Positions 1 through 64,000 of a DNA stretch of 64,000 bases are shown in pieces. The notes below the pieces were generated by a model, which saw nothing but the letters and a program-made list of their open reading frames with translations, searched no databases and was not told the DNA's origin. The position numbers were made by a program, and so were the translations under genes. The DNA is from Bacillota bacterium (GTDB lineage Bacteria > Bacillota > Sulfobacillia > JAJZYS01 > JAJYTV01): assembly GCA_021793645.1 (NCBI GenBank), contig JAJYSJ010000010.1, positions 1 through 64,000 on the forward strand, written 5' to 3'. Position 1 is the first letter of the stretch, and each line of letters opens with the position of its first letter.

Positions 1-654
1 ACGACCCCAAGATCTTGCGCCAAGGGGAAAGTGTAGTGCCAAGCACTCTCTTCTGATCCCTCTATGCCGCTCCCAGAGCGGCTTTCAGAAAAACGCCGTT
101 CAAACTCCAGTCAGTGCGCGGGACAACCAATGCCAATTGCGTGCGCACGCAGAAGGCAAGCCGCACTTTATAAAACGATGGCCTTGGCAACTCTCGCAAA
201 GCGTATTGCCCTGTGCATGCAACGCGGAAGTGAAATATCAGCTCCCTTTAAGGAGATCCGCCTGGTATCGACACCGTTCGAAGGGTGACGAAAGGAACCC
301 TTCCACCTGTACGCTTTATTGGCCATGTGGCCTTGCTATATAGGCATAAGTGTCCTGTTGGTCGTGCTAATACGACCCAGTAATATGCCGCCATCTGACC
401 CTTGCACTGCTTTTGCGGGATGTGGCGGTAAAGGCCGGGATACTCGCGCACTAGCAGACCGAGATCCATCAGGGAAGGGGGATGTGCGGCTTCTCCAACC
501 ACTGGCGAGCCGCCCGCAGGTCCGTGACGGGAGCCGCTCGGTGATCGTCCGCGATGGGATGCATGTGCACCACGCCGATCACTACGTCAGTCCCTCGCTG
601 TGCCGATCCAGCAGAGATACCAGCCGGTTGTAAAGGAATCAAGGTCAACCGGCG
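1..654. other. Intergenic region, no supportable gene
   Basis: No reading frame here has a ribosome binding site together with recognisable protein motifs. A short hairpin lies near the left end (listed separately). The reverse-strand open frame ending at 469 has a vaguely protein-like tail (GVVHMHPIADD) but continues antisense across the ABC permease, so I do not call it. The rest may be the leader and promoter region of the downstream transporter operon. Confidence 0.5.
66..85 (+). terminator. Short terminator-like hairpin
   Basis: GCCGCTC and GAGCGGC form a perfect 7-bp stem around a 3-nt loop (66-82), followed by TTT. It could end a gene lying left of the window. The U-run is short, so this is weak. 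Confidence 0.3.
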
Positions 655-711
655 GTGCTGTTTTTGTCCCGTATCCGAAAACCCGCCTTGAGATTTGAGT
701 TGGGGGACAAG

Positions 712-1620
712 GTGCGCTCGCCCTGCTGTGCGCGTATTGATGGTACTGAGTGCGGTCCCCGGTCCTGGCCCTGGAGTGCGCAGTGCACACAGCGTGGGTG
801 GCACCGTGTCCTTCATGCCGCAAGTGTTGCCGCCTGGACCGAAGGGGGTGCGGTTACGGGGTTCAAGCGAGCGATCCCGTTCGCGGTCGCTCTCGCCATG
901 ATCGTCGTCTGGGAAGTCCTGGCCCTCCTGCAGGTATTCCCGGTCGTTGTGCTGCCCTCGCCGCTCTCCGTCGCTCGTGAGATTCCGGTGCTGTTCACGA
1001 CCGGATACGGTGGACAGACGCTCCTGACTGACATCTGGGTCTCCACGGCCCGGATCACCGTAGGCTTCCTGGTCGCTGTCTGCGTCGGTGTGCCCATTGG
1101 CATCCTGATGGCGTCGAGCGAGATCGTCTTTCAGGCGATCGACCCCTTGCTGCAGTTCATCCGGCCCGTGCCACCGCTCGCGTACATTCCGCTCCTGATC
1201 GTTTGGTTCGGCATCGGCGAGGTGTCCAAGGGACTTCTCATATTTCTCGGAACCATCCCCGTGATCGTGATCAACACGATATCGGGGGTGCGCAGCATCC
1301 CGCGGCAGCGGCTTCATGTTGCGCAGTGCCTCGGCGCCACCCGGCTGCAGATCCTGCGCTACGTGATCCTGCCATCGGCCCTGCCGGAGATCTTCACCGG
1401 GATGCGTGTGGGCATCGGCGTGGCCTGGACCTGTCTTGTAGCGGCAGAGATCATCGCGGCCAGCGCAGGACTGGGGTGGCTCGTGCAGGAGGCGGGACAG
1501 GAGGTGCAGGTCGGCATCATCTTCATCGCCATCACCGTCATCGGGCTGATCGGCTACGGGATGGAGCTCGTCATACGCTTGATCGAACGCGCCGCGGTCC
1601 CCTGGAAGGGACGCTTGTGA
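712..1620 (+). CDS. tauC: Taurine/sulfonate-type ABC transporter permease (TauC/SsuC family)
   Basis: Inner-membrane permease of a nitrate/sulfonate/taurine (NitT/TauT) importer. The C-terminal 250 residues align well with TauC as I remember it: a first membrane helix around base 865, the RPVPPLAYIPLLIVWFGIGE segment (about 1160-1220), the cytoplasmic coupling motif AQCLGATRLQILRYVILPSALPEI (about 1320-1395) and a PWKGRL tail like the PWHG end of TauC. The start is uncertain. GTG at 712 follows GGGGGA closely, but GTG 655 and TTG 700 are also in frame, and the Cys-rich stretch before base 840 does not look like a permease, so an upstream frameshift is possible. It is the first gene of a three-gene operon; the lipoprotein gene starts 45 nt downstream. 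Confidence 0.85.
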   Translation: MRSPCCARIDGTECGPRSWPWSAQCTQRGWHRVLHAASVAAWTEGGAVTGFKRAIPFAVALAMIVVWEVLALLQVFPVVVLPSPLSVAREIPVLFTTGYGGQTLLTDIWVSTARITVGFLVAVCVGVPIGILMASSEIVFQAIDPLLQFIRPVPPLAYIPLLIVWFGIGEVSKGLLIFLGTIPVIVINTISGVRSIPRQRLHVAQCLGATRLQILRYVILPSALPEIFTGMRVGIGVAWTCLVAAEIIAASAGLGWLVQEAGQEVQVGIIFIAITVIGLIGYGMELVIRLIERAAVPWKGRL

Positions 1621-1664
1621 CCCCTCGGGAGAAAAGAGATTGCAGGAACGGAGGGATCCGGGCT

Positions 1665-2708
1665 ATGGGGAAGACCCTCTCCAGGATCATCGGAGTGGTG
1701 GGCGGGATCGCACTGCTCGGGGTGCTGCTCGGCGCCTGCGGAAGCTCACCTGCGACGTCCAGCAAGGAGCCAACTGTGGTCATCGGCTATGAGAACAACG
1801 GAGCGGATCCCGAGATGGTTGCCATCGCGGAGGGGTTCTTCGCCAAGGACATGAAAGGCGTGCATGTGGAGCTAAGGGAGTTCAGTTCGGGGCCTGCATC
1901 TCTCGCGGCCCTCGCATCCGGCAGCCTGCAGTTCATGACGGGCATCGGCAATCCGCCCGCCGCAGCCGCCATCTCCCAGGGGGTCCCCCTGCAGGCGGTA
2001 TGGGCCCAGGAGCTCTACACGACGGATGAGGGTCTCGTCGTGCGCAATGGGTCGGGGATCAACTCCCTGAAGGATCTCGAGCACAAGCAGCTCGCCATCG
2101 TCGTCGGTTCCACCTCTCCCTTCGAGGTGGACACTGCGTTCCGAAATGCCGGCATCCCGGCGTCGTCGGTGGCCTTCGTCAACATGAGCCCGCCCGCCAT
2201 GGTGGCCGCTTGGGCACGGGGTCAGCTGAACGCCGCCTACGTCTGGGACCCCGCGTTCGACACAATGCTCAAGAACCACGGACACGCGATCATGTACGAC
2301 AGGAACGTCGAGCGTCAGGCCCCGATCTTCAACCTCGCCGTCGTCAACAGCAATTGGGCGAAGAGCAACGCGACGCTCGTGCGCGAGTTCGTCCAGGCGG
2401 AGCAGGCCGGAGTGACGTTCTATCGGCAGCACCCGCAGAGGGCGCTAAAGGATATGGCCAAGGAGGCTGGCATCCGCGTGGCGCTCGCCCAGACGGAGCT
2501 CGCCGGATTCCGGCTCTACAACCTGCAAGACCAGCTGGGTCCAGACGGCCTGGGCACCGGCAGCGGCGTCAAGGACTCGCTCGTGACCGTCGCCCTGCGC
2601 TCGGCGGCGACGTACCTCCTGAGCATTCACCAGGTCTCAAGCATCCCGCAGGACATGAGCATCCACGTCAACCCTGCCTACGCGCAGTACGTTGCCCACC
2701 ACCAGTGA
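1665..2708 (+). CDS. tauA: TauA-like substrate-binding lipoprotein
   Basis: Extracellular solute-binding protein of the NitT/TauT family, 347 residues. A signal peptide ends in the lipobox LGAC (Cys about residue 25), so the protein should be lipid-anchored outside the membrane. Family hallmarks visible are EGFFAKDMKGVHVELREFSSG, the ASGSLQF segment, an ASQ-type AAISQGVPL stretch, the GSGINSLKDL motif shared with TauA, and VWDPAF. Start ATG 1665 was chosen because it gives a complete lipoprotein signal. The overall resemblance is closest to taurine-binding TauA, but the ligand cannot be fixed from sequence; alkanesulfonates are equally possible. No tauD or ssuD oxygenase gene follows, so the fate of the substrate is unclear. 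Confidence 0.82.
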   Translation: MGKTLSRIIGVVGGIALLGVLLGACGSSPATSSKEPTVVIGYENNGADPEMVAIAEGFFAKDMKGVHVELREFSSGPASLAALASGSLQFMTGIGNPPAAAAISQGVPLQAVWAQELYTTDEGLVVRNGSGINSLKDLEHKQLAIVVGSTSPFEVDTAFRNAGIPASSVAFVNMSPPAMVAAWARGQLNAAYVWDPAFDTMLKNHGHAIMYDRNVERQAPIFNLAVVNSNWAKSNATLVREFVQAEQAGVTFYRQHPQRALKDMAKEAGIRVALAQTELAGFRLYNLQDQLGPDGLGTGSGVKDSLVTVALRSAATYLLSIHQVSSIPQDMSIHVNPAYAQYVAHHQ

Positions 2709-2727
2709 GGGAAGCGATGGTGACTCA

Positions 2728-3564
2728 ATGATCGAGTTCGAGGGGCTGGGCATGGCGTATCCAGGCCATCAGGGACGCCCGCCCGTTGCCGCGCTGCAGG
2801 ACGTCGACCTCAAGGTGGCGGACGGCGAATTCGTCAGCATCGTCGGCCCGAGCGGCTGCGGCAAGTCCACACTGCTCCACCTCGTGGCGGGATTCGGCAA
2901 ACCGACCTCCGGGAGGATCAGCGTGGACGGGCGCGAGGTCTCCAAGCCCGGCTCTGAGCGGGCGGTCGTGTTCCAGCAGGCAGCGCTCTACCCCTGGCTC
3001 AATGTGCGCGACAACATCGGATTCGGTCTCAGGATCCACGGGATTCGGGGGCGGGAGTACGAACGGCGAGTGCAGCACTACCTCGGAATCATGGGCCTCA
3101 CGACCTTCGAGCACCACGCGCCCTACCACCTCTCGGGAGGGATGCGCCAGCGCGTCGCGATCGCCCGTGCCCTGATTACGGAGCCCGAGATCATGCTGAT
3201 GGATGAACCGTTCGGTGCGCTCGATGCGCAGACCAGAAACGAGATGCAGCGCTTCCTGCTGCGCCTGTGGCGAACGCTTCGGCCGACGGTGCTCTTCGTC
3301 ACGCACGATGTGGAGGAGTCGATCCTGCTCGGGGATCGGGTCGTCATCATGACGGCACGGCCGGGCAGAGTGGCGCTTGACCTGCGCGTTCCGTTCGCGC
3401 GGCCGCGGGAATGGGACCTCGTCTTGACCCCGGAGTTCATCGACGTCAAACGCCGGCTGCTTTCAGTGCTGCAGCCGCAGCTCGAGTCGGCGCAGCGGGT
3501 CGAGGACTTCATCTCTGAACTCGAGTCGCCTGATGACGGCGCGCGAGAGGATGGCCACATCTAG
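2728..3564 (+). CDS. tauB: TauB/SsuB-like ABC transporter ATPase
   Basis: Cytoplasmic ATPase of the importer encoded by the two preceding genes, 278 residues. Walker A is GPSGCGKST, the Q-loop lies in VVFQQAALYPWLNVRDN, the signature is LSGGMRQR, Walker B is IMLMDEPFGALD and the switch His is in VTHDVEES. The FQQAALYPWLNV stretch is typical of the nitrate/taurine subfamily. ATG 2728 begins IEFEGLGMAYPG. A GAGGG motif overlapping the tauA stop lies somewhat far upstream, so translation is probably coupled to tauA (20-nt gap). It is the last gene of the operon; the next gene is convergent. Confidence 0.85.
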   Translation: MIEFEGLGMAYPGHQGRPPVAALQDVDLKVADGEFVSIVGPSGCGKSTLLHLVAGFGKPTSGRISVDGREVSKPGSERAVVFQQAALYPWLNVRDNIGFGLRIHGIRGREYERRVQHYLGIMGLTTFEHHAPYHLSGGMRQRVAIARALITEPEIMLMDEPFGALDAQTRNEMQRFLLRLWRTLRPTVLFVTHDVEESILLGDRVVIMTARPGRVALDLRVPFARPREWDLVLTPEFIDVKRRLLSVLQPQLESAQRVEDFISELESPDDGAREDGHI

Positions 3565-3660
3565 AGTCCAAGGCGGTGGCCATGCGCTATCCGGGAGGGC
3601 GCGGACCTTCCGCCACACCATGGGACCGGGTGAGCCGCCCTTCCGAGCGGCGTTTGCGCG

Positions 3661-4482
3661 CTATTGCACCTGAAACACGAAGTCGCCCCCAACCGCGCCG
3701 TTGAGGAAGCCCATCCCCTTCGCGCTCGCGCGTTGCGGCGTGAGCAGCACCAGTGAATACGTGCCGCTCGTCATTCCCTGCGGCATGCCGAACTCGAACA
3801 ACTCGTGGTTGCCCGCAGTAGAGTGATGGAGCACCGGCGTCCGGTACACGTGCATCCCGCTCGTACTCACGGCATACCAATTCACGACTCCATTGAAGCC
3901 GCCCTGGAAGATTGCATCCTCATAGCTGCCACGATCCAAAACGACGAAAATAGCACCACCCGGCTTTACGACCGTCGGGGCGACCATCTCTATCCCTTCG
4001 GTCAGGCGAATTGCTGTGACGGCGGTACGTCCTGTCGCTGCACGTACGTGTGATGCGATTACCTGATCCGAACCCGTGAAACACACCTTCGCGGACATGA
4101 CAGTCGAGATTGAGGGCGAGCCACTGTCGAGCATGCCCTTCCAGACTTTCGCTATCTGCTTGGCGTCCTTTGCATCCACGCGGAGGTCTGTGACTAGCCA
4201 CGTGGTAGCGGAGGGAACCACAGCCTCTACCAGTTCATCCGTCCGGACAGATGGTGGCTGGGTTTTGTTGCTCGGACGCAGCGACAAACGCTTCCAGACG
4301 GTCCCCTCACCCTGCCAGGTCGCTGTCCCGCTAGGGAACAGGTAGACGGTCTCAGGCGACGAACACGCCACCTGTGTCGACTTGGTCGCATGCGCCTTCG
4401 GACTAGAGGTTGGGTTGGCACTGCACGCAGTAAGGAGCAGACCGACCACTATGACAGTGATAGGTACTATGCGTTTGTACGT
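3661..4482 (-). CDS. Putative lipoprotein of unknown function, apparent ACG start
   Basis: I do not recognise the family. The protein has a textbook lipoprotein signal (YKRIVPITVIVVGLLLTAC), then a Ser/Thr-rich linker and about 240 residues rich in beta-type sequence with one later Cys pair. The reading frame contains no ATG, TTG or GTG ahead of the signal. The only conventional start, GTG at 4449, would leave eight residues before the lipobox Cys, too short for export. A perfect AGGAGG (4495-4490) sits 7 nt before an ACG codon at 4482, which I take as the start or as a mutated ATG. It stands alone, convergent with the tau operon and upstream of an AT-rich stretch that probably holds its promoter. 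Confidence 0.55.
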   Translation of the reverse strand, partial: TYKRIVPITVIVVGLLLTACSANPTSSPKAHATKSTQVACSSPETVYLFPSGTATWQGEGTVWKRLSLRPSNKTQPPSVRTDELVEAVVPSATTWLVTDLRVDAKDAKQIAKVWKGMLDSGSPSISTVMSAKVCFTGSDQVIASHVRAATGRTAVTAIRLTEGIEMVAPTVVKPGGAIFVVLDRGSYEDAIFQGGFNGVVNWYAVSTSGMHVYRTPVLHHSTAGNHELFEFGMPQGMTSGTYSLVLLTPQRASAKGMGFLNGAVGGDFVFQVQ

Positions 4483-4489
4483 TGTAACG

Positions 4490-4495
4490 CCTCCT
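4490..4495 (-). promoter_or_regulatory. Shine-Dalgarno AGGAGG that decides the lipoprotein start
   Basis: The reverse strand reads AGGAGG 7 nt upstream of ACG (4482-4480). No ATG, GTG or TTG lies in frame between this site and the lipoprotein signal core, so it points to a non-canonical start. Confidence 0.6.
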
Positions 4496-4786
4496 ATTTC
4501 CAGCCTACCCCATATTCTTACATATTCAACTCATGGAAGCTTCCTTGTTCTAGTGAACACCATCGGTGAGTGGTTGTGATCCAAGAAGCGGGTAGCGACG
4601 GCATTTACGCATGAAATCGTGAATTTGGAACCACACAAGTCAAGGGGTACTTGGGGCTCACGCCGTTGAAGGGGCGAACCCACCGTTGTGAGCAAAGGGC
4701 GCGGGAAGGAATTGCGGCTACAGCGACTGCCTCGACCTCCAATGCTGACAGGGCGGCGCTGGAACAGTGGGCGGGGGGAATGGAGC

Positions 4787-4814
4787 AGGGCAGGGCACCG
4801 GCGTGTCCTGCCCT
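4787..4814 (-). terminator. Terminator-like hairpin after the ferritin-like gene
   Basis: AGGGCAGG (4787-4794) and CCTGCCCT (4807-4814) pair perfectly around a 12-nt loop, 7 nt past the stop of the reverse-strand ferritin-like gene. There is no U-run on either side, so efficiency is uncertain. The remaining sequence between 4496 and 4786 shows no gene; its left part is AT-rich and probably carries the lipoprotein promoter. Confidence 0.45.
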
Positions 4815-4821
4815 AAGAGGT

Positions 4822-5250
4822 TTACGCGGTCACTGCATTCTGCAAAAGCGCCAGCCATGTACGGATGTGACCGTACTCGTCGCCGAGGATGGAGGTGAGA
4901 ATATAGCGGATTTCCAACGTGGGGGCGATCGAGGCGAGGTAGGCGTAGCGATTCACGGCACTCGTCTCGCCAGCGACCGCAGCCATCACGTCCTGGACGT
5001 AGCCGGTGTTTGGCGGCGGCGGAACAGGAGTTCCACCCGCGGAGTTCGGATTGAGCGCATGGAGCAGAGCGGCCTGCGTGCGTGCGTGGCCGTATTCGTC
5101 ACCGGTGATGCTGGTGATCAGGATGCGCGACAGCGAATCCGGAGCCTCGTTCGCGATGTTTGCGTAGAACTGCACGTCTGACAGTTCGTCCTGGATCGAC
5201 TCCTCGAGCAGCTGCGCGAACGTCGGGTCCTGGTTCGGTGCCGACCACAT
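4822..5250 (-). CDS. Small diiron ferritin-like (rubrerythrin-type) protein
   Basis: A 142-residue four-helix-bundle protein with two matching halves, each carrying a Glu followed about 30 residues later by an ExxH motif: EESIQDELSDVQFYANIA then DEYGH in the first half, and VAGETSAVNRYAYLA then DEYGH in the second. This is the ligand pattern of ferritin-like diiron proteins and suggests an internal duplication joined by a Pro-rich loop (GGTPVPPPPNTG). A role in peroxide or iron handling is likely but the substrate is unknown. Start ATG 5250 follows AGGAGG at a good distance. A long leader with inverted repeats lies upstream. A second metal-dependent ferritin-like protein is encoded at 56713-57504. 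Confidence 0.75.
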   Translation of the reverse strand: MWSAPNQDPTFAQLLEESIQDELSDVQFYANIANEAPDSLSRILITSITGDEYGHARTQAALLHALNPNSAGGTPVPPPPNTGYVQDVMAAVAGETSAVNRYAYLASIAPTLEIRYILTSILGDEYGHIRTWLALLQNAVTA

Positions 5251-5656
5251 TTGCCATTCCTCCTGGTGCCAAGTAGGGAGGGTTCCCTCAAGTTCAGCCT
5301 ATTCACCCGACGTAACCAGGTGACGGATAATGCCTGCGCACGAACAAGACATCGGAGAGGCAAGCCGGGCTGGGTAGTCCTGGCTTGCCTCGCAGGTATC
5401 GATCGGGTACGAACTGGTGTCCGGGGAAGCAGCCCAACCGTTGGTTACAGGGGGGGCTTCCCGGCAGCGAACAAGGCGGCTGCCTGTGCGATATCGGCCT
5501 AGCTTGCCTTCGCGGACGCACCGATCGCCGTCGCTGCGCAGGCGACGTCGAAGGTCGCCGCGTGCAGCCGAGCCGGCATCTCGTCAGCCACCGCGCGCCA
5601 CGGCAGAAGCCGCCATGGCGCAGAAGAACTGGCGGAAGAGGCGGGCGGCTGGCGTT
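5251..5656 (-). other. 406-nt intergenic region with inverted repeats, possible structured leader
   Basis: Between the ferritin-like gene start and the Rsm22 gene end I see no coding frame, but several pairing elements. AGGCAAGCC (5358-5366) and GGCTTGCCT (5382-5390) form a 9-bp stem, and reverse-strand GGGAAGC pairs with GCTTCCC around 5430-5465, enclosing an AACCAACGGTTGG hairpin. On the reverse strand these would sit in the 5' leader of the ferritin-like gene. I could not match it to a riboswitch class I know. Confidence 0.35.
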
Positions 5657-6652
5657 CTACTTCAGCTCATCGTCGTTCTCACAGACCATCGCGGAACCCC
5701 AGATCAGGTCGCGCGCCTTGCGGAAGAGATCTCGATCCTTGCGCGTGATGACCGTGCTCTGAAGACCCTGCGGCGCGCAGACCTCGAGGCGAACGTGACC
5801 GCCGCGGACTTGCGGGTGGCGGATCACCCTCCCGTGGATCGGGACGGGATCAAGCCGGGAAACGGCCACAAAGGAAAACTTCTCATCTTCGTACGAAAGA
5901 ACGCCCGCCTTGACCAGGCGGTGCAGGCTTGAACGCTCCACCCGCTGCGCGAAGTGGCACCAGTCGGTGCCGGACAGCGGACAGGCCGCATCGTGGGGAC
6001 AGGGCGCGATCGTCTTCGCGCCTGCGGCCAGGAGCTGATCGCGGGCGGTGCGGATGCGCGAGAAGCCGGCGGGGGTTCCGGGCTCGACGAGTACGAGCAG
6101 GCTCTGCGTCTTCTCCCACAGCGTGTGCACGAGCATTTCCTGGCTTCCCTGCGGCAGTTCGCCAAGGACGTAGGCGGCCGTGACGAGGTCATGCGCCTTC
6201 GTCTCCCACGCCTTGGCGAGGTTCGTGGGTACCCATTCGGCTTGCTGCAGCGCAGCCGATCGGGAGTGTGCTGCAAGGCGACGTCCAACATGGATCATGT
6301 CCGCATCGCGCTCAAGCAGCGTGACCTCGGCAAGCGAAGGCCACAGCGCAGCGGCTGCCCACATGGCGGTGCCGGGTCCGGCGCCAGCGTCCAGCAGGGT
6401 GCGAGGCTCCAAGGAGGGGAGCCTTCCCTTGGCCTGCCGAAGGGCGGCGTACACTGCGGCAAATGTGGCCGGAAGCCGCACCGCGGCATAGGCCGCGACA
6501 TCCTCGCGCGAGCGCACGAGCGGCGCACCCTTGGCGGGCGAGGCCTCGCGGTATCGGTGCGATAGCTCCATGGCGGCGGTCGAGAGCCTCTTTGCGGGAA
6601 GTGAAGAGAGCTCGCTCTCTAGCGCTGCCCTCAGATCCTGCGGAAGCTGCAT
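5657..6652 (-). CDS. Rsm22-family SAM-dependent methyltransferase
   Basis: This 331-residue protein resembles the Rsm22/METTL17 family, which acts in small ribosomal subunit assembly in mitochondria. It has a SAM-binding fold with the glycine motif LLDAGAGPGTAMWAA (about residues 87-101) and the acidic LLERDADM. A Cys-rich segment, CPHDAACPLSGTDWCHF (about 218-234), is followed by EVCAPQG near residue 290. That gives four cysteines matching the proposed Fe-S site of the family. Start ATG 6652 follows AGGAGG. The gene stands alone, divergent from the haemoglobin remnant. A role in rRNA or ribosome maturation is inferred from the family; no substrate is known. Confidence 0.75.
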   Translation of the reverse strand: MQLPQDLRAALESELSSLPAKRLSTAAMELSHRYREASPAKGAPLVRSREDVAAYAAVRLPATFAAVYAALRQAKGRLPSLEPRTLLDAGAGPGTAMWAAAALWPSLAEVTLLERDADMIHVGRRLAAHSRSAALQQAEWVPTNLAKAWETKAHDLVTAAYVLGELPQGSQEMLVHTLWEKTQSLLVLVEPGTPAGFSRIRTARDQLLAAGAKTIAPCPHDAACPLSGTDWCHFAQRVERSSLHRLVKAGVLSYEDEKFSFVAVSRLDPVPIHGRVIRHPQVRGGHVRLEVCAPQGLQSTVITRKDRDLFRKARDLIWGSAMVCENDDELK

Positions 6653-6795
6653 GCGGTCCTCCTGCGGCGAAACGGGCGATGTGCCTTGAGTCTACCATCA
6701 GAACATCGATCGGGCTTGTTCGGTGCGCCCGCGGAGCGGTAGACTCGTGCTCGACAGCCGGTACCGTCGGAGACAACGCGCGAAGGGTTGGTTGC

Positions 6796-7185
6796 ACGCT
6801 GAACTCCACACTGTTCGACCTTATCGGCGGTTCCGACACGATCGGACGGCTGGTCGACGCCTTCTACCGGCGGGTGCAGGCGCATCCCACCTTGTCTCCG
6901 CTGTTCCCAGAGGACATCCGGCCGGTGCGAGACCGGTAGTATGCGTTTTTGACCCAGTTCTTCGGTGGACCGGACCTCTACACCCAGCAGTACGGGCCGC
7001 CGATGCTGCGCGCGAAGCACCTGCCACACCCGGTGAGTCTCGAGCGCAAGGCGGAGTGGCTTTCCTGCATGCAGGGCGCCTTGGACGAGATCGGCCTCGA
7101 GGGCCCGGTGCGGGAACAGGTCTTCCAGCGGCTTGCGCTAACGGCGCAGCACATGGTCAACCGCACGGAGGACGGCGGCTTTTAG
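6796..7185 (+). pseudogene. Group II truncated haemoglobin interrupted by one in-frame TAG
   Basis: The frame reads as a complete YjbI/trHbO-like globin: LFDLIGGSDTIGRLVDAFYRRVQAHPTLSPLFPEDI, then after a TAG at 6937-6939 YAFLTQFFGGPDLYTQQYGPPMLRARH-like sequence, LSCMQGALDEIG and the end AQHMVNRTEDGGF. The proximal His is in the KHLPHP region. The TAG aligns with a Gln of B. subtilis YjbI as I remember it, so one CAG-to-TAG change would explain it. There is also no ATG, GTG or TTG in frame before the first conserved residue; AAGGG at 6783 precedes ACG 6796 and CTG 6799. It is either a young pseudogene or a read-through gene. Divergent from the Rsm22 gene, upstream of the cyclodeaminase gene. 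Confidence 0.75.
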
Positions 7186-7442
7186 GCAAAGTCAGGCCTG
7201 CCAGCCTTGCGTTGGGAAGATACGCCTTCCGAAGGACTCAAGACTTGGGAGACGCCCTCACGGGGGCCCCCGGAAACCCGGCTGCGCCGGACAGTGCCCA
7301 GTCCTCTCCGTCGCTGATCCCGCCACGGGAAATCCAAGTCCGAAAGGAGCGAAAGCCTGGTCAGGGGAGGACGCTTGATGGATCGAAGGGCCTCAGCGGG
7401 CGCCGTTCGATCTGTCAAGTGGATGGACCAGGCGCATACCGC

Positions 7443-8378
7443 ATGCTCCTTCTGACCGATGCAGACGTTCAACGGTGCGTAGCGATGCGGGACGCGGTGC
7501 AGGCGATGCGCGAGGCACTGCAAAGCCGCGCGGATGGCCTGATGGTCACGTCGCCGCGGACCGGCTTCAAGGTGGGGACGACCGGCCTCGTTTGGACCCC
7601 GGGCGGATTCGAGGACACCTTCACACTGGGTCTTCGACTCTACCTGACGGGCGACGTGCACCGAGGGGATCAGTTGGTCGCCCTCTGGGATGCAAAGACA
7701 GGCGCCCTGCGCTGTCTCGCGCTCGGCGCAGCCCTTGGGCGCCTGCGCACGGGTGCCATCGGCGGCGCAGCAATGGCTGCCATGGCGCGCGAAGACGCGG
7801 CGGTGCTCGGTGTGGTGGGATTCGGCGCGCAGGCCTGGCAGCAGGTGGAGGCCGCATTGGCGGTGCGCCCGATCCGTCGCGTGCAGGCGTACAGGCGCGA
7901 CAGGGACGAACTCGTCCGGCTCGTCGACGCCGGCAGCGAGCAATGGGGTCTTGAGGTGGTCGCGGCGCCGGACGCGCGGGCTGCCGTGGAAGGTGCGGAC
8001 ATCGTCGTTACGGCGACTAACGCCGCGGAGCCGGTGATCCAGGCGGACTGGGTCCAACCCGGCACCCATGTCAACGCGCTCGGGCCGAAGTACGTCGGGC
8101 GACAGGAGATCGGGTTGGATCTCGCGGAGCGCGCAGCTGTCTTGGCCTGCGACTTCCCCGAGCAGTACCGGGGAGAAGAGGACTTCTTCCTGCAAGGGAC
8201 CGGGCAGCTCGAGCGCATGCGCGACCTCGCGGAGCTGCTCGCATCGGGTGTGCAGCGCGCGCCTTCCGACGTCACGCTCTTTCTCTCCCATGGCCTTGCG
8301 GGTACGGAGGTGCGCCTCCTGCAGGCAGCATACGCACAAGCAAAGTTGCGCGGGATCGGGCAGGAGATCGCCATCTGA
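7443..8378 (+). CDS. Ornithine cyclodeaminase / mu-crystallin family protein
   Basis: A 311-residue NAD(P)-dependent enzyme of the OCD/mu-crystallin family, whose members include ornithine cyclodeaminase, alanine dehydrogenase of archaea and ketimine reductases. The Rossmann motif VVGFGAQAWQQVEAAL lies at about residues 123-138. The N-terminal substrate region has MRDAVQAMREAL, and the core has IVVTATNAAEPVIQADWVQPGTHVNALGPK, which is the typical (S/T)AT..T.P.I....L.PG.H.NA.G pattern. ATG 7443 starts MLLLTDADV as usual for the family. There is no strong ribosome binding site. The 257-nt gap upstream contains small hairpins, for example GATCGAA with TTCGATC. The exact substrate cannot be told. 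Confidence 0.8.
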   Translation: MLLLTDADVQRCVAMRDAVQAMREALQSRADGLMVTSPRTGFKVGTTGLVWTPGGFEDTFTLGLRLYLTGDVHRGDQLVALWDAKTGALRCLALGAALGRLRTGAIGGAAMAAMAREDAAVLGVVGFGAQAWQQVEAALAVRPIRRVQAYRRDRDELVRLVDAGSEQWGLEVVAAPDARAAVEGADIVVTATNAAEPVIQADWVQPGTHVNALGPKYVGRQEIGLDLAERAAVLACDFPEQYRGEEDFFLQGTGQLERMRDLAELLASGVQRAPSDVTLFLSHGLAGTEVRLLQAAYAQAKLRGIGQEIAI

Positions 8379-8513
8379 CTCCTCCTCCGGTGCAGCAGGG
8401 GAGAGGGCCTTCCCGCCCGGTCGCGACGGCTGCCCTCTCATAGGGCAGGTCGTCCAAGCGGCCACACGCCCTCCGCAAGTCCATCGGCAATCCGCTGAAC
8501 GGAAGGTGATCGC

Positions 8514-8954
8514 TTGTACAGCCGGATCCGCGGCGCCGATCTCGAGAGGTCCCTTCGCACCGAACTCCGCCAGGAACTCGACCGCCGTGTGCAAGCCGTC
8601 ACCCGGCAGTGGGCAAGTGCGGCATACGACGCGGACGCCGAACCACTAACGGCCTAGTTCCGCGGCGTCCAATACGCCCCCTGGTACGGCGGCGAGCTGT
8701 ACGCGGCGGGCCGCGCGGGTTGGCAGGAGGGAAACCGGCAGGCGGCGGCTGCGAGCCGCGGCAAGGGGTGGCACTGGACGGTCGAGGATGCGCGGTTCTA
8801 TCCGCGCTCGGCGGACGAGGCGATCGCTGTCTACACCATTGTGCACCGCTTCGGCCAGGAGCCGGTGCCGCCGGCGGAGGCGGTCTTTCTCGAGACCTGG
8901 GTGCGCCGCGACGGCCGCTGGCATCTGCACCGTCACACTGCGGAGAAGCGCTGA
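8514..8954 (+). pseudogene. NTF2/SnoaL-like small protein interrupted by one in-frame TAG
   Basis: The frame from TTG 8514 runs for 147 codons with one TAG at 8655-8657. GGAAGG lies 7 nt before the TTG, a good ribosome binding site. The first part (RSLRTELRQELDRRVQAVTRQWA) looks like an amphipathic helix. The second half (YGGELYAAGRAGWQEG, then AVYTIVHRFGQEP and VFLETWVRRDGRWHLHRHT) resembles the end of SnoaL/DUF4440 proteins, which finish in a W.V..DGRW strand; this assignment is tentative. High third-position GC continues on both sides of the TAG, as expected for a recently or conditionally interrupted gene. A CAG-to-TAG change would be enough. No function can be assigned. Confidence 0.6.
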
Positions 8955-9018
8955 CCGCAGCGGTTGTGCGTGCCGCGTCGGATGCGAGCGCAGCTGCTGA
9001 ACCCAAGAGCCGGAACTC

Positions 9019-9855
9019 CTATTGGACCCGGGACGCCTGCGGATTCCAGTTTTCGAGGTATGCGGCATCGTCCACCGGCGGAAGACGCAGATAGCGCAGC
9101 GGCTCCGCATACCGCACGGCGACGGGTCGGCCCGCAAGGCGCGTCTGCAGACGCGTGGCGAGGTTGTAGAGGCGTTTCCAGCCGGTCAATTGACTGCGCT
9201 GCGCTCGAATCGCCTGGGTCTTGTCCTCGATCACCTGTGAGATGTCCACCAAGGCATTTGGATCGCGCGAACCGTAGAAGACGACATCTGGGGTAGCCTC
9301 TCCCAGCGACCGACTAATGTCCAGAACGGCACGGCCGACGGCGAGGTGATCCGGATGAATCGCAGAACGGTATGGCGCAGTCGGATCGAAGGCGAAGACG
9401 ACATCCGGCTTCACCGCTCGCCAGATCTCCTCCAGATCAGGGCGAAACCTTGGGTTGTGGGCGAGATTCAGGTCGGTGTAGTGCAGGAAGTGGAACTGAT
9501 CATAGCCGAGGATATTTCCAGCGTCCCGCTGCTCCTGCTCACGGATCTGATTCAGTGTGCGCTCGTTCGTGTACTGCTGGTCGCCGCCCGTCGCGACGAC
9601 GACCGTAATATCGCTCCCAGCCAGGGCCAACAGACGCAGGGTGCCAGCCGCGAACAATTCCAGGTCGTCCTGATGCGCGCTGACGGCCAGCACGCGGCGC
9701 TGGGCGCGGGTCAGATGTAGACCGTAGCGCAGGGCCAGTTTGGGATTTACGGGCGTCAGCCGGCGCTGAATGAGGCGCCACGCCGCGAAGCCGCCGAGCA
9801 CTGCGGATACCAGAAGCAGCGACCCTGGCTTCAGCCGCAGGGTGCGTCGTTTCAT
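9019..9855 (-). CDS. PIG-L / LmbE family deacetylase, membrane-anchored
   Basis: A zinc-dependent N-acetyl deacetylase of the LmbE family. It has an N-terminal basic-hydrophobic anchor (RLKPGSLLLVSAVLGGFAAW), then the metal motif AHQDDLEL, a variant of AHPDDxE with Pro replaced by Gln, and the downstream HPDH motif in RSAIHPDHLAVGRAV. Family substrates are GlcNAc-linked sugars or bacillithiol and mycothiol precursors. The N-terminal helix suggests that the enzyme faces the cell surface, perhaps acting on envelope sugars, but this is inferred. ATG 9855 was chosen over two upstream ATG codons because a purine-rich AAAGGGGGTGG lies before it. Transcribed alone, divergent from the aminotransferase gene. 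Confidence 0.82.
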   Translation of the reverse strand: MKRRTLRLKPGSLLLVSAVLGGFAAWRLIQRRLTPVNPKLALRYGLHLTRAQRRVLAVSAHQDDLELFAAGTLRLLALAGSDITVVVATGGDQQYTNERTLNQIREQEQRDAGNILGYDQFHFLHYTDLNLAHNPRFRPDLEEIWRAVKPDVVFAFDPTAPYRSAIHPDHLAVGRAVLDISRSLGEATPDVVFYGSRDPNALVDISQVIEDKTQAIRAQRSQLTGWKRLYNLATRLQTRLAGRPVAVRYAEPLRYLRLPPVDDAAYLENWNPQASRVQ

Positions 9856-10107
9856 CGGGCCACCCCCTTTGACCATCAACGCTAGTCTGTCCGAACACGC
9901 GCGTTGGACGGCGAGATCTCTGAGATCGCAGTGCGCCTAGCCGCACTGCGCGACCGTCAGCGTCTCTAGCTGTGAAAGCCGATGCTGTTTTCCAGCTCGC
10001 GCTTCCATCATGATGTAGAGAACGCGCGCACCGCGGAGCACTCGGACGAAGCAGGTTCGATCCGCGTTGGCTTCACTGGCGAAGTCCAAGGAAGGGAAGC
10101 GGTCCGC

Positions 10108-11244
10108 ATGACGCCGGAAGCCTTTCGCCAGCACTTCCCAATCTTCAAGGAGAAGGCGCACCTTTGCAGCTGCAGCGAAGGCGCGCTTTCCCTGCGCGTA
10201 ACGCAAGCGATGGATGCCTTCATGGCGAGCTGGCGCACAGAGGGCGCCCCATGGGGCGCCTGGATGGAGCAGGTAGAGCGCGCCCGCCGGGGATTCGCCG
10301 CTTTGATCCATGCAGACCCCGCGGAGGTTGCGGCCGTTTCCTGCGCCTCGGAAGGCGCCTACCAGATCGCCTCGACGCTCGACTTCGGCGAGCGCTGCCG
10401 CATTCTCACGACAGACCTCGAGTTCCCGTCGGTCGCGCATATCTGGCTGGGCGCGGAGCGCAGAGGCGCTCGCGTGCAGTTCCTTCCGGAACGCAACGGC
10501 GTCACCACGGCAGAGGACTATCTCACGGGGCTGAGCGACGATACGGCACTCGTCTCCGTGCCGCTCGTCTCCTACGGAAACGGGCTGCGCTTGCCGGTTC
10601 ATGCGGTCGCTCAGGCTGCACACGCCAGAGGGGCAAAGGTGTTCGTCGATGCCTACCAGGGAGCGGGCGTCGTGCCGATCGACGTGCGCACGCTCCCGTG
10701 CGACTACCTCGTCGCAGGAACGCTCAAGTACCTACTCGGTGCGCCTGGGCTTGCCTTCCTCTACGTCCGCAATGCCAGCATGCCGGAGGGTCTTCCGCCT
10801 TACAGCGGCTGGTTCGGGCGCGAGGCTCCCTTCGGCTTTACTCCGCGAATTCTCGACTACGCGCCTGACGCGCGCCGTTTCCAGGGCGGCACGCCGGCCA
10901 TCCCTGCGGCCTATGCGGGGGCGGCTGGGCTCTCTCTCGTGCAAGAACTTGATCAAGACGCGGTCCTGCAGCACGTCCTCTCGCTCGGGGACTGGCTGCA
11001 GGATGCGTTCCTGGAGGAGGGAGTGCCCCTCTACTCGCCAACTGAGCGCACGCAGCGCGGACCGCAGGTCGCGGTGCGCGCTGGGGACGCAGACCGGCTC
11101 GCAGAGTACCTCGCCGCACGCGGCGTGCTCGTCTCGCCGCGCGGCCAGGCGGTCCGGATCAGCCTGCACTACTACAACACCCTGGAGGATCTGACGCGGG
11201 TGTTCCAAGGAGTGCTGGACTACCGGCGCACAGTTGGTCTGTAG
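10108..11244 (+). CDS. Class V PLP-dependent aminotransferase
   Basis: A 378-residue fold-type I PLP enzyme of aminotransferase class V (cysteine desulfurase / isopenicillin-N epimerase / kynureninase group). It has TTDLEFPS, the cofactor Asp in KVFVDAYQGAGVVPID, and the Schiff-base Lys in YLVAGTLKYLLGAPGLAFLYV. The C-terminal domain ends RISLHYYNTLEDL, as in this family. There is no flexible Cys loop like that of true cysteine desulfurases, so sulfur mobilisation is less likely than transamination, epimerisation or a lyase reaction. ATG 10108 is preceded by AAGGAAGGGAAG; an upstream in-frame start at 9982 would add 42 unlike residues. Convergent with the EAL gene. Confidence 0.78.
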   Translation: MTPEAFRQHFPIFKEKAHLCSCSEGALSLRVTQAMDAFMASWRTEGAPWGAWMEQVERARRGFAALIHADPAEVAAVSCASEGAYQIASTLDFGERCRILTTDLEFPSVAHIWLGAERRGARVQFLPERNGVTTAEDYLTGLSDDTALVSVPLVSYGNGLRLPVHAVAQAAHARGAKVFVDAYQGAGVVPIDVRTLPCDYLVAGTLKYLLGAPGLAFLYVRNASMPEGLPPYSGWFGREAPFGFTPRILDYAPDARRFQGGTPAIPAAYAGAAGLSLVQELDQDAVLQHVLSLGDWLQDAFLEEGVPLYSPTERTQRGPQVAVRAGDADRLAEYLAARGVLVSPRGQAVRISLHYYNTLEDLTRVFQGVLDYRRTVGL

Positions 11245-11274
11245 CATTGCAAGGGACGTTCCAGCGTGACGCTT

Positions 11275-11994
11275 CTACGACTGTGACTGGGACAAGGTCA
11301 GGAGAACAGGCGCCGGCCTGCCGAGCAGGAAACCCTGCCCCAGCGGAACGCCGAGGTCCCTAAGGACCGCAAGGTCTTCCTCGTTTTCGATGCCTTCGGC
11401 GATCGCCGTCGCGTCGCATTCCTCCGCCATGCGGACGAGCGCACTCACTGCAGCGCGGCGCGGCTTGGCGCCAAAGAGCCCGCGGACGAGGCCCTGATCG
11501 ATCTTGAGGAACTCAGGCTGGGCCTCCGCCACAAGACGCAGGTTGGAGTAGCCGGCACCGACATCGTCCAGCGCGATGCGGTATCCCTGGGAGCGGTAGT
11601 GGTCGAGGGTGCGGCGAAACAGCTGATAGTCCGCGATGGCGATGCGCTCCGTGATCTCGAAGATCACCTCGCTCGGCGCGACGCCCAGGGCGGAGAGAAC
11701 CTGCGCCGTCATCCCGCGGGTGAACGCGGGATCCTGCAGGCTCAGGGGATCGACGTTGAGGCAGAGGGCACCAGGCGGCTTTTGGCGCAGCGCCGCCGCA
11801 CGGCAGGCAAATTCGAGCGCGAAGACGAGGCCCTCCTCTGCCGCTGCCCGGAAGAGCGCGGCCGGGGTGTGGAGCGGTCCCTCGGGTCCCCGTGCTAGCG
11901 CCTCATGCGCAAAGAGCGACCCGTCGGAAAGCTGCAGGATGGGTTGGTAGACGGCTTGGATGGATCCGCTCGCGAGTATCTGGGTGAGGTTCAA
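11275..11994 (-). CDS. EAL-domain cyclic-di-GMP phosphodiesterase
   Basis: A 239-residue stand-alone EAL domain without sensory domains. The catalytic set appears intact: EALARG (signature Glu), the Asn in CLNVDP, the Glu pair in IFEITER, the Asp pair in ALDDVGAGYSN, the Lys in FLKIDQ and the Glu in AIAEGIEN. It should hydrolyse c-di-GMP to pGpG in the cytoplasm. DDVGAGYS replaces the common DDFGTGYS, a mild variation. TTG 11994 was chosen because GAGGACG precedes it; an in-frame start at 12078 would add 28 residues of low conservation. No GGDEF gene is nearby. Divergent from the MFS gene. Confidence 0.85.
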   Translation of the reverse strand: MNLTQILASGSIQAVYQPILQLSDGSLFAHEALARGPEGPLHTPAALFRAAAEEGLVFALEFACRAAALRQKPPGALCLNVDPLSLQDPAFTRGMTAQVLSALGVAPSEVIFEITERIAIADYQLFRRTLDHYRSQGYRIALDDVGAGYSNLRLVAEAQPEFLKIDQGLVRGLFGAKPRRAAVSALVRMAEECDATAIAEGIENEEDLAVLRDLGVPLGQGFLLGRPAPVLLTLSQSQS

Positions 11995-12197
11995 GGGGCG
12001 TCCTCCCTCTGGGCGCTTCGTGACGCGTCCCAAGGCTACGCCAGGCGGTTGAAGTTTCAGTAAACGTCTGATGAGCAATCGGTTGCCTATTCGTAATCAC
12101 TTCCTAACCGCACCGCCATCTGGTCATAACTGATCGGCGGGATTTTGGCGTGGGGTGCGGCAAAGCCGACCTGACAAACTGTGTAGGAGGGGATCCA

Positions 12198-13580
12198 TTG
12201 ACCGAGCGCAGTGCTACGCTGACGGGGGCGCTCAACGACGCGCCGCTCAGTCTCTACCATCTCAGAACCGTGCTCACGGCGGGGATGGGCTTCTTCACGG
12301 ACGCGTACGACCTCTTCATCATCAGCGCCGCGGTCACCCTGATCAGGGTGCAGTGGGATCCCAGCGCGACGGCGCTCGGCCTGCTCTCGAGCACTGCCCT
12401 GATTGCGGTATTCGTTGGTGCATTCCTCTTCGGGCGCATCGCCGACGTCTTCGGCCGGAAGTCGATCTATGGCCTCGAGGCGGCCATCATGGCGGTTGGG
12501 GCGATTGTCTCCGCGTTTGCCCCGAACATCTTCTGGCTGATCGTCTTCCGATTCATCCTCGGGATCGGGATCGGCGGGGACTATCCCGTCTCAGCCGTAC
12601 TGATGAGCGAGTACGCGAACCGGCGGGACCGCGGCAGGCTCGTCGGGCTAGTCTTCTCGATGCAGGCGCTCGGACTGGTCGCAGGCCCGATCGTCGCGAT
12701 GACGCTGCTTGCGTCCGGCGCGAACGCCGACATCGCCTGGCGCCTGATGCTCGGGCTCGGTGCGCTTCCGGCCCTCGCGGTCATCTACCTGCGCCGGACC
12801 CTGCCCGAGTCCCCGCGCTACATGGCGCGCGTCCGCGGCAAGGCAGCGGACGCTTCGCGGTCTGTGCGGGAGTATACGGGCGGGCAGATAGCCGCAGCGG
12901 CGAGCGCCGAACCGCAGGTGCGGCTCTCCTTCTGGCAGTTCGTGCGAGACCCGAGATACCTGCGCCTGCTGATCGGAACGATGGGCACCTGGTTCGTGTT
13001 CGACTACGCCTACTACGGCAATGCGATCTCCACACCGCTGATCATCAAGGCCGTCGCGCCGGGCGCGAGCCCGCTGTCGACGATGGCCTGGACCCTGATG
13101 ATCTTCGCGATCGCAGCGGTCCCGGGGTACCTGCTGGCTTTCTTGAAGATGGACGACATCGGCCACAAGCGTCTGCAGTGGATCGGCTTCACGCTGATGG
13201 GTCTCTCGTTCCTGGCCCTTGGCGTGATCCCCGGCATCACCTCGATGCTCGTGCCCTTCCTACTCATCTACGGCCTCAGCTACTTCTTCGCGGAGTTCGG
13301 TCCGAACACGACAACCTTCGTGCTCAGCGCGGAACTCTACCCGGTCAACATGCGCACGACTGGCCACGGGCTCTCCGCCGGGTTCGCGAAGGTGGGTGCT
13401 TTCATCGGGGTATTTGTCTTCCCGATCCTCAGCGCCGCCCTCGGCGTGGCAGGAACCTTGCGCATCACGTTCCTCTTCGCCATGGCCGGCGTGCTCCTGA
13501 CGATGCTCCTGCCCGAACCTGCGAGAAAGGACCTCGAAAGCGTTTCCTTCGAGGAAACGCTCGTGGCGCAGGAAGCCTGA
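12198..13580 (+). CDS. MFS transporter, phosphate:H+ symporter (PHS)-like
   Basis: A twelve-helix major facilitator of 460 residues. The segment GMGFFTDAYDLFIISAA in helix 1 is typical of the PHS family (Pho84-like), and the loop 2-3 motif GRIADVFGRKSIYG is canonical. FILGIGIGGDYPVSAVLMSEY in helices 4-5 also fits PHS or related sugar/organic acid porters, as does LPESPRY after helix 6. The likely substrate is inorganic phosphate or another anion, but aromatic acid transport is not excluded. The start is TTG 12198, 6-7 nt after AGGAGGGG; no better in-frame start exists. A strong palindrome follows the gene. Confidence 0.8.
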   Translation: MTERSATLTGALNDAPLSLYHLRTVLTAGMGFFTDAYDLFIISAAVTLIRVQWDPSATALGLLSSTALIAVFVGAFLFGRIADVFGRKSIYGLEAAIMAVGAIVSAFAPNIFWLIVFRFILGIGIGGDYPVSAVLMSEYANRRDRGRLVGLVFSMQALGLVAGPIVAMTLLASGANADIAWRLMLGLGALPALAVIYLRRTLPESPRYMARVRGKAADASRSVREYTGGQIAAAASAEPQVRLSFWQFVRDPRYLRLLIGTMGTWFVFDYAYYGNAISTPLIIKAVAPGASPLSTMAWTLMIFAIAAVPGYLLAFLKMDDIGHKRLQWIGFTLMGLSFLALGVIPGITSMLVPFLLIYGLSYFFAEFGPNTTTFVLSAELYPVNMRTTGHGLSAGFAKVGAFIGVFVFPILSAALGVAGTLRITFLFAMAGVLLTMLLPEPARKDLESVSFEETLVAQEA

Positions 13581-13645
13581 AGGAGCCTCCGGCCGAGGCC
13601 TGTGGCGGTCGGACGGCCAAACGCAGATCGCCTGTCCGCGGAGAT

Positions 13646-13687
13646 GCAGCGAAGCCCGGCCTCCTGCAGGAGGCCGGGCTTCGCTGC
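13646..13687. terminator. 42-bp perfect palindrome, likely bidirectional terminator
   Basis: Bases 13646-13666 are the exact reverse complement of 13667-13687, with CTGCAG at the centre. It lies between the convergent MFS gene and the small reverse-strand gene, where a shared terminator is expected. There is no U-run on either side. Confidence 0.6.
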
Positions 13688-13691
13688 ACTG

Positions 13692-14006
13692 TCAGCGCGG
13701 AACTGCGGCGAGCGCTTCCTTGTACCGGAGGATCAACTGCTCCGAGAAGTCGGCAATTTTCGGCCCGGGACTCTTTGCCTCCGACGCCGGCACGTCGAAG
13801 GCCAACTCTCCGAAGGCGGAGCGGAAGGAATCAGTCGAATCGTTCGAGGGACGCACGCCCAATGTGCAGGCGGCGTCCCCGTGATCAGACGGTTGAATTG
13901 TCATGGTCAATGCGGAGATATCGAGCTCCTGTTCGTTCAGGCGATGCTGCAGCTTGAAGAACACGGCGGGGTACGCGGTCTGGAGCAGGTTCCTGCGCTC
14001 AGGCAT
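13692..14006 (-). CDS. Small hypothetical protein (104 aa)
   Basis: I do not recognise this protein. It starts at ATG 14006 (PERRNLLQTAYP), 9 nt after GGGAGGT, and ends next to the 42-bp palindrome. The sequence has no membrane segment. It contains a predicted strand-helix mixture (AVFFKLQHRLNEQELDISALTMTI) and ends in a helix (FSEQLILRYKEALAAV). The codon use is that of a real gene. An open frame continues upstream to 14129, but the ribosome binding site supports the shorter form. No functional clue comes from its neighbours, which are a transporter and decayed genes. Confidence 0.5.
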   Translation of the reverse strand: MPERRNLLQTAYPAVFFKLQHRLNEQELDISALTMTIQPSDHGDAACTLGVRPSNDSTDSFRSAFGELAFDVPASEAKSPGPKIADFSEQLILRYKEALAAVPR

Positions 14007-14176
14007 CGGCGCTGCACCTCCCTTGATCAAGGGTTCTTTCCTCTCTTCGGCCTTCCTGCAAGGCGCTGCAGTTCCAATAGTATCCTCGGCACAGCGCTTG
14101 CCAAACTTGTCAGGCGAAGGAGATCCCAAGGCAGATCAAAAGACGCGCAGGAGGTCTTAGCATCGTGCAGCGGGCG

Positions 14177-14623
14177 TCACTGCGCCGTGTAGCCTCCATC
14201 CATTACGACGGCCTTCCCTGTGACGCTTCGGCCCAGGTCTGAGGCGACGCACAGCGCGTAGTCCGCGATCCCTGCGGTTGCAGGAGCCAGCGCTGAAGTA
14301 AGAGAGGATAGATGACTTCTTCTAGGACGCGCTTTAGCGGCACGCCGCGCGAGCGGGCGAGGCATCCATTCTGGCCCTGCATCAAGGGTATCGACGTAGC
14401 TAGGTGGAGTGCGTTCGCCGTGATGCCCGCAGTCGCCGTTTCCAAGGCGGCGAGAAGCCGATCAAACCGTGTTTCGCGGAGTAAGGCTACCTCCTCGGCC
14501 GCCGACTTGCGCAGGTCCCGAACTACGACGCCTGTCTCCTGCTCTGCGAGCGTACGGGCGATAGGAAGCCGGTGCCGCTGGCGGCGCCACTGACGAGCGT
14601 CTTGCCCTCGAGCCATGGAACTG
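14177..14623 (-). pseudogene. Decayed short-chain dehydrogenase (3-hydroxybutyrate dehydrogenase-like)
   Basis: Pieces of an SDR enzyme appear in order but in different frames: WLEGKTLVSGAASGTG (the TGxxxGxG cofactor motif with Ser for Thr), LAEQETGVVVRDLRKSAAEEVA, GITANALHLATSIPLMQGQ with RSRGVPLKRVLEEV, and the tail VASDLGRSVTGKAVVMDGGYTAQ. The DGGYTAQ ending is typical of D-3-hydroxybutyrate dehydrogenases. The catalytic Tyr-Lys region is missing and total length is little over half of a normal SDR, so there was an internal deletion plus frameshifts. It is adjacent to another truncated gene, marking this as a decay zone. Confidence 0.7.
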
Positions 14624-14737
14624 CAAGGGGTCCCCTCCCCGATGGGCAGCGAGGAAGGTTGGCGACGCGGAGCGGGAAAATGCTCCCATCAGGAGGGTTC
14701 GGGGCTGCGCCGCGGGATGACTCCCAGCTTTTCGAAG

Positions 14738-14918
14738 GGCCCCAGAGCGGCACCCTGGTGCTGACTGAGGTCGAACCAGCGATCGTTCCCACGGTCGCGC
14801 CCACCACGAGGTCGACGGCGCTCACCTCGCCTACGAGGCGTTTGCCGATGATGCGATTCAGGACGAGCAGGGCGACTGAGAGCACCAGACTGCGCACAAC
14901 GACATCCGCTGCGGACAT
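14738..14918 (-). pseudogene. N-terminal fragment of a DUF421 (YetF-like) membrane protein
   Basis: From ATG 14918 about 60 residues match the beginning of DUF421 proteins: two hydrophobic helices (VVRSLVLSVALLVLNRIIGKR, then EVSAVDLVVGATVGTIAGST) with the family-typical GKR and D-V-V elements. After SVSTRVPLWG the similarity stops and the frame runs into the SDR remnant. The missing part is the cytoplasmic YetF domain. It is a truncated gene, probably broken by the same rearrangement that damaged the dehydrogenase. Confidence 0.6.
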
Positions 14919-15020
14919 GCGTAGGCAACTCCTGGCCGTTAGCATGCCACCCGTTTCACCGGCCACCCGATGCGCAGGCGCGCGCAGGGCGGGAGGCGAA
15001 GAAGGCGGGGAGGTGATCCG

Positions 15021-15662
15021 TTGGAACGCTGCGGCTGGGCGACCCCGAGCGATCCCTTGTACGTCTCCTACCACGACAGCGAGTGGGGCGTGCCGCTCTA
15101 CGAGGAGCGCGCGCTCTTCGAACTGCTCTGCCTCGAGGGCGCGCAGGCAGGCCTCTCCTGGCGCATCATCCTCCATCGGCGCGAAGGCTACCGGCGGGCC
15201 TTCCTCGGCTTCGATCCGGAGCGTCTCGCGGGACTCGGCGACGCGGACCTAACGCGCCTCCAAGCGGACGTCGGCATCGTGCGAAACCGCCAGAAGATTG
15301 CGTCTGTGCAAAAAAACGCCCAGGCGCTTCTCGCCATGCGCGCAGGGGGCGAGCGCTTCTCCCAGTTGGTCTGGTCCTTCGTGGACGGAAGGCCGCAGAT
15401 CCACGACTACGCGCAGCTGCGGGATGTGCCCGCGCACACCCCGGAGTCGGACGCGCTCAGTCGCGAATTGCGGGCGCGCGGCTTCTCCTTCGTCGGCAGC
15501 ACGATCTGCTACGCCTTCATGCAGTCGGCGGGCCTCGTGATGGACCACGTGGTGAACTGCTTTCGCCATGAAGAACTCAAAGGATACGCGCCACGTCTGC
15601 ACAGCGCGCGAAGGGACGCGAAGAGGCCGCCGTCTCAGCCGAGACGGCGGCCGTCTGCGTGA
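15021..15662 (+). CDS. tag: DNA-3-methyladenine glycosylase I (Tag)
   Basis: Base-excision repair enzyme that removes 3-methyladenine from alkylated DNA, 213 residues. Family features are RCGWA at the N-terminus and DHVVNCFRH near the C-terminus (together the Cys/His zinc site), YHDSEWGVP, the LEGAQAGLSWRIIL helix, and FVGSTICYAFMQSAGLV. TTG 15021 was chosen because GGGGAGGTG precedes it at a good distance and it starts right before the zinc Cys. The last 20 or so residues are Arg/Pro-rich and coincide with a 12-bp hairpin, so the C-terminus may be read into a terminator. Confidence 0.88.
   Translation: MERCGWATPSDPLYVSYHDSEWGVPLYEERALFELLCLEGAQAGLSWRIILHRREGYRRAFLGFDPERLAGLGDADLTRLQADVGIVRNRQKIASVQKNAQALLAMRAGGERFSQLVWSFVDGRPQIHDYAQLRDVPAHTPESDALSRELRARGFSFVGSTICYAFMQSAGLVMDHVVNCFRHEELKGYAPRLHSARRDAKRPPSQPRRRPSA
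15625..15652. terminator. 12-bp hairpin overlapping the tag 3' end
   Basis: GGCCGCCGTCTC (15625-15636) and GAGACGGCGGCC (15641-15652) pair perfectly around AGCC. It lies inside the last codons of tag and 38 bp before the end of the convergent DsbA-fold gene. It lacks a U-run. Confidence 0.5.
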
Positions 15663-15689
15663 GGGGGGAGTCGGCAAGCCCTGCGGACG

Positions 15690-16331
15690 TCAGGGCTGGG
15701 GATATTCGGCGTTGAAGGCGAGGAAGCGCTCCTCGTCGCGCAGCATCGCTTCGCAGAGCGCGGCCATCGGTTCGTAGGCCCAGATGCCCGAGAGGATGGC
15801 CCGGTCGGGGATCGCGCTCTCGAAGACGATGACAGGCCGCTCGGAGACACCGAGTGCCAGCATCTCCTCGGTCGTTGCGAGGACGGTATCGCGCACGCGC
15901 GGGTCGGCAAGCGCTGTCGCGAGACGATCACGCGGAAGGCCAGCGGCCTCGGCCGCGACCTCCACTGCGATCTCCTTGCGCCAGACCTCCCGGCCCTCGA
16001 TCATCGCCGCGTCCATCAGGGCGCGGGGCACGTCCCGGCCGCCCTTGCCGAGGCTACGCGCAGCCTCTGCGACGAGGTTCGCGTCGAGGGTGGTCGTCTC
16101 GGGACCCGAGAGCCAGTTGGGGTTCAGCGTCGCGCCCGTCAGGTGGGCTCCGCGGCGGTAGTAGAACGCTTCCGCGTCCCTGCCGTAGCCGAGCGGAGAT
16201 TCTCCGCGGATCAGGGAGATGCGCCAATCGAACTGAAGCCGCTGGCCATACTCCGAGAGCAGGCGGTCGACGGACCGGTCCGCATAGAGGCACCAAAGGG
16301 ATAAGACATCCAAGTATATCGTGGCCTTCAT
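15690..16331 (-). CDS. DsbA/FrnE-fold thioredoxin-like protein
   Basis: A 213-residue protein of the DsbA superfamily (FrnE/HCCA isomerase-like). The N-terminal strand MKATIYLDVLSLWCLYAD carries a single active-site-position Cys (SLWC followed by L) instead of CxxC. That suggests a GST-kappa/isomerase-like or non-disulfide role. The helical insertion (LDANLVAEAARSLGKGG) and the C-terminal strand with the cis-Pro region (GVSERPVIVFESA) follow in the usual order. Start ATG 16331 gives the normal N-terminus; an in-frame ATG at 16367 adds 12 residues. No clear ribosome binding site was seen. It has no signal peptide, so it acts in the cytoplasm. Confidence 0.7.
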   Translation of the reverse strand: MKATIYLDVLSLWCLYADRSVDRLLSEYGQRLQFDWRISLIRGESPLGYGRDAEAFYYRRGAHLTGATLNPNWLSGPETTTLDANLVAEAARSLGKGGRDVPRALMDAAMIEGREVWRKEIAVEVAAEAAGLPRDRLATALADPRVRDTVLATTEEMLALGVSERPVIVFESAIPDRAILSGIWAYEPMAALCEAMLRDEERFLAFNAEYPQP

Positions 16332-16482
16332 GGAAGACAGCGTACGGAACAGTAGGTGCGAAGACAAGGCTTGACGTTTGCGACTGGATGGCGGGTGGGC
16401 GCTCGTCGGCCCCTTTGTTGCGGCGAGTCGTCGTTTTGGAAAGACGTGCCTTGCAGTCGTCGCGCCGGGTTTGGCCTCCTCG

Positions 16483-17094
16483 TCACTTCTCCTGCAGCCA
16501 CTCGCCGATGCTGCCCGATGACGCGCGGTAGACCCAGTGCGTCGTCTGGGAGCCGGTCGGCGTGGGGGACGAGCCTGGTCCAGTCGGGGAGACTACGGTC
16601 ACCCCTTGGGGTGTCAGGGTCGCAAAGCCCTGCAGCTCGGACGTCACGAGCAGTCCGCCCAACGGGTGGACGAACGCGACCGGTTCGAAGGACCGTAGCT
16701 TCGGGACGTAGGTCACGGAGGACTCGGGATATCCCCAGACACTGCTGCCCGTCGTTGCGAACAGGAGCACCGGCAGGTGTCGCCGACCGAAGAGGGCGAT
16801 TGCCACCGCCCGCACGTGTCCTCGCCGAAAGAGCGTGCGGCGGCCCGAGATCACCCGCACCCTAGCGCCGGCGGAGCCGGACGTCGAGATGACCAGCCGG
16901 TCGTGCGCGGTCTGGCCGGTGAGAGCAAGAACCTGGGAGGAGTATCGGCGGATCGCCGGGAAGTTGGCAAACATGCTGGAGGCAACCCGGAGAGCCGGTG
17001 GCGGCGCAGGGGCCTGGACGGCGCTACGGCCGCATCCGGTGAGGAGCGGCGCGAGGAGCAGGAGATAGCCGAGGCGCAAGCCGTGTGCGCGCAT
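16483..17094 (-). CDS. Putative lipoprotein of unknown function
   Basis: A 203-residue secreted lipoprotein. The signal RLGYLLLLAPLLTGC ends in the lipobox LTGC, followed by a Pro/Ala-rich linker (APAPPPA). The mature part is beta-rich and mentions no motif I can name (RVISGRRTLFRRGHVRAVAIALFGRRHLPVLLF, PTPTGSQTTHWVYR). ATG 17094 follows GAGGAGG. The protein may belong to an envelope function, but neither sequence nor neighbours show which one. Divergent from the quinone oxidoreductase gene. Confidence 0.6.
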   Translation of the reverse strand: MRAHGLRLGYLLLLAPLLTGCGRSAVQAPAPPPALRVASSMFANFPAIRRYSSQVLALTGQTAHDRLVISTSGSAGARVRVISGRRTLFRRGHVRAVAIALFGRRHLPVLLFATTGSSVWGYPESSVTYVPKLRSFEPVAFVHPLGGLLVTSELQGFATLTPQGVTVVSPTGPGSSPTPTGSQTTHWVYRASSGSIGEWLQEK

Positions 17095-17191
17095 GGGAGC
17101 CTCCTCGGGGTGATCGTTGTCCCACGGGCTTCGCCGCCGGGGCATGGCCTACCTTGCACAGAAGGACGAATGGTTGAGGGGAGTGGGCTGA

Positions 17192-18139
17192 ATGCGAGCG
17201 ATCCGCGTCCATGCGTTCGGGGATCCGGAGGTGCTGCAGATCGAAGAGGTCGCGACGCCGGTGCCTGGCCCTGGCGAGGTGCTGGTGCGCCTGCGCGCGG
17301 CCGGGGTGAACCCGGTGGAGACCTACGTGCGCTCCGGCAGCTACGCGCGCCTGCCGGAACTGCCCTATACGCCGGGCGGCGACGGAGCGGGCGACGTGGA
17401 AGCGGTCGGGGAGGGCGTCAGGGACGTCCGACCCGGGGACCGGGTCTACGTCACGGAAGGCGCAACCTACGCCGAGTACTGCACCTGCGATGCGTCGAAG
17501 GTCTACCCGCTAGCCGAACGGATCTCCTACGCCCAGGGCGCCGCGCTCGGGGTTCCCTACGCGACCGCCCTCTACGCGCTGCGCCGGATCCAGGCGCGGG
17601 CGGGGGACTGGCTGTTCGTGCGCGGCGGAAGCGGGGCCGTCGGCGTCGCCGCGGTGCAGCTCGCGAGGGCGCGCGGCCTGCGCAGCGTGGCGACCGCAGG
17701 GACGCCGCAAGGACTCGCGATGCTGCGCGAGATCGGGGCGGACGCCGCGGTTGCGCATGACGACGCCGAGGCTGCCCGCGCCTTGACGGGCGGACGGGGC
17801 TTCGATGTGATCCTCGACATGGCGGCACACCACGGGCTCGGTCAGGACCTTGAACTCCTGGCGCCAGGCGGTCGCATCGCCGTGATCGGCGCGCGCGGGC
17901 CGGTTGAGGTCCAGCCCCGCATGCTGATGGCGACTGGTGCCAGTGTGCACGGCATCCTCGTCTTCCTTGCGCCCGCGGAGGAACTGCGCCGCGTACACCT
18001 CGAGCTCGTGGCCGGGCTGCGCGACGGTACACTCAGTCCCGTCATCGGGAAGAGTTTCCCGCTTGCGGATGCCAAGGCCGCCCACCGTGCCGTGATGCAG
18101 TCGGGTGCGCACGGCAAGGTGATCCTCGCGATCGACTGA
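17192..18139 (+). CDS. Zinc-free NADPH:quinone oxidoreductase (MDR family)
   Basis: A 315-residue medium-chain reductase of the zeta-crystallin/QOR type. Hallmarks are the GroES-like N-domain (VRAAGVNPVETYVRSG-like), YTPGGDGAGDVEAVGEGV, and the nucleotide motif VRGGSGAVGVAAVQLARARG (about 145-165). No Cys/His zinc ligands occur at the alcohol dehydrogenase positions. The C-terminal helix PLADAKAAHRAVMQSGAHGKVIL is standard. It would reduce quinones or enones using NADPH in the cytoplasm. ATG 17192 is clear. It meets the MBL gene tail to tail with no gap (stops at 18139 and 18140), so the two genes share no terminator space. Confidence 0.88.
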   Translation: MRAIRVHAFGDPEVLQIEEVATPVPGPGEVLVRLRAAGVNPVETYVRSGSYARLPELPYTPGGDGAGDVEAVGEGVRDVRPGDRVYVTEGATYAEYCTCDASKVYPLAERISYAQGAALGVPYATALYALRRIQARAGDWLFVRGGSGAVGVAAVQLARARGLRSVATAGTPQGLAMLREIGADAAVAHDDAEAARALTGGRGFDVILDMAAHHGLGQDLELLAPGGRIAVIGARGPVEVQPRMLMATGASVHGILVFLAPAEELRRVHLELVAGLRDGTLSPVIGKSFPLADAKAAHRAVMQSGAHGKVILAID

Positions 18140-18961
18140 TCAGCCCTGGACGTCGCGCAGGGCGATGCGTGCGTTCTCGAGATGTCGCGCGCGCAGAAAG
18201 TCGGGTACGGCGCCGCGCCAGGAGGCCGCGGAGCGCAGCGCTACCTCTTCAGCCGTACTGCTCTCTCCGGCTGCCGCCAGGAGGGCGTCCAGGTAGATGC
18301 GGGATTCGTCGAGGCGCGTTGCAATCTCGTCGAGGTCCGCAGCAGGCCGGCCGTGCTGTGAGATGAGGAAGGCGGGCCGGTGCTCCGCGATCAGGCGGGA
18401 GAATTTCTCAAGCGTCGCGCGATAGCGCAGCGCTCCGACGTAGATGAAGGGGAACTCGCACTCTGAGAGGTAATCGCCGACGATCAGCGCGCGGGTGGGG
18501 CGGTGAAACAACACGAGCCCGTCGGCCGTATGGCCGTCGGCGTGGTAGCAAACGAATTCCCCCAGCTCCTCGCCGTCGGAAAGGATCTCCCGGTCGCGCC
18601 GCAAGGGGCCGTTGATGCGCAGGGTACGCTCGATGTACTGCTCGCCGTCGAAGCGGCGCAACGCATCACGGGCGCGCTCTTCGTTCAGCACATCCCACGC
18701 GGCGTGCGTCACCACCTGAGAGTCCGTGAAGGCGGGAGCCCCGACGATGTGGTCGAAGTCGGAGTGGGTGAGAACGAGACGGCGCGCTTCGCCTTGCTGC
18801 GCGCCGAGGGAGTCGAAGAGAGAGCGCGCGCGCAGGATCTCCACTTCGAAGTATCCGGGGTCGATGCAGGTCACGCCCGACGCGTCCTTCGTCACGACGC
18901 ACTGCGTCTGGTAGAGCAGAGAGGGCTGCAGGTAGAGTCCCGGGGCGATCTCGCGGAACAC
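18140..18961 (-). CDS. Metallo-beta-lactamase-fold hydrolase
   Basis: A 273-residue MBL-fold protein with the metal motif LTHSDFDHIVG (THxxxDH, about residue 65), a second His in CYHADGHTADGLVLFH, Asp in LIVGDYLSE and a late His in ISQHGRPA. The ligand set therefore looks complete for a two-metal hydrolase of the glyoxalase II-like group. The substrate cannot be predicted. ATG 18961 follows a purine-rich CCAAGGAGGT, a good ribosome binding site. Convergent with the quinone reductase, divergent from the hybrid kinase. Confidence 0.82.
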   Translation of the reverse strand: MFREIAPGLYLQPSLLYQTQCVVTKDASGVTCIDPGYFEVEILRARSLFDSLGAQQGEARRLVLTHSDFDHIVGAPAFTDSQVVTHAAWDVLNEERARDALRRFDGEQYIERTLRINGPLRRDREILSDGEELGEFVCYHADGHTADGLVLFHRPTRALIVGDYLSECEFPFIYVGALRYRATLEKFSRLIAEHRPAFLISQHGRPAADLDEIATRLDESRIYLDALLAAAGESSTAEEVALRSAASWRGAVPDFLRARHLENARIALRDVQG

Positions 18962-19176
18962 GGCAAGACCTCCTTGGAGTTTCGGCGTTTCCAGGCGGGG
19001 GTGTTTGGGAAGCTTCCGCGCAGGTTAATCGGTGCGCAACTAAAATGATTCGACACGTCGCCATTCGACAGCAATCGCCTCGCTGCACGACCTATTCTCT
19101 TAAAGATCGAACGTGCTCTGTTTGTCCAACAGAGGGCGTCGCCGAGCGGTGCTTGGTTCAGGTGCGTTGGGGGGCA

Positions 19177-20898
19177 ATGCGGCTTTTGGATCTGATAGAC
19201 CACACCCGGTATATTGCACTGCTCTTCGGAGTGATCCTGCTGGCGGCCCTGTTCGTGCGAGAGATGAGGCGGTTGCGGCGCCCGGAGGAAATCCTATCCG
19301 AGACCCTGCTGGTCTGGTCCCAGGTGGCCCTTCTACCGATAGCTGTGCGGCCAACGGGAATGGCGGTGCTGCGGGAGGGATTGCACGAAGGAGGGGATGC
19401 CACCTTGCGCGAGGCGCTGGAGGCTGTTGCGGACGGGCTTGTGATCTATGGCACGAACGGAGTCGTGACCTACGCGAACGATGCGGCGATCCACCATTTC
19501 GGGGTGCGGATCGGCGAACGGTTCGACTTCGGGGGACCGGACCTACAGGAGGAACAACTCTGGCAGCGCGACCACGGCGAGACGCCACTACCCAGGCAGT
19601 CGGTGGCCGCCCAGGTGATCCTCACGGGACGCCGCGTGCCTCCTGCAGAGCACCAGCTGTCCTGCCCGGATGGACGCACCATGAAGGTGCAGGTCACCGT
19701 CGCCCCGCTCCGTTCGCCGGACGGTGAACTCAGCGGCGCCGTCTGCACGATGCACGACCTGCATGCGCGCCTGCAGCAGGAGCAAGACCGCATGGAGACA
19801 TGGCGCGGCGACCTCCTTCGGCGCATGGCGGGCGGCATCGCGCACGACTACAACAACTTTCTCACCGTGATCCTGGGAAACCTCTCGCTGGCGCGCGAGG
19901 CGGCGGCGGATCGGCCAGATCTCGTCGAGGCGATCGGTGCGATCGAGGAGGCGTCGCTCAACGCGAAGGACCTGACGCGACAGCTGCTCGCGATCAGCAG
20001 AGGTGATGCGCTGGCGCCAGGGACAGCGGATCTCGGCGTCATCGTGTCGCGCGCCCGCAGGCGCGCAGTCGCAGACCGGCGCATCCGCTGCGACGTGAGC
20101 ATCCCGGATGGCATGCCGACCGTCGCGATGAATCCTGAGGCACTGCAGCAGGTTCTGGAGGAGATTCTGATCAGCGCGGCCGGGTCGATGCCCACCGGCG
20201 GAACGGTGCGGGTGGTCGCCCAACCGGACGCAGCGGGCATCGTACTCAGCGTCATCGACGAGGGAGTGGGCTTTCCGGAGCATGACCTGCCGCACGTCTT
20301 CGATCCCTACTTCACCACCTGGCACCGCGGCCACGGACTCGGGCTCGCATCCAGCCGTGCGATCGTCGAACAGTACGGCGGCACGATCGGCGTCGAGAGC
20401 GCGCCTGGGATCGGCACCACCTTCCGCCTGCAACTGCCGGTGCGCCAGGGCCCCGCGCGGCCCGCAGTACAGCGCAGCACCGGAGTGCGGCGCGTCCTGC
20501 TGATGGATGACGAACCGGGCGTTTTGCAGGTTGCTGCGCGCATGCTGCGCCGCCTTGGACACGATGTCGTGACGGCGGTCGACGGAGCGGACGCCGTGCG
20601 CAAGTTCATCCGGGCAGAGGCGGCCGGCACGCCCGTGGACCTCGCGATTCTCGACCTCACCGTGCCGGGCGGCACGGGCGGGGAGGTCGCGGCGCAGCGC
20701 CTGCACGAGATGTCTCCGGACCTGCCGCTGATCGTCTCGAGCGGCTACGCGAGCGGTGACGTGCTGACGCACTATGACCGCTACGGCTTCTCTGGCGTGA
20801 TCCTCAAACCATATCGCTTGGAAGAGCTGGCCCAGGGCCTTTCGCAGGCATTGCCGCAGGCCGCTCCGCCGGTGGAGCAGCCAAAACTCTGGGACTAG
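19177..20898 (+). CDS. Hybrid sensor histidine kinase with receiver domain
   Basis: A 573-residue signalling protein. There is one N-terminal membrane helix (YIALLFGVILLAALFV), a PAS domain (EALEAVADGLVIYGTNGVVTYAN, about 85-200), a HisKA domain with the phosphorylatable His in GGIAHDYNNFLTVILGN, an HATPase domain (DEGVGFPEHDLPHVFDPYFTT and HGLGLASS), and a C-terminal receiver with acidic MDDEPG, phospho-acceptor AILDLTVPG and KPYRLEEL. The H-D-Y-N-N-F motif and the terminal receiver are like proteobacterial-type hybrid kinases, uncommon in Bacillota. No output regulator gene lies next to it. Start ATG 19177 is preceded by GGGGGG; in-frame codons go back to 19045. Confidence 0.85.
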   Translation: MRLLDLIDHTRYIALLFGVILLAALFVREMRRLRRPEEILSETLLVWSQVALLPIAVRPTGMAVLREGLHEGGDATLREALEAVADGLVIYGTNGVVTYANDAAIHHFGVRIGERFDFGGPDLQEEQLWQRDHGETPLPRQSVAAQVILTGRRVPPAEHQLSCPDGRTMKVQVTVAPLRSPDGELSGAVCTMHDLHARLQQEQDRMETWRGDLLRRMAGGIAHDYNNFLTVILGNLSLAREAAADRPDLVEAIGAIEEASLNAKDLTRQLLAISRGDALAPGTADLGVIVSRARRRAVADRRIRCDVSIPDGMPTVAMNPEALQQVLEEILISAAGSMPTGGTVRVVAQPDAAGIVLSVIDEGVGFPEHDLPHVFDPYFTTWHRGHGLGLASSRAIVEQYGGTIGVESAPGIGTTFRLQLPVRQGPARPAVQRSTGVRRVLLMDDEPGVLQVAARMLRRLGHDVVTAVDGADAVRKFIRAEAAGTPVDLAILDLTVPGGTGGEVAAQRLHEMSPDLPLIVSSGYASGDVLTHYDRYGFSGVILKPYRLEELAQGLSQALPQAAPPVEQPKLWD

Positions 20899-20946
20899 CG
20901 AAGGAGCAGCCTCGCTCTGCGCGAATCCATTAGCGGGGGTGGCGGT

Positions 20947-21939
20947 TTGCTTCCCGATGCATTCGAACACCAGCTGGAAGGCGCCAAGGCGCAGCGCATC
21001 GTGCTCGTCGCGGGACGGGAGGCGCTTTGCGCGGAGCGCGCCCGGGAGGCGTTTTCCGAGGAACCGGTCGATGAATCTCGCGTCGCGGCGGGTCCAGGCC
21101 AACTGCGCGAGGCGGTGGAACTATGGCAAACGCCGTCCTGGTTCGATGCACCGCGCCTCGTCGTCGCCTGGGGCGTAGAGGCGCTCGCGCCGAGTGCCCG
21201 CGCAACGAAGGAGCGCGAGGCGGAGCTCGCGGCGCTGGAGCGGCTGATCCAGGGGCCGACGGGCCAGGACCGGCTGCTGCTCTGGGCGCCGGAGGCGGAC
21301 CGCCGCCTGCGACCTGTGCGCCTCCTGCAGGAGCGTGGAGCGCTGCTTGACGCATCGCCGCCCACAGAGCGCGAGTATGGCGCCTGGGTGCGGCACCTGG
21401 CGGCGGCGGAGGAACTCTCCCTGACGCCGCAGGCAGCCCGGGCCTACGAGGAGAGCGCACTGGATCTGTTGGCGCTGCGCGCAGCGCTGCGCGTCGGTGC
21501 GCTCTATGCGGACGATGCACCGCTTCACGAGGACGTCGCGCGCTGGGCCGCGCCCCCCGGCGGCGAGCTCAAAGTCTTTGCCCTGACGGATGCCCTGCTG
21601 GGCCGCGACGCGGGCGGGCTTTCAACCGCCGTGCCGCGCCTGCTGGCGCAGGGGGAGTCGCCGATCGGGCTGGTCGCGCTTGCGGCGCGCCAGCTGCGTC
21701 TCATCGCGCGCGCCCTCGCGCTGCGCGCGCAAGGCGTGCCGCAGCAGGAATGGCCCTCGCGCCTGGGTGTGCACCCGTATGTCGCCAGCAAGATTGCGGA
21801 TGCGTCGCGACGCTGGGCCGAACGGGATTTGCGCCGCGCGTTTCGCGCGCTCTTGAATTGCGATCTCAGTCTGAAGTCGGGCGGCGCCGCCGAAACCAGC
21901 CTGCTGCTCGGGCTGATGTCCGCAGTACGATCGCGCTGA
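20947..21939 (+). CDS. holA: DNA polymerase III subunit delta
   Basis: Clamp-loader delta subunit. It opens the sliding clamp during replication. The protein has 330 residues with the weakly conserved HolA pattern: IVLVAGREALCAERAREAF at the N-terminal domain, PSWFDAPRLVVAWGVEAL, an ATPase-like fold without functional Walker A, and the C-terminal collar helix stretch LARQLRLIARALALRAQGVPQQEW...HPYVASKIADASRRW with the family Asp/Leu tail LLNCDLSLKSGG. The position directly before rpsT is the normal Bacillota order. TTG 20947 follows GGGGGTGG. Confidence 0.88.
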   Translation: MLPDAFEHQLEGAKAQRIVLVAGREALCAERAREAFSEEPVDESRVAAGPGQLREAVELWQTPSWFDAPRLVVAWGVEALAPSARATKEREAELAALERLIQGPTGQDRLLLWAPEADRRLRPVRLLQERGALLDASPPTEREYGAWVRHLAAAEELSLTPQAARAYEESALDLLALRAALRVGALYADDAPLHEDVARWAAPPGGELKVFALTDALLGRDAGGLSTAVPRLLAQGESPIGLVALAARQLRLIARALALRAQGVPQQEWPSRLGVHPYVASKIADASRRWAERDLRRAFRALLNCDLSLKSGGAAETSLLLGLMSAVRSR

Positions 21940-22081
21940 ACATTCAGGCAACAAGCGGCGGTCGACCGAGAAAGCCGTACATGCCGCCGACCGTCCGAGG
22001 AGGACCACGGGGCTGCTCGCGGCGTCAGCTCTGTCGGCGCGGCGCGGCCGCTTCCGACACCCGGAGATTCAGCAAATGCGA

Positions 22082-22107
22082 ACGCGCCCCGGAAAGTCCC
22101 GGGGCGC
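22082..22107. terminator. Shared terminator between holA and rpsT
   Basis: CGCGCCCCGG (22082-22091) and the reverse complement at 22097-22107 pair around AAAGT, a 10-bp GC-rich stem 13 nt past the rpsT stop. It sits between two convergent genes and may serve both. The U-run is weak. Confidence 0.65.
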
Positions 22108-22119
22108 GCGCCTTCTGGT

Positions 22120-22386
22120 TCAGGCCTGCAGCGTAAGCTTCTTGGCGAGGCGCGACTTCTTGCGCGCTGCCGCATTACGATGAATCACGCCGCGGGTAAC
22201 CGCCCGATCAAGCTGGCGGGAAGCCTCGCGGAATGTCGCAACGCTGTCAGCAGCTGCGTCGCTGTTGGCCACCGCCCGCTCGAAGCGACGGACAGCCGTG
22301 TGCACAGTCGAACGGATCGTGCGGTTACGAAGCCGCCGAACCTCCGACAGTACAGTCCGCTTCTTCGCGGACTTGATGTTGGCCAA
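22120..22386 (-). CDS. rpsT: 30S ribosomal protein S20
   Basis: An 88-residue basic protein, the usual S20 length. It begins ANIKSAKKRTVLSEVRRLRNRTIRS and ends GVIHRNAAARKKSRLAKKL, both classical S20 segments that bind 16S rRNA. The start codon TTG 22386 is preceded by GGAGGTGGAGACGT and lies directly before Ala-Asn-Ile-Lys. It is divergent from the spoIIP-like gene, as in Bacillus, though gpr, which normally sits between them, is missing. The promoter is at 22409-22437. Confidence 0.95.
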   Translation of the reverse strand: MANIKSAKKRTVLSEVRRLRNRTIRSTVHTAVRRFERAVANSDAAADSVATFREASRQLDRAVTRGVIHRNAAARKKSRLAKKLTLQA

Positions 22387-22408
22387 ACGTCTCCACCTCC
22401 GACACCGC

Positions 22409-22437
22409 ATTCTAGCATGGACAGAGGATGGCGGCAA
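22409..22437 (-). promoter_or_regulatory. Sigma-A promoter of rpsT
   Basis: On the reverse strand TTGCCG (22437-22432), a 17-nt spacer and TAGAAT (22414-22409) form a good housekeeping promoter, about 20 nt before the rpsT ribosome binding site. Confidence 0.7.
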
Positions 22438-22526
22438 TGGCCGCCAGGCACAGGGCGCTGATGTATCCGCTGGGACATTCTTAGGCGCACTCCCAACGCA
22501 TACAGGCCTATGGGGGTGGTCTCGCA

Positions 22527-23624
22527 GTGCACCGTCGCCTTCGGGTGCTGCGCATTGCGCGCCTGGGACGGCAGCTCTTCTGGCCCCTGGCTCTGCTTGC
22601 CGTGCTGCTCCTCTACGCGGGCGGCGGTGCGGTGGCGCCGGCATTCGCGACGCCGGGCAACTGGTCGCGCCAGCCGCCGCAGGCGGTGCCGCTGCCGTCC
22701 CCGACGCTGCGCTACCTGCTCGGCACCGGCGTGCCGGCGCTCGGCCTGGCGCGTCCGATCAAGGCGCCTTTTGGCGCAACGGGTGCGCGCATCGCGGCAT
22801 TTCTCGACTACACCATTGTGGGCATCGCGCCGCATGACCCGACAACGCTCTTCTCCACGGCGTTCGCCGGGTTCGGCTTCTCGCACCGCACGAGTGCTCC
22901 CTACGGCAGATCGCTGACCAGTTGGCTGCAGCAGATCGGCGGCGCTTCGAGTCCCGCGTCTGCCAATAAGCCCGCTCCGAACCAGATCCTCTACGGCCAT
23001 GGCCAGCCCCTGGTCGCGATCTACGCGACCGAGGGTCTCGGTTCGTACACTGGCCGGCAGATCCCCGCGCAGTCGCCGCCGCCGACGTCCAGGCGGCGCA
23101 GCGAGAACGCGATCGGGCTCGCCCAGGCATTGGCGCAGGCGCTCGGCAAGGCCGGGGTGCCGACGCTCTTCGCAAACACGGTCAATGACGGCGAGGGAGA
23201 ACTCGGCGCCTACCTGAAGTCCGCGCAGACGGTGAAAGGACTCCTGCAGGCGGCGCCGAGCGTCGGACTCGTGCTGGACGTCGAGCGCCCCGCCTACCCG
23301 CCGACGACACCTTTGCGCACCATCGGGAAGCAGAAGGTCGCGTCGATCGCGCTGGTCGTCGGGACGAGCGCACGCCTTCCCGACAAGAACTGGCAGGAGA
23401 ACCTCGCTCTCGCGAAGAGTCTCGGAGCATACCTGCAGCAGGCAGCGCCCGGCGTCTTCGCAGGCATCGCGCAGTCGCCGGACCGCCTGAACCAGGAGTA
23501 CTCGCCGACGATCCTGACGCTCGATATCGGAGGACCAGCCGCGACGCCGACTCAGGCGCACCGCGCGATCGCCTACGTCGTGCAGGCGATCGACGCCTAC
23601 CTCGGCGGCTCCCCGTTGCCTTGA
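22527..23624 (+). CDS. SpoIIP-like protein with substituted catalytic residues
   Basis: A 365-residue membrane-anchored protein (hydrophobic helix WPLALLAVLLLYAGGGAV). Its C-terminal half follows the SpoIIP fold, the amidase and endopeptidase that works with SpoIID during engulfment: VGLVLDVERPAYP, SIALVVGTSARLPDKNWQENLALAKSL, GVFAGIAQSP, LNQEYSPTILTLDIGG. Compared with B. subtilis SpoIIP as I remember it, the metal/catalytic positions are changed: IYHTH..ES is replaced by IYATEGLGS, LHRD by VERP, and IEVGG by LDIGG. The gene lies beside rpsT and two genes ahead of the lepA neighbourhood, the usual spoIIP position. So it is the positional SpoIIP, perhaps inactive as an amidase. GTG 22527 follows GGGGGTGG. 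Confidence 0.65.
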   Translation: MHRRLRVLRIARLGRQLFWPLALLAVLLLYAGGGAVAPAFATPGNWSRQPPQAVPLPSPTLRYLLGTGVPALGLARPIKAPFGATGARIAAFLDYTIVGIAPHDPTTLFSTAFAGFGFSHRTSAPYGRSLTSWLQQIGGASSPASANKPAPNQILYGHGQPLVAIYATEGLGSYTGRQIPAQSPPPTSRRRSENAIGLAQALAQALGKAGVPTLFANTVNDGEGELGAYLKSAQTVKGLLQAAPSVGLVLDVERPAYPPTTPLRTIGKQKVASIALVVGTSARLPDKNWQENLALAKSLGAYLQQAAPGVFAGIAQSPDRLNQEYSPTILTLDIGGPAATPTQAHRAIAYVVQAIDAYLGGSPLP

Positions 23625-23649
23625 CCTTTCCTGTCCTCCAGGGTAGCAT
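23621..23649 (+). promoter_or_regulatory. Sigma-A promoter of thioredoxin gene
   Basis: TTGACC (23621-23626), a 17-nt spacer and TAGCAT (23644-23649). The -35 box overlaps the stop codon of the SpoIIP-like gene. The thioredoxin start lies 58 nt downstream. Confidence 0.65.
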
Positions 23650-23706
23650 TGCGATACGGATCGGACCTGCCCGATGGCGGACCGATGCCGGCAGGAGGGA
23701 AAAGCT

Positions 23707-24039
23707 TTGGGTGCTACTACGGTAGGCAGCGTCTCGGAGAACACCTTCGCGACGGAGGTGCTCGGCGCAGACCGCCCGGTGCTCGTCGATTTCTGGGCGG
23801 AGTGGTGCGGCCCTTGCCGCATGGTCTCGCCGGTCGTAGAGGACCTTGCGGGCGAGTTCGGAGAGCGTCTCAAGGTCGTCAAGTTGAACGTCGACGAGAA
23901 CCCGCAGATTGCCTCGCAGTACGGGATCATGAGCATCCCGACGCTCGCGGTGTTTGCGGATGGCCGGCTCAAGGATCGGCTGGTCGGCTACCGGCCGAAG
24001 AACCAGTTGCGCCAGGAGCTCGAGCGCTCGATCTCCTAA
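23707..24039 (+). CDS. trxA: Thioredoxin
   Basis: A 110-residue cytoplasmic thioredoxin with the active site FWAEWCGPCRMVSPV, cis-Pro in IMSIPTLAVF, and NVDENPQIASQYGI. It reduces protein disulfides with electrons from thioredoxin reductase. TTG 23707 is chosen because GGAGGG precedes it by 7 nt; an upstream ATG at 23674 would add 11 residues unlike thioredoxins and place the Shine-Dalgarno inside the gene. It has its own promoter and a very strong terminator, so it is monocistronic. Confidence 0.93.
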   Translation: MGATTVGSVSENTFATEVLGADRPVLVDFWAEWCGPCRMVSPVVEDLAGEFGERLKVVKLNVDENPQIASQYGIMSIPTLAVFADGRLKDRLVGYRPKNQLRQELERSIS

Positions 24040-24050
24040 CAGACCTCGCA

Positions 24051-24096
24051 GAGAAGGGCGCCGGCGGACTGCCGCCGGCGCCCTTCTCTCTTCTTT
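24051..24096. terminator. Strong terminator, 17-bp stem
   Basis: Bases 24051-24067 and 24072-24088 are perfect complements around ACTG, followed by TCTTCTTT. It ends trxA and can also serve the convergent dipeptidase gene, whose stop is at 24098. Confidence 0.9.
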
Positions 24097-24097
24097 G

Positions 24098-25450
24098 CTA
24101 GGCGCTCTCGTAGAAGCGCCAAAGCGCGAGCATGCCCTTCGCGAAGTTCTCGAGAGAGAAGTGCTCGTTCGGCGCGTGCAGGTTCTCATCCGGCAGGCCG
24201 AAGCCCATCAGCAGCGTCGGCAGGCCGAGCTCCTCGCGGAACGTCGTGACGACCGGGATGGAGCCGCCCATCCGGATCTCGTCCAGCGCCTTGCCGTACG
24301 CCTCCTCGAGCGCCTTGCGCGCGGCTTCCAGGGCAGGGTGGCCGGGCGGTGCAAGGAAGGCGGGGTCGCCGCCGCCGAAGGTCACTTCGAGCTGTGCCCA
24401 TGCGGGCGCGTACCGGCGCAAATGCGCCGCTACCGCCTTCGCGACGGCATCCGGGTCCTGCTCGGGGACGAGGCGGCAGGTGATCTTCGCTCGGGCCTCT
24501 GCCGGAACGACGGTCTTGCGGCCCTCGCCGACGAAGCCGGACCACATTCCGTTCACCTCGAGGGTCGGACGGGACCAGACGCGTTCGAGGGTGGTGCGGC
24601 CGCCCTCGCCGAAGAGAGCGAAGGCTCCGGACTGCTGGCGCAGCTCCTCGTCGGAGAAGCCGAGCGCATCGAACGCCGCGCGTTCGTTCTTCGAGAGGTC
24701 GCGCACGCCATCGTAGAAGCCCTCGACCGCGATGGAACCGTCAGCCCGGTGCAGGGTTGCGATCAAGGCGGCAAGTTCGTGGGCCGCATTCGGCACGGCG
24801 CCTCCGAAGTTGCCGGAGTGCAGGTCGTGCTCCGCGGTACGCAGTGTGAATTCGAGCGCCGAAAGACCGCGCAGCCCGACGCAGAGCGCCGGTACGCCCG
24901 GCCTGAGCATCGGGGAGTCGGAGATCACGACGTAGTCCGCGCCAAGGAGTTCCTTGTGCGCCGCGACGAAGGCCGCAAGGTGCGTAGAGCCAACCTCCTC
25001 CTCGCCCTCGATCAGAAAGCGCAGGTTCACCTTCAGGGATCCTTGCGCGATCATGCCCTGGGCGACGAAGAGGTGCATCATCATCTGGCCCTTGTCGTCT
25101 GTCGCACCGCGCGCGAAGACCTTGCCGTCGCGCACCGTCGGCTCGAAGGGCGGCGTCTCCCAAAGGGCCAGGGGATCCACCGGCTGCACATCGTAGTGGC
25201 CGTAGACGAGCACTGTCGGGCGGCCGGGCGCGTGCAGGTAGTCGCCGTACACGACCGGGTGGCCCTCCGTCTCGTGCAAGGCGACGTGCTCAAGGCCGAT
25301 TTGGCGCATGAAGTCGGCAAGGTGGGTCGCCGCGCGGCGAACGTCCGGCGCGTGTTGGGGGATGGCGGAGACGGACGGGATCGCAAGGAGCGCGAAGAGG
25401 GCCTTCAAGTGCTCCTCGCGGTGCTGCGCGAGGTAGGCGGCTGGCTGCAT
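24098..25450 (-). CDS. M20-family dipeptidase
   Basis: A 450-residue zinc-dependent peptidase of the M20 family (CNDP/DapE-like group annotated as dipeptidase). Visible are the first metal motif VLVYGHYDVQPVDP, GATDDKGQMMMHL, the catalytic Glu pair in FLIEGEEEVGS, VISDSPML, and the final metal His near PNEHFSLENF. A lid/dimerisation domain is inserted around GGAVPNAAHEL. It should cleave dipeptides or related amides in the cytoplasm. ATG 25450 follows an AGGTGCCAC stretch. It lies 16 nt downstream of the DUF212 gene, forming a two-gene operon. Confidence 0.9.
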   Translation of the reverse strand: MQPAAYLAQHREEHLKALFALLAIPSVSAIPQHAPDVRRAATHLADFMRQIGLEHVALHETEGHPVVYGDYLHAPGRPTVLVYGHYDVQPVDPLALWETPPFEPTVRDGKVFARGATDDKGQMMMHLFVAQGMIAQGSLKVNLRFLIEGEEEVGSTHLAAFVAAHKELLGADYVVISDSPMLRPGVPALCVGLRGLSALEFTLRTAEHDLHSGNFGGAVPNAAHELAALIATLHRADGSIAVEGFYDGVRDLSKNERAAFDALGFSDEELRQQSGAFALFGEGGRTTLERVWSRPTLEVNGMWSGFVGEGRKTVVPAEARAKITCRLVPEQDPDAVAKAVAAHLRRYAPAWAQLEVTFGGGDPAFLAPPGHPALEAARKALEEAYGKALDEIRMGGSIPVVTTFREELGLPTLLMGFGLPDENLHAPNEHFSLENFAKGMLALWRFYESA

Positions 25451-25466
25451 CAGCGTGGCACCTCCG

Positions 25467-25922
25467 TCAGATGTAGTAGAGGAGCGCGACGATTACGCCG
25501 AGCACGGCGCCTGCCACGACCTCCTGTGGCGTGTGGCCGAGCTGCTCTTTGAATTCGGGGTCCTCGGTATGGCCGATGAAGGAGTTCAAAAAGCGCGCCT
25601 GCTGGCCGACGGCGTAGCGGATGTTGACGGCGTCGTAGAGCACGATGATCGAGAAGACGGCGATCACTGCGAAGAGGTCGGAATGCCAGCCGTGCGTGTT
25701 GCCGACAGCCGTCGCGAGCGCCGTAACCATCGCCGAGTGGGCGCTCGGCATGCCGCCCGAGCTGAACAGGCGCTCCGAGAGGATGGTGCGCGAACGCACC
25801 GAAGAGACGACAAATTTGATCACCTGGGCTGCCGCCATCGCGGTGGCGGCCGTGATCAGCATGCGGTTCTCGTTGGCCAGCTCATGCAAGAAGAAGGCGA
25901 GGGCGTGGAATAGCGCGTGCAA
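25467..25922 (-). CDS. DUF212 divergent PAP2-family membrane protein
   Basis: A membrane protein of about 151 residues of the DUF212 (divergent PAP2/acid phosphatase-like) family. The family signature FSSGGMPSAHSAMVTALATAVG is present (GMPSxHSA), as is LGHTPQEVVAGAVLGVIVALLYYI at the C-terminus. Three to four hydrophobic helices are visible. It may be a lipid or pyrophosphate phosphatase, but no member is well characterised. TTG 25922 follows GGGAGGTCCTCC; the longer frame to 26027 looks unlike the family. Upstream of the dipeptidase in a likely operon. Confidence 0.75.
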   Translation of the reverse strand: MHALFHALAFFLHELANENRMLITAATAMAAAQVIKFVVSSVRSRTILSERLFSSGGMPSAHSAMVTALATAVGNTHGWHSDLFAVIAVFSIIVLYDAVNIRYAVGQQARFLNSFIGHTEDPEFKEQLGHTPQEVVAGAVLGVIVALLYYI

Positions 25923-26082
25923 CGTCTGGAGGACCTCCCGCCGGGCTGCGCTAGAAAGTTCCCGCCCCGCCGTCTGATATCCTGCCCTGCGGCCGTGAAG
26001 GGCCTTTTGACGGCGAAGGGGCCCCATGCTACCGTAAAGGGACGTGAAGGCCCGGCATTGATGGAAGGCGGAGAGCCAAGTC

Positions 26083-27885
26083 TTGAAGGGCCAGCAGGAT
26101 CAGATTCGCAACTTCTGCATCATCGCCCATATCGACCACGGCAAGTCGACGCTCGCCGACCGCCTGATCGAGGCGACCGGCACCCTTGCCGCGCGCGATA
26201 TGCAAGAACAGGTGCTCGACTCGATGGAACTTGAGCGCGAGCGCGGCATCACGATCAAGGCGCAGGCCGTCCGCCTCGACTACGCGCGCGAGGGCGGCGA
26301 GCGCTTCGAATTGAACCTGATCGACACCCCGGGCCACGTCGACTTCTCCTACGAGGTCTCGCGCTCGCTCGCCGCTTGCGAAGGGGCGCTCCTCGTGATC
26401 GACGCGGCGCAGGGCGTCGAGGCCCAGACGCTTGCGAACCTCTACCTTGCGCTTGAGCACGACCTTGAGATCATCCCGGTGATCAACAAGATCGACCTGC
26501 CGCAGGCGGACCCGGACCGCGTGCGGCGGGAGCTGCAGCAGATCGGCATCGACCCCGCTACCGCCGTGCTCGCCTCCGCGAAGGAGGGCACAGGCATCGG
26601 GGATATCCTCGAGGCGATCGTCGACCGCGTGCCGCCGCCGTCAGGCGACGAGGCGGCCGTGCTGCAGGCACTCGTCTTCGATTCGCACTTTGATCCCTAC
26701 CGCGGCGTCGTCTGCCATGTCCGGCTCGTTGCGGGCTCCCTGCGGCTCGGTGCGCGCATCCGCCTGATGGCGACGGGGGCCGCCTACGAAGTGACGGACC
26801 TAGGCACCTTCCGCCCCGCACCGACGGCTGCGGACGCCCTCGAGACCGGGGAGGTCGGCTACTTCGCCGCAGGCATCAAGAACGTGCGCGACGCGCGCGT
26901 CGGCGACACGGTGACGACGGCGGAGCGCGGCGCTACGCAGCCGCTGCCGGGCTACCGGCCGGCCGTGCCGATGGTCTTCGCGGGCCTCTACCCGAGTGAG
27001 CCGAGCAGGTACGACGTGCTGCGCGAGGCGCTGGAGCGCCTGCAATTGAACGACGCGGCGCTCTCCTTCGAGCCGGAGACGTCGGGCGCCCTCGGCTTCG
27101 GCTTCCGCTGCGGCTTCCTTGGCCTGCTGCACCTCGAGATCGTGCAGGAGCGCCTCGAGCGCGAGTACGACATGGATCTCGTCGTCACGGCGCCAAGCGT
27201 CGTCTACACCATCCACTACCAGGGCGGGGTCGTCGAGCGGATCGAGAACCCGGCCGCGCTGCAGCCTGAGCGCGGCATCGAGGAGATCGAGGAGCCCTAC
27301 GTCGAGGCGACGGTGATCGCGCCGACGGGCTACATCGGACCCGCAATGGAGCTTTGCCAGGAACGGCGCGGCCAGTTCAAGACAATCGACTATCCCTCGC
27401 CCGACCGCGCGGTGCTCACGTACTTTCTGCCGCTTGGCGAGATCATGTACGACTTCTTCGACCAGCTCAAATCGAGAACGCGCGGCTACGCCTCCCTGGA
27501 CTACCAGTTGATCGGCGAGCGGCCGGGAGACCTCGTGCGGGTCGACGTGCTGCTGAACAACGAAGTGGTGGACGCGCTCTCCTTCATCGTGCACCGCGAC
27601 CAGGCGGCATCCCAGGGCAGGGCCGTCTGCGAGAAGCTGCGCGAGGTGATCCCCCGCCAGCTCTTCGACGTGCCGATACAGGCCGCCGTCGGCGGCCGCG
27701 TCCTGGCGCGCGAGACGATCCGCGCACTGCGCAAGGACGTCCTGGCGAAGTGCTACGGCGGTGACATCTCGAGGAAGCGCAAGCTTTTGGAGAAGCAGAA
27801 GGAAGGCAAGAAGCGGATGCGCCGCCTCGGCCAGGTGGAGGTGCCGCAGGAGGCGTTCATGGCCGTCCTGCGCCGCGGTGACTGA
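26083..27885 (+). CDS. lepA: Elongation factor 4 (LepA)
   Basis: A 600-residue translational GTPase that promotes ribosome biogenesis and back-translocation under stress. It has G1 HIDHGKST, G2 and G3 in RGITIK and DTPGHVDF, G4 NKIDLP and G5 ASAKEGTG. The LepA-specific C-terminal domain follows ([42 protein letters not shown]). The length is exactly that of the family. TTG 26083 begins [29 protein letters not shown] is upstream. It overlaps hemW by 8 nt, so the two are translationally coupled, as in many Bacillota. Confidence 0.96.
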
Positions 27886-29023
27886 GCCCTTCGGCGCCTA
27901 CGTCCACTTGCCGTACTGCCCCTACAAGTGCCACTACTGCGACTTCAACGCCTACCGCCTGCCGCGGGCGGAGGGCGCCCGCGCCGATATGGCGCAGGCG
28001 ATCGCCTCGGAGATCGCGCAGGCACCGGGGCTCGATGCGTCGCGCCGCGTCACCTCCATCTTCTTCGGCGGCGGCACGCCGAGCCTGTTCCGGCCGGGAG
28101 AGATCCGAGCGATCATCGAGGCCCTGCGCAGCCGCTACGACGTCTCCTCCGCCGCGGAGGTGACGCTGGAGTGCAACCCCGGCACCGTAGACCTCTCCAG
28201 CCTGCGCGCCCTGCGGCGGGCGGGAGTCAACCGCCTCTCGATCGGGGCGCAGAGCTTTTCGGCGGAGACGCTGCGGCGCATCGGCCGCCTGCATACGCCG
28301 GAGGAGACGCGGGATGCCGTCCGGGCCGCCCGCGCCGCCGGCTTCAACAATATCTCCCTCGACGTCATCTACGGCCTCCCTGGCGAAGCCCCGGAGGACT
28401 CGCTGCGCAGCGTCCAGGAGGCGATCTCGCTGGGTATCGAGCATCTGTCCGCCTATGCACTCGAACTCGAGAGCGGGACGCTCTTCGGGCGCCTTGCGGC
28501 GCGCGGTGAACTGCCCCTGCCCCAGGAGGAGGACGTAGTGCGCGCGGGGGATCTTGTCGCTCAGGCCTGCGAGCGAGCGGGACTTGCACGCTACGAAGTG
28601 TCGAACTTCGCGCGATCCGGAAGACGGGCGCGGCATAACATGCTCTACTGGCACCAGGGCTCCTACCGCGGCTTCGGCCCCGGCGCGCATTCACACCTGT
28701 TCGGCAGGCGCTTTTGGAACGTCTCGCCGCCGGGAGAGTACCTGCGGCGCGTCGCGGCGGGCGGGGAGGCGGTGGAGGATGAGGAAGTCCTCTCGCCAAC
28801 AGCGCAGATGGGCGAATGGGTGTATCTTCGCCTGCGCCTATCGGAAGGCTTCTCGCTCGCCTCCTTCGCGCGCCGCTTCGGCCGGCCGCTCGATGCGGCG
28901 TACCCGGGTGTGCGCGAGACGCTCTGCGCCCAGGGCCTCCTCGAGGCGGTCCCTCTATGGGTGCGGCCGACCCCAAAGGGCCGCTGGCTGCTCCATCGCG
29001 TCGCGGAGCCATTCCTGGCTTGA
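27878..29023 (+). CDS. hemW: Haem chaperone HemW (radical SAM)
   Basis: A 381-residue radical SAM protein related to coproporphyrinogen III dehydrogenase HemN but of the HemW type, a haem-binding chaperone for respiratory proteins. The [4Fe-4S] motif YCPYKCHYC near residue 17 is followed by DFN, and FFGGGTPSL and NPGT motifs follow. RLSIGAQSF and [10 protein letters not shown] complete the barrel. GTG 27878 overlaps the end of lepA. The C-terminal winged-helix segment is complete. Older annotations would call it hemN; the single extra Cys pattern favours HemW. Confidence 0.9.
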
Positions 29024-29049
29024 CAGCCGTTTTGCTTGCATGCTACGGT
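29020..29049 (+). promoter_or_regulatory. Sigma-A promoter of the hrcA operon
   Basis: TTGACA (29020-29025), an 18-nt spacer and TACGGT (29044-29049) lie directly upstream of the CIRCE element, the usual arrangement for HrcA-repressed promoters. The -35 box overlaps the hemW stop. Confidence 0.65.
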
Positions 29050-29053
29050 CAAC

Positions 29054-29080
29054 GTAGCACTCTTGTAAGCTGAGTGCTAA
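29054..29080 (+). promoter_or_regulatory. CIRCE operator for HrcA
   Basis: GTAGCACTC (29054-29062), nine bases, GAGTGCTAA (29072-29080): the classical TTAGCACTC-N9-GAGTGCTAA inverted repeat with one mismatch at the first base. It would let HrcA repress its own operon until heat stress. It ends 13 nt before the hrcA start codon. Confidence 0.92.
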
Positions 29081-29092
29081 GGGGGCGCTGCT

Positions 29093-30103
29093 GTGGTTCT
29101 CGACGAGCGCAAAGGCATGGTGCTCCGCGCCATCGTCGAAGATTACGTCGCGTCTGCGGAGCCGATCGGCTCGCGCACGCTGGCCCGTACGCACAATCTC
29201 GGCGTAAGCTCCGCGACGATTCGCAATGAAATGGCCGACCTCGAGGCGCTCGGTCTGCTCGACAAGCCCCACACCTCTGCGGGACGCGTCCCGTCCGACC
29301 GCGGCTACAGGCTCTACGTCGACCGGCTGATGGAGCCGGTCGGACTGGCGGAGCATGAGTTCCTGCAGATCCAGGGACTATACCTCAGCCGCGTGCGCGA
29401 GATGGAGTACCTGATCGCGCAGACGATGCGGCTGCTCACGAACGCCGGGGACTTCATGACGCTGGCGGTCGGGCCGGAACTGCGCCGGGCCGTGCTGATG
29501 CGCATCGAAGCCGTGGCGGCCGACGAAGGCCGCATGGCCCTCGTCCTCGTTACGGACTACTACGTGCAGCACCGTATGATCGAACTGCCGGACGACCTCG
29601 ACCCGGAGAGTCTGCGGCGCACCTTGAGGGACCTCTCGGAGCGCCTGCGCGGCCTGACGGTCGAGAAGATCAACCGCTCGATCCTCGAGCTGGTCGCGCG
29701 CGAACTGAGTGGCAGGATCTACGATGAGCTGATCCAGTTCCTGCACGACTGCCTCGCACCCAGCGAGGGGGAGCGTCTGCACATTTCGGGCACCTCGAAC
29801 TTCCTCAGCCAGCCGGAGTTCCGAGAGGCGGACCGCATCCGCGCCGCGGTTCAGCTGATCGAGCAGGAATCGCTCCTCGGAGACCTCCTGCGCGGCGCCT
29901 CGGGCGCCGGGGTGCAGGTGCGGATCGGCCAGGAGAACCCGATGCCGTCGGCGAGAGACCTTTCCATCGTGACGATCGGGATCGAGCGCGGCGGCGAGAT
30001 GTTCGCGCGTTTCGGGCTCGTCGCGCCGAAGCGCATGGATTACGCGCGGGCGCTGGCGCTCGCACAGAGGGTTTGGCAGGCGCTGGACGAGGCGATCAAC
30101 TGA
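29093..30103 (+). CDS. hrcA: Heat-inducible transcription repressor HrcA
   Basis: A 336-residue repressor binding CIRCE. It has an N-terminal winged helix (ERKGMVLRAIVEDYVASAEPIGSRTL, then VSSATIRNEMADLEALGLLDKPHTSAGRVPSDRGYR), a GAF-like central domain and a C-terminal dimerisation part ending FGLVAPKRMDYARALALAQRVW. GTG 29093 follows AAGGGGG and the CIRCE. In Bacillota the operon normally continues grpE, dnaK, dnaJ; here dnaK is absent. HrcA activity usually depends on GroEL, encoded elsewhere. Confidence 0.95.
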   Translation: MVLDERKGMVLRAIVEDYVASAEPIGSRTLARTHNLGVSSATIRNEMADLEALGLLDKPHTSAGRVPSDRGYRLYVDRLMEPVGLAEHEFLQIQGLYLSRVREMEYLIAQTMRLLTNAGDFMTLAVGPELRRAVLMRIEAVAADEGRMALVLVTDYYVQHRMIELPDDLDPESLRRTLRDLSERLRGLTVEKINRSILELVARELSGRIYDELIQFLHDCLAPSEGERLHISGTSNFLSQPEFREADRIRAAVQLIEQESLLGDLLRGASGAGVQVRIGQENPMPSARDLSIVTIGIERGGEMFARFGLVAPKRMDYARALALAQRVWQALDEAIN

Positions 30104-30105
30104 AC

Positions 30106-30132
30106 GGCGCCCGGCGGCTACCGCCGGGCGCC
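30106..30132 (+). terminator. Hairpin between hrcA and grpE
   Basis: GGCGCCCGGCGG (30106-30117) and CCGCCGGGCGCC (30121-30132) pair around CTA. No U-run follows, so it may be an mRNA processing or partial attenuation site that alters hrcA versus grpE levels rather than a full stop. Confidence 0.55.
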
Positions 30133-30149
30133 CCGTTGGAGGGAACCAG

Positions 30150-30671
30150 GTGAGCGAGAAGAGCCGCCCAGAGGAAGAGGAAACGCTGCAAGAGGACGCG
30201 CCCCAGGCTGCCCAGTCCGGGGAGGGCGAGGGGGCAGAGGCGCTGCTCTTGCGCATCGCGGAACTTGAGCAGCAGAACCTGCGCCTCCTCGCAGACTTTG
30301 ACAACTTCCGCCGTCGCCAAAGCCGCGCCGAGCAGGAACTGCGCGCGCGCGCCTACGAGGATGCCGTCGCGGCGCTGCTGCCGCTCGCGGACGACCTCGA
30401 GCGCGCACTGCAGGCGGCGGCGGAGGACGACCCCCTGCGCGCCGGCGTCGCAATGGTCGAGCGCTCGCTGCAAGGAGTCCTGCAGCGCTTCGGCGCGCAG
30501 CCGATCGCGGCCCTCGGGCTGCCCTTCGACCCCACGCTGCACGAAGCCGTGGCCGAGGACGAGAGCGATCTTCCACCCGGCACCGTGACGGCCGAGCTGC
30601 GCCGCGGCTACCGCATTGAGGATCGCGTCGTGCGTCCCGCCATGGTGCGGGTCGCGCGGGCCCGAGAGTGA
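30150..30671 (+). CDS. grpE: Nucleotide exchange factor GrpE
   Basis: A 173-residue co-chaperone that releases ADP from DnaK. It has an acidic N-terminus, a long coiled coil ([26 protein letters not shown]), the family signature [46 protein letters not shown] and a C-terminal beta domain. GTG 30150 follows TTGGAGGG. The next gene is dnaJ, 10 nt downstream; dnaK, which normally lies between them, is missing. Confidence 0.95.
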
Positions 30672-30681
30672 GGGACGCCTG

Positions 30682-31806
30682 ATGGCGAAGGACTACTACG
30701 AAGTGCTGGGCGTGCCCCGCGGCGCGTCCGAGGAAGAAATCAAGAAGGCCTTCCGCCAGCTGGCAAGGGAGCACCACCCGGACCGCAACCCCGGCGACAC
30801 GACGGCGGAGGACCGCTTCAAGGAAATCAATGAGGCGTATTCCGTGCTCTCCGACCCGGAAAAGCGCGCCCGCTTCGACCAGTTCGGCTCCGCGGACGGT
30901 CCAGCGCCGGGTGCGGGGGGATTCGGCGGCGGATTCGGTGGCCAAAGCCCCTTCGGGGACATCGGCGACATCTTCGACGCCTTCTTCGGCGGCGGCGGCG
31001 GCGGTCAGCGCCGCAGCGGACCCGCGCGCGGCGAGGACCTGCGCGTCGACATGGAACTGACCCTTGAAGACTGCTTTCACGGCGTGGAACGCGAGGTGCG
31101 CGTCAATCGCCAGGAGAGCTGCTCCGCCTGCCAGGGAACGGGGGGCAGGAACGGAGAGCGGCCGGTGCGCTGCGCGCGCTGCGGGGGCACGGGTCAGGTG
31201 CAGCAGGCGCGGGACACGGCCTTCGGACGCTTCGTCACCGCGCGGCCGTGCCCGGTCTGTCACGGAGCGGGCCAGACCGTCAAGGATCCCTGCCCGACCT
31301 GCCACGGCAGCGGGCTCCAGCGCCGCACGCGCAGCCTCAAGGTGCGCATTCCGGCCGGCGTCGGGGATGGCGCGCGCGTGCGCCTCTCGGGCGAGGGGGA
31401 GCTGGGCCAGCGCGGCGGACCGGCGGGAGACCTCTACGTCTTTGTGCGCGAACGCGCGCACGACCGGTTGACGCGCCATGGATCCGACCTGCACGTCGAG
31501 CTAGGGATCGGCTTCCCGGAGGCGGCGCTCGGCGAGGAGTTCGACCTCGAGGGGATCGACGGTCCCGTCAAGGTGAAGGTAGGAGAAGGAACGCAGAGCG
31601 GGCAAGAGATCAGGCTGCGCGGCAAGGGCATGCCGCACTTGCGCGGCGGCGGGCGAGGCGATCTCGTCGTGCACGTCGCGCTGCGGGTGCCGCGCCGGCT
31701 CTCCTCCGAGGAGCGCGAGCTGCTGCAGCGGCTCAAGGAACTCCACAGCAAGGGTGGCGACGATGACAAGGGCTTCTTCGGCCGGGTCAAGGACGCGTTC
31801 CGCTGA
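30682..31806 (+). CDS. dnaJ: Chaperone DnaJ (class A Hsp40)
   Basis: A 374-residue class A J-protein. The J domain begins [12 protein letters not shown] and has the HPD motif in [12 protein letters not shown] Gly/Phe-rich linker ([15 protein letters not shown]) follows, then four zinc repeats [24 protein letters not shown] and CPTCHGSG, then the substrate-binding C-terminal domains. ATG 30682 follows GAGGGA. It delivers clients to DnaK and stimulates its ATPase. The dnaK gene is not in this window. Confidence 0.96.
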
Positions 31807-32695
31807 ACTGCGCCTCGAGGTTTCCTGTGCGCAAGAGGCTGTGGAGGCCGTGGCGGAGATCTTGCGGGAACAGGGGGCGCCTGGCGTCGCGATCGAGGGG
31901 CTGACCTGGCCCGTCTCCGGCGACGACGTGTCCCCCCTGCCCAGCAGCGAGGGCCCGGCGCGCGTCTTCTCCGTCGTGCCCGCGCGCGGTGCACAGGCCA
32001 TGCACCGGGCGGTACAGGAGGAGATCCGGCGCCGCATCGCGCCCATCTTCGGACCGGCCCGCGCGGCCCTGTCGCAGGTGTCGGCCGCGGACTGGGTCGA
32101 AAACTACCGGCGCACCGTGCGCCCGGCGCTCGTCGCGCCGGGCCTTGTCGTCGCACCGCCCTGGGTGGATGAAGCGCAGGCGCGCACGGAGGGCGGCCGC
32201 ATTCTCTGGATCGAGCCCGGCGCGGCATTCGGGACGGGGGACCACCCGTCGACTCGCACGACGCTGCGCGCCGGCCTCGCGGTGCTGCGGGCAGGCGACG
32301 ACGTCATCGACCTCGGCTGCGGCACGGGGATCCTCGGTGCAGCCGCGCTGCTTCACGGCGCGGGACGCCTGCGCGCCTACGACCTCGACCTCATGGCGGT
32401 GAAGGCTTCGCGCGACACGCTAAGGCGGAACGGCCTTCAGGGCTCGGTGCGGCGCGGTCCCCTGCCGCCAGGTGCGCGCCCGGCTGATCTCGTGTTTGCG
32501 AATCTCAGCGGGTCCGCGCTGCGCCCGCTGCTCTTGGCGCTGCTGCGGGCGGTCAGACCAGGCGGCCACGTCGTCCTGGGCGGCGTGCTGCGCGAGGATG
32601 AGGGGTTCGAAGCGGCCTGCATGGCCGCCGGCTTTACACTTGCGCTGCGCGAGACCGAAGGCGACTGGCAGGCCCTTTGTTGCCAAAGGCCCTAG
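31763..32695 (+). CDS. prmA: Ribosomal protein L11 methyltransferase
   Basis: A 310-residue SAM-dependent enzyme that trimethylates L11. The N-terminal domain begins about residue 15 ([31 protein letters not shown]), and the catalytic domain has [16 protein letters not shown] and [19 protein letters not shown], then [14 protein letters not shown] (the N-L motif). ATG 31763 overlaps dnaJ by 44 nt; GTG 31754 is an alternative. The overlap makes coupling likely. rsmE, which normally follows, is absent; the next gene is ddl. Confidence 0.9.
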
Positions 32696-32740
32696 GAATG
32701 CCGCCTTCGGCGTACGAATAGAATCGACGGGGGTGGTGCG

Positions 32741-33799
32741 TTGTCCGGGCGCATTCGCGTCGCAGTCGTGTTCGGCGGGCAGTCTGCGGAACACAGTGTC
32801 TCGCTCCAGTCGGCGCGCTTCGTGCTGTCCGCGCTGGATCCGTCGCGGTTTGAGGTCCTGCCGATCGGGATTACGGGCGAGGGGCGGTTCCTTGTGGGCG
32901 GCGACCCCTTGAAGTCGCTCTCGGGCGAGGCGGCGGAGTCGAAGTCGACAGAGCTTGCCGTCACGCAGGCCGCGGCCCAGATGGCGGGCGTCGACGTCGT
33001 CTTCCCGGTGCTGCACGGCCCGCACGGCGAGGACGGCACGCTGCAGGGCTTTCTCGAGCTTGCGGGCGTGCCGTACGTCGGCGCCGGTGTGCTCGGCTCG
33101 GCCGTCGGGATGGACAAGGCCGTGATGAAGATGGTCTTCGCCCAGGCGGGACTGCCGATCGTGCCGTGGCGCCTCCTTCTGCGCAGCGAACTCGGCGATG
33201 ACGCCCTCGTCGCAGCGCGTCTCGCGGGTTTGCAGTACCCGCTCTTCGTGAAGCCGGCAAACATGGGCTCCTCCGTCGGAATCTCGCGCGCCGCAGGCCC
33301 CGAAGACATCGGCAAGGCCCTCTTCGCCGCAGCGCAGCACGATCGGCGCATCGTCGTCGAGCAGGGCGTCGACGCGCGCGAGATCGAGTGCGGCGTGCTG
33401 GGGAACGACCATCCCGAGGCGTCCGTCGTCGGAGAAGTGCTCTCATCCGGCGAATTCTACGACTTTCAGGCGAAGTACGACGGCTCGTCGGGCCTCGAGA
33501 TCCCCGCAAAAGTGCCCCCGGCGGTCGCGGAGGAGATCCGCGGCTATGCGGTGCGCGCGTTCCAGGCCGTCGATGCGGCCGGAATGGCGCGCGTCGACTT
33601 CTTCCTCGAACGCGGCACCGATCGCGTCTACTTGAACGAGATCAACACGATCCCCGGCTTCACGCGGTTTTCGATGTTCCCGCTGCTTTGGCAGGCCACG
33701 GGCGTCGCTTTCGATGCACTCTGCGCGCGCCTCGTCGACCTCGCGCTTGCGCGCGCCGCGGAGAGGAATCCGGGCGGCCAGGCAGAATCGCCGAGATAG
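32741..33799 (+). CDS. ddl: D-alanine--D-alanine ligase
   Basis: A 352-residue ATP-grasp ligase that makes D-Ala-D-Ala for peptidoglycan. Signatures are VVFGGQSAEHSVSLQSA (N-terminal HGGxSxEHxVS-like), VFPVLHGPHGEDGTLQG, the ATP-binding LFVKPANMGSSVGIS, and the metal site ARVDFFLERGTDRVYLNEINTIPGFT. TTG 32741 follows GGGGGTGG. In Bacillus this gene lies elsewhere, so its place between prmA and the HIT gene is peculiar to this lineage. The phenol-type selectivity residue (KYDGSSG loop) suggests D-Ala rather than D-Lac, but I am not certain. Confidence 0.93.
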   Translation: MSGRIRVAVVFGGQSAEHSVSLQSARFVLSALDPSRFEVLPIGITGEGRFLVGGDPLKSLSGEAAESKSTELAVTQAAAQMAGVDVVFPVLHGPHGEDGTLQGFLELAGVPYVGAGVLGSAVGMDKAVMKMVFAQAGLPIVPWRLLLRSELGDDALVAARLAGLQYPLFVKPANMGSSVGISRAAGPEDIGKALFAAAQHDRRIVVEQGVDAREIECGVLGNDHPEASVVGEVLSSGEFYDFQAKYDGSSGLEIPAKVPPAVAEEIRGYAVRAFQAVDAAGMARVDFFLERGTDRVYLNEINTIPGFTRFSMFPLLWQATGVAFDALCARLVDLALARAAERNPGGQAESPR

Positions 33800-33809
33800 A
33801 GGTGGATCG

Positions 33810-34151
33810 ATGGACTGCATTTTTTGCGGCATCGCCAACAAAAGCGTGCCGACGCAGCTGGTGCACGAGGACGAGCGCGTTGTGGCATTTCGGGACTTGA
33901 ACCCGCAGGCCCCGACGCACCTCCTGATCATCCCAAAGGCGCATTACGCGTCCATTCAGGATGTTCCCCCCGAGGATCTCGGCATCGTGGGCGAACTGGT
34001 GGCCGTCGCGCAGGATTTGGCACGCGAGCGTGGAATATGGCCCTCAGGATATCGACTCGTAGTCAACACGGGACCGCAGGGGGGCCAAACGGTCGGTCAC
34101 CTGCACGTTCATTTGCTCGCTGGCCGCCAGATGATGTGGCCGCCGGGCTAG
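33810..34151 (+). CDS. HIT-family (HINT-like) nucleotide-binding protein
   Basis: A 113-residue histidine triad protein. It starts DCIFCGIANKSVPTQLVHED, contains HLLIIPKAHYAS, and has the catalytic triad HLHVHLLAG near the C-terminus. HINT proteins hydrolyse purine nucleoside phosphoramidates. The two Cys of CIFC with later His may form a zinc site. ATG 33810 follows AGAGGTGG. It lies 10 nt after ddl and just before the rpsU promoter, the same position as in many Bacillota. Confidence 0.92.
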   Translation: MDCIFCGIANKSVPTQLVHEDERVVAFRDLNPQAPTHLLIIPKAHYASIQDVPPEDLGIVGELVAVAQDLARERGIWPSGYRLVVNTGPQGGQTVGHLHVHLLAGRQMMWPPG

Positions 34152-34156
34152 ATTGT

Positions 34157-34185
34157 TGACGACAACAGTCTCTGTGCGTATACTC
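34157..34185 (+). promoter_or_regulatory. Sigma-A promoter of rpsU-yqeY
   Basis: TTGACG (34157-34162), 17-nt spacer, TATACT (34180-34185): close to consensus. rpsU starts 39 nt downstream. Confidence 0.8.
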
Positions 34186-34224
34186 GGCTAGATTAGCGTT
34201 CGGCGCGAGGGGAGGTTTGGCTCC

Positions 34225-34401
34225 ATGTCTGAGGTCAAGGTTGGCAAGAATGAGACGTTGGAACAAGCCCTTCGCCGCTTCAAGCGCCAATGTCAGCGCG
34301 CCGGGGTCCTCTCCGAGGTACGCAGGCGCGAACATTACGACAAGCCTAGCGTCCGCCGCAAGAAGAAGTCGGAGGCAGCGCGCAAGCGCCGTCACGGCTA
34401 A
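34225..34401 (+). CDS. rpsU: 30S ribosomal protein S21
   Basis: A 58-residue protein: [37 protein letters not shown], then a basic tail [17 protein letters not shown]. This is the standard S21 pattern of Bacillota. S21 helps initiate translation and base pairing with the anti-Shine-Dalgarno. ATG 34225 follows GGGGAGG. It has its own promoter and is followed 18 nt later by yqeY, the usual pairing. Confidence 0.95.
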
Positions 34402-34419
34402 GCGGGAGGTACCGTAGAG

Positions 34420-34872
34420 TTGCTCAAGTCTCGGCTTGAGGAAGACATGCGCGCTGCGATGCGTTTGAAGGAGGCGGGCAAAGCCCGCCTCTCTGTCCTT
34501 CGCATGGCACTTGCGGCCATCAAGAACCTGGAGATCGACAAGAAGCGTCCGCTCGAGGACGCGGAAGTTTTGGACGTGCTCGCCCGCGAGGTGAAGAGCC
34601 GCCGCGACGTCCTGCCGGACTACGAGCGGTCGGGACGCCCTGACCTCGTCCAGAAGCTGCAGGACGAGATCGCGCTTTTGCAGGAGTACCTGCCGCAGCA
34701 GGCGACCGACGAGGAGATCATGGCGCTCGTGCAGGCGCGGATCGCCGCCGTCGGCGCACAGGGCCCGCGGGACCTCGGCAAGGTGATGGGTCCCCTGATG
34801 CAGGAGCTGCGCGGCAAGGCGGATGGCAGCCGCGTGCAGGAACTGGTCAAGCGCGCACTGGGCGCGGGCTGA
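34420..34872 (+). CDS. yqeY: GatB/YqeY domain protein
   Basis: A 150-residue all-helical protein with a YqeY domain related to the tail of GatB. Seen are LEEDMRAAMRLKEAGKARLSVLRMALAAIKNLEIDKK, YLPQQATDEEIMALV and DLGKVMGPLMQELRGKADGSRVQELVKRAL. The K-A-D-G motif is typical. It may bind tRNA or act in amidotransfer, but the function is unproven. TTG 34420 follows GGGAGGT. Cotranscribed with rpsU. Confidence 0.9.
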   Translation: MLKSRLEEDMRAAMRLKEAGKARLSVLRMALAAIKNLEIDKKRPLEDAEVLDVLAREVKSRRDVLPDYERSGRPDLVQKLQDEIALLQEYLPQQATDEEIMALVQARIAAVGAQGPRDLGKVMGPLMQELRGKADGSRVQELVKRALGAG

Positions 34873-34877
34873 GCGCG

Positions 34878-36323
34878 ATGTCTTCAGAGGGCCGTGCCGC
34901 CGGGCTTGCGTCCGACGTACCCAGCACCGTTGCGCTGCTGCAGGCGGCGGCGGCGCAAGGGATCTGGAGCGACCCGCCCCTCACCGGCATCATGACCGCC
35001 CGCTTCGAAGAGGCGGCGATGGAGATCCTGGGAGAAGGCGAAGCGGAACTTTTCCGCCAGCTCGGCGGCGCGCAGCGTCGCAGCGTTGGCGGCATTCCCG
35101 CGTCCGATGGCCTGCGGCGGATTGCCCTGCATGAGCTGTGCATCGGCACGGCACTCGTCGCCCAGTCGCGCGCAAGCGGCAACCTGGACGTTTCGGAGGA
35201 ATCCGCGCGCATCGCGGTAGAGCAGATCCTGGGCTTTGCCGACCAAACCGGCGCGCAAGCCTTGGTCCATGTCTACTGGCTTCATGCGACATCGCTCAAT
35301 TACCGTGCGCTGCGCTACTATGGCGAAATGCGCATCGAGGACTTCACCTCGGGCCGACTGCACCGGCCCTGGTGCGACTGGCTCCTGACGGAGGAACTGC
35401 GCGCCGGACTGGCGCTCGAGGAGATCGAGCCGGTCTCGGGACGTCCGGGCGCGGTCCGGCTCACAGAGCGCGGCCTTGCCGTTACGAGCGCGCTCGAGGA
35501 GGACTTTCAAGCGGCCCGGGTGCAGCGCGCGCGCCGCATCCTGCGCGAGGGCTCTGTACGCAACCTCGCCACCGGCGCGCGCCTTGGCCTGCGGCGCACG
35601 TTCCCGGGCATCGTGGACTACTCGGAGGAGCTCGGCAGCGTCCTTGCCGGTCTGTTGCCGATGCGGCGGGCCATCGAGGTCGGGTCCGTATCGGGCGTGC
35701 TGGCGGGCTGGGCCGTCGACGGGCGCCTTGGGGACGCGGAGGCGATCTGCTGCGGCAGTTCGCAGGGGCGGCTGCTGCAGGTGCTCCACGACTACGGCGG
35801 GCGCGTGCAGATCGCACAATACCTCGCGGACGGCTCGCTGCCGTTCGCCGATGGCTCTGCGGACCTTGCGGTGCTGCCGGCGACGCCGCTGCGGATCTGG
35901 CTGCCGAGCGTGCTGGGCGAGGTGCGGCGCGTCCTCGGATTGGGCGGACACGTGATGCTGCTCACCTCGACCGGCTGGCTGGATGCGCTCCCGCTCGCTG
36001 TGCGCAGGGCGCTGCCGCAGTTCGCCGTGGACTTCCTTTCGCGAACAGACGCCGTGCGCCCGGCGGCGGCAGCGAGGGACGCGGGGTACGAGGTGCTGCT
36101 TGCCAAGTCTGTGCCGCTGCAGGGTGAAGTGACGTCCGGCGAGGGGCTCTACGCGCTGCTCGGGGAGACGGGACTGCTCGCCGAGATCGAGCGGACGCTG
36201 CCGATCGCCGAGGCGGAGCGCTGCGAGGACGAGGCGTTCGACGCCTGCGCTGCAGCGCTGCGTGCGGCGCACGGGCGGCTTCGCTTCGAACTCAGGCGCG
36301 AGACAGTGGTGGCGCGGCGCTAG
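34878..36323 (+). CDS. Unknown protein with C-terminal methyltransferase-like fold
   Basis: A 481-residue protein I do not recognise. Residues 1-190 are helix-rich with no known motif. The middle has an Arg-rich helix (RVQRARRILREGSVRNLATGARLGLRR). The last 230 residues look like a class I SAM methyltransferase: AIEVGSVSGVLAGWAV (motif I position, but without the normal GxGxG), SLPFADGSADLAVLP, and LGEVRRVLGLGGHVMLLTST (the R-x-L-x-x-G-G strand). It starts with ATG 34878, 6 nt after the yqeY stop, so it is part of the rpsU-yqeY unit. It may be a methyltransferase that has lost cofactor binding. A strong terminator follows. Confidence 0.5.
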   Translation: MSSEGRAAGLASDVPSTVALLQAAAAQGIWSDPPLTGIMTARFEEAAMEILGEGEAELFRQLGGAQRRSVGGIPASDGLRRIALHELCIGTALVAQSRASGNLDVSEESARIAVEQILGFADQTGAQALVHVYWLHATSLNYRALRYYGEMRIEDFTSGRLHRPWCDWLLTEELRAGLALEEIEPVSGRPGAVRLTERGLAVTSALEEDFQAARVQRARRILREGSVRNLATGARLGLRRTFPGIVDYSEELGSVLAGLLPMRRAIEVGSVSGVLAGWAVDGRLGDAEAICCGSSQGRLLQVLHDYGGRVQIAQYLADGSLPFADGSADLAVLPATPLRIWLPSVLGEVRRVLGLGGHVMLLTSTGWLDALPLAVRRALPQFAVDFLSRTDAVRPAAAARDAGYEVLLAKSVPLQGEVTSGEGLYALLGETGLLAEIERTLPIAEAERCEDEAFDACAAALRAAHGRLRFELRRETVVARR

Positions 36324-36378
36324 TCCATCGAACGCCCAGACAGAGGGTGGCTGGCCTTTTTCTTCTACGCCTTCCCCC

Positions 36379-36427
36379 AAAGGGGGTGGGGCGGCCTTCG
36401 TCCGAAGGACCGCCCCACCCCCTTTTT
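36379..36427. terminator. Strong intrinsic terminator
   Basis: AAAGGGGGTGGGGCGG (36379-36394) pairs with 36410-36425, and the inner CCTTCG/CGAAGG adds six more pairs. It is followed by TTTTT. On the reverse strand it can end the DUF5069 gene, whose stop is 12 bp away. Confidence 0.92.
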
Positions 36428-36438
36428 CGTGCTCTGCG

Positions 36439-36879
36439 CTAGTCCTTGATCAGGTAGCGATGGAACTCCGCCCAGTCGTCGAGCTGGTTCAGCGCGGCGC
36501 CCGCGCGCACGTCCTCGTCGCCGGTATATCCGACGCTCTCGAGGATCTGCCGCCGGCGCTCCTCGGGGAACTCGCGGCCGAGGATGTAGTCGTTGACGCT
36601 CTGGATCTTGTCCTGCGGCACACTCCCGCCGAGTTCCTTCGTCACCCATGCCTCGAACTGGGGGTAGGTCGGCAGGCCGTCGAGGAAGGCGAGCACGCGC
36701 TCGCGGTCAAGGCCGAGGCCCTCCAGCACGACACGGTCAAAGCCCTGGCCGCAGGCGGAGTAGCCTTCGGGCAGAAGGCCCTTCTTGTCGAGAAGCACCT
36801 TGGACCATAGACGCGGAAGCTGGACGACGCCGAGCGGTCCCTTCGCGGCGACCGGGGCAACGGGTGGAACCTTCTGCAT
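36439..36879 (-). CDS. DUF5069-like protein
   Basis: A 146-residue soluble protein resembling DUF5069: LPRLWSKVLLDKKGLLPEGYSACGQGFDRVVLEGLGLDRERVLAFLDG, then PQFEAWVTKELGG and DDWAEFHRYLIKD. Members are small helical proteins of unknown function. ATG 36879 follows a GGGAGGG in CCCGGGAGGGATTCC. No partner is evident; it lies 30 nt downstream of the XRE regulator gene and is probably cotranscribed. Confidence 0.65.
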   Translation of the reverse strand: MQKVPPVAPVAAKGPLGVVQLPRLWSKVLLDKKGLLPEGYSACGQGFDRVVLEGLGLDRERVLAFLDGLPTYPQFEAWVTKELGGSVPQDKIQSVNDYILGREFPEERRRQILESVGYTGDEDVRAGAALNQLDDWAEFHRYLIKD

Positions 36880-36909
36880 ATGGAATCCCTCCCGGGTAGA
36901 TTTCGCGGG

Positions 36910-37518
36910 TCACTCCGATGCGTTACGCAGGCGCTCAGGGCGCAGGCAGAAGCGCAGCGGACGGTGGGTCACGGCCTGAAGGATGCCCTCGCGGGCCATC
37001 TCCTGCGTCTCGCGCAGAATCAGGTGCTCAGGGACGCCGGAGAGCGGCGCGAGCGACTGCAGTTCCTTCAGGGAGAAGGCGCCGCCCTGCGCGAGAACGC
37101 CCTGAAGCGTACGGCGCAGTTCGGCTGCAGTCGCGGGCGTGCGCCCCGTCGGCGTGGCGCTGGCTGCGGCCAGTCCGCCTTGCACCCGCAAGAGCGCGAT
37201 GTGGTTGAGTCCCGCGTGGAGGAACTCGCGCTCCAAGGGGTTCAGCTCGCTGGTCGCGACGATATCGTACAGGTCGGCGAGCGACGCGTGCGCCGTAGAA
37301 CCGAAGCCGAGCAGCGCCGCGGGGGGCACGTCCAGCACTTCGGCGAGTTGGAAGAGCGCGCGCAGGTTCATCCGGCGCCCGTCTTCGAAATCCTTGAGGC
37401 TCGCCATCGAGAGCTGATAGCCGCGCTGGCGCATCCGCTCGAAGACCTCGCGACGGCTCAAGGACGCATTCCGGCGCACAGCGCGCAGCCGCTCGCCGAT
37501 CATTTGATAGTGGTCCAA
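36910..37518 (-). CDS. XRE-family transcriptional regulator
   Basis: A 202-residue regulator. The N-terminal Cro/CI helix-turn-helix is clear (MIGERLRAVRRNASLSRREVFERMRQRGYQLSMASLKDFEDGRRMNL, split here only for description) with the usual L-A-x-x-L-D-V-P-P-A-A-L-L helix after it. The C-terminal 110 residues have no named domain. TTG 37518 is used because GGAGG lies 7 nt before it. It stands upstream of the DUF5069 gene and divergent from yqfC. Autoregulation is likely but no operator was identified. Confidence 0.78.
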   Translation of the reverse strand: MDHYQMIGERLRAVRRNASLSRREVFERMRQRGYQLSMASLKDFEDGRRMNLRALFQLAEVLDVPPAALLGFGSTAHASLADLYDIVATSELNPLEREFLHAGLNHIALLRVQGGLAAASATPTGRTPATAAELRRTLQGVLAQGGAFSLKELQSLAPLSGVPEHLILRETQEMAREGILQAVTHRPLRFCLRPERLRNASE

Positions 37519-37638
37519 TGCCCCACCTCCGCCCCATTCATTGTCAATTCTAGCGCAGGGGCCGCCCGTCCTGCTGCCGCATCGGTCCGCCTGGGGGGGC
37601 ATACCGTTGAGGGCAGAGGCGAAAGGGGGGCGGCGTCG

Positions 37639-37908
37639 TTGGCGGACCTGCGAGATGCCTTGAGCCGCTGGCTGGACCTGCCGGAGGACGTGACGCTCGA
37701 CCTGCCGCGGCTGCGCATGCTTGGCGACCTGCAGGTGCTGGTCGAGAACCACCAGGGGGTGCGCTCCTTCCACGAGGACGAGGCGGTCGTGGCGACGAAG
37801 ATCGGGGACCTGCTGATCTGGGGAGCGGAACTGCGGGTCGGGGCGGTCTCGGAGGACGCCGTGATCGTCACGGGACGCATCGAAGGGCTGCGCTACCGCC
37901 GTGGCTGA
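37639..37908 (+). CDS. yqfC: Sporulation protein YqfC
   Basis: An 89-residue protein matching YqfC: LSRWLDLPEDVTLDLPRLRMLGDLQVLVENHQGVRSF and the tail RIEGLRYR. In Bacillus it is made in the mother cell under sigma-E with YqfD. TTG 37639 follows a GGGGGG tract. It overlaps yqfD by 8 nt. Confidence 0.88.
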   Translation: MADLRDALSRWLDLPEDVTLDLPRLRMLGDLQVLVENHQGVRSFHEDEAVVATKIGDLLIWGAELRVGAVSEDAVIVTGRIEGLRYRRG

Positions 37909-39025
37909 AGGGATCTGGCTGCGTCTGCGCTTCTCCGGGCGCCAGAGCGCGTTCTTTCAGGCCGCGCAGGAGGCCTCTGTAAAGGCACGTCGGCTGCGCG
38001 CCCGCGGTGACGCGCTCGATTTCGAACTGCCGGTGGGTGACGTGCTGCGGCTGCGCCGCACGCTGCGCGGTCAGGGCGGCCGGCTGGAGGTGCTGGGGCA
38101 CGGGGGCTGGCCACTGGCGCTGCGGGCGCTGCGGCGCAGGCCCTGGCGGATTCTTCTGCCGGTACTATCGGTGTCGCTGTACTTCGCCGCGGCCAGCGTC
38201 GTCTGGCAGGTGCAGGTGGTCGGTCCGAAGGGCGTCCCGGTGCAGCGGCTGCTCAAGGCGGCGCAGGCGGACGGGCTCGCGCCCGGCCGGTACCGCTTTG
38301 CCATTCACCCGCGGGCACTGGGGCTCCAATTGCAGAACCAGGTCTCCGGCCTGATCTTCTGCACCGTACGCATCGACGGCGTGCGCGCCTTCATTTATGC
38401 GGCGCCGCAGCTGCAGCTCCCGAAGGCGCCGGAGCCGCCGTCCTACGGGCCGATCACGGCCGGCGAAGCGGGCTATGTGACGCGGGTCGTCGTGGAGCGC
38501 GGCGTGCCGGCGGTCAAGGCGGGGGAGACGGTGCTGCCCGGGCAGCCCCTCATCCTGACCAGGGAGGGCGAGGCGCGCGGCGAGGTGTTCGCCCGGGTCT
38601 GGCGCACCTACACCTATTCCCTCTCCCTCGAGGAGAAGCGCTTCTTCGCCACGGGCAAGTCGGCCCAGCGCTGGTATATCCGTCTGCCGTGGGGGCGAAA
38701 ATGGGCGCCGCAGGGCCAATCGGCACCGTTCCCGCACACCCGCGTCATCAGCCGCTCGTGGAGGATTCCCTGGCTGTCCGTCGAACTCACGCGTAGTACA
38801 TATGTCGAATTGCGCACTGTAAACCTGACCGTGCGCCCGGCGTATGCTAAGGCGCGGGCAGAGCAGATGGCGCTGGTGGCGCTCTCTTCGGCGTTGCCGA
38901 AGGCGAAGGTCCTTCTCGTGCAGATGCAGGACACGCGACAGGGAACGATCCTTGTGGTGCGGGTGCGCGTCGAGGCGGAGACCGATATCGCGCGGGCCGC
39001 GACAGGGGGCAGAACCCAGGATTGA
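37901..39025 (+). CDS. yqfD: Sporulation protein YqfD
   Basis: A 374-residue membrane protein of the YqfD family (stage IV sporulation). The N-terminal RNA-binding-like domain (WLRLRFSGRQSAFFQAAQEA) precedes one membrane helix (ILLPVLSVSLYFAAASVVWQVQVVG). After that comes a large outer domain with ERGVPAVKAGETVLPGQPLILT, a biotinyl-lipoyl-like fold typical of the family. GTG 37901 overlaps yqfC, and the stop overlaps phoH by 4 nt. It is required for efficient sporulation in Bacillus; its role here is inferred. Confidence 0.9.
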   Translation: MAEGIWLRLRFSGRQSAFFQAAQEASVKARRLRARGDALDFELPVGDVLRLRRTLRGQGGRLEVLGHGGWPLALRALRRRPWRILLPVLSVSLYFAAASVVWQVQVVGPKGVPVQRLLKAAQADGLAPGRYRFAIHPRALGLQLQNQVSGLIFCTVRIDGVRAFIYAAPQLQLPKAPEPPSYGPITAGEAGYVTRVVVERGVPAVKAGETVLPGQPLILTREGEARGEVFARVWRTYTYSLSLEEKRFFATGKSAQRWYIRLPWGRKWAPQGQSAPFPHTRVISRSWRIPWLSVELTRSTYVELRTVNLTVRPAYAKARAEQMALVALSSALPKAKVLLVQMQDTRQGTILVVRVRVEAETDIARAATGGRTQD

Positions 39026-39975
39026 CTGAACGCAAATTCGAAAGTCGCTTCGAGGTGCCCGACAACCGGACGGCCGAGCTTCTCTTCGGCCACCTGGATG
39101 AGAACCTGCGGGCGATCGAGGCGGCATTCCCCGTTGAAATCGTCAGTCGCGGCAATACGCTCCTGCTCTCCGGTGAGGAGAGCGATCGCGAGGCCGTACT
39201 GCGTGTCCTTGGAGAACTGCTGGAGGAAGTGGGCCGGTCCGAACTGAGGCCTGGCGATGTGCGCCAGGCGATCCGCAGCGCGCGCCGCGACGGGGGATTT
39301 GAGCCCTCCGAGGCGATCGTCCTGACGACGCGCGGGCGGGGGATCCGGCCAAAGACGCCGGGGCAGAAGGCCTATGTCGAGGGCGTCCGCACGCATGACA
39401 TCGCGTTCGGCATCGGGCCGGCGGGCACCGGCAAGACCTATCTTGCCATGGCGATGGCGGTCGCGGCGCTGAAGGCGCGGCAGGTGCAGCGCATCATCCT
39501 GACCCGTCCGGCCGTCGAAGCGGGCGAGAAGCTCGGCTTTCTGCCCGGGGATCTGAAGGACAAGGTCGACCCGTACCTGCGGCCGCTCTACGATGCGCTC
39601 TTCGACATCCTCGGCATGGAGCAGGTGGAGCGGCTGCGCGAGCGCTCCGTGCTGGAGGTCGCTCCGCTCGCGTACATGCGCGGGCGCACGCTGGACGACT
39701 CGTTCATCATCCTCGACGAGGCGCAGAACACGACCCCGGAGCAGATGAAGATGTTCCTGACGCGCATGGGCTTCGGCTCGAAGTGCGTCGTGACGGGAGA
39801 CGTGACGCAGGTGGACCTGCCGCGCGGGCAGTTCTCCGGGCTGCAGGAGGCGTCCGATCTGCTATCCGGAATCGAGGGCATCGCGTTCGTCTATCTGGAC
39901 GACCGCGACGTCGTGCGCCATGAACTGGTGCAGAAGATCATCCTGGCCTACGAACGGCAGTCCCGCGAGCCATAA
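39022..39975 (+). CDS. phoH: PhoH-family ATPase / RNA-binding protein
   Basis: A 317-residue PhoH-like NTPase (YqfE/YbeZ group). It has an N-terminal KH-like segment, Walker A in IGPAGTGKTYLA, Walker B in FIILDEAQNTTPEQ, and VVTGDVTQVDLPRGQFSGL. It works with YbeY in ribosome and RNA metabolism in many bacteria; ybeY lies two genes downstream. TTG 39022 overlaps the yqfD stop (TTGA), so the two are translationally coupled. Confidence 0.93.
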   Translation: MTERKFESRFEVPDNRTAELLFGHLDENLRAIEAAFPVEIVSRGNTLLLSGEESDREAVLRVLGELLEEVGRSELRPGDVRQAIRSARRDGGFEPSEAIVLTTRGRGIRPKTPGQKAYVEGVRTHDIAFGIGPAGTGKTYLAMAMAVAALKARQVQRIILTRPAVEAGEKLGFLPGDLKDKVDPYLRPLYDALFDILGMEQVERLRERSVLEVAPLAYMRGRTLDDSFIILDEAQNTTPEQMKMFLTRMGFGSKCVVTGDVTQVDLPRGQFSGLQEASDLLSGIEGIAFVYLDDRDVVRHELVQKIILAYERQSREP

Positions 39976-39992
39976 CGCGAGGGGGTGCCCCG

Positions 39993-42065
39993 ATGACGCG
40001 CAGGCTACAAGACCTTTACTACGCGGTCGGACCGCGGCGGCTCCTCGCGCTGGGACTCGCGTTCGTCGCCATCAGCCTCATCCTCTTCACCGGCCTCTTT
40101 ACAAGCCAGGTATCCTTGCGGGCGGGACAGTCCTCGCCGCGCGACATCTACGCGCCCAGGCGGGAAGTGAACCAACCGCTCTACGAGGCCCTGCGCCAGC
40201 AGGCATCGCGTTCCGTGAAGCCCGTCTACGTGACCGACCAGACGGCAACGGCACAGATGCAGCAGAAGATCCAGCGGATCTTTACGTCCGTCACGCAGAT
40301 GCAGTCGTCGCTCCCGGCCAACGCGTCGGCAAACGCGATGCAGGCCGCCTGGACGGAGCAGGTCGGTCTCAGCCTGCCGCAGGCGGACGTCGTACAGATC
40401 CTGAAGCTCAAGGCGTCGGACCTCGGCAACCTCGATCGCCTGGCGACGGCGGTCGCGTCCCACGTCCTGGCGCAAGCGAACTATCAAGTGGGTCAGCTCA
40501 CGTCGCAACGCGACGCCCTGGCGCTGGGAGTGGAGTCGCTCGGGCTGCCCCAGGCCGCGGAAACCTACTTCCTTACCGCCGTAGAGCGCGCATCCGCGAC
40601 GCCCAACATGCGGGTGAGCAAGACAGAGACTGCGCGCGCCGTGCAGCAGGCGCTTGCGTCGGTGCCGCAGCCGATCGTCGACCAGGGCCAGCTGATCGTG
40701 GCCCGGGGCCAGAGGGTGACGCTGCCTGACCTGCAGCTGCTCCGTCAGTACGGCCTGCTGCACGGGCAGAGCAATTGGCCGGCGGCCGCGGGCGCCGTGC
40801 TGATGGCGCTCGGCGCGCTCGGTGCGCTGCTCGCCTACGTCTACCGCTTCTTCCGCCAGGGGGTCGCCGACGAGCGCCACCTTAACCTCCTGCTCTCCGT
40901 CTTCGTCGGCGAGCTTCTCCTCGCGCGCCTCACGTTGCTCGTCTCGCCGGACCTCATCCCGCTCGCAGCGATGTCGGTGCTGCTGGCGATGCTCTATGAC
41001 GCGCGGATAGGGCTCGGCGTGGCGATCATCACCGCGCTCCTTCTCGAGGCCGCATTCGGCATCGACCCGCAGGCGGGCGTCGTGCTGGCGGCCCAGGCGT
41101 TCGTGGGAGCGCTCGCCGTACAGCGGCTTTCGGACCGCAGCCAACTGCTGCAGGCAGCCCTCTACATCGCCGTGACGGGCCTGATCGTGAACGGGACATT
41201 GCTCTTGGCGAGCGCGCCCTACGCACCCGCGCCAGACTTCTGGGGCAACATGGGCTGGATCCTTGTGAATTCCGCGCTCTCCGTGGCATTCGCGCTCGCG
41301 GCAGCGCCGCTCTTCGAGAACTCGTTCGGGGTGCTCACAAGCCTTCGGCTGCTCGAACTCTCGGCTCCGAACCAGCCGCTCTTGCGGCGCCTGCTGCTCG
41401 AGGCGCCGGGCACCTACTACCACTCCCTGGTCGTCTCGAACCTCGCGGGAGCGGGCTGCGACGCGATCGGTGCGCAGAGCCTTCTCGCGCGCGTCGGCGC
41501 CTTCTACCACGACATCGGCAAGCTGCGCCGGCCCTACTTTTTCATCGACAACCAGACCGACATGGAGAACCCGCACGACAAGCTCTCTCCGATGCTCTCG
41601 ACGCTGGTGATTACGGCGCACGTCAAGGACGGCCTCGAGATGGCGAAGGAGTACAGGCTGCCGAAGGAGCTGTGGCAGTTCATCGGGGAGCACCACGGCA
41701 CCACGCTTGTGCAGTACTTCTACCAGAAGGCGGTCGAGCACCATCCGGAGACCCCGCCGCGGGAGGAGGACTTCCGCTACGAGGGGCCGAAGCCGCAGAG
41801 TCGGGAGACGGCCGTCCTGATGCTGGCGGACACCTGCGAAGCGGCGGTGCGGGCGATGCGCGGACGCACGACGCAAGGCGTCGAAGCGACCGTGCGCCGG
41901 CTTGTGCACGAACGGCTCGCGGACGGACAGTTGGACGAGTCGGACCTCACGCTGCGGGATCTCGACCTCATTTCGAAGGCGTTCGTGCGCGTGCTGGGTG
42001 CGGTGCACCACACGCGGGTCGAATACCCGGAGGGCCTCGAGGAACTCCTGCGGCGCCAACGCTAG
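39993..42065 (+). CDS. pgpH: 7TM-HD cyclic-di-AMP phosphodiesterase PgpH
   Basis: A 690-residue membrane enzyme of the 7TMR-HDED family (YqfF). An N-terminal anchor (LLALGLAFVAISLILFTGLF) is followed by an extracellular domain (to about residue 265), seven membrane helices (about 265-455), and a cytoplasmic HD domain: TYYHSLVVSNLAGAG, FYHDIGKLRRPYFFIDNQ, ITAHVKDG, IGEHHGTTLVQYFY. The HD metal residues are intact, so it should hydrolyse c-di-AMP to pApA. ATG 39993 follows GAGGGGG. The gene order phoH-pgpH-ybeY-dgkA is conserved in Bacillota. Confidence 0.93.
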   Translation: MTRRLQDLYYAVGPRRLLALGLAFVAISLILFTGLFTSQVSLRAGQSSPRDIYAPRREVNQPLYEALRQQASRSVKPVYVTDQTATAQMQQKIQRIFTSVTQMQSSLPANASANAMQAAWTEQVGLSLPQADVVQILKLKASDLGNLDRLATAVASHVLAQANYQVGQLTSQRDALALGVESLGLPQAAETYFLTAVERASATPNMRVSKTETARAVQQALASVPQPIVDQGQLIVARGQRVTLPDLQLLRQYGLLHGQSNWPAAAGAVLMALGALGALLAYVYRFFRQGVADERHLNLLLSVFVGELLLARLTLLVSPDLIPLAAMSVLLAMLYDARIGLGVAIITALLLEAAFGIDPQAGVVLAAQAFVGALAVQRLSDRSQLLQAALYIAVTGLIVNGTLLLASAPYAPAPDFWGNMGWILVNSALSVAFALAAAPLFENSFGVLTSLRLLELSAPNQPLLRRLLLEAPGTYYHSLVVSNLAGAGCDAIGAQSLLARVGAFYHDIGKLRRPYFFIDNQTDMENPHDKLSPMLSTLVITAHVKDGLEMAKEYRLPKELWQFIGEHHGTTLVQYFYQKAVEHHPETPPREEDFRYEGPKPQSRETAVLMLADTCEAAVRAMRGRTTQGVEATVRRLVHERLADGQLDESDLTLRDLDLISKAFVRVLGAVHHTRVEYPEGLEELLRRQR

Positions 42066-42114
42066 CCGATGAGCATCTGGCAGAGGAGGGAGCGCCCCTT
42101 GGGGGCGCGCTAGG

Positions 42115-42555
42115 GTGGTCGAGATCGCGGTGCGCCAGGACGAAGTAGTCCTCGACAGCGCACTCCTGCGGGGCGTCGAAATGGCGATCGAGCGCTGCCT
42201 GGAGCAGCAGGAACTTGCGGGCTCCGAAGTGTCGCTCTCGATCGTCGGCGATCGTGAGCAGCATGCACTCAACCTGCAGTACCGGGGCGTCGATCGAACG
42301 ACGGACGTCCTGAGCTTCCCGATGGAGGAAGAGCGGCCCAAGGAGCCTGGCCTTCTGGGCGACATCGTCATCTCCGCGCCGCAGGCCAAGCGTCAGGCCG
42401 GGGAATACGGCCATTCGCTGCAGCGCGAGATGGCCTTTCTTGCCGTCCACGGCACGCTGCACCTGCTCGGCTATGACCACGAGACCCCGGCGGACGACGA
42501 GGAGATGCAGCGCCTGCAGGAGGAAGTGCTCGGCTTTTTGGGCATCACGCGCTGA
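42115..42555 (+). CDS. ybeY: Endoribonuclease YbeY
   Basis: A 146-residue zinc-dependent RNase involved in 16S rRNA maturation and 70S quality control. The zinc motif HGTLHLLGYDHE is complete, and RTTDVLSFPM and LLGDIVIS are standard. GTG 42115 is the likely start. Its stop overlaps the dgkA start by 1 nt (TGATG). Confidence 0.93.
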   Translation: MVEIAVRQDEVVLDSALLRGVEMAIERCLEQQELAGSEVSLSIVGDREQHALNLQYRGVDRTTDVLSFPMEEERPKEPGLLGDIVISAPQAKRQAGEYGHSLQREMAFLAVHGTLHLLGYDHETPADDEEMQRLQEEVLGFLGITR

Positions 42556-42998
42556 TGCGGCCGCGCGCCTTCCGCTTCGCCTGGCGCGGCGTCCTGCGGA
42601 CGTTCCGCGAGGAGGCGAACTTCCGCGTCCACCTGATCGTCGCGGAAGCAATCCTCTACCTCGCGTTTGTCGAGCGGGCGAGCGCCACTTCCTGGGCAAT
42701 CCTGTCTCTTGCGGTGGGCCTCGTTGTGGCCCTCGAGCTGTTGAATACCGCTGTGGAGCGCGCGGTGGATCTCGGGACGCAGGGCAAGCACCTGCCGCTC
42801 GCGGCCGCGGCGAAGGATGCTTCGGCCGGCGCGGTGCTCGCGGGATCTCTTTCGGCGGCTGCCGTCGGCTTTGCGCTCCTTTGGGCGCACCTCGGGATGC
42901 TCGCGCAGATCTTCCGTGTTCCTGTAGACTACGTCGGCCTTGCGGCGCTGGCGGTGCTCGTCGTCCTGACGCTGCGCCCGCCGCTCAAGAAGGAGTAG
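42555..42998 (+). CDS. dgkA: Diacylglycerol / undecaprenol kinase
   Basis: A 147-residue membrane kinase of the DgkA family, with three to four helices. The signature ALELLNTAVERAVDLGTQGKHLPLAAAAKDASAGAV includes the catalytic Glu and the metal-binding EXXNTAxE. In Bacillota the enzyme phosphorylates undecaprenol. The C-terminal extension has an extra hydrophobic segment (LAALAVLVVLTLRP). ATG 42555 overlaps ybeY. The cdd and era genes normally follow but recO comes next. Confidence 0.9.
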   Translation: MRPRAFRFAWRGVLRTFREEANFRVHLIVAEAILYLAFVERASATSWAILSLAVGLVVALELLNTAVERAVDLGTQGKHLPLAAAAKDASAGAVLAGSLSAAAVGFALLWAHLGMLAQIFRVPVDYVGLAALAVLVVLTLRPPLKKE

Positions 42999-43004
42999 CA
43001 GGGG

Positions 43005-43718
43005 ATGCCCGGCTATCATGAGGTCCAAGGCATTGTCCTTCGCGTACAGGAACACCGCGAGGCGGACCGCCGCGTCACGCTTCTCACGCCCGAGGGGCGG
43101 GTTCAGGCGCGCGCTCCGGGGGCGCGCAAGGCGAAGAGCCGGCTGGGAAGCATCCTGCAGCCGGCTGCAGTCGTGCAGGTGACACTCTATGCGCTTGGGC
43201 GCATGCCGACGATCACCGGTGCGTCGTCGATCGAGGCGTTCAGGCCGCTGCAGGAGGACCTTCTGCGGCTGTCTGCCGCGCAGGTGCTGCTGGAGATCTG
43301 CGATGTGACAGTGGGCGAAGAGGACGCGGTACGCCCGTTTCTGGCGCTTGCGAAGGCGCTGCGGCGGCTGAGCGAGGCCGAGGACCCGGCGGCGGCGTGG
43401 CTTCTTGGGGAACTGGAGCTGCTGTCGGCGTACGGCTGGGGACTGCAGCTCGAGCGGTGTGCTTCGTGCGGAGGGGAACTGGCACCTCCGCTGCGGTATC
43501 CAGTCGATTTGGGCGGTTTCGTGTGCAAGCGGTGTGCCGCGGAGGGTGGCGTGAACGCCTCGGCGGAGGCGGTGTCTGCCTTAAGGTCGGTTGTGCGAGG
43601 AGAGAACCAGGAGACAGGTGCTTCCGACGCGAGGCAATTGCTGCATCTGACATGGCAGGCGCACCTCGAGGGACAATTGCGATCCGTGGCTTTTGCGGAG
43701 TCAGTATTTGGCCGTTGA
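43005..43718 (+). CDS. recO: DNA repair protein RecO
   Basis: A 237-residue recombination mediator that loads RecA with RecR. It has an OB fold at the N-terminus (HEVQGIVLRVQEHREADRRVTLLTPEGR), a helical centre, and a zinc-ribbon CASCGGELAPPL with VCKRC. ATG 43005 lies 6 nt after the dgkA stop. It ends an operon-like run; the following genes are convergent. The era gene, normally directly upstream, is not here. Confidence 0.92.
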   Translation: MPGYHEVQGIVLRVQEHREADRRVTLLTPEGRVQARAPGARKAKSRLGSILQPAAVVQVTLYALGRMPTITGASSIEAFRPLQEDLLRLSAAQVLLEICDVTVGEEDAVRPFLALAKALRRLSEAEDPAAAWLLGELELLSAYGWGLQLERCASCGGELAPPLRYPVDLGGFVCKRCAAEGGVNASAEAVSALRSVVRGENQETGASDARQLLHLTWQAHLEGQLRSVAFAESVFGR

Positions 43719-43722
43719 CTGC

Positions 43723-44150
43723 TCAGAGACCGACTGGATGATAGGTTTGTCGGGCTCGCTCAAAGGGTTCGCATCGCTCGACAAGCCATACGGTTAATGT
43801 CTCCTCCGTCAGTTCGTTTGCCGCAAGGCGCATCATCAGTGCGTACTTCTCTCCCTGTGACGCACGCAGCATGCGGCCGTTTAGGTCCAAGAACAGGAGG
43901 GTCGCAACCAGCGCAACCCGCTTGTTGCCGTCGCGAATAGGTGGTTCTGGACCAGCGCAGCCGCGTACGCCGTTGCCAGCATCTCAATCGCCGGGCGCTC
44001 GTCGCTATCGGCCCACAATTGTCTTGGACTTGCCAACGCTGACGACAAAAGTCCGGGATCGCGAACGCCCGGGGCTCCGCCGTGCTCCGCCAACAAGCGA
44101 CCGTGAATGGCTCTGATCACCGGCTCGGCCACCCACCTGGGCTCTGCCAA
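43723..44150 (-). pseudogene. Doc/Fic-type death-on-curing toxin with 1-nt deletion
   Basis: The first part reads RWVAEPVIRAIHGRLLAEHGGAPGVRDPGLLSSALASPRQ and AYAAALVQNH, exact family hallmarks. Just before the catalytic motif a single base is missing around 43938-43944. In the shifted frame the sequence continues RDGNKRVALVATLLFLDLNG and ends CEPFERARQTYHPVGL. The expected motif is HPFxDGNKR. The total length is 428 nt, one short of 143 codons. Either the toxin is dead or the base was lost in sequencing. TTG 44150 starts 1 nt after the antitoxin stop. Doc toxins phosphorylate EF-Tu. Confidence 0.78.
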
Positions 44151-44151
44151 A

Positions 44152-44375
44152 CTACCGCGCCAGCTTTCTCAGCGCATCCCGGTTCTCTCGCATGATGATC
44201 TCGGCACGGTCCATCTGGTCCGCAAAGTCCGGACTGTAGGGGGTCAGGACGATGCCGTCCGAGTTTCCGTGGCGTACAGATTGTCGCCCTTCCCAACGCG
44301 CAGATTCGCAAGGACTTCGCGGGGCAGGACGACGCCCAGAGAATTGCCGATCGCCGTCACCTTCAGCACCGCCAT
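44152..44375 (-). pseudogene. AbrB/MazE-type antitoxin with 1-nt deletion
   Basis: From ATG 44375 (GGGAGG upstream) the frame reads AVLKVTAIGNSLGVVLPREVLANLRVGKGDNLYATET, a clean swapped-hairpin AbrB DNA-binding domain. One base is missing after that. In the next frame it continues DGIVLTPYSPDFADQMDRAEIIMRENRDALRKLAR, the normal toxin-binding tail. Length 224 nt is one short of 75 codons. It is the partner of the Doc gene downstream. The DNA-binding part would still be made, so the protein could still bind its operator. Confidence 0.75.
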
Positions 44376-44395
44376 CGAATCGCCTCCCTCAGACC

Positions 44396-44418
44396 GTTAT
44401 TACAACAAATGTTATTAC
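44396..44418 (-). repeat. Direct repeat, likely antitoxin operator
   Basis: GTTATTAC occurs at 44396-44403 and 44411-44418, 15 bp apart, in an AT-rich stretch 20 bp upstream of the antitoxin start. AbrB-type antitoxins usually bind such sites in their own promoter. Confidence 0.5.
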
Positions 44419-44469
44419 GTTCGCATGCGACCCCTGGTACCATCCAGGTCCTTCGCTTGACTTCGCGCC

Positions 44470-44722
44470 CTCCGCTTGGCACTCTAAGGCTAGATCGGCG
44501 ATGCGCGGAAGCCGATGCGAAAGTCGGCCGCAGCAAGCGAGCCCGGGATGGTGAAAGCCGGGCGGCGGCGAGAGCGTCGGGGCGTCCGCAAGCCAGGGGA
44601 GGAACGCGGCTTGGCCGTCAGTAAACCCCCAAATGACACACGAGAGCGGTCCGCTGCGGCGGGCAAGCAGGGTGGAACCGCGGGAGACGCCTCCCGTCCC
44701 TGAGGGACGGGAGGCGTCTATT
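44470..44722 (+). ncRNA. Glycine T-box riboswitch upstream of glyQS
   Basis: A T-box leader. The stem I distal part carries AGCGAGCCCGGG-ATGGTG-AAAGCCGGGC (about 44535-44565), the hallmark GAGCC / GGTG-AGCC pattern, and the antiterminator bulge AGGGTGGAACCGCGG is at 44669-44683. The terminator stem follows at 44686-44718. A TTGACT box at 44457 could be the -35 of its promoter. Uncharged glycine tRNA would stabilise the antiterminator and allow glyQS expression. The specifier should be a GGC codon, but I could not fix its exact position by eye. The left boundary is approximate. Confidence 0.9.
44686..44718 (+). terminator. T-box terminator stem
   Basis: GACGCCTCCCGTCCC (44686-44700) pairs perfectly with 44704-44718 around TGA; its left arm competes with the antiterminator. 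The U-run is short (TATTCGT). Confidence 0.8.
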
Positions 44723-44743
44723 CGTGCTCAAGGAGGCGACTGT

Positions 44744-45628
44744 GTGACGCTGCAGGAGATGATCTTCGCACTGCACCGCTTCTGGGCGGACGAGGGCTGC
44801 TACATCGGCCAGCCCTACGACATCGAGAAGGGCGCCGGAACGATGAACCCCCTCACCTTCTTCCGAGCCCTCGGACCGGAGCCCTGGCGGGTCGGCTACG
44901 TCGAGCCGTCGCGCCGCCCGGCAGATGCCCGCTTCGGCGAGAACCCGAACCGCCTCTACCAGCACCACCAGTACCAGGTGATCCTGAAGCCTTGTCCGGC
45001 CAACGTACAGGACATCTACCTTCGCTCGCTTGCGGCGATCGGGCTCGACGCAACCGTCCACGACGTGCGCTTCGTGGAGGACAACTGGGAAAATCCATCG
45101 ACGGGATCCTGGGGACTCGGGTGGGAGGTCTGGATCGACGGGATGGAAGTCACCCAGTTCACCTACTTCCAGCAGATGGGCGGCATCGAACTGCTTGTGC
45201 TGCCGGCGGAGATCACCTACGGTCTCGAACGGATCGCCGCGTACGTCCAGGGCGTCTCGAACGTGTTCGATGTCGAAGTGATGCCGGGGCTCAAGTACGG
45301 GGATCTCTTCCGCCGCCAGGAGTACGAGCACTCCGCCTACTCCTTCAACCACGCCTCCGTGGAGTACCTGCAGACCACATTCCAGGGCAGCGAGGCGGAA
45401 GCGGAGCGCGCATCCGCGGAGGGCCTGTACTTCGCCGCCTACGACCACGTGCTGCGCATGTCGCACGCCTTCAATCTTCTGGAGGCGCGCGGCGCGATCG
45501 CTCCCGCGCAGCGCACCGCCTACATCGGCCGCATCCGCGACCGCGCGCGCGAGGTGGCGGAACTGTGCGTCGCAGACCGCGAACGCCAGGGCTTCCCGCT
45601 CGAGGGGAGGGTGCTGAGATGGAGCTGA
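44744..45628 (+). CDS. glyQ: Glycine--tRNA ligase alpha subunit
   Basis: The catalytic alpha subunit of the bacterial alpha2beta2 enzyme, 294 residues. It starts TLQEMIFALHRFWADEGCYIGQPYDIEKGAGTMNP, as usual, with the class II motifs EVWIDGMEVTQFTYFQQMGG and EITYGLERIAAYVQG. GTG 44744 lies 7 nt after AAGGAGG. It is controlled by the upstream T-box and overlaps glyS by 10 nt. Confidence 0.96.
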   Translation: MTLQEMIFALHRFWADEGCYIGQPYDIEKGAGTMNPLTFFRALGPEPWRVGYVEPSRRPADARFGENPNRLYQHHQYQVILKPCPANVQDIYLRSLAAIGLDATVHDVRFVEDNWENPSTGSWGLGWEVWIDGMEVTQFTYFQQMGGIELLVLPAEITYGLERIAAYVQGVSNVFDVEVMPGLKYGDLFRRQEYEHSAYSFNHASVEYLQTTFQGSEAEAERASAEGLYFAAYDHVLRMSHAFNLLEARGAIAPAQRTAYIGRIRDRAREVAELCVADRERQGFPLEGRVLRWS

Positions 45629-47661
45629 TCGTCGAGTTCGGATTCCCGGAGCTCCCCTCGAGCGTGGTGGCGCAGGCGGAGCAGGACCTGCGCGCGCTGA
45701 CTCTTTCGGCCGTGCAGGATGCGCTCCTCGCGGAGGGCGACCTCGAGGCAGAGAGCTACAGCACTCCACGGCGCCTTGCGGTGCGCCTCTCGCCGCTGCG
45801 CCTAGCCCAGCCGGACCGCGAAGTCGAGGCGCGCGGGCCTTCGGTCGCGCAGGCCTTCAAGGACGGGCAGCCCACCAAGGCGGCCGAGGGCTTCGCGAGA
45901 AGCCAGGGGACGGACGTCGCGCACCTCGAGCGGCGCGAGACGCCGCAGGGGGAATACCTTTTCGCCAAGAGGAAGGTCGCCGGGCGGCCCGCCAAAGAAG
46001 TGCTGCTCGAGATCCTGCCGCAGGTGCTCACGCAGATGCGCTTTCCGCGTACGATGCGCTGGGCGGACGGCGCACCGCGCCTCCCGCGGCCGCTCATCTG
46101 GGCGATGGGCCTAATGGGCGGCGAGGTGCTGCCGTTCGCGATCGGACCGGTGACGGCCGGATCCGAGACCTACGGGCACCGCGTCACTGCGCCGGGCCCG
46201 CACGCGGTGGAATCCGCGAAGGCGTATGCTTGCGTGCTGCGCGGGGCCGATGTCGAGCCGGACCGCGCAGTGCGGCGCGCACGGGTCGCGGACGGCGTAC
46301 GGGCCGCGGCAGAGGAGCAAGGCCTGCGGGCGGAGATCCCGGAGGACCTGCTCGATGAGGTGACGGACCTCTGCGAGTGGCCAATGGCCTTCCTCGGGCG
46401 TTTCGAAACCGCGTACCTGGAACTGCCGGAGCCGGTCCTGACGGCAACCATGATTCACCACCAGCGCTTCTTCCCTGTGCGGGAAGCGGATGGGCGCCTT
46501 GCGGCACGCTTCGCCGCCGTGCGAAACGGCGGGCAGGAGGATGTCGTGCGGCGCGGCAACGAGACGGTGCTCGCTGCACGGCTGGCGGACGCGCTCTTCT
46601 TCTTCAAGGAAGACCGCCGCCAGACCCTGCGCGCGCGCCGCGATCAGCTGAGGGGCATCGCCTACGCACCGAAGCTCGGGACGCTCTACGACCGCAGCGT
46701 GCGCCTCGCACACCTCGCGGGGAAGCTCGCGGAACTGGCTGGCCACCCGGACCTCAAGTCGACGCTGGAGGAGGCGGGGGCGCTTGCGCTCTGCGACCGT
46801 GCGACGGCGCTGGTGCGCGAGCTCCCAGAGCTAGAGGGCACGATGGCGAAGGCCTATGCCCAGCTCGATGGCGAAGGGGACGCCGTGTGCCGTGCGGTTG
46901 GCGAGCGCGTACGCCCCCGCGGAGCAGAGGATGAACTGCCCGAGACGCCGGAGGGGACCCTCCTCGCGCTTGCGGACCGCCTCGACCATTTGGTCGGGTT
47001 CCTCGCGAGCGGGCGCGCGCCCACGGGGTCGCAGGACCCCTTCGGGCTGCGCCGCGCGGCGATCGGGGCGCTGCGGCTATGGGAGCGCCTTCCCGGACTG
47101 TCGCTCCCGGATGCGCTCGATGCCGCGCTCGCCGGCTACTCAGGACTGCTCGGGGATGCGGCAGCCGGCGCGCGCGAGCAGCTGCCGGTCTTCCTCGCCG
47201 GCCGCCTTGCGTCGCGCGCGGAGGAACAGGGCCATGACGCACGGCTGATGCAGGCCGTACTCGCGGCCGGCATCGAGCATCCAGGCAATGTCTTCGCGCG
47301 CCTCGCGGCGCTCGAGGAAGTGGCGGAGGCCGATGAGTTCACGCCGCTCGTGCATGCCGCGCGGCGGGCCAAGAACCTCGCGAAGGAGGGCGATGACTTT
47401 GGCGCTGTCGGCGAAGAGGCGGCGCTGCTTTCGGCGGTCGAGTCCGTGGAGAGGGAAGGGGACGCCCTCTTCGCAGGCGGCGACTACGCGGGCTACCTGC
47501 GGCGCGCATCGACGCTCTACGCTCCCCTCGACCGCTTCTTTACGGAGCTGATGATCATGTCGGAGGTTCCCGAGGAGCGCTCCCGCCGCCAGGCGATCCT
47601 CCACCGGGCGCACCTTGTGCTCTCGCGGGTCGCGGAGATCGCGGCCCTCAGCGCCGAGTGA
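45619..47661 (+). CDS. glyS: Glycine--tRNA ligase beta subunit
   Basis: A 680-residue beta subunit that binds tRNA-Gly and supplies an editing-like HD domain. It begins ELIVEFGFPELPSSVVAQAEQDL, contains RFPRTMRWADGAPRLPRPLIWAMGL, and has ALADRLDHLVGFLASGRAPTGSQDPFGLRRAA (the GSxDPFGLRR motif), ending with the anticodon-binding-like RVKNLAKE-type helices and a DRFFTELMIMSE tail. ATG 45619 overlaps glyQ. Confidence 0.96.
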   Translation: MELIVEFGFPELPSSVVAQAEQDLRALTLSAVQDALLAEGDLEAESYSTPRRLAVRLSPLRLAQPDREVEARGPSVAQAFKDGQPTKAAEGFARSQGTDVAHLERRETPQGEYLFAKRKVAGRPAKEVLLEILPQVLTQMRFPRTMRWADGAPRLPRPLIWAMGLMGGEVLPFAIGPVTAGSETYGHRVTAPGPHAVESAKAYACVLRGADVEPDRAVRRARVADGVRAAAEEQGLRAEIPEDLLDEVTDLCEWPMAFLGRFETAYLELPEPVLTATMIHHQRFFPVREADGRLAARFAAVRNGGQEDVVRRGNETVLAARLADALFFFKEDRRQTLRARRDQLRGIAYAPKLGTLYDRSVRLAHLAGKLAELAGHPDLKSTLEEAGALALCDRATALVRELPELEGTMAKAYAQLDGEGDAVCRAVGERVRPRGAEDELPETPEGTLLALADRLDHLVGFLASGRAPTGSQDPFGLRRAAIGALRLWERLPGLSLPDALDAALAGYSGLLGDAAAGAREQLPVFLAGRLASRAEEQGHDARLMQAVLAAGIEHPGNVFARLAALEEVAEADEFTPLVHAARRAKNLAKEGDDFGAVGEEAALLSAVESVEREGDALFAGGDYAGYLRRASTLYAPLDRFFTELMIMSEVPEERSRRQAILHRAHLVLSRVAEIAALSAE

Positions 47662-47679
47662 AGGCAGGAGGTGGGGCCT

Positions 47680-48513
47680 TTGGTAGGGAATAGCGGCGCG
47701 GACCTGCGCGTGCGGCCCGCGTTGATCGTGGTGATCTCGGACGCCTTGGGAGAGACGGCCGAGCTTGTGGCGCAGGCGGCCGCAAGCCAGTTTCCAGGGC
47801 ATCCCGTCGAGGTTCGCAGGTTTCCGCACGTCACGACGGAACAGGACTTCCTGCAGGTCATGGCGGGCCTGAAGCAGATGCCAGCGGCGGTCGTCTACAC
47901 AATCATCCTGCCGGAACTCAGGCAGGCGATCGCAGGGCACCTGCAGGCGTCCTCTGTGCCGTACGTCGACGTGATGGGTCCAGTGCTCGACGGGCTCGCG
48001 GGTGCGCTCGCCGCAGCGCCGAGCCGCCAGCCTGGCCTCGTGCACCGTTTGGATGCGCGGTATTTCCGTCGCGTCGAGGCGGTCGAGTTTGCGGTGCGGT
48101 ACGATGATGGCAAGGATCCCGCCGGGATACTGCGCGCGGAGGTGGTGCTCCTCGGCGTCTCGCGGACGTCGAAGACCCCGACCTCGATGTACCTTGCGCA
48201 TCGCCAGATCAAGGTCGCGAACGTACCCCTCGTTCCGGAGGCCGACTTGCCCGACGAGATCTTCCAGGTCTCGCCGCGCAAGATCATGGGTCTCACGATC
48301 AACCCGGAGATCCTTCTGCAGATTCGCACCGAGCGGCTGAAGAGTCTCGGGCTCGGCTCCGGGTCTCGCTACGCCGATCTCGGGAGGATCATCGAGGAGC
48401 TGGAGTACGCGGACCACGTGTACCGGCGCCTCGGCTGCACTGTCATAGATGTCTCCCAGAAGGCCGTGGAGGAGACGGCGAGCCGAATCCTTGAACTTGT
48501 GGGGAGGACGTAG
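47680..48513 (+). CDS. ppsR: PPDK regulatory protein (bifunctional kinase/pyrophosphorylase)
   Basis: A 277-residue DUF299 protein (YqfL). It phosphorylates and reactivates pyruvate phosphate dikinase using ADP and phosphate. Seen are VVISDALGETAELVAQAAASQF, the P-loop-like LLGVSRTSKTPTSMYLA, and LTINPEILLQIRTERLKSLG. It directly precedes ppdK (3-nt gap), which confirms the target. TTG 47680 was chosen because AGGAGGTG lies 6-7 nt upstream; GTG 47671 would overlap that site. In Bacillus ccpN lies between glyS and this gene; it is missing here. Confidence 0.92.
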   Translation: MVGNSGADLRVRPALIVVISDALGETAELVAQAAASQFPGHPVEVRRFPHVTTEQDFLQVMAGLKQMPAAVVYTIILPELRQAIAGHLQASSVPYVDVMGPVLDGLAGALAAAPSRQPGLVHRLDARYFRRVEAVEFAVRYDDGKDPAGILRAEVVLLGVSRTSKTPTSMYLAHRQIKVANVPLVPEADLPDEIFQVSPRKIMGLTINPEILLQIRTERLKSLGLGSGSRYADLGRIIEELEYADHVYRRLGCTVIDVSQKAVEETASRILELVGRT

Positions 48514-48516
48514 AAC

Positions 48517-51156
48517 GTGGCGGAAAAGTACGTATATCGCTTCGAGGAAGGCTCCAAGGACGACCGCGCGCGGCTTGGAGGCAAGGGAGCGAACCTCGCC
48601 GAGATGACGCGCGTCGGACTGCCCGTGCCCCCGGGCTTCACCGTCACCGCCCCGGCCTGCAACGCCTACAACAAACTTGGCCGCCAGTTTCCGGAGGGTC
48701 TCGAGGACGACGTCTGGCGCGAGGTGGCTGCACTCGAGGAGCGCGCGGGCAAGCAGTTCGGCGACCGCGAGAACCCGCTGCTCGTCTCGGTGCGCTCCGG
48801 TGCCGCCGTCTCGATGCCCGGCATGATGGACACCGTGCTGAACCTCGGTCTGAATCCACAGACGCGCGAGGGACTCGGCGCGCGTGCGGGCCGCCGCTTT
48901 GCGCTGGACTGCCACCGCCGATTCATCCAGATGTTCGGGAACGTCGTGCTGCACATGGAGCACAGCGACTTCGAGACGGTCCTCCACGACGCGCGCGAGA
49001 AGGCGGGCGTGCACCAGGACCACGAGCTGACGGAGTCGGACCTCGAGGAGATCATCGTGCGCTACCTCCAACTCGTCGAACGCCACACGGGCCGACCCTT
49101 CCCGGAGGATCCGAGAGAGCAGCTGATCCTCGCGATCCGCGCCGTCTTCGACTCCTGGGAAAACCCGCGCGCGAAGGTCTACCGGCGGATCAACCAGATC
49201 CCCGACGATCTCGGCACCGCCGTGAATGTCCAGGCGATGGTCTTCGGCAACCTCTCGCCGCAGTCCGGCACGGGCGTCCTCTTCACCCGCAACCCCAATA
49301 CCGGGGAGAAGGTCCTCTACGGCGAATACCTGACGCAAGCGCAGGGTGAGGACGTCGTCGCGGGGATCCGCACGCCGAAGGAGATCGGGGTGCTGAAGGA
49401 CGACATCCCGGCCGCTTACGACCAGGTGGAGAAGGTCGCGCAGCTACTGGAGCGGCACTACGCCGACATGCAGGACATCGAGTTTACGATTGAGGACGGA
49501 CGCCTCTATATGCTGCAGACGCGCAGCGGCAAGCGCTCAGCGCGGGCGTCTGTGAAGATCGCGGTGGACCTCGTGCGCGAGGGCAGGATCTCCAAGGCGG
49601 AAGCGCTCGGACGCGTCACGCCGGAACAGGTCGACCAGCTGCTGCACCGCGGCGTCGACCCCCATGCCCAGAACGAGGTGCTGGCGAAGGGCCTGCCTGC
49701 GTCGCCGGGCGCGGCGAGCGGGCAGATCGTCTTCGACGCCGACACGGCAGAGAAGCTCGGCCGTCTGGGCGAGAAGGTCCTTCTCGTACGGCCCGAGACG
49801 GCGCCCGACGACATTCACGGGATCGTGCTGGCGCAGGGCGTCCTCACCTCGCGCGGCGGCATGACCTGCCACGCCGCGATCGTGGCGCGCGGCATGGGCA
49901 AGCCCTGCATCGTCGGCTGCGAGGCGCTGAAGATCGACCTCGGCCGCAAGGAACTGCAGGTCGGGGACCGCACGTTCAAGGAGAACGACACGATCTCGAT
50001 CGACGGGGCGACAGGCCGCGTCTTCGCGGGTCAGGTCGCGATGGTCGAGCCGGAGCTGGGCAAGGAGGCGTCGGAGATCCTCGCCTGGGCCGACGAGACG
50101 CGCCGCCTCGGGGTGATGGCGAACGCGGACACGCCGGAAGACGCGGAGAAGGCGCGCGCCTTCGGCGCGCAGGGCGTCGGCCTGTGCCGCACGGAGCACA
50201 TGTTCATGCAGCAGGACCGCCTGCCCGTGGTGCAGGAGATGATCCTCGCTGGCACCGAAGCGGAGCGCCGTGCAGCGCTCGATCGCCTGCTGCCATTCCA
50301 GGAGGGCGACTTCTACGGCATCCTGAAGGCGATGCGGGGCCTTCCGGTGACGATACGCCTTCTGGATCCTCCGCTCCACGAGTTCCTCCCTGACGTCGAG
50401 GAACTGGCCGTCGAGGTGGCGCTGCTCAAGGAGCGCGGCCAGCAGGGCAGCGAAGCATACCGGCGCAAGGCAGATCTCCTTCGCCAGGCGCGGGCGCTTT
50501 CCGAGTTCAACCCCATGCTCGGCTTCCGCGGCTGCCGTCTCGGCCTCATCTACCCGGAGATCTACGAGATGCAGGCGCGGGCGATTTTCCAGGCGACGGC
50601 GAGACTGCAGCGCGAGGGGATCGACGTGCACCCAGAGGTGATGATCCCGCTCGTAGGCGACCCCAAGGAGCTTCAGATCTCACGCAAGCTCGTCGCGGCG
50701 GTGCACCAGCAGGTGCAGAGCGAGACGGGCGCGAGCATCCCTCTGAAGGTCGGGACGATGCTCGAGGTGCCGCGCGCCTGCCTCCTTGCCGGGGAGATCG
50801 CGCAGCACGCCGACTTCTTCTCCTTCGGCACGAACGACCTGACGCAGACGACCTTTGGCTACAGCCGCGACGACGCGGAAGGCAAGTTCCTCACCCGCTA
50901 CCTTGAGGAGAAGGTGCTCGAGGAGAACCCCTTCGCGGTGCTCGACCAGGCCGGAGTGGGCCAGCTCGTGACGTTCGGCGTCGCGCGCGGCCGCGCCGTG
51001 AAGCCGGAACTGAAGGTCGGGATCTGCGGAGAGCACGGCGGCGAACCGCGTTCGATCGCGTTCTGCCACCGCACGGGGCTCAACTACGTGTCATGCTCGC
51101 CCTATCGCGTGCCGATCGCTCGGCTCGCTGCGGCGCGCGCGGCCCTGGAGGACTAA
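48517..51156 (+). CDS. ppdK: Pyruvate, phosphate dikinase
   Basis: An 879-residue enzyme that makes PEP from pyruvate, ATP and phosphate. It has the N-terminal ATP-grasp (LGGKGANLAEMTRVGLPVPPGFTVTAPAC and VSVRSGAAVSMPGMMDTVLNLGLN), the swivelling domain with catalytic His in TSRGGMTCHAAIVARGMGKPC (preceding Thr is the regulatory phosphorylation site), and the PEP/pyruvate barrel (GLCRTEHMF, FLPDVEEL, FSFGTNDLTQTTFGYSRDD, CGEHGGEP). GTG 48517 follows GGGGAGG. It suggests gluconeogenic or PPi-linked glycolytic metabolism. Confidence 0.96.
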   Translation: MAEKYVYRFEEGSKDDRARLGGKGANLAEMTRVGLPVPPGFTVTAPACNAYNKLGRQFPEGLEDDVWREVAALEERAGKQFGDRENPLLVSVRSGAAVSMPGMMDTVLNLGLNPQTREGLGARAGRRFALDCHRRFIQMFGNVVLHMEHSDFETVLHDAREKAGVHQDHELTESDLEEIIVRYLQLVERHTGRPFPEDPREQLILAIRAVFDSWENPRAKVYRRINQIPDDLGTAVNVQAMVFGNLSPQSGTGVLFTRNPNTGEKVLYGEYLTQAQGEDVVAGIRTPKEIGVLKDDIPAAYDQVEKVAQLLERHYADMQDIEFTIEDGRLYMLQTRSGKRSARASVKIAVDLVREGRISKAEALGRVTPEQVDQLLHRGVDPHAQNEVLAKGLPASPGAASGQIVFDADTAEKLGRLGEKVLLVRPETAPDDIHGIVLAQGVLTSRGGMTCHAAIVARGMGKPCIVGCEALKIDLGRKELQVGDRTFKENDTISIDGATGRVFAGQVAMVEPELGKEASEILAWADETRRLGVMANADTPEDAEKARAFGAQGVGLCRTEHMFMQQDRLPVVQEMILAGTEAERRAALDRLLPFQEGDFYGILKAMRGLPVTIRLLDPPLHEFLPDVEELAVEVALLKERGQQGSEAYRRKADLLRQARALSEFNPMLGFRGCRLGLIYPEIYEMQARAIFQATARLQREGIDVHPEVMIPLVGDPKELQISRKLVAAVHQQVQSETGASIPLKVGTMLEVPRACLLAGEIAQHADFFSFGTNDLTQTTFGYSRDDAEGKFLTRYLEEKVLEENPFAVLDQAGVGQLVTFGVARGRAVKPELKVGICGEHGGEPRSIAFCHRTGLNYVSCSPYRVPIARLAAARAALED

Positions 51157-51158
51157 GG

Positions 51159-52607
51159 GTGGCAGAGATCGAGCAGGAGATCCTCCGCCTCTACCTGAGC
51201 GCATTCGGCGTCGAGCGGCAGGAGGCCGGGCAGGGATTCGAGGGGTTCGGCGAGGGGCCGATGCCCGAGGAGATCGAACGCCTCCAGCAGAGGCTGGGAG
51301 AGGCGCCTGCCGCGCGGCGGGCGCTCCTCTCCCGCCTGCTCTGGCGCGCCGAGCGCCGCGGGGCGCAGCGCGCGGTGGATCCTTCCGTCGCGGCCGGCGA
51401 GGCGCTCGGGGCAATGGTGCTTGCGGAACTGCATGGCGATGCCGAACGCGCCGCGGTGCTGCAAAGCGTGCCGGCGCATCTCGGCGCCGCGATTTCTGGT
51501 GCGCAGGGCAGGCCGCTGCGCGGGGTGGCACGTTCCTTCGCTGCGCAGGCGGCGTCGCTTGCCGCAGGCCTTCTCCTGGCGCGCGACGCGAACCCGGAAC
51601 GCGCCGAGGAGGGCGATCCGCTGGCGCTTGGCTTCATGGCCTGCGAGCATTTCGTGCGCGGCCTCGACGCGCTCGGGGAGGCGCCGTTGGAGCAGCCGAT
51701 GGGCGCGCATCCCTACGCTGACTTCCTCTATGCCGAGTCTGGCGTGCCGCTGCTCCCAAAGGAGGTGGCGGAAGCCGCGATGACCGCGATGCAGGCGGAG
51801 CTGCGCGAGGCGCGGCGCATCGCGCGGCAGATCGCTCCAGGGGAAGACCTCTTCGAAGTCGTCGAGGGGATCGGGGAGGACGCGCCGGAGAACGAGGCGG
51901 AGCTGCTCGACGTGTACCGCGCGGCGCGCGATGGAGTCGCGGCGGCGGTGGCGGGCGACTTCCCGGCGGCGCAGGCTGCGCTGGAGATCTCCCTGGCGCC
52001 GGCGCAACTGCACGGTCTGCTCCCCTTGACGGCGTATCTTCCCCCCTCGCAGAGCGACCCTGCGGGGACGGTGCTGCTGAGCCAGGCGCTTGGGCCGATG
52101 CAGAGCGCGCACGCACGAGCGCGCACCTACCTCGCGATGGCGCACGACGGCATTCCCGGCAGCCATCTCCTCTTCTCCGCGGCGAAGGGGGACACACTGC
52201 GCCGCCTCCTGCTCTCGCCGTTCGCGGCGCAGGGATGGGCGCTCTACGCGGCGCGCTACGCCGCTGAGCGCCTGGGTAGCGAAAAGATCCTCCTGATCGC
52301 GGCGCTCGATGCGGCGCAGCGTGCGGCGCGCGCCTTCGCGGATGCGGCGCTGCACGCCGGGATCGCGCCGCGCGCACAGATCCTGGCGGCGCTTTCGGAT
52401 GCCCTGTCGCTGCCAGAGGCGCTTGCGGAGGCGGAGCTGCATGCCCTGTCGCACCAGCCGGGTTCCGGAGCGCTGCCCTGGTGGCTTGCGGTCGACATCG
52501 GGGAGCGCGTGCGTCGGGACGTGGAGGGAGGCAGCACGGCGCGGGCAGCGCATGAGGCGATCCTTGCGGGCGGCGCACTGCCGCCGGTGCAGGAGGCGAG
52601 CGCATGA
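51159..52607 (+). CDS. Divergent DUF885-family protein (metallopeptidase-like)
   Basis: A 482-residue helical protein. The C-terminal half follows DUF885 order: AMAHDGIPGSHLLFSAAKGDTLRRLLLSPFAAQGWALYAARYAAE, then DAAQRAARAFADAALHAG and ALAEAELHALSHQPGSGALPWWLAVDIGERVRRDV. In typical members the zinc motif is HEAYPGHH; here it is HDGIPGSH, with Glu to Asp and one His to Ser, so activity is doubtful. GTG 51159 comes 3 nt after the ppdK stop, and its stop overlaps dgt (ATGA), placing it inside the ppdK-dgt operon. Confidence 0.6.
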   Translation: MAEIEQEILRLYLSAFGVERQEAGQGFEGFGEGPMPEEIERLQQRLGEAPAARRALLSRLLWRAERRGAQRAVDPSVAAGEALGAMVLAELHGDAERAAVLQSVPAHLGAAISGAQGRPLRGVARSFAAQAASLAAGLLLARDANPERAEEGDPLALGFMACEHFVRGLDALGEAPLEQPMGAHPYADFLYAESGVPLLPKEVAEAAMTAMQAELREARRIARQIAPGEDLFEVVEGIGEDAPENEAELLDVYRAARDGVAAAVAGDFPAAQAALEISLAPAQLHGLLPLTAYLPPSQSDPAGTVLLSQALGPMQSAHARARTYLAMAHDGIPGSHLLFSAAKGDTLRRLLLSPFAAQGWALYAARYAAERLGSEKILLIAALDAAQRAARAFADAALHAGIAPRAQILAALSDALSLPEALAEAELHALSHQPGSGALPWWLAVDIGERVRRDVEGGSTARAAHEAILAGGALPPVQEASA

Positions 52608-53599
52608 ATCCGACGCCGAGGGCCTTTACGGAGGAGCGCGAACAGCGCGACCTCCAGCCGTGGGCGGCGCACAGCGCCCAGAGCGCTGGGCGCCAGCGCC
52701 CGGAGGCGGACACGGACTCCGTGCGCACCGCGTTTCAGCGAGACCGCGACCGGATCATCCACGCGAAGGCGTTTCGCCGGCTGAAGGATAAGACACAGGT
52801 CTTCATTGCGGCAGAGGGAGATCACTACCGCACACGGCTCACCCATACCTTGGAGGTGGCGCAGATCGCGCGCACGCTTGCGCGGGCGCTGCGCCTCAAC
52901 GAGGACCTCACGGAAGCGATCGCGCTCGCGCACGACATCGGCCACACGCCCTTCGGCCACGCCGGGGAGCGGGTGCTGGATGAGCTTGTGCCGGGCGGCT
53001 TTCGCCACTACGAGCAGAGCCTGCGGGTCTGCGACATGCTGGAGCGGCCAGGCGGACTGAACCTCACCCAGGAGGTGCGCGACGGCATCGTCTCGCACAC
53101 CGCGAGCGGGCGCCCGGGCACGCTCGAGGCACGGGTCGTTCACCTTGCAGACCGGATCGCCTATGTGAACCACGACATCGACGACGCCTTGCGCGCGCAG
53201 ATCATCCAGGCAGACGAACTGCCGAAGGGGCCGATTCGCCTGCTTGGCAACCGCCACTCCCAGCGCATTCACCACCTCGTCCTCGCCGTCATATCCGAGT
53301 CCGAGGGCCAGGACAAGGCCGCGATGCGCCCAGAGGAGGCGCAAGCGCTCGAGGAGCTGCGCCAGTTCCTCTTCCAGCGGGTCTACTTCGGCTCGCCTCC
53401 GAAGGTGGAGGAGAAGAAGGCGGAGGGAATCCTGCGCCAGCTCTATCTGCACTACCGGGAGAATCCGGAGCTGCTGCCCGCGCAGAGCGCGCCGGGCGAG
53501 GAGGGCGTGCGCGACTACTGCGCTGGAATGACCGATCACTTCGCGATCTCGCAGTATGCGCGGTTCTTCCTGCCGAGGCCTTGGCCGCCGGAGGAATAG
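52604..53599 (+). CDS. dgt: Deoxyguanosinetriphosphate triphosphohydrolase
   Basis: A 331-residue HD-domain dNTPase (dGTPase-like). The N-terminal part has RDRDRIIHAKAFRRLKDKTQVF, then the HD residues RLTHTLEVAQIARTL, ALAHDIGHTPFGHAGE and ADRIAYVNHDIDDAL. It removes triphosphate from dGTP to control dNTP pools. ATG 52604 overlaps the upstream gene by 4 nt. dgt before dnaG is the usual Bacillota order. Confidence 0.92.
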   Translation: MNPTPRAFTEEREQRDLQPWAAHSAQSAGRQRPEADTDSVRTAFQRDRDRIIHAKAFRRLKDKTQVFIAAEGDHYRTRLTHTLEVAQIARTLARALRLNEDLTEAIALAHDIGHTPFGHAGERVLDELVPGGFRHYEQSLRVCDMLERPGGLNLTQEVRDGIVSHTASGRPGTLEARVVHLADRIAYVNHDIDDALRAQIIQADELPKGPIRLLGNRHSQRIHHLVLAVISESEGQDKAAMRPEEAQALEELRQFLFQRVYFGSPPKVEEKKAEGILRQLYLHYRENPELLPAQSAPGEEGVRDYCAGMTDHFAISQYARFFLPRPWPPEE

Positions 53600-53652
53600 T
53601 GTCGCACGGTGGCGAAACTGAGTAAGGCTCCGCTATCTGGGGGGTGTCATCC

Positions 53653-55392
53653 TTGCCCTTCCGCGCGGAGGGGCTGGACGAACTTCGGCGCAGGATCGAC
53701 ATCGCGGCGGTCGTCGGACAGACGGTCGCACTGCGACGCCAGGGCGCGCGCCTCGTCGGACTTTGCCCCTTCCATAGTGAAAAATCTCCGTCCTTCTCCG
53801 TTTCACCCGAACGGGGCCTTTTTTACTGCTTCGGCTGCCACGCAGGTGGCGACGCAATCGACTTTGTCATGCGCCGCGACAGCCTGTCGTTCCGCGAATC
53901 GGTAGAGATCCTTGCCCAGGAGTTCGGCGTGCAGCTGCCGGAGGAGAACGTCGAGAGCGGTGAGGCCGCGCAGCGCCAGGAGCGGCGCGCGAAGCTGCTG
54001 AAGCTGATGGAAGCGGCGCAGGCGCTGTTCGCATCCTTCCTGTTGGACGATGGCGGCGAGGGAGCGCGGAGCTACCTCGCAGGCAGAGGCCTGCACGCGC
54101 CGGACGCGAAGCGCTTCGATCTCGGCTACGCGCCGGGGGACGGGCAGCTCCTCCAGCGCCTCAAGGCGCCGCAGGACCTGCTGATGGAGGCGGGCCTTGC
54201 GGTGCGCCACGAGAGCGGCCGCGTCTACGAGCGCTTCCGCGACCGTGTCACCTTCGCCATCCGCGACCGCGCGGGCCGCATCGTTGGCTTTGGCGGGCGT
54301 ACGATGGGCGACGGGCAGCCCAAATATCTCAACTCCCCTGAGACGCCGCTCTTCCATAAGGGAAGCATTCTCTACGCGTGGCCGTGGGGGCAGCGCACCA
54401 TCCAGGAGGAACGCGCCGTGACGCTCTGCGAAGGCTACATGGACGCGATCGCGCTGCATCGCGGCGGCTTCGCCGCGACGGTCGCGACGCTGGGGACCGC
54501 GCTCACCGAAGAGCATGCGCGTCAGATCGGTCGCGTGGCGCGGCGCGCCTATCTCGCATTCGATACGGACAACGCAGGCAAGATGGCCGTGCGACGCAGC
54601 GTGCAGCCGCTGCTGGCGCAGGGACTTGAGGTACTCGTTGTTTCGCCGCCCGAAGGGAAGGATCCAGATGAACTGTTGCGAGCCAAAGGGCCAGAGGCAT
54701 GGCGTGAAGCCCTGGTCAAGGCGGAACCCGTGACCGCGTGGCTCTACTCCGAGGCGGTCGCGCAGTACGGCGTCGACTCGCCGGCCGCGAAGGCGCACGT
54801 CACGGAGGAGGTCTTCAGTGCGCTTCGCGCGCTGCAAAGCCCGCTAGTGCGCGATGAGGAACTCCGTCGCCTCGCGCTGCGGCTAGAGGTGCGAGAGGAG
54901 GCGCTCAGAGCGGAATTTCAGCACGGACGCGCGGGGGACAGAACGCATACGCTGCAAAATCCAAGGAATAGTACTAGAAATACGGCAGTCCCGCCCGCGC
55001 GCCCTGACTGGCTGCTCGTGGAGACGACGCTCCTCTCGCTTGTGGCGCTGTATCCGGATGCGACTTCAGAGATCCGCGGAGCGTGCCGCCCGCTGAAGGA
55101 TCCGTCGTGTGAAGCAGCCCTCGCCCTTGCGGCGGCCGGGGACGACCCGGCACAGTCCGAAGACGAGGGCGTGCGACGTGCCTGGGCGGAAGCGTCTCTT
55201 GCGGAAACGCTTCCCAGGGAAGAAATTGCGAAAGCCATTGCTCGGTGGACACTAGCAGGTAAAAGGGAAAGACTGAACGAAGTCAATCGCATCATTCTAG
55301 AGATGCAAGAGGCAGGTCAACCGATTGATTCGTCCCTCATGGTTGAATCCCATCAACTTTCGCTCGAGACTGAACGCCTTCGAAGGGGGTGA
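53653..55392 (+). CDS. dnaG: DNA primase
   Basis: A 579-residue primase. The zinc-binding CHC2 domain is LCPFHSEKSPSFSVSPERGLFYCFGCHAGGD, the catalytic Toprim core has CEGYMDAIAL and AFDTDNAGKMA, and the C-terminal part is the DnaB-interacting helicase-binding domain. Between about residues 430 and 455 lies an AT-richer, low-conservation linker (DRTHTLQNPRNSTRNTAV). TTG 53653 was taken because a GGGGGG stretch is 8 nt upstream; GTG 53644 is also in frame. It makes RNA primers for replication and is followed 9 nt later by rpoD. Confidence 0.95.
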   Translation: MPFRAEGLDELRRRIDIAAVVGQTVALRRQGARLVGLCPFHSEKSPSFSVSPERGLFYCFGCHAGGDAIDFVMRRDSLSFRESVEILAQEFGVQLPEENVESGEAAQRQERRAKLLKLMEAAQALFASFLLDDGGEGARSYLAGRGLHAPDAKRFDLGYAPGDGQLLQRLKAPQDLLMEAGLAVRHESGRVYERFRDRVTFAIRDRAGRIVGFGGRTMGDGQPKYLNSPETPLFHKGSILYAWPWGQRTIQEERAVTLCEGYMDAIALHRGGFAATVATLGTALTEEHARQIGRVARRAYLAFDTDNAGKMAVRRSVQPLLAQGLEVLVVSPPEGKDPDELLRAKGPEAWREALVKAEPVTAWLYSEAVAQYGVDSPAAKAHVTEEVFSALRALQSPLVRDEELRRLALRLEVREEALRAEFQHGRAGDRTHTLQNPRNSTRNTAVPPARPDWLLVETTLLSLVALYPDATSEIRGACRPLKDPSCEAALALAAAGDDPAQSEDEGVRRAWAEASLAETLPREEIAKAIARWTLAGKRERLNEVNRIILEMQEAGQPIDSSLMVESHQLSLETERLRRG

Positions 55393-55401
55393 GTAGCACA
55401 C

Positions 55402-56475
<1,074 letters not shown>

Positions 56476-56486
56476 TGGGAAGCAGC

Positions 56487-56520
56487 AGCGGGGGATCTGG
56501 CAGGCGCCGGATCCCCCGCT
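56487..56520 (+). terminator. Terminator after rpoD
   Basis: AGCGGGGGATC (56487-56497) and GATCCCCCGCT (56510-56520) pair perfectly around a 12-nt loop, starting 11 nt after the rpoD stop. The U-run is poor. Confidence 0.7.
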
Positions 56521-56712
56521 TCGTCCGCCTGTGCTTTGGTGCCGCTTCGCAAGAGCCTCGTGCGCGGCTCCGTTCGGTCGTCTGACGGGGACGAAGGGTG
56601 CGTAGCGCCCGTGCGCGCAGTGCGTCCCACGAGTCCTCACGATCGCGCGGCGAGCGGACGAATGTCTCTTGCGCCACCCTACTCTGGGCACCCTAGGGCG
56701 GGAGGGATGCCC

Positions 56713-57504
56713 ATGTTCCGTCATGAGGCCGCTATGCTGTTTCCCGTCGAAGTCACGAGGTGCGATCCGACGGCGGCAAGCATGCTGCAAGAGCAGTTTG
56801 CCGGTGCCAACAGCGAACTCAAAGCACTCGTCCAGTACCTCGTGCAGAGCTTCGGCGTAAAGGATCCCGCGACCCGCGCTCTGCTCCTCAACATCGCGAC
56901 AGAGGAAGCGAGCCACCTCGAGATGGTCGGGACCGCGATCGTCCAGCTGATGACCTACGACGCCGAGAGCCGCGGCGGGCCGAACATGCAGCCGAACTGG
57001 GCCGTGACCGGACGCGCGCTGCAGAACGCGCCGTCGCTCCTCAGCAAGATGGTCAACCTCGGCGGCGTCGGCCCGGTGGCTGTCGACTCGGCCGGCGCTC
57101 CATTCAGCGGCAATTTCATCAACTCCACCGGCGACATCACGAGCGACCTCGCCTCGGACCTCGCGGCGGAACTGCGTGCGCGGCGCGTCTATCAGCAGCT
57201 CCTGAAGAACACCAGTGACCCGGGGCTGCGCCGCACGCTCGAGTTCCTGGCGGAGCGCGAGGCGACCCACTCCGTGCTGTTCGGAGAGGCGCTTGAACGC
57301 GTCAAGGACGAAGGCGTCGCGCAGAACATCGGACGAACGCTGATCTCGCGGAGGATGCCGGCCGTGTCCGATACCGCGGACGTCTACCTGCGCACGTTCG
57401 GGGCCGGGAAGCTCCCGGAGCAGCCGCTCGGGGAGCCGATCCAGCCGCACGAGGTCGAGGTTCAGCTGGCGGAGCAATACGAAGCGCTTGCGCCAATCGG
57501 CTGA
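56713..57504 (+). CDS. Manganese catalase-like ferritin-fold protein
   Basis: A 263-residue protein of the manganese catalase / CotJC group. The dinuclear metal ligands appear in order: Glu in GANSELKALVQYLVQSF, Glu and His in ATEEASHLEMVG, Glu in LAAELRARRVYQQLL, Glu and His in EREATHSVLFGEAL. The segment NFINSTGDITSDLASDLAAE is typical of this group. It should break down hydrogen peroxide; in spore formers such proteins can be part of the coat. ATG 56713 lies 6 nt after GGAGGG; ATG 56707 is too close. Stands alone. Confidence 0.85.
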   Translation: MFRHEAAMLFPVEVTRCDPTAASMLQEQFAGANSELKALVQYLVQSFGVKDPATRALLLNIATEEASHLEMVGTAIVQLMTYDAESRGGPNMQPNWAVTGRALQNAPSLLSKMVNLGGVGPVAVDSAGAPFSGNFINSTGDITSDLASDLAAELRARRVYQQLLKNTSDPGLRRTLEFLAEREATHSVLFGEALERVKDEGVAQNIGRTLISRRMPAVSDTADVYLRTFGAGKLPEQPLGEPIQPHEVEVQLAEQYEALAPIG

Positions 57505-57663
57505 CCGCGGCTGCCTTGCACCGCCTAGGCCCAGGGCGTACCAAGCCCTGAGGCCCTCCCGCGCCGCGCGTCTACAGGGCCTGTTCGTGGCGTCGGACGA
57601 TATCGGTGACGACCCGTTCCCAGACAGCGAAATCCGAGAGATCCTCGCAGAGCGGCGACAATG

Positions 57664-58092
57664 TTAGTGTGACGCGAACGGGTTGCGGATTGTCAGTCCA
57701 TCGATGTGTCGGCCATGTGAGAGGTCCTCGGACCACACGACGGAGCAACCCAAACGTACGGCGCTCTGGATGACCATGGCATCCCAAAACGCAAGCTGTG
57801 AGGCAAGATGGAGTCGTATCGCTGACTCCTCGTCCTCCGCCGTCGGTGCGTGAACTGCCCAGGTGGAAAAGTCGCGTACCAGCCCGAGCGCAACTTGCCC
57901 GTCCACACGGGGTGTGACTTTGTGCGTGAGCGTCACGTAGAACTCCTGCAGCATGCTGAGGAAGCCGGTGCGTTCCAGCCACAGCCGACGGATCAGCTCG
58001 GCTGCATCGTGATGTTTGGCGCCTGCCGACCCATCGAAGGCATGGACGAGAATGTTCGTGTCTATGAACTCCCGTGTCCCGCTAGCGCTCAT
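57664..58092 (-). CDS. PIN-domain toxin (VapC-like)
   Basis: A 142-residue PIN-domain RNase toxin. The first acidic residue is in FIDTNILVHAFDGS, followed by LSMLQEFYVTLTHK, LASQLAFWDAMVIQSAVRLGC and VWSEDLSHG, giving the usual three to four acidic metal ligands. It would cleave tRNA or mRNA when the antitoxin is degraded. ATG 58092 lies inside the last codons of the antitoxin (11-nt overlap), the standard toxin-antitoxin coupling. The 159 bases between it and the Mn-catalase gene hold nothing I can support. Confidence 0.85.
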   Translation of the reverse strand: MSASGTREFIDTNILVHAFDGSAGAKHHDAAELIRRLWLERTGFLSMLQEFYVTLTHKVTPRVDGQVALGLVRDFSTWAVHAPTAEDEESAIRLHLASQLAFWDAMVIQSAVRLGCSVVWSEDLSHGRHIDGLTIRNPFASH

Positions 58093-58324
58093 TCAGATCT
58101 TCATGGCTCGTGGGGATCTCTCCACGGGTACCAAGGTCCAGGCCGCGATCCAACCAGGCCAGAGACCGCCGACGTGCGGCTTCGTACTGGTCTTCCTGGC
58201 GCACCAGATCGGTTAAAAGGAAAGTAAGAAGGCTCGAGATGGAGGTGCCGCGGCGGGCCGCGATGATCTTCACCTCCTGCAGGACCTCCTTGGGCAGCGA
58301 CAGGGTGACGTTCTTCATCTCCAA
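58082..58324 (-). CDS. Ribbon-helix-helix antitoxin (CopG/VapB-like)
   Basis: An antitoxin of about 80 residues. It begins MKNVTLSLPKEVLQEVKIIAARRGTSISSLLTFLL, the typical RHH strand plus two helices that binds DNA as a dimer. The tail (DRGLDLGTRGEIPTSHEDLNER) should wrap the PIN toxin. TTG 58324 is 8 nt after GAGGAG; ATG 58318 is also possible. It is the partner of the overlapping PIN toxin, and the frames are intact, unlike the AbrB/Doc pair. Confidence 0.78.
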   Translation of the reverse strand: MEMKNVTLSLPKEVLQEVKIIAARRGTSISSLLTFLLTDLVRQEDQYEAARRRSLAWLDRGLDLGTRGEIPTSHEDLNER

Positions 58325-58372
58325 TAGACCCACTCCTCACGCGAAGGAGTGCATCACGCGTTTGCGTGAACC

Positions 58373-58543
58373 TCAATGCTCTCTGTCGCCCCCCGGGGAC
58401 GAGTTGCCGAGGAGGTCGCCAAGGCGCCGCGCCGCGTGACGCTTCGTGTCCTCCAGCACATGTGCGTAGACCTTCGCCGTCAGTGCAGGACTCTCGTGGC
58501 CTAGGTGCGCTGCAATCTCCCTGATCCCGACGCCTGCCTGGAG
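58373..58543 (-). pseudogene. C-terminal fragment of a tyrosine integrase
   Basis: The reverse strand reads QLQAGVGIREIAAHLGHESPALTAKVYAHVLEDTKRHAARRLGDLL and then ends. This is the LGHxS...T..Y.H tail of a phage-type tyrosine recombinase including the nucleophilic Tyr. A TAA interrupts the frame right before it, and the catalytic core domain is missing. It is the scar of an older integrated element. Confidence 0.72.
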
Positions 58544-58736
58544 CTGTTACAACGTGTAGCTGACCTATCGTAATCAAGCCCTAAGGGCGCCGCTCCTGAG
58601 CCTGCCCGACTTCCGGGTGTGATGTATAAATCCGGATGGAAGGGGGTCGGGGGGAAACCGAAGGTTGCCCCCCTGGTGGGTGCCCTGCAGACCGACGAGG
58701 GACGTCCAGGAACCGAGAACAGGGCCACCCGACGAG

Positions 58737-58778
58737 CCAGAATTTCGGACCGAGGCGGTGCGGCTGGTGCGAGCGTGA
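58737..58778 (+). mobile_element. Possible IS3-type transposase N-terminal scar
   Basis: The forward frame reads PEFRTEAVRLVRA then TGA. This resembles the beginning of IS3 OrfA transposases (S-P-E-F-R-x-E-A-V-R-L-V). Only about 13 codons remain, so the call is weak. Confidence 0.35.
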
Positions 58779-58804
58779 TTTCGCGCGACTTGGGTCGCAC
58801 TCCC

Positions 58805-58867
58805 TTCGAGTACCTTTCGGTTCGGGGGCAACGACTCCGTTTCGAGTACCTTCATTTTCGAGGCAAC
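58805..58867. repeat. Imperfect tandem direct repeat, 36-bp period
   Basis: TTCGAGTACCTT begins at 58805 and again at 58841, and both copies end in GGCAAC (58832 and 58867) with TTCG before it. The two units are about 28 bp long and sit exactly at the edge of the recombinase block. Confidence 0.6.
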
Positions 58868-58908
58868 TCAAGGGCTTGATTATAGTAACGTGCCAGAATT
58901 ATACTATT

Positions 58909-59214
58909 ATGGCTGAAGATCATAAAGGGGTGCGTGACCTGACCGTAGACCTGTTGCCGCATCTCGAACCGACTTACTCCATCACGATCCATAAGGCGCA
59001 GGGCAGCCAGTTCCGCCGCGTCATCCCAATACGGAAGACCCGGTTGCTCGACCGCGCGCCGTTCTACACGGTAGTCACGCGGGCGGAGCAGCAGGTAATT
59101 CTAGGCGGCGACGTAGCAGCCGCACGCGCAGCGGTCGGGGCACGGCCCCACGCTACCCGCCGACGGGACGCACTAGGATCGCTGCTCAATAAGATCGTCG
59201 CGGGGATGGCCTGA
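58909..59214 (+). pseudogene. 3' fragment of a RecD/UvrD-type DNA helicase
   Basis: About 100 residues remain: LLPHLEPTYSITIHKAQGSQFRRVIPI, then FYTVVTRAEQQVILGG. This is the UvrD_C_2-type end of superfamily 1 helicases (the Y-A-x-T-x-H-K-x-Q-G-S motif and the V-T-R-A motif). The Walker motifs and the rest of the protein are absent. ATG 58909 opens the frame but has no ribosome binding site. The stop codon overlaps the next start (TGATG), so a full helicase was once cotranscribed with the recombinase genes. The 5' end was lost at the AT-rich junction. Confidence 0.7.
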
Positions 59215-60689
59215 TGGCTCACGTCACGGTGATCGCCAAAGTGGTTGGCGACAACACCGGCATTGTCGCCGAGATCCCCGTCATCCTTACCGACTACGGC
59301 CCACTGATGCCTTTGGTCAGGTACATCATGGCAATCAAGTATGTGCGCTCCGCCAGCACCATCACAAAAATCGCGCAGTCCGTAGGTCTACTGCTCGACT
59401 ACATGGATGCGAACCACGACTGCTACGACGACCCCAGGGAACTCTTTGCCGGCTTCGTCCAGCGGCTCTACACCGGCACCGTGTCCGATGATGGACAGGA
59501 CCCGAGCGGCCTGTACTGGAATGGGCGCACGCCAAGCGTGGTGCGGCAGATGGTGATGCAGCTCTCGGCCTTCTCCGACTGGATGGCCAAGGAGCAGGAC
59601 ACCCAGCCGTTCAACCCATGGCGGCAGGCCACCCACGCGGAAGAAATGCTGGCGTGGGCGGCATGGCACCACAAGCGGGATCGCGCGTTTCTGGCCCATA
59701 CCTAGGATCGCAACACCGCCTCACTCAGGATGACCCGCGCCCGCAACGTCCTTCTCAAGAAAACTCCGATCATCGACCACGACAAGGCAAAGCACTTTCC
59801 CGATGAGCGTTTCCACGACCTGATCTTCCGCGGCTTCATCATCCCCGGTAAGCAGAAGAGTGCTAGGATCGAGGAACGGCTTAACTTGCGCGACATCCTT
59901 ATCACCCTGCTCATGCACTACGGCGGACTGCGCATGTCCGAGCCCTTCCACCTGTATGTGCATGACGTGATGCTCGATCCATTGAGGGACGGCACGGCGT
60001 GGGTGCGGGTGTATCACCCGAGTCTAGGACAGGCTCCCAACGATTGGCTTGATGCCAAAGGCAAGCCGATCAAGTGTAACCGCGACGAATACCTGCGTGG
60101 TAAATGGGGTCTGCAGCCGCGAACGGATTATCCAGAGTCACATCAATGGCACGCCGGCTGGAAGAACACCGTCGTCGATGGAAGCCTTCACTTCATCGAC
60201 GTGAATTGGTTCCCGACCTGGGCCGGAGAGTTGTTTTGGAAGCTCTGGGTCTTCTATATGGCGCAGCGCGCCCAACTGCAATGCGAGCATCCCTTTGCCT
60301 TCGTCACGCTAAAAGGTAAGCCTTACGGCATCGACAGTTTCCAGCGCGCCCACAAGACGGCGGTGCAGCGTATCGGGCTCCAGGCCGCCAAGGTGCTCGG
60401 CACGTCGCCTCACGGGCATCGCCATGCCTACGGGCAGCGCTGCCGTGAGGCCAACCTGGACCCCATCGTCATCAAGAAGGCCATGCATCATGCCTCGCTG
60501 GAATCGCAGGTGGTCTATACCGAGCCGCCGCGCGCAGCCGTGATGCGGGCACTGGAGAGCGCCATGCAGCGGCACCGGGACGAAGAAAACGCCTTGCCGC
60601 CGCCGGACTTCCTGTCATACGGCTTCCAGGACGTCGACCCGCTGGGCCTTTTGAGCGGCTCGAACCCGAAGTTGTTAAGGAGGAGTTGA
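59214..60689 (+). pseudogene. gmtY: Tyrosine recombinase GmtY-like, interrupted by one in-frame TAG
   Basis: A tyrosine recombinase of 491 codons. All catalytic residues are visible: Arg 240 in YGGLRMSEP, His 400 and Arg 403 in SPHGHRHAYG, His 425/426 in MHHASLESQ, and nucleophile Tyr 435 in VVYTEP. The N-terminal 160 codons form a core-binding domain (IKYVRSASTITKIAQSVGLLLDYM). Codon 164 is TAG (59703-59705), and the same frame then runs on cleanly. As I recall it, the sequence and the three-gene order fit the Gamma-Mobile-Trio recombinase GmtY. ATG 59214 overlaps the helicase stop. A CAG-to-TAG change would explain the interruption; read-through or a sequencing error are alternatives. Confidence 0.75.
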
Positions 60690-60690
60690 T

Positions 60691-63623
60691 GTGCCGAAGA
60701 GTATACCTCTCGATCCCGAGTTCCGATTTCTTATCGAACTCGAACCGGCCTTCGAGCCCTGGCGCCAACTTGCTGCCGAGTGGTGGGCGCAGCAGACATC
60801 CGACCGCGAAAGCAAGCACGCCGCCTTATCGACCTTCTTCGTGCGCTACCTGCATGAGCTGGGACTCGATACGTCGCCCAAGGCGCTGTTCCGGCGGGAC
60901 GCGAGATTACCAGACCTGTTGGCGGTGCTGGAATCCGGCCATACCAGCGAACGCCAAATCGCGAAGCAGCACGACATCATCAGCAACTTCGTCGACTGGG
61001 TGCTGCGCACGCATCTGGCCGATTTGGACGAGGAAGGTCATCGCGTCGTGCCGGCGCATTTGCGCCATCCCTTCCCGCGCCTTCGATCAAGGGTAGTCAA
61101 TAAGAAGTCCGACCTGACCTTCTCGCATGTGCGGACGCTCGATCCGAAGATGGGCGATTGGTGCGACCTCGCCGCCGAGTGGATGCAGGCTCAAAAAGTA
61201 GGCGTCTCTATGCGACGGCAGGCCATCGACAAACTACTCGACCTGTATATCCGTCAGCGTAATCTGCCGCGCAATCCGACTCAGTTCTTGAAGCGCGATG
61301 TGGACCTGCCAGACTACGTCTCTGTTTACCTGGAGGGCAAAGGAAAGGGGAGTACCACGCTAGCTAGACTAGACACGACATTAGTCAACTACGCCTCTGC
61401 ATTCATCGATTGGGTACTCACGCAAAAGCTCGGCATCGAAGATAACCGCGGCCATCGTCGCGTTCCACCAGAGTTGCACAATCCGATCCCGCGATTGAAC
61501 TATAAGGGGATGACGACGGAAAACGAGACGGTGCGGTCGCCCCTGTCCATCCGCTATATCGAGGAACTGCGCAGGCTGCTGTGCGAGGGGCCAACTTTCC
61601 GCGACTGGACCTGGGCCCAGCAGGCAATAGATGGTGGGCATAGGGGTGGCGATTGGTTCGTAGTTGATTCCTCGGTCGTGAATCCCGATGACCCGGATTG
61701 CGTGTGGCGGAAGCGGGAGGCCACCACAAGAGAGCGGGAAGAAAAGGGGCTGCCGGAAGTCATCACCGAACTGTGGTCCCCCGTGCGCGCCGTGGCGCTC
61801 TACCTGAAACTCGAACTGCCACTGCGCACCTTCCAGGTCCGCATGCTGGACTCGGGCGAGGCGGACACCTGGCGCTACGAGCATGGGCCGCAGGGCGGCA
61901 TCCTCGTGCGCAACGTCTCGCCGCTGGCGCAGGGTAGCGACGTGCGCCCCTATCAGCGCGGGGTGTTCCATCGCACGCAGGGCGAGGCCGGCGCGGGGCT
62001 TTACATCAACACCAACAAGACCGCCGACATCAACAGGGACGAGAACGACAAGGGCTACGTCATCCCCTGGGCGCATGAGGCCGCGCTGTACTGGTTGGAA
62101 AAACTCCGTAACTGGCAGGAGCGCTACAACCCGATCACCGAACCCACGCCATGGGTCAGTCTTGATCTAAAACACTTCGGGAGGACCCGCCCCATCCCGA
62201 GGTCTTGGAGGCACGCGGGACGGCCTGTTTCTTATTCCGCGATCCAACGCGCGAAGGGGATGACCGGCAAAAGCCTGTTGCGAACAACTTGGAACGAATG
62301 TGGTACAAGTTGCTCGCCCGCCTCGGACAGCGCTGCCTGGATCGAGGCGAAACGCTGGACGACGGCACGCCGATCCGGTTCGTCCATCCGGAATCGGACC
62401 ACCATACCTTCTACCCCCTTCACGCCCTGCGCGTATCGCTGATCAGCTACCTGGTGCTGGATCTCCGGCTGCCGCTGCCAGTCGTGTCGAAGCTGATCGC
62501 GGGCCACGCCCGCATCATCATGACGCTCTACTACACCAAGTTCGGCAAGCGGTACATGAGCGAGGTGATGGCAGAGGCCGAGCGCAATGCGGTGGAGGCG
62601 ATCCAGACAAACCACCGGCGCTTCTTGATGGATGCGACCTACGAGCAGGTCGGCCGTCGTTTCGCCTCGCTTTCCGAGGACGCGATACGCGCCGCCACAG
62701 CCAACCAGTCCGCCGCCGCCTTCGTCTTCGAGGACAAGGGCATCTGCCCGGTGGGCGGGGGCATGTGCGATGTGGGCGGGGAAAAGCTTGGCCTACTTGC
62801 ACCGGGGAGTCCCGTCCACGCCCCCGTTCCGGGCTACCCGACCGAGCGCAACTGCGTGCGATGCCGCTTCTTCCTTTCCGGTCCCGCCTTCCTGCCTGGC
62901 CTCGTGGCGCACTACAACACCCTCAGCGAAGAGTCCCATCGCCAGAGTGGGCGCTTCAACGAGATGGAAGCGAAGGTGAGGGCGCTCGAAGATCGCCGTT
63001 ACGACTGCGAACGCGAGGAGCGCCCCTTCACGGAGACGAACGAACTGGAACGCCTGGCACAGCGCCGTGACGACGCGGCCCAGGCGTTCGGAAAGCTGAT
63101 CAATGACATGCAGGCGACGTACTACCTGATCGAGCGTTCGCTGGAAATCGCCCGGAACGCCGAGAAGGACGAAGTACAACTGGTCGCTTCAGGCAACATC
63201 ACCGACCTCAAGACCGCATTCATCGAAACCCAATCGGAACTGCACCAACTAGAAGTCGTCTGCGAAAACGCCGTAATCTACCCCGAGACGGACGCAAGCT
63301 ACGCCGCCATCCGGCGCTCACAGATCCTTGACGTCATGCTGCGCTACAACCACATGGAGCCGGTATTCATGCGTCTCTCCTCCGAGCATCAACTGCTGGC
63401 GGGCAATGCCGTGATGCAGCTCATCCAGGCGCGCACCGGCTCGCTGCGCGGGGCGCTGGAGTACGCTGAATGCCGGACGAAATTGGAGGATCTCGGACTC
63501 ATTGAGGAAACCTGGGACACCATCGACGGTGTCGTGGCGGGCACACCGGCCCCCGCCATCATCGACTCGGCTCGTTCAGCCCGAGCGCTGCCATCGACTA
63601 TCGGAGACGGCCATGCATCCTGA
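60691..63623 (+). pseudogene. gmtZ: Large recombinase GmtZ-like, one frameshift
   Basis: A protein of about 977 residues in two frames. GTG 60691 follows AAGGAGGA and lies 1 nt after the gmtY stop. The first frame runs through two N-terminal helical repeats and LYLKLELPLRTFQVRMLDSGEADTWRYE to LDLKHFG. A 1-nt deletion near 62166-62185 shifts to the next frame: EVLEARGTACFLFRDPTREG, then HALRVSLISYLVL and GHARIIMTLYYTKFG (the H-x-x-R and H...Y residues of a tyrosine recombinase), a Cys-rich GICPVGGGMCDVGG with NCVRCRFF, and a long coiled coil. The total, 2933 nt, is one short of whole codons. It fits the second recombinase-like gene (GmtZ) of the trio. The C-terminus overlaps gmtX by 11 nt. Confidence 0.7.
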
Positions 63624-64000
63624 CCAAATACTGGAACAACTCAAGGCCACGGCGAACACTCGCAAGCAGAAAAACCTCGATCTGATCCACGCCGTTTGCC
63701 GGGAGCAGTACGAGCGCGGTAGCCGGGACTTCTCGGTGGCGACCATCGCCCGGATCGCGCACGAACGCGGCGGCCCGACCAAGGGCTCGATCCACAACAA
63801 GACAGGTGACGACTTCAAAGCCATCATCAAAGCTTGGGCCGAGCACACGGGCGGCGTGACCCGCAAGGAGCGTAGGGTCAGCGAAAACCCGTATATGGCG
63901 CTAATCGAGAGGATCGATAACCCCGCCGTGCGCTCCGTCATGGCGAGCCTTCTAGCCGAGAACCAGAAGATGCGGCGGCAGATCAATCTGCTCAAGGCCA
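63613..64000 (+). CDS. gmtX: GmtX-like protein, cut by the window end
   Basis: The third gene of the trio, open for 129 codons to the window edge. It begins MHPDQILEQLKATANTRKQKNLDLIH and continues VCREQYERGSRDFSVATIARIAHERGGPTKGSIHNKTGDDFKAIIKAW, a helix-turn-helix-like pattern, followed by NPAVRSVMASLLAENQKMRRQINLL, the start of a coiled coil. I recall GmtX proteins starting in this way. It should be a small DNA-binding partner of the recombinases. ATG 63613 overlaps the gmtZ end by 11 nt, so translation is coupled. No interruption is seen in the part present. Confidence 0.72.
   Translation, partial: MHPDQILEQLKATANTRKQKNLDLIHAVCREQYERGSRDFSVATIARIAHERGGPTKGSIHNKTGDDFKAIIKAWAEHTGGVTRKERRVSENPYMALIERIDNPAVRSVMASLLAENQKMRRQINLLKA

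Follow-up and report, generated by a model that had tools for sequence, protein, structure and literature searches.

Gamma-Mobile-Trio (GMT) islands, reportedly described by Mahata and co-workers in Nature Microbiology in 2024 (9:3268), are known chiefly from Gram-negative bacteria. Other mobile systems, including integron attC recombination, group IIC introns, and IS elements in REP loops, have folded DNA or terminator hairpins as their targets. Operons with several tyrosine recombinases carry an island in the GInts, according to a section of PMC5385486, and in the RIT elements, according to a section of PMC10214605, which also describes SE and Tn554 as having target specificity.

This paper describes a GMT locus in the genome of a spore-former, encountered in a stretch of 64,000 nucleotides (the window) that represents bases 1-64000 of a contig of 108,455 bp. 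We consider it quite probable that the locus is a degenerate GMT island from a betaproteobacterial lineage, with a Tn554/SE-like mechanism, which landed in an inverted repeat within an integrase gene and subsequently decayed. The window thereby adds a decayed GMT copy of betaproteobacterial type in a spore-former, and the analysis of its relatives addresses the question of how defence islands choose landing sites in unrelated hosts.

Profile searches with NCBIfam models revealed that positions 59214-63999 code for GmtY, GmtZ, and GmtX, all three of which matched GMT models, as the original prediction had proposed; the Y-Z-X order with 1-nt spacing and 11-nt overlap is likewise borne out by the open reading frame coordinates. 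The tyrosine recombinase gene gmtY (59214..60689, plus strand) comprises the open reading frames 59214-59705 and 59730-60689, a single frame that is broken by an in-frame TAG at 59703-59705. It ends 1 nt before gmtZ (60691..63623, plus strand), which encodes a large tyrosine recombinase and contains a frameshift between approximately 62163 and 62205. The 11-nt overlap lies between the end of gmtZ and the ATG of gmtX (63613..64000, plus strand), which is cut by the window end and is whole and unbroken on the contig (215 codons, with its stop at contig base 64260). The two GmtY fragments matched NF040693 with 164.6 bits (E 4.6e-48) and 375.8 bits (E 3.8e-112), of which the latter alone exceeds the cut-off of 340. 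Two adjacent GmtZ fragments matched NF047926 (E 7.9e-151 and 7.3e-147; 503.6 and 490.5 bits), covering positions 1-342 and 358-784 of its 784, and each fragment alone remained below the cut-off of 600 because gmtZ is split. At a cut-off of 40, GmtX matched NF040692 with 153.7 bits for the part within the window (E 4.9e-45) and 242.5 bits for the whole gene. Among the Pfam families, GmtY corresponds to Phage_integrase and GmtZ to Integrase_2; GmtX gave no telling Pfam match, and its predicted fold (pLDDT 83, pTM 0.41) no PDB match at E <= 0.001.

The integration core that had been predicted thus contains all three genes, but gmtY and gmtZ are broken. In the related loci, which are the best 80 of the 185 that were confirmed, an unbroken gmtY is present in 72 of the 74 that allowed a judgement and an unbroken gmtZ in 73 of 80, and since nearly all relatives are without these breaks, they are not features of the family. 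The R, HxxR, H, and Y residues of GmtY, which are invariant across 11 aligned rows and are taken here as catalytic, are all located in its second fragment. In gmtZ, the frameshift leaves the conserved LPLRT arginine on one piece and the HxLR, GH, and Y residues on the other, and therefore neither piece is likely to be active. As a separate observation, GmtZ carries an additional N-terminal copy of its own first domain (window 60691-61500): residues 19-141 form a second match to the start of PF13009, the NCBI model begins at residue 141, and the extra copy is aligned in the nearest relatives and not in most others. In six related loci (L070, L072, L077, L081, L086, and L088) a small open reading frame ending in GGGGA(I/V)DL directly precedes gmtY; the one from L072, the only one of its kind that was scanned, had no Pfam match.

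The host genome (3.4 Mb, 94 contigs, 96.3% complete, 1.07% contamination) encodes a Spo0A of 386 bits at a cut-off of 200, which supports the spore-forming host that had been proposed, and host DNA flanks the block on both sides. Genome G002, which belongs to the same genus as the window's genome, as do G001 and G003, aligns at contig positions 58066-58546 and again from 66641, with approximately 690 bp of its own sequence between the two aligned stretches; alignments to G003 and to G005, which is of a different genus, likewise end at 58546. The interrupted gene encodes a tyrosine integrase on the minus strand and is open in G002 (328 codons), G003, and G005. On the window's contig its C-terminal part is found left of 58546 (58380..58546, minus strand) and its N-terminal part, recognized by alignment to G002, from 66641 onward, past the window; therefore the 8.1-kb block interrupts the gene, part of which is missing. 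The left border of the block lies at 58546/58547, and a module placed at 59214..64000 is consequently correct for the start of the trio but not for the border. The island of approximately 8.1 kb consists of a helicase relic, the broken gmtY and gmtZ, an intact gmtX, and two cargo genes. Filler sequence between the left end and the helicase relic (58573..58911) contains pieces repeated elsewhere in the host's own genome, with 5 further matches, for example 85% over 75 bases on contig C12. The surroundings include a toxin-antitoxin pair immediately left of the island, with a PIN-domain toxin and a ribbon-helix-helix antitoxin (window 57664-58333, minus strand), a small gene pair to its right (contig 66970-67690; L002:10970-11690), the second gene of which has a weak ParE match (E 0.017), and tRNA genes for Asn, Met, and Val approximately 1.1 kb right of the N-terminal integrase border. 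Elsewhere, G001, G002, and G003 have a second sigma-70-type gene directly after rpoD, 81-82% identical to the query (window 55402-56475), and among the matches listed no such second gene was found in the window's genome.

Directly before gmtY, and absent from the original prediction, lies the C-terminal relic of a RecD2-like helicase (58912..59214, plus strand; TIGR01448, E 9.6e-14, profile positions 633-706 of 713), the stop codon of which overlaps the gmtY start by 1 nt (TGATG). The same overlap occurs in L018 and L023, and a full-length helicase open reading frame (734-893 codons) directly precedes gmtY in 11 of the 80 related loci, while in 12 others, 11 of which are labelled gammaproteobacterial, the helicase is located behind gmtX. 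In a Thiobacillus locus (L033) a similarly short helicase tail stands before gmtY. The relic points to a RecD2-VPA1267 pair adjoining the trio in 23/80 loci: every one of the 23 loci with an adjoining RecD2-like helicase also has a VPA1267-like gene, and L082 has a VPA1267-like gene without a helicase match. The NCBI VPA1267 model scored three of four such proteins above its cut-off of 90 and the fourth (L044) at 85.7; the gene is not new, since this model already exists, and the terms 'Gamma-Mobile-Trio' and 'helicase' already co-occur in the open-access literature.

Cargo had been expected past base 64000, and two genes are indeed present there on the same contig: a gene of 130 codons that weakly matches a zinc ribbon (contig 64418-64810), and an open reading frame with a C-terminal Mrr-type nuclease domain (contig 64657-66423; PF04471, E 2e-21). 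The latter also matched the ZorD model (E 1.3e-11) and type IV restriction models, and its putative role is likely in defence; a search with this protein found itself alone among 7996 candidates scored.

In a maximum-likelihood tree of the C-terminal part of GmtZ from the 80 loci and the window, the window joins three proteobacterial loci (L022, L024, and L025) at 100/99 and is contained, at 97/97 and 99/97, in sets of 9 and 11 rows that otherwise consist entirely of Pseudomonadota. Judging by genus, we take the named members of this clade to be Betaproteobacteria. The nine loci labelled Bacillota stand elsewhere in the tree, apart from the window, and by its GmtZ sequence the window copy belongs to the betaproteobacterial type rather than to that of the Bacillota. 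Given this nested position, the donor was likely betaproteobacterial or shared that GMT type, and a cross-phylum transfer from a betaproteobacterial lineage into a spore-former is likely, the direction of which we infer from the tree; as the tree holds the best 80 of 185 loci, an unseen Bacillota branch is possible. The extension of the host range beyond Gammaproteobacteria that had been suggested therefore holds in that the host is a spore-former, but it is not unique, because 9 of the 80 related loci were already labelled Bacillota.

The closest protein (P0002, 81%) is encoded on an 18-kb contig. Of 61 genomes searched for GmtX (the host's own and 60 relatives), the own genome alone contained it. 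With the GmtZ model, 198 of 398 genomes of the phylum gave a match at E <= 0.001 and none a match over the cut-off; among the matches listed, the only long ones came from the host's own broken copy, and the others, at 39.8 bits or less, were not counted as GMT. Ordinary phage integrases were dismissed as the closest relatives, as the relatives are GMT loci and 50,697 phage records contained 0 relatives of GmtZ. In a plasmid collection, 149 records with GmtZ relatives were encountered, 91 of them predicted to be conjugative, and plasmids are a possible route of GMT between hosts.

Related islands turn alike at a sharp point, which is the left end. This end reads TTATATATAGTA in gamma-type islands, approximately 126 bp before gmtY, TTATATAAGGTA in Bacillota loci, and GTTATATGGYGTAGGTAGTC in betaproteobacterial islands, where it precedes the VPA1267 gene or gmtY. 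Contigs L036 and L078 open with the left end and break off within an inverted copy of its motif. The inverted left-end motifs led to the right ends of the Bacillota type (TTTTTACCTTATATTC) and the gamma type (TTTTTACTRTATACTC), the latter with 13 occurrences in 8 of the 11 genomes searched and 0 in a reversed control. Direct repeats of the left end behind gmtX were also considered, and none was convincing, the ends having proved to be inverted; for the betaproteobacterial type, no right end was accepted in the 14 loci scanned. In L068 the right end is on the same 520,345-bp contig as the left end, and in L093 it is the only right-end match in the genome; right ends without a usable left partner (L133, L134, L135, L139, L141, and L143) were not counted.

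With the ends in place, the host flanks of all 11 islands whose ends had not been paired by complementarity, i.e., nine relatives (L035, L040, L043, L046, L061, L066, L068, L076, and L093) and two Escherichia coli islands, were found to form an inverted repeat around a loop of approximately 6 nt. L069 and L080, which had been matched to right ends by complementarity, were left out of this strict count. The nine islands had flank-pairing scores of 20-42, whereas 3000 random sites averaged 10.2 and had their 99.9th percentile at 28; a score as high was reached by 1.7% of the random sites for L035 and by no more than 0.2% for each of the other eight. Swapping of flanks (110 pairs, L069 and L080 included) gave a mean of 13.2 and a maximum of 33, and for 3 of the 11 left flanks in this set one swapped partner paired as well as the true one. 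When both spacers were fixed at 6 nt, 7 of the 11 islands of the strict count scored 17-38 and the other four 0-5; these four regained 21-27 with spacers of 4-8 nt, and the loop is therefore approximately, not strictly, 6 nt. An A tract (at least 5 A in 7 bases) precedes the site in 9/9 islands and at 23% of random places, and a T tract (at least 5 T in 7) follows it in 7/9, counted without a control, so that most sites are terminator-like, a term that is judged here by the A and T tracts alone. The two E. coli islands, located at eno and at crcB/cspE, obey the same rule, and other strains have the empty sites: the joined flanks were matched over at least 80% in 4838 and 5361, respectively, of 5426 genomes. 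The empty eno site reads GCCAGC-CCGGAG-GCTGGC, and in the island at this site CCGGAG is retained on the left side, with AAGTAT on the right. In open-access titles and abstracts, a scope that leaves the primary GMT paper outside, no report was found that GMT islands target terminators. As an aside, in one Vibrio genome (L069, L080, L138, and L142) two GMT islands have flanks that pair across contigs, which points to recombination between the two islands or to misassembly.

The window's own left end is located where the hairpin rule predicts. The best plus-strand match in the window to a profile built from 8 betaproteobacterial left ends falls at 58546, where host homology stops, and 58546..58572 (plus strand) is the likely left terminus of the GMT element; 3 of 127,948 positions on both strands, this match included, score as high. 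Judged by score, however, the motif is weak: an earlier four-row profile gave 7.9, compared with a shuffled mean of 7.0 and a highest of 10.8. The hairpin at this site was read from the genomes of other species: positions 58541-58546 (GAGCTG) are the counterpart of the inverted-repeat loop seen in same-genus genomes. G002 has, at the corresponding position, a stem with a 6-nt loop that terminates precisely at the junction, and 5 of 10,722 positions score as high; in G003 this was 9 of 10,951, and in G005, in which the hairpin is absent, 568 of 19,900. The stems at the junction in G002 and G003 indicate that the probable landing site of the element was an inverted repeat within the integrase gene. 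In the window, the right half of the repeat and the right end of the element are lost and the left end alone survives, and a candidate right end near 66595 was dropped for its weak profile score of 3.6. Of the att sites that had been anticipated upon extension to the right, the left end and the host boundary at 58546 were therefore recovered and the right one was not.

The predicted mechanism of GMT islands resembles that of Tn554 and of the strand-biased circularizing elements. The two tyrosine recombinases would join the inverted ends of the element via a spacer of approximately 6 nt, after which strand exchange would take place in the loop of a host inverted repeat; the left end would then retain the old loop, and the right end would carry the donor's spacer. 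As the host stems differ in letters between sites, it is probably the shape of the hairpin by which the target is recognized, and the RecD2-like helicase may assist in exposing the strand that folds. The window element would have landed in the inverted repeat within the integrase gene; later changes likely removed a VPA1267-like gene and most of recD2, likely broke gmtY and gmtZ, and likely took the right end together with approximately 690 bp of the integrase gene, so that the island, by its broken recombinase genes and missing right end, is likely an immobile relic. Recognition by hairpin shape, which we infer from the differing letters of the stems, is the novel part of this scheme, and other terminator cues are possible. 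In its widest form, in which GmtY and GmtZ enter hairpin loops of approximately 6 nt whatever the stem, terminators serve as landing pads in any phylum, and the RecD2-like helicase and the VPA1267 coiled-coil protein expose the strand, the proposal may equally well prove right or wrong. If GMT recombinases do read hairpin shape, terminators would be a general landing pad, and island borders would be predictable from the left motif, the right motif, and the pairing flanks.

It could be argued that flank pairing merely follows from insertion downstream of genes, and that terminators are found by other cues, such as AT-rich tracts, supercoiling, or stalled transcription. The A tracts before all nine islands, set against 23% of random places, fit such cues; however, the elements lie inside the loop and not merely near a hairpin, and the window's site is within a coding gene in related species, which leaves this explanation somewhat unlikely. 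A chimaeric block, produced when assembly or binning fused a contig of betaproteobacterial origin to one from the spore-former, would agree with its betaproteobacterial nearest named relatives and with a host assembly in 94 contigs. It is nevertheless highly improbable, since host DNA in the gene order of G002 is found on both sides of the block on one contig, both borders fall within one host gene, and the filler at the left border has pieces repeated in the host's own genome; the GmtZ fragment protein also occurs on 2 contigs, which may stem from the same reads. The same flanking host DNA led to rejection of proteobacterial contamination at the contig end. Very unlikely, too, is an element that is still active, with readthrough of the TAG and a frameshift that is either programmed or an artefact of assembly: the reading frames resume cleanly and gmtX is intact, but the breaks are missing from nearly all relatives, recD2 is truncated, and the right border is gone with part of the integrase gene. 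A decayed island of betaproteobacterial type is therefore the preferred reading.

The window locus agrees with the known GMT islands in the order and tight spacing of gmtY, gmtZ, and gmtX, in the matches of all three to the NCBI models, and in having cargo that includes a nuclease gene. It differs in its spore-forming host, its GmtZ of the betaproteobacterial branch, the recD2 relic in front, the broken gmtY and gmtZ, and the lost right end. The hairpin-directed elements depend on other enzymes, and integrons combine a single recombinase with gene cassettes. GInts and RIT elements have three recombinase-type genes, and GInts prefer the end of ssb genes, as stated in a section of PMC5385486. 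The Tn554/SE class is characterized by the 6 bp of the target at the left end and a foreign 6 bp at the right end, by strand-biased copy-out without an empty donor site, and by a TnpC or Srap-type third protein. A similar 6-bp exchange is seen at the eno island of E. coli, and the window retains the left side of it only. Unlike in SE and Tn554, the host stems of GMT islands vary from site to site, and VPA1267 and RecD2 partners accompany the trio in 23/80 loci. GMT would thus be a separate family within the Tn554/SE working class, likened to it by mode of working and not by sequence.
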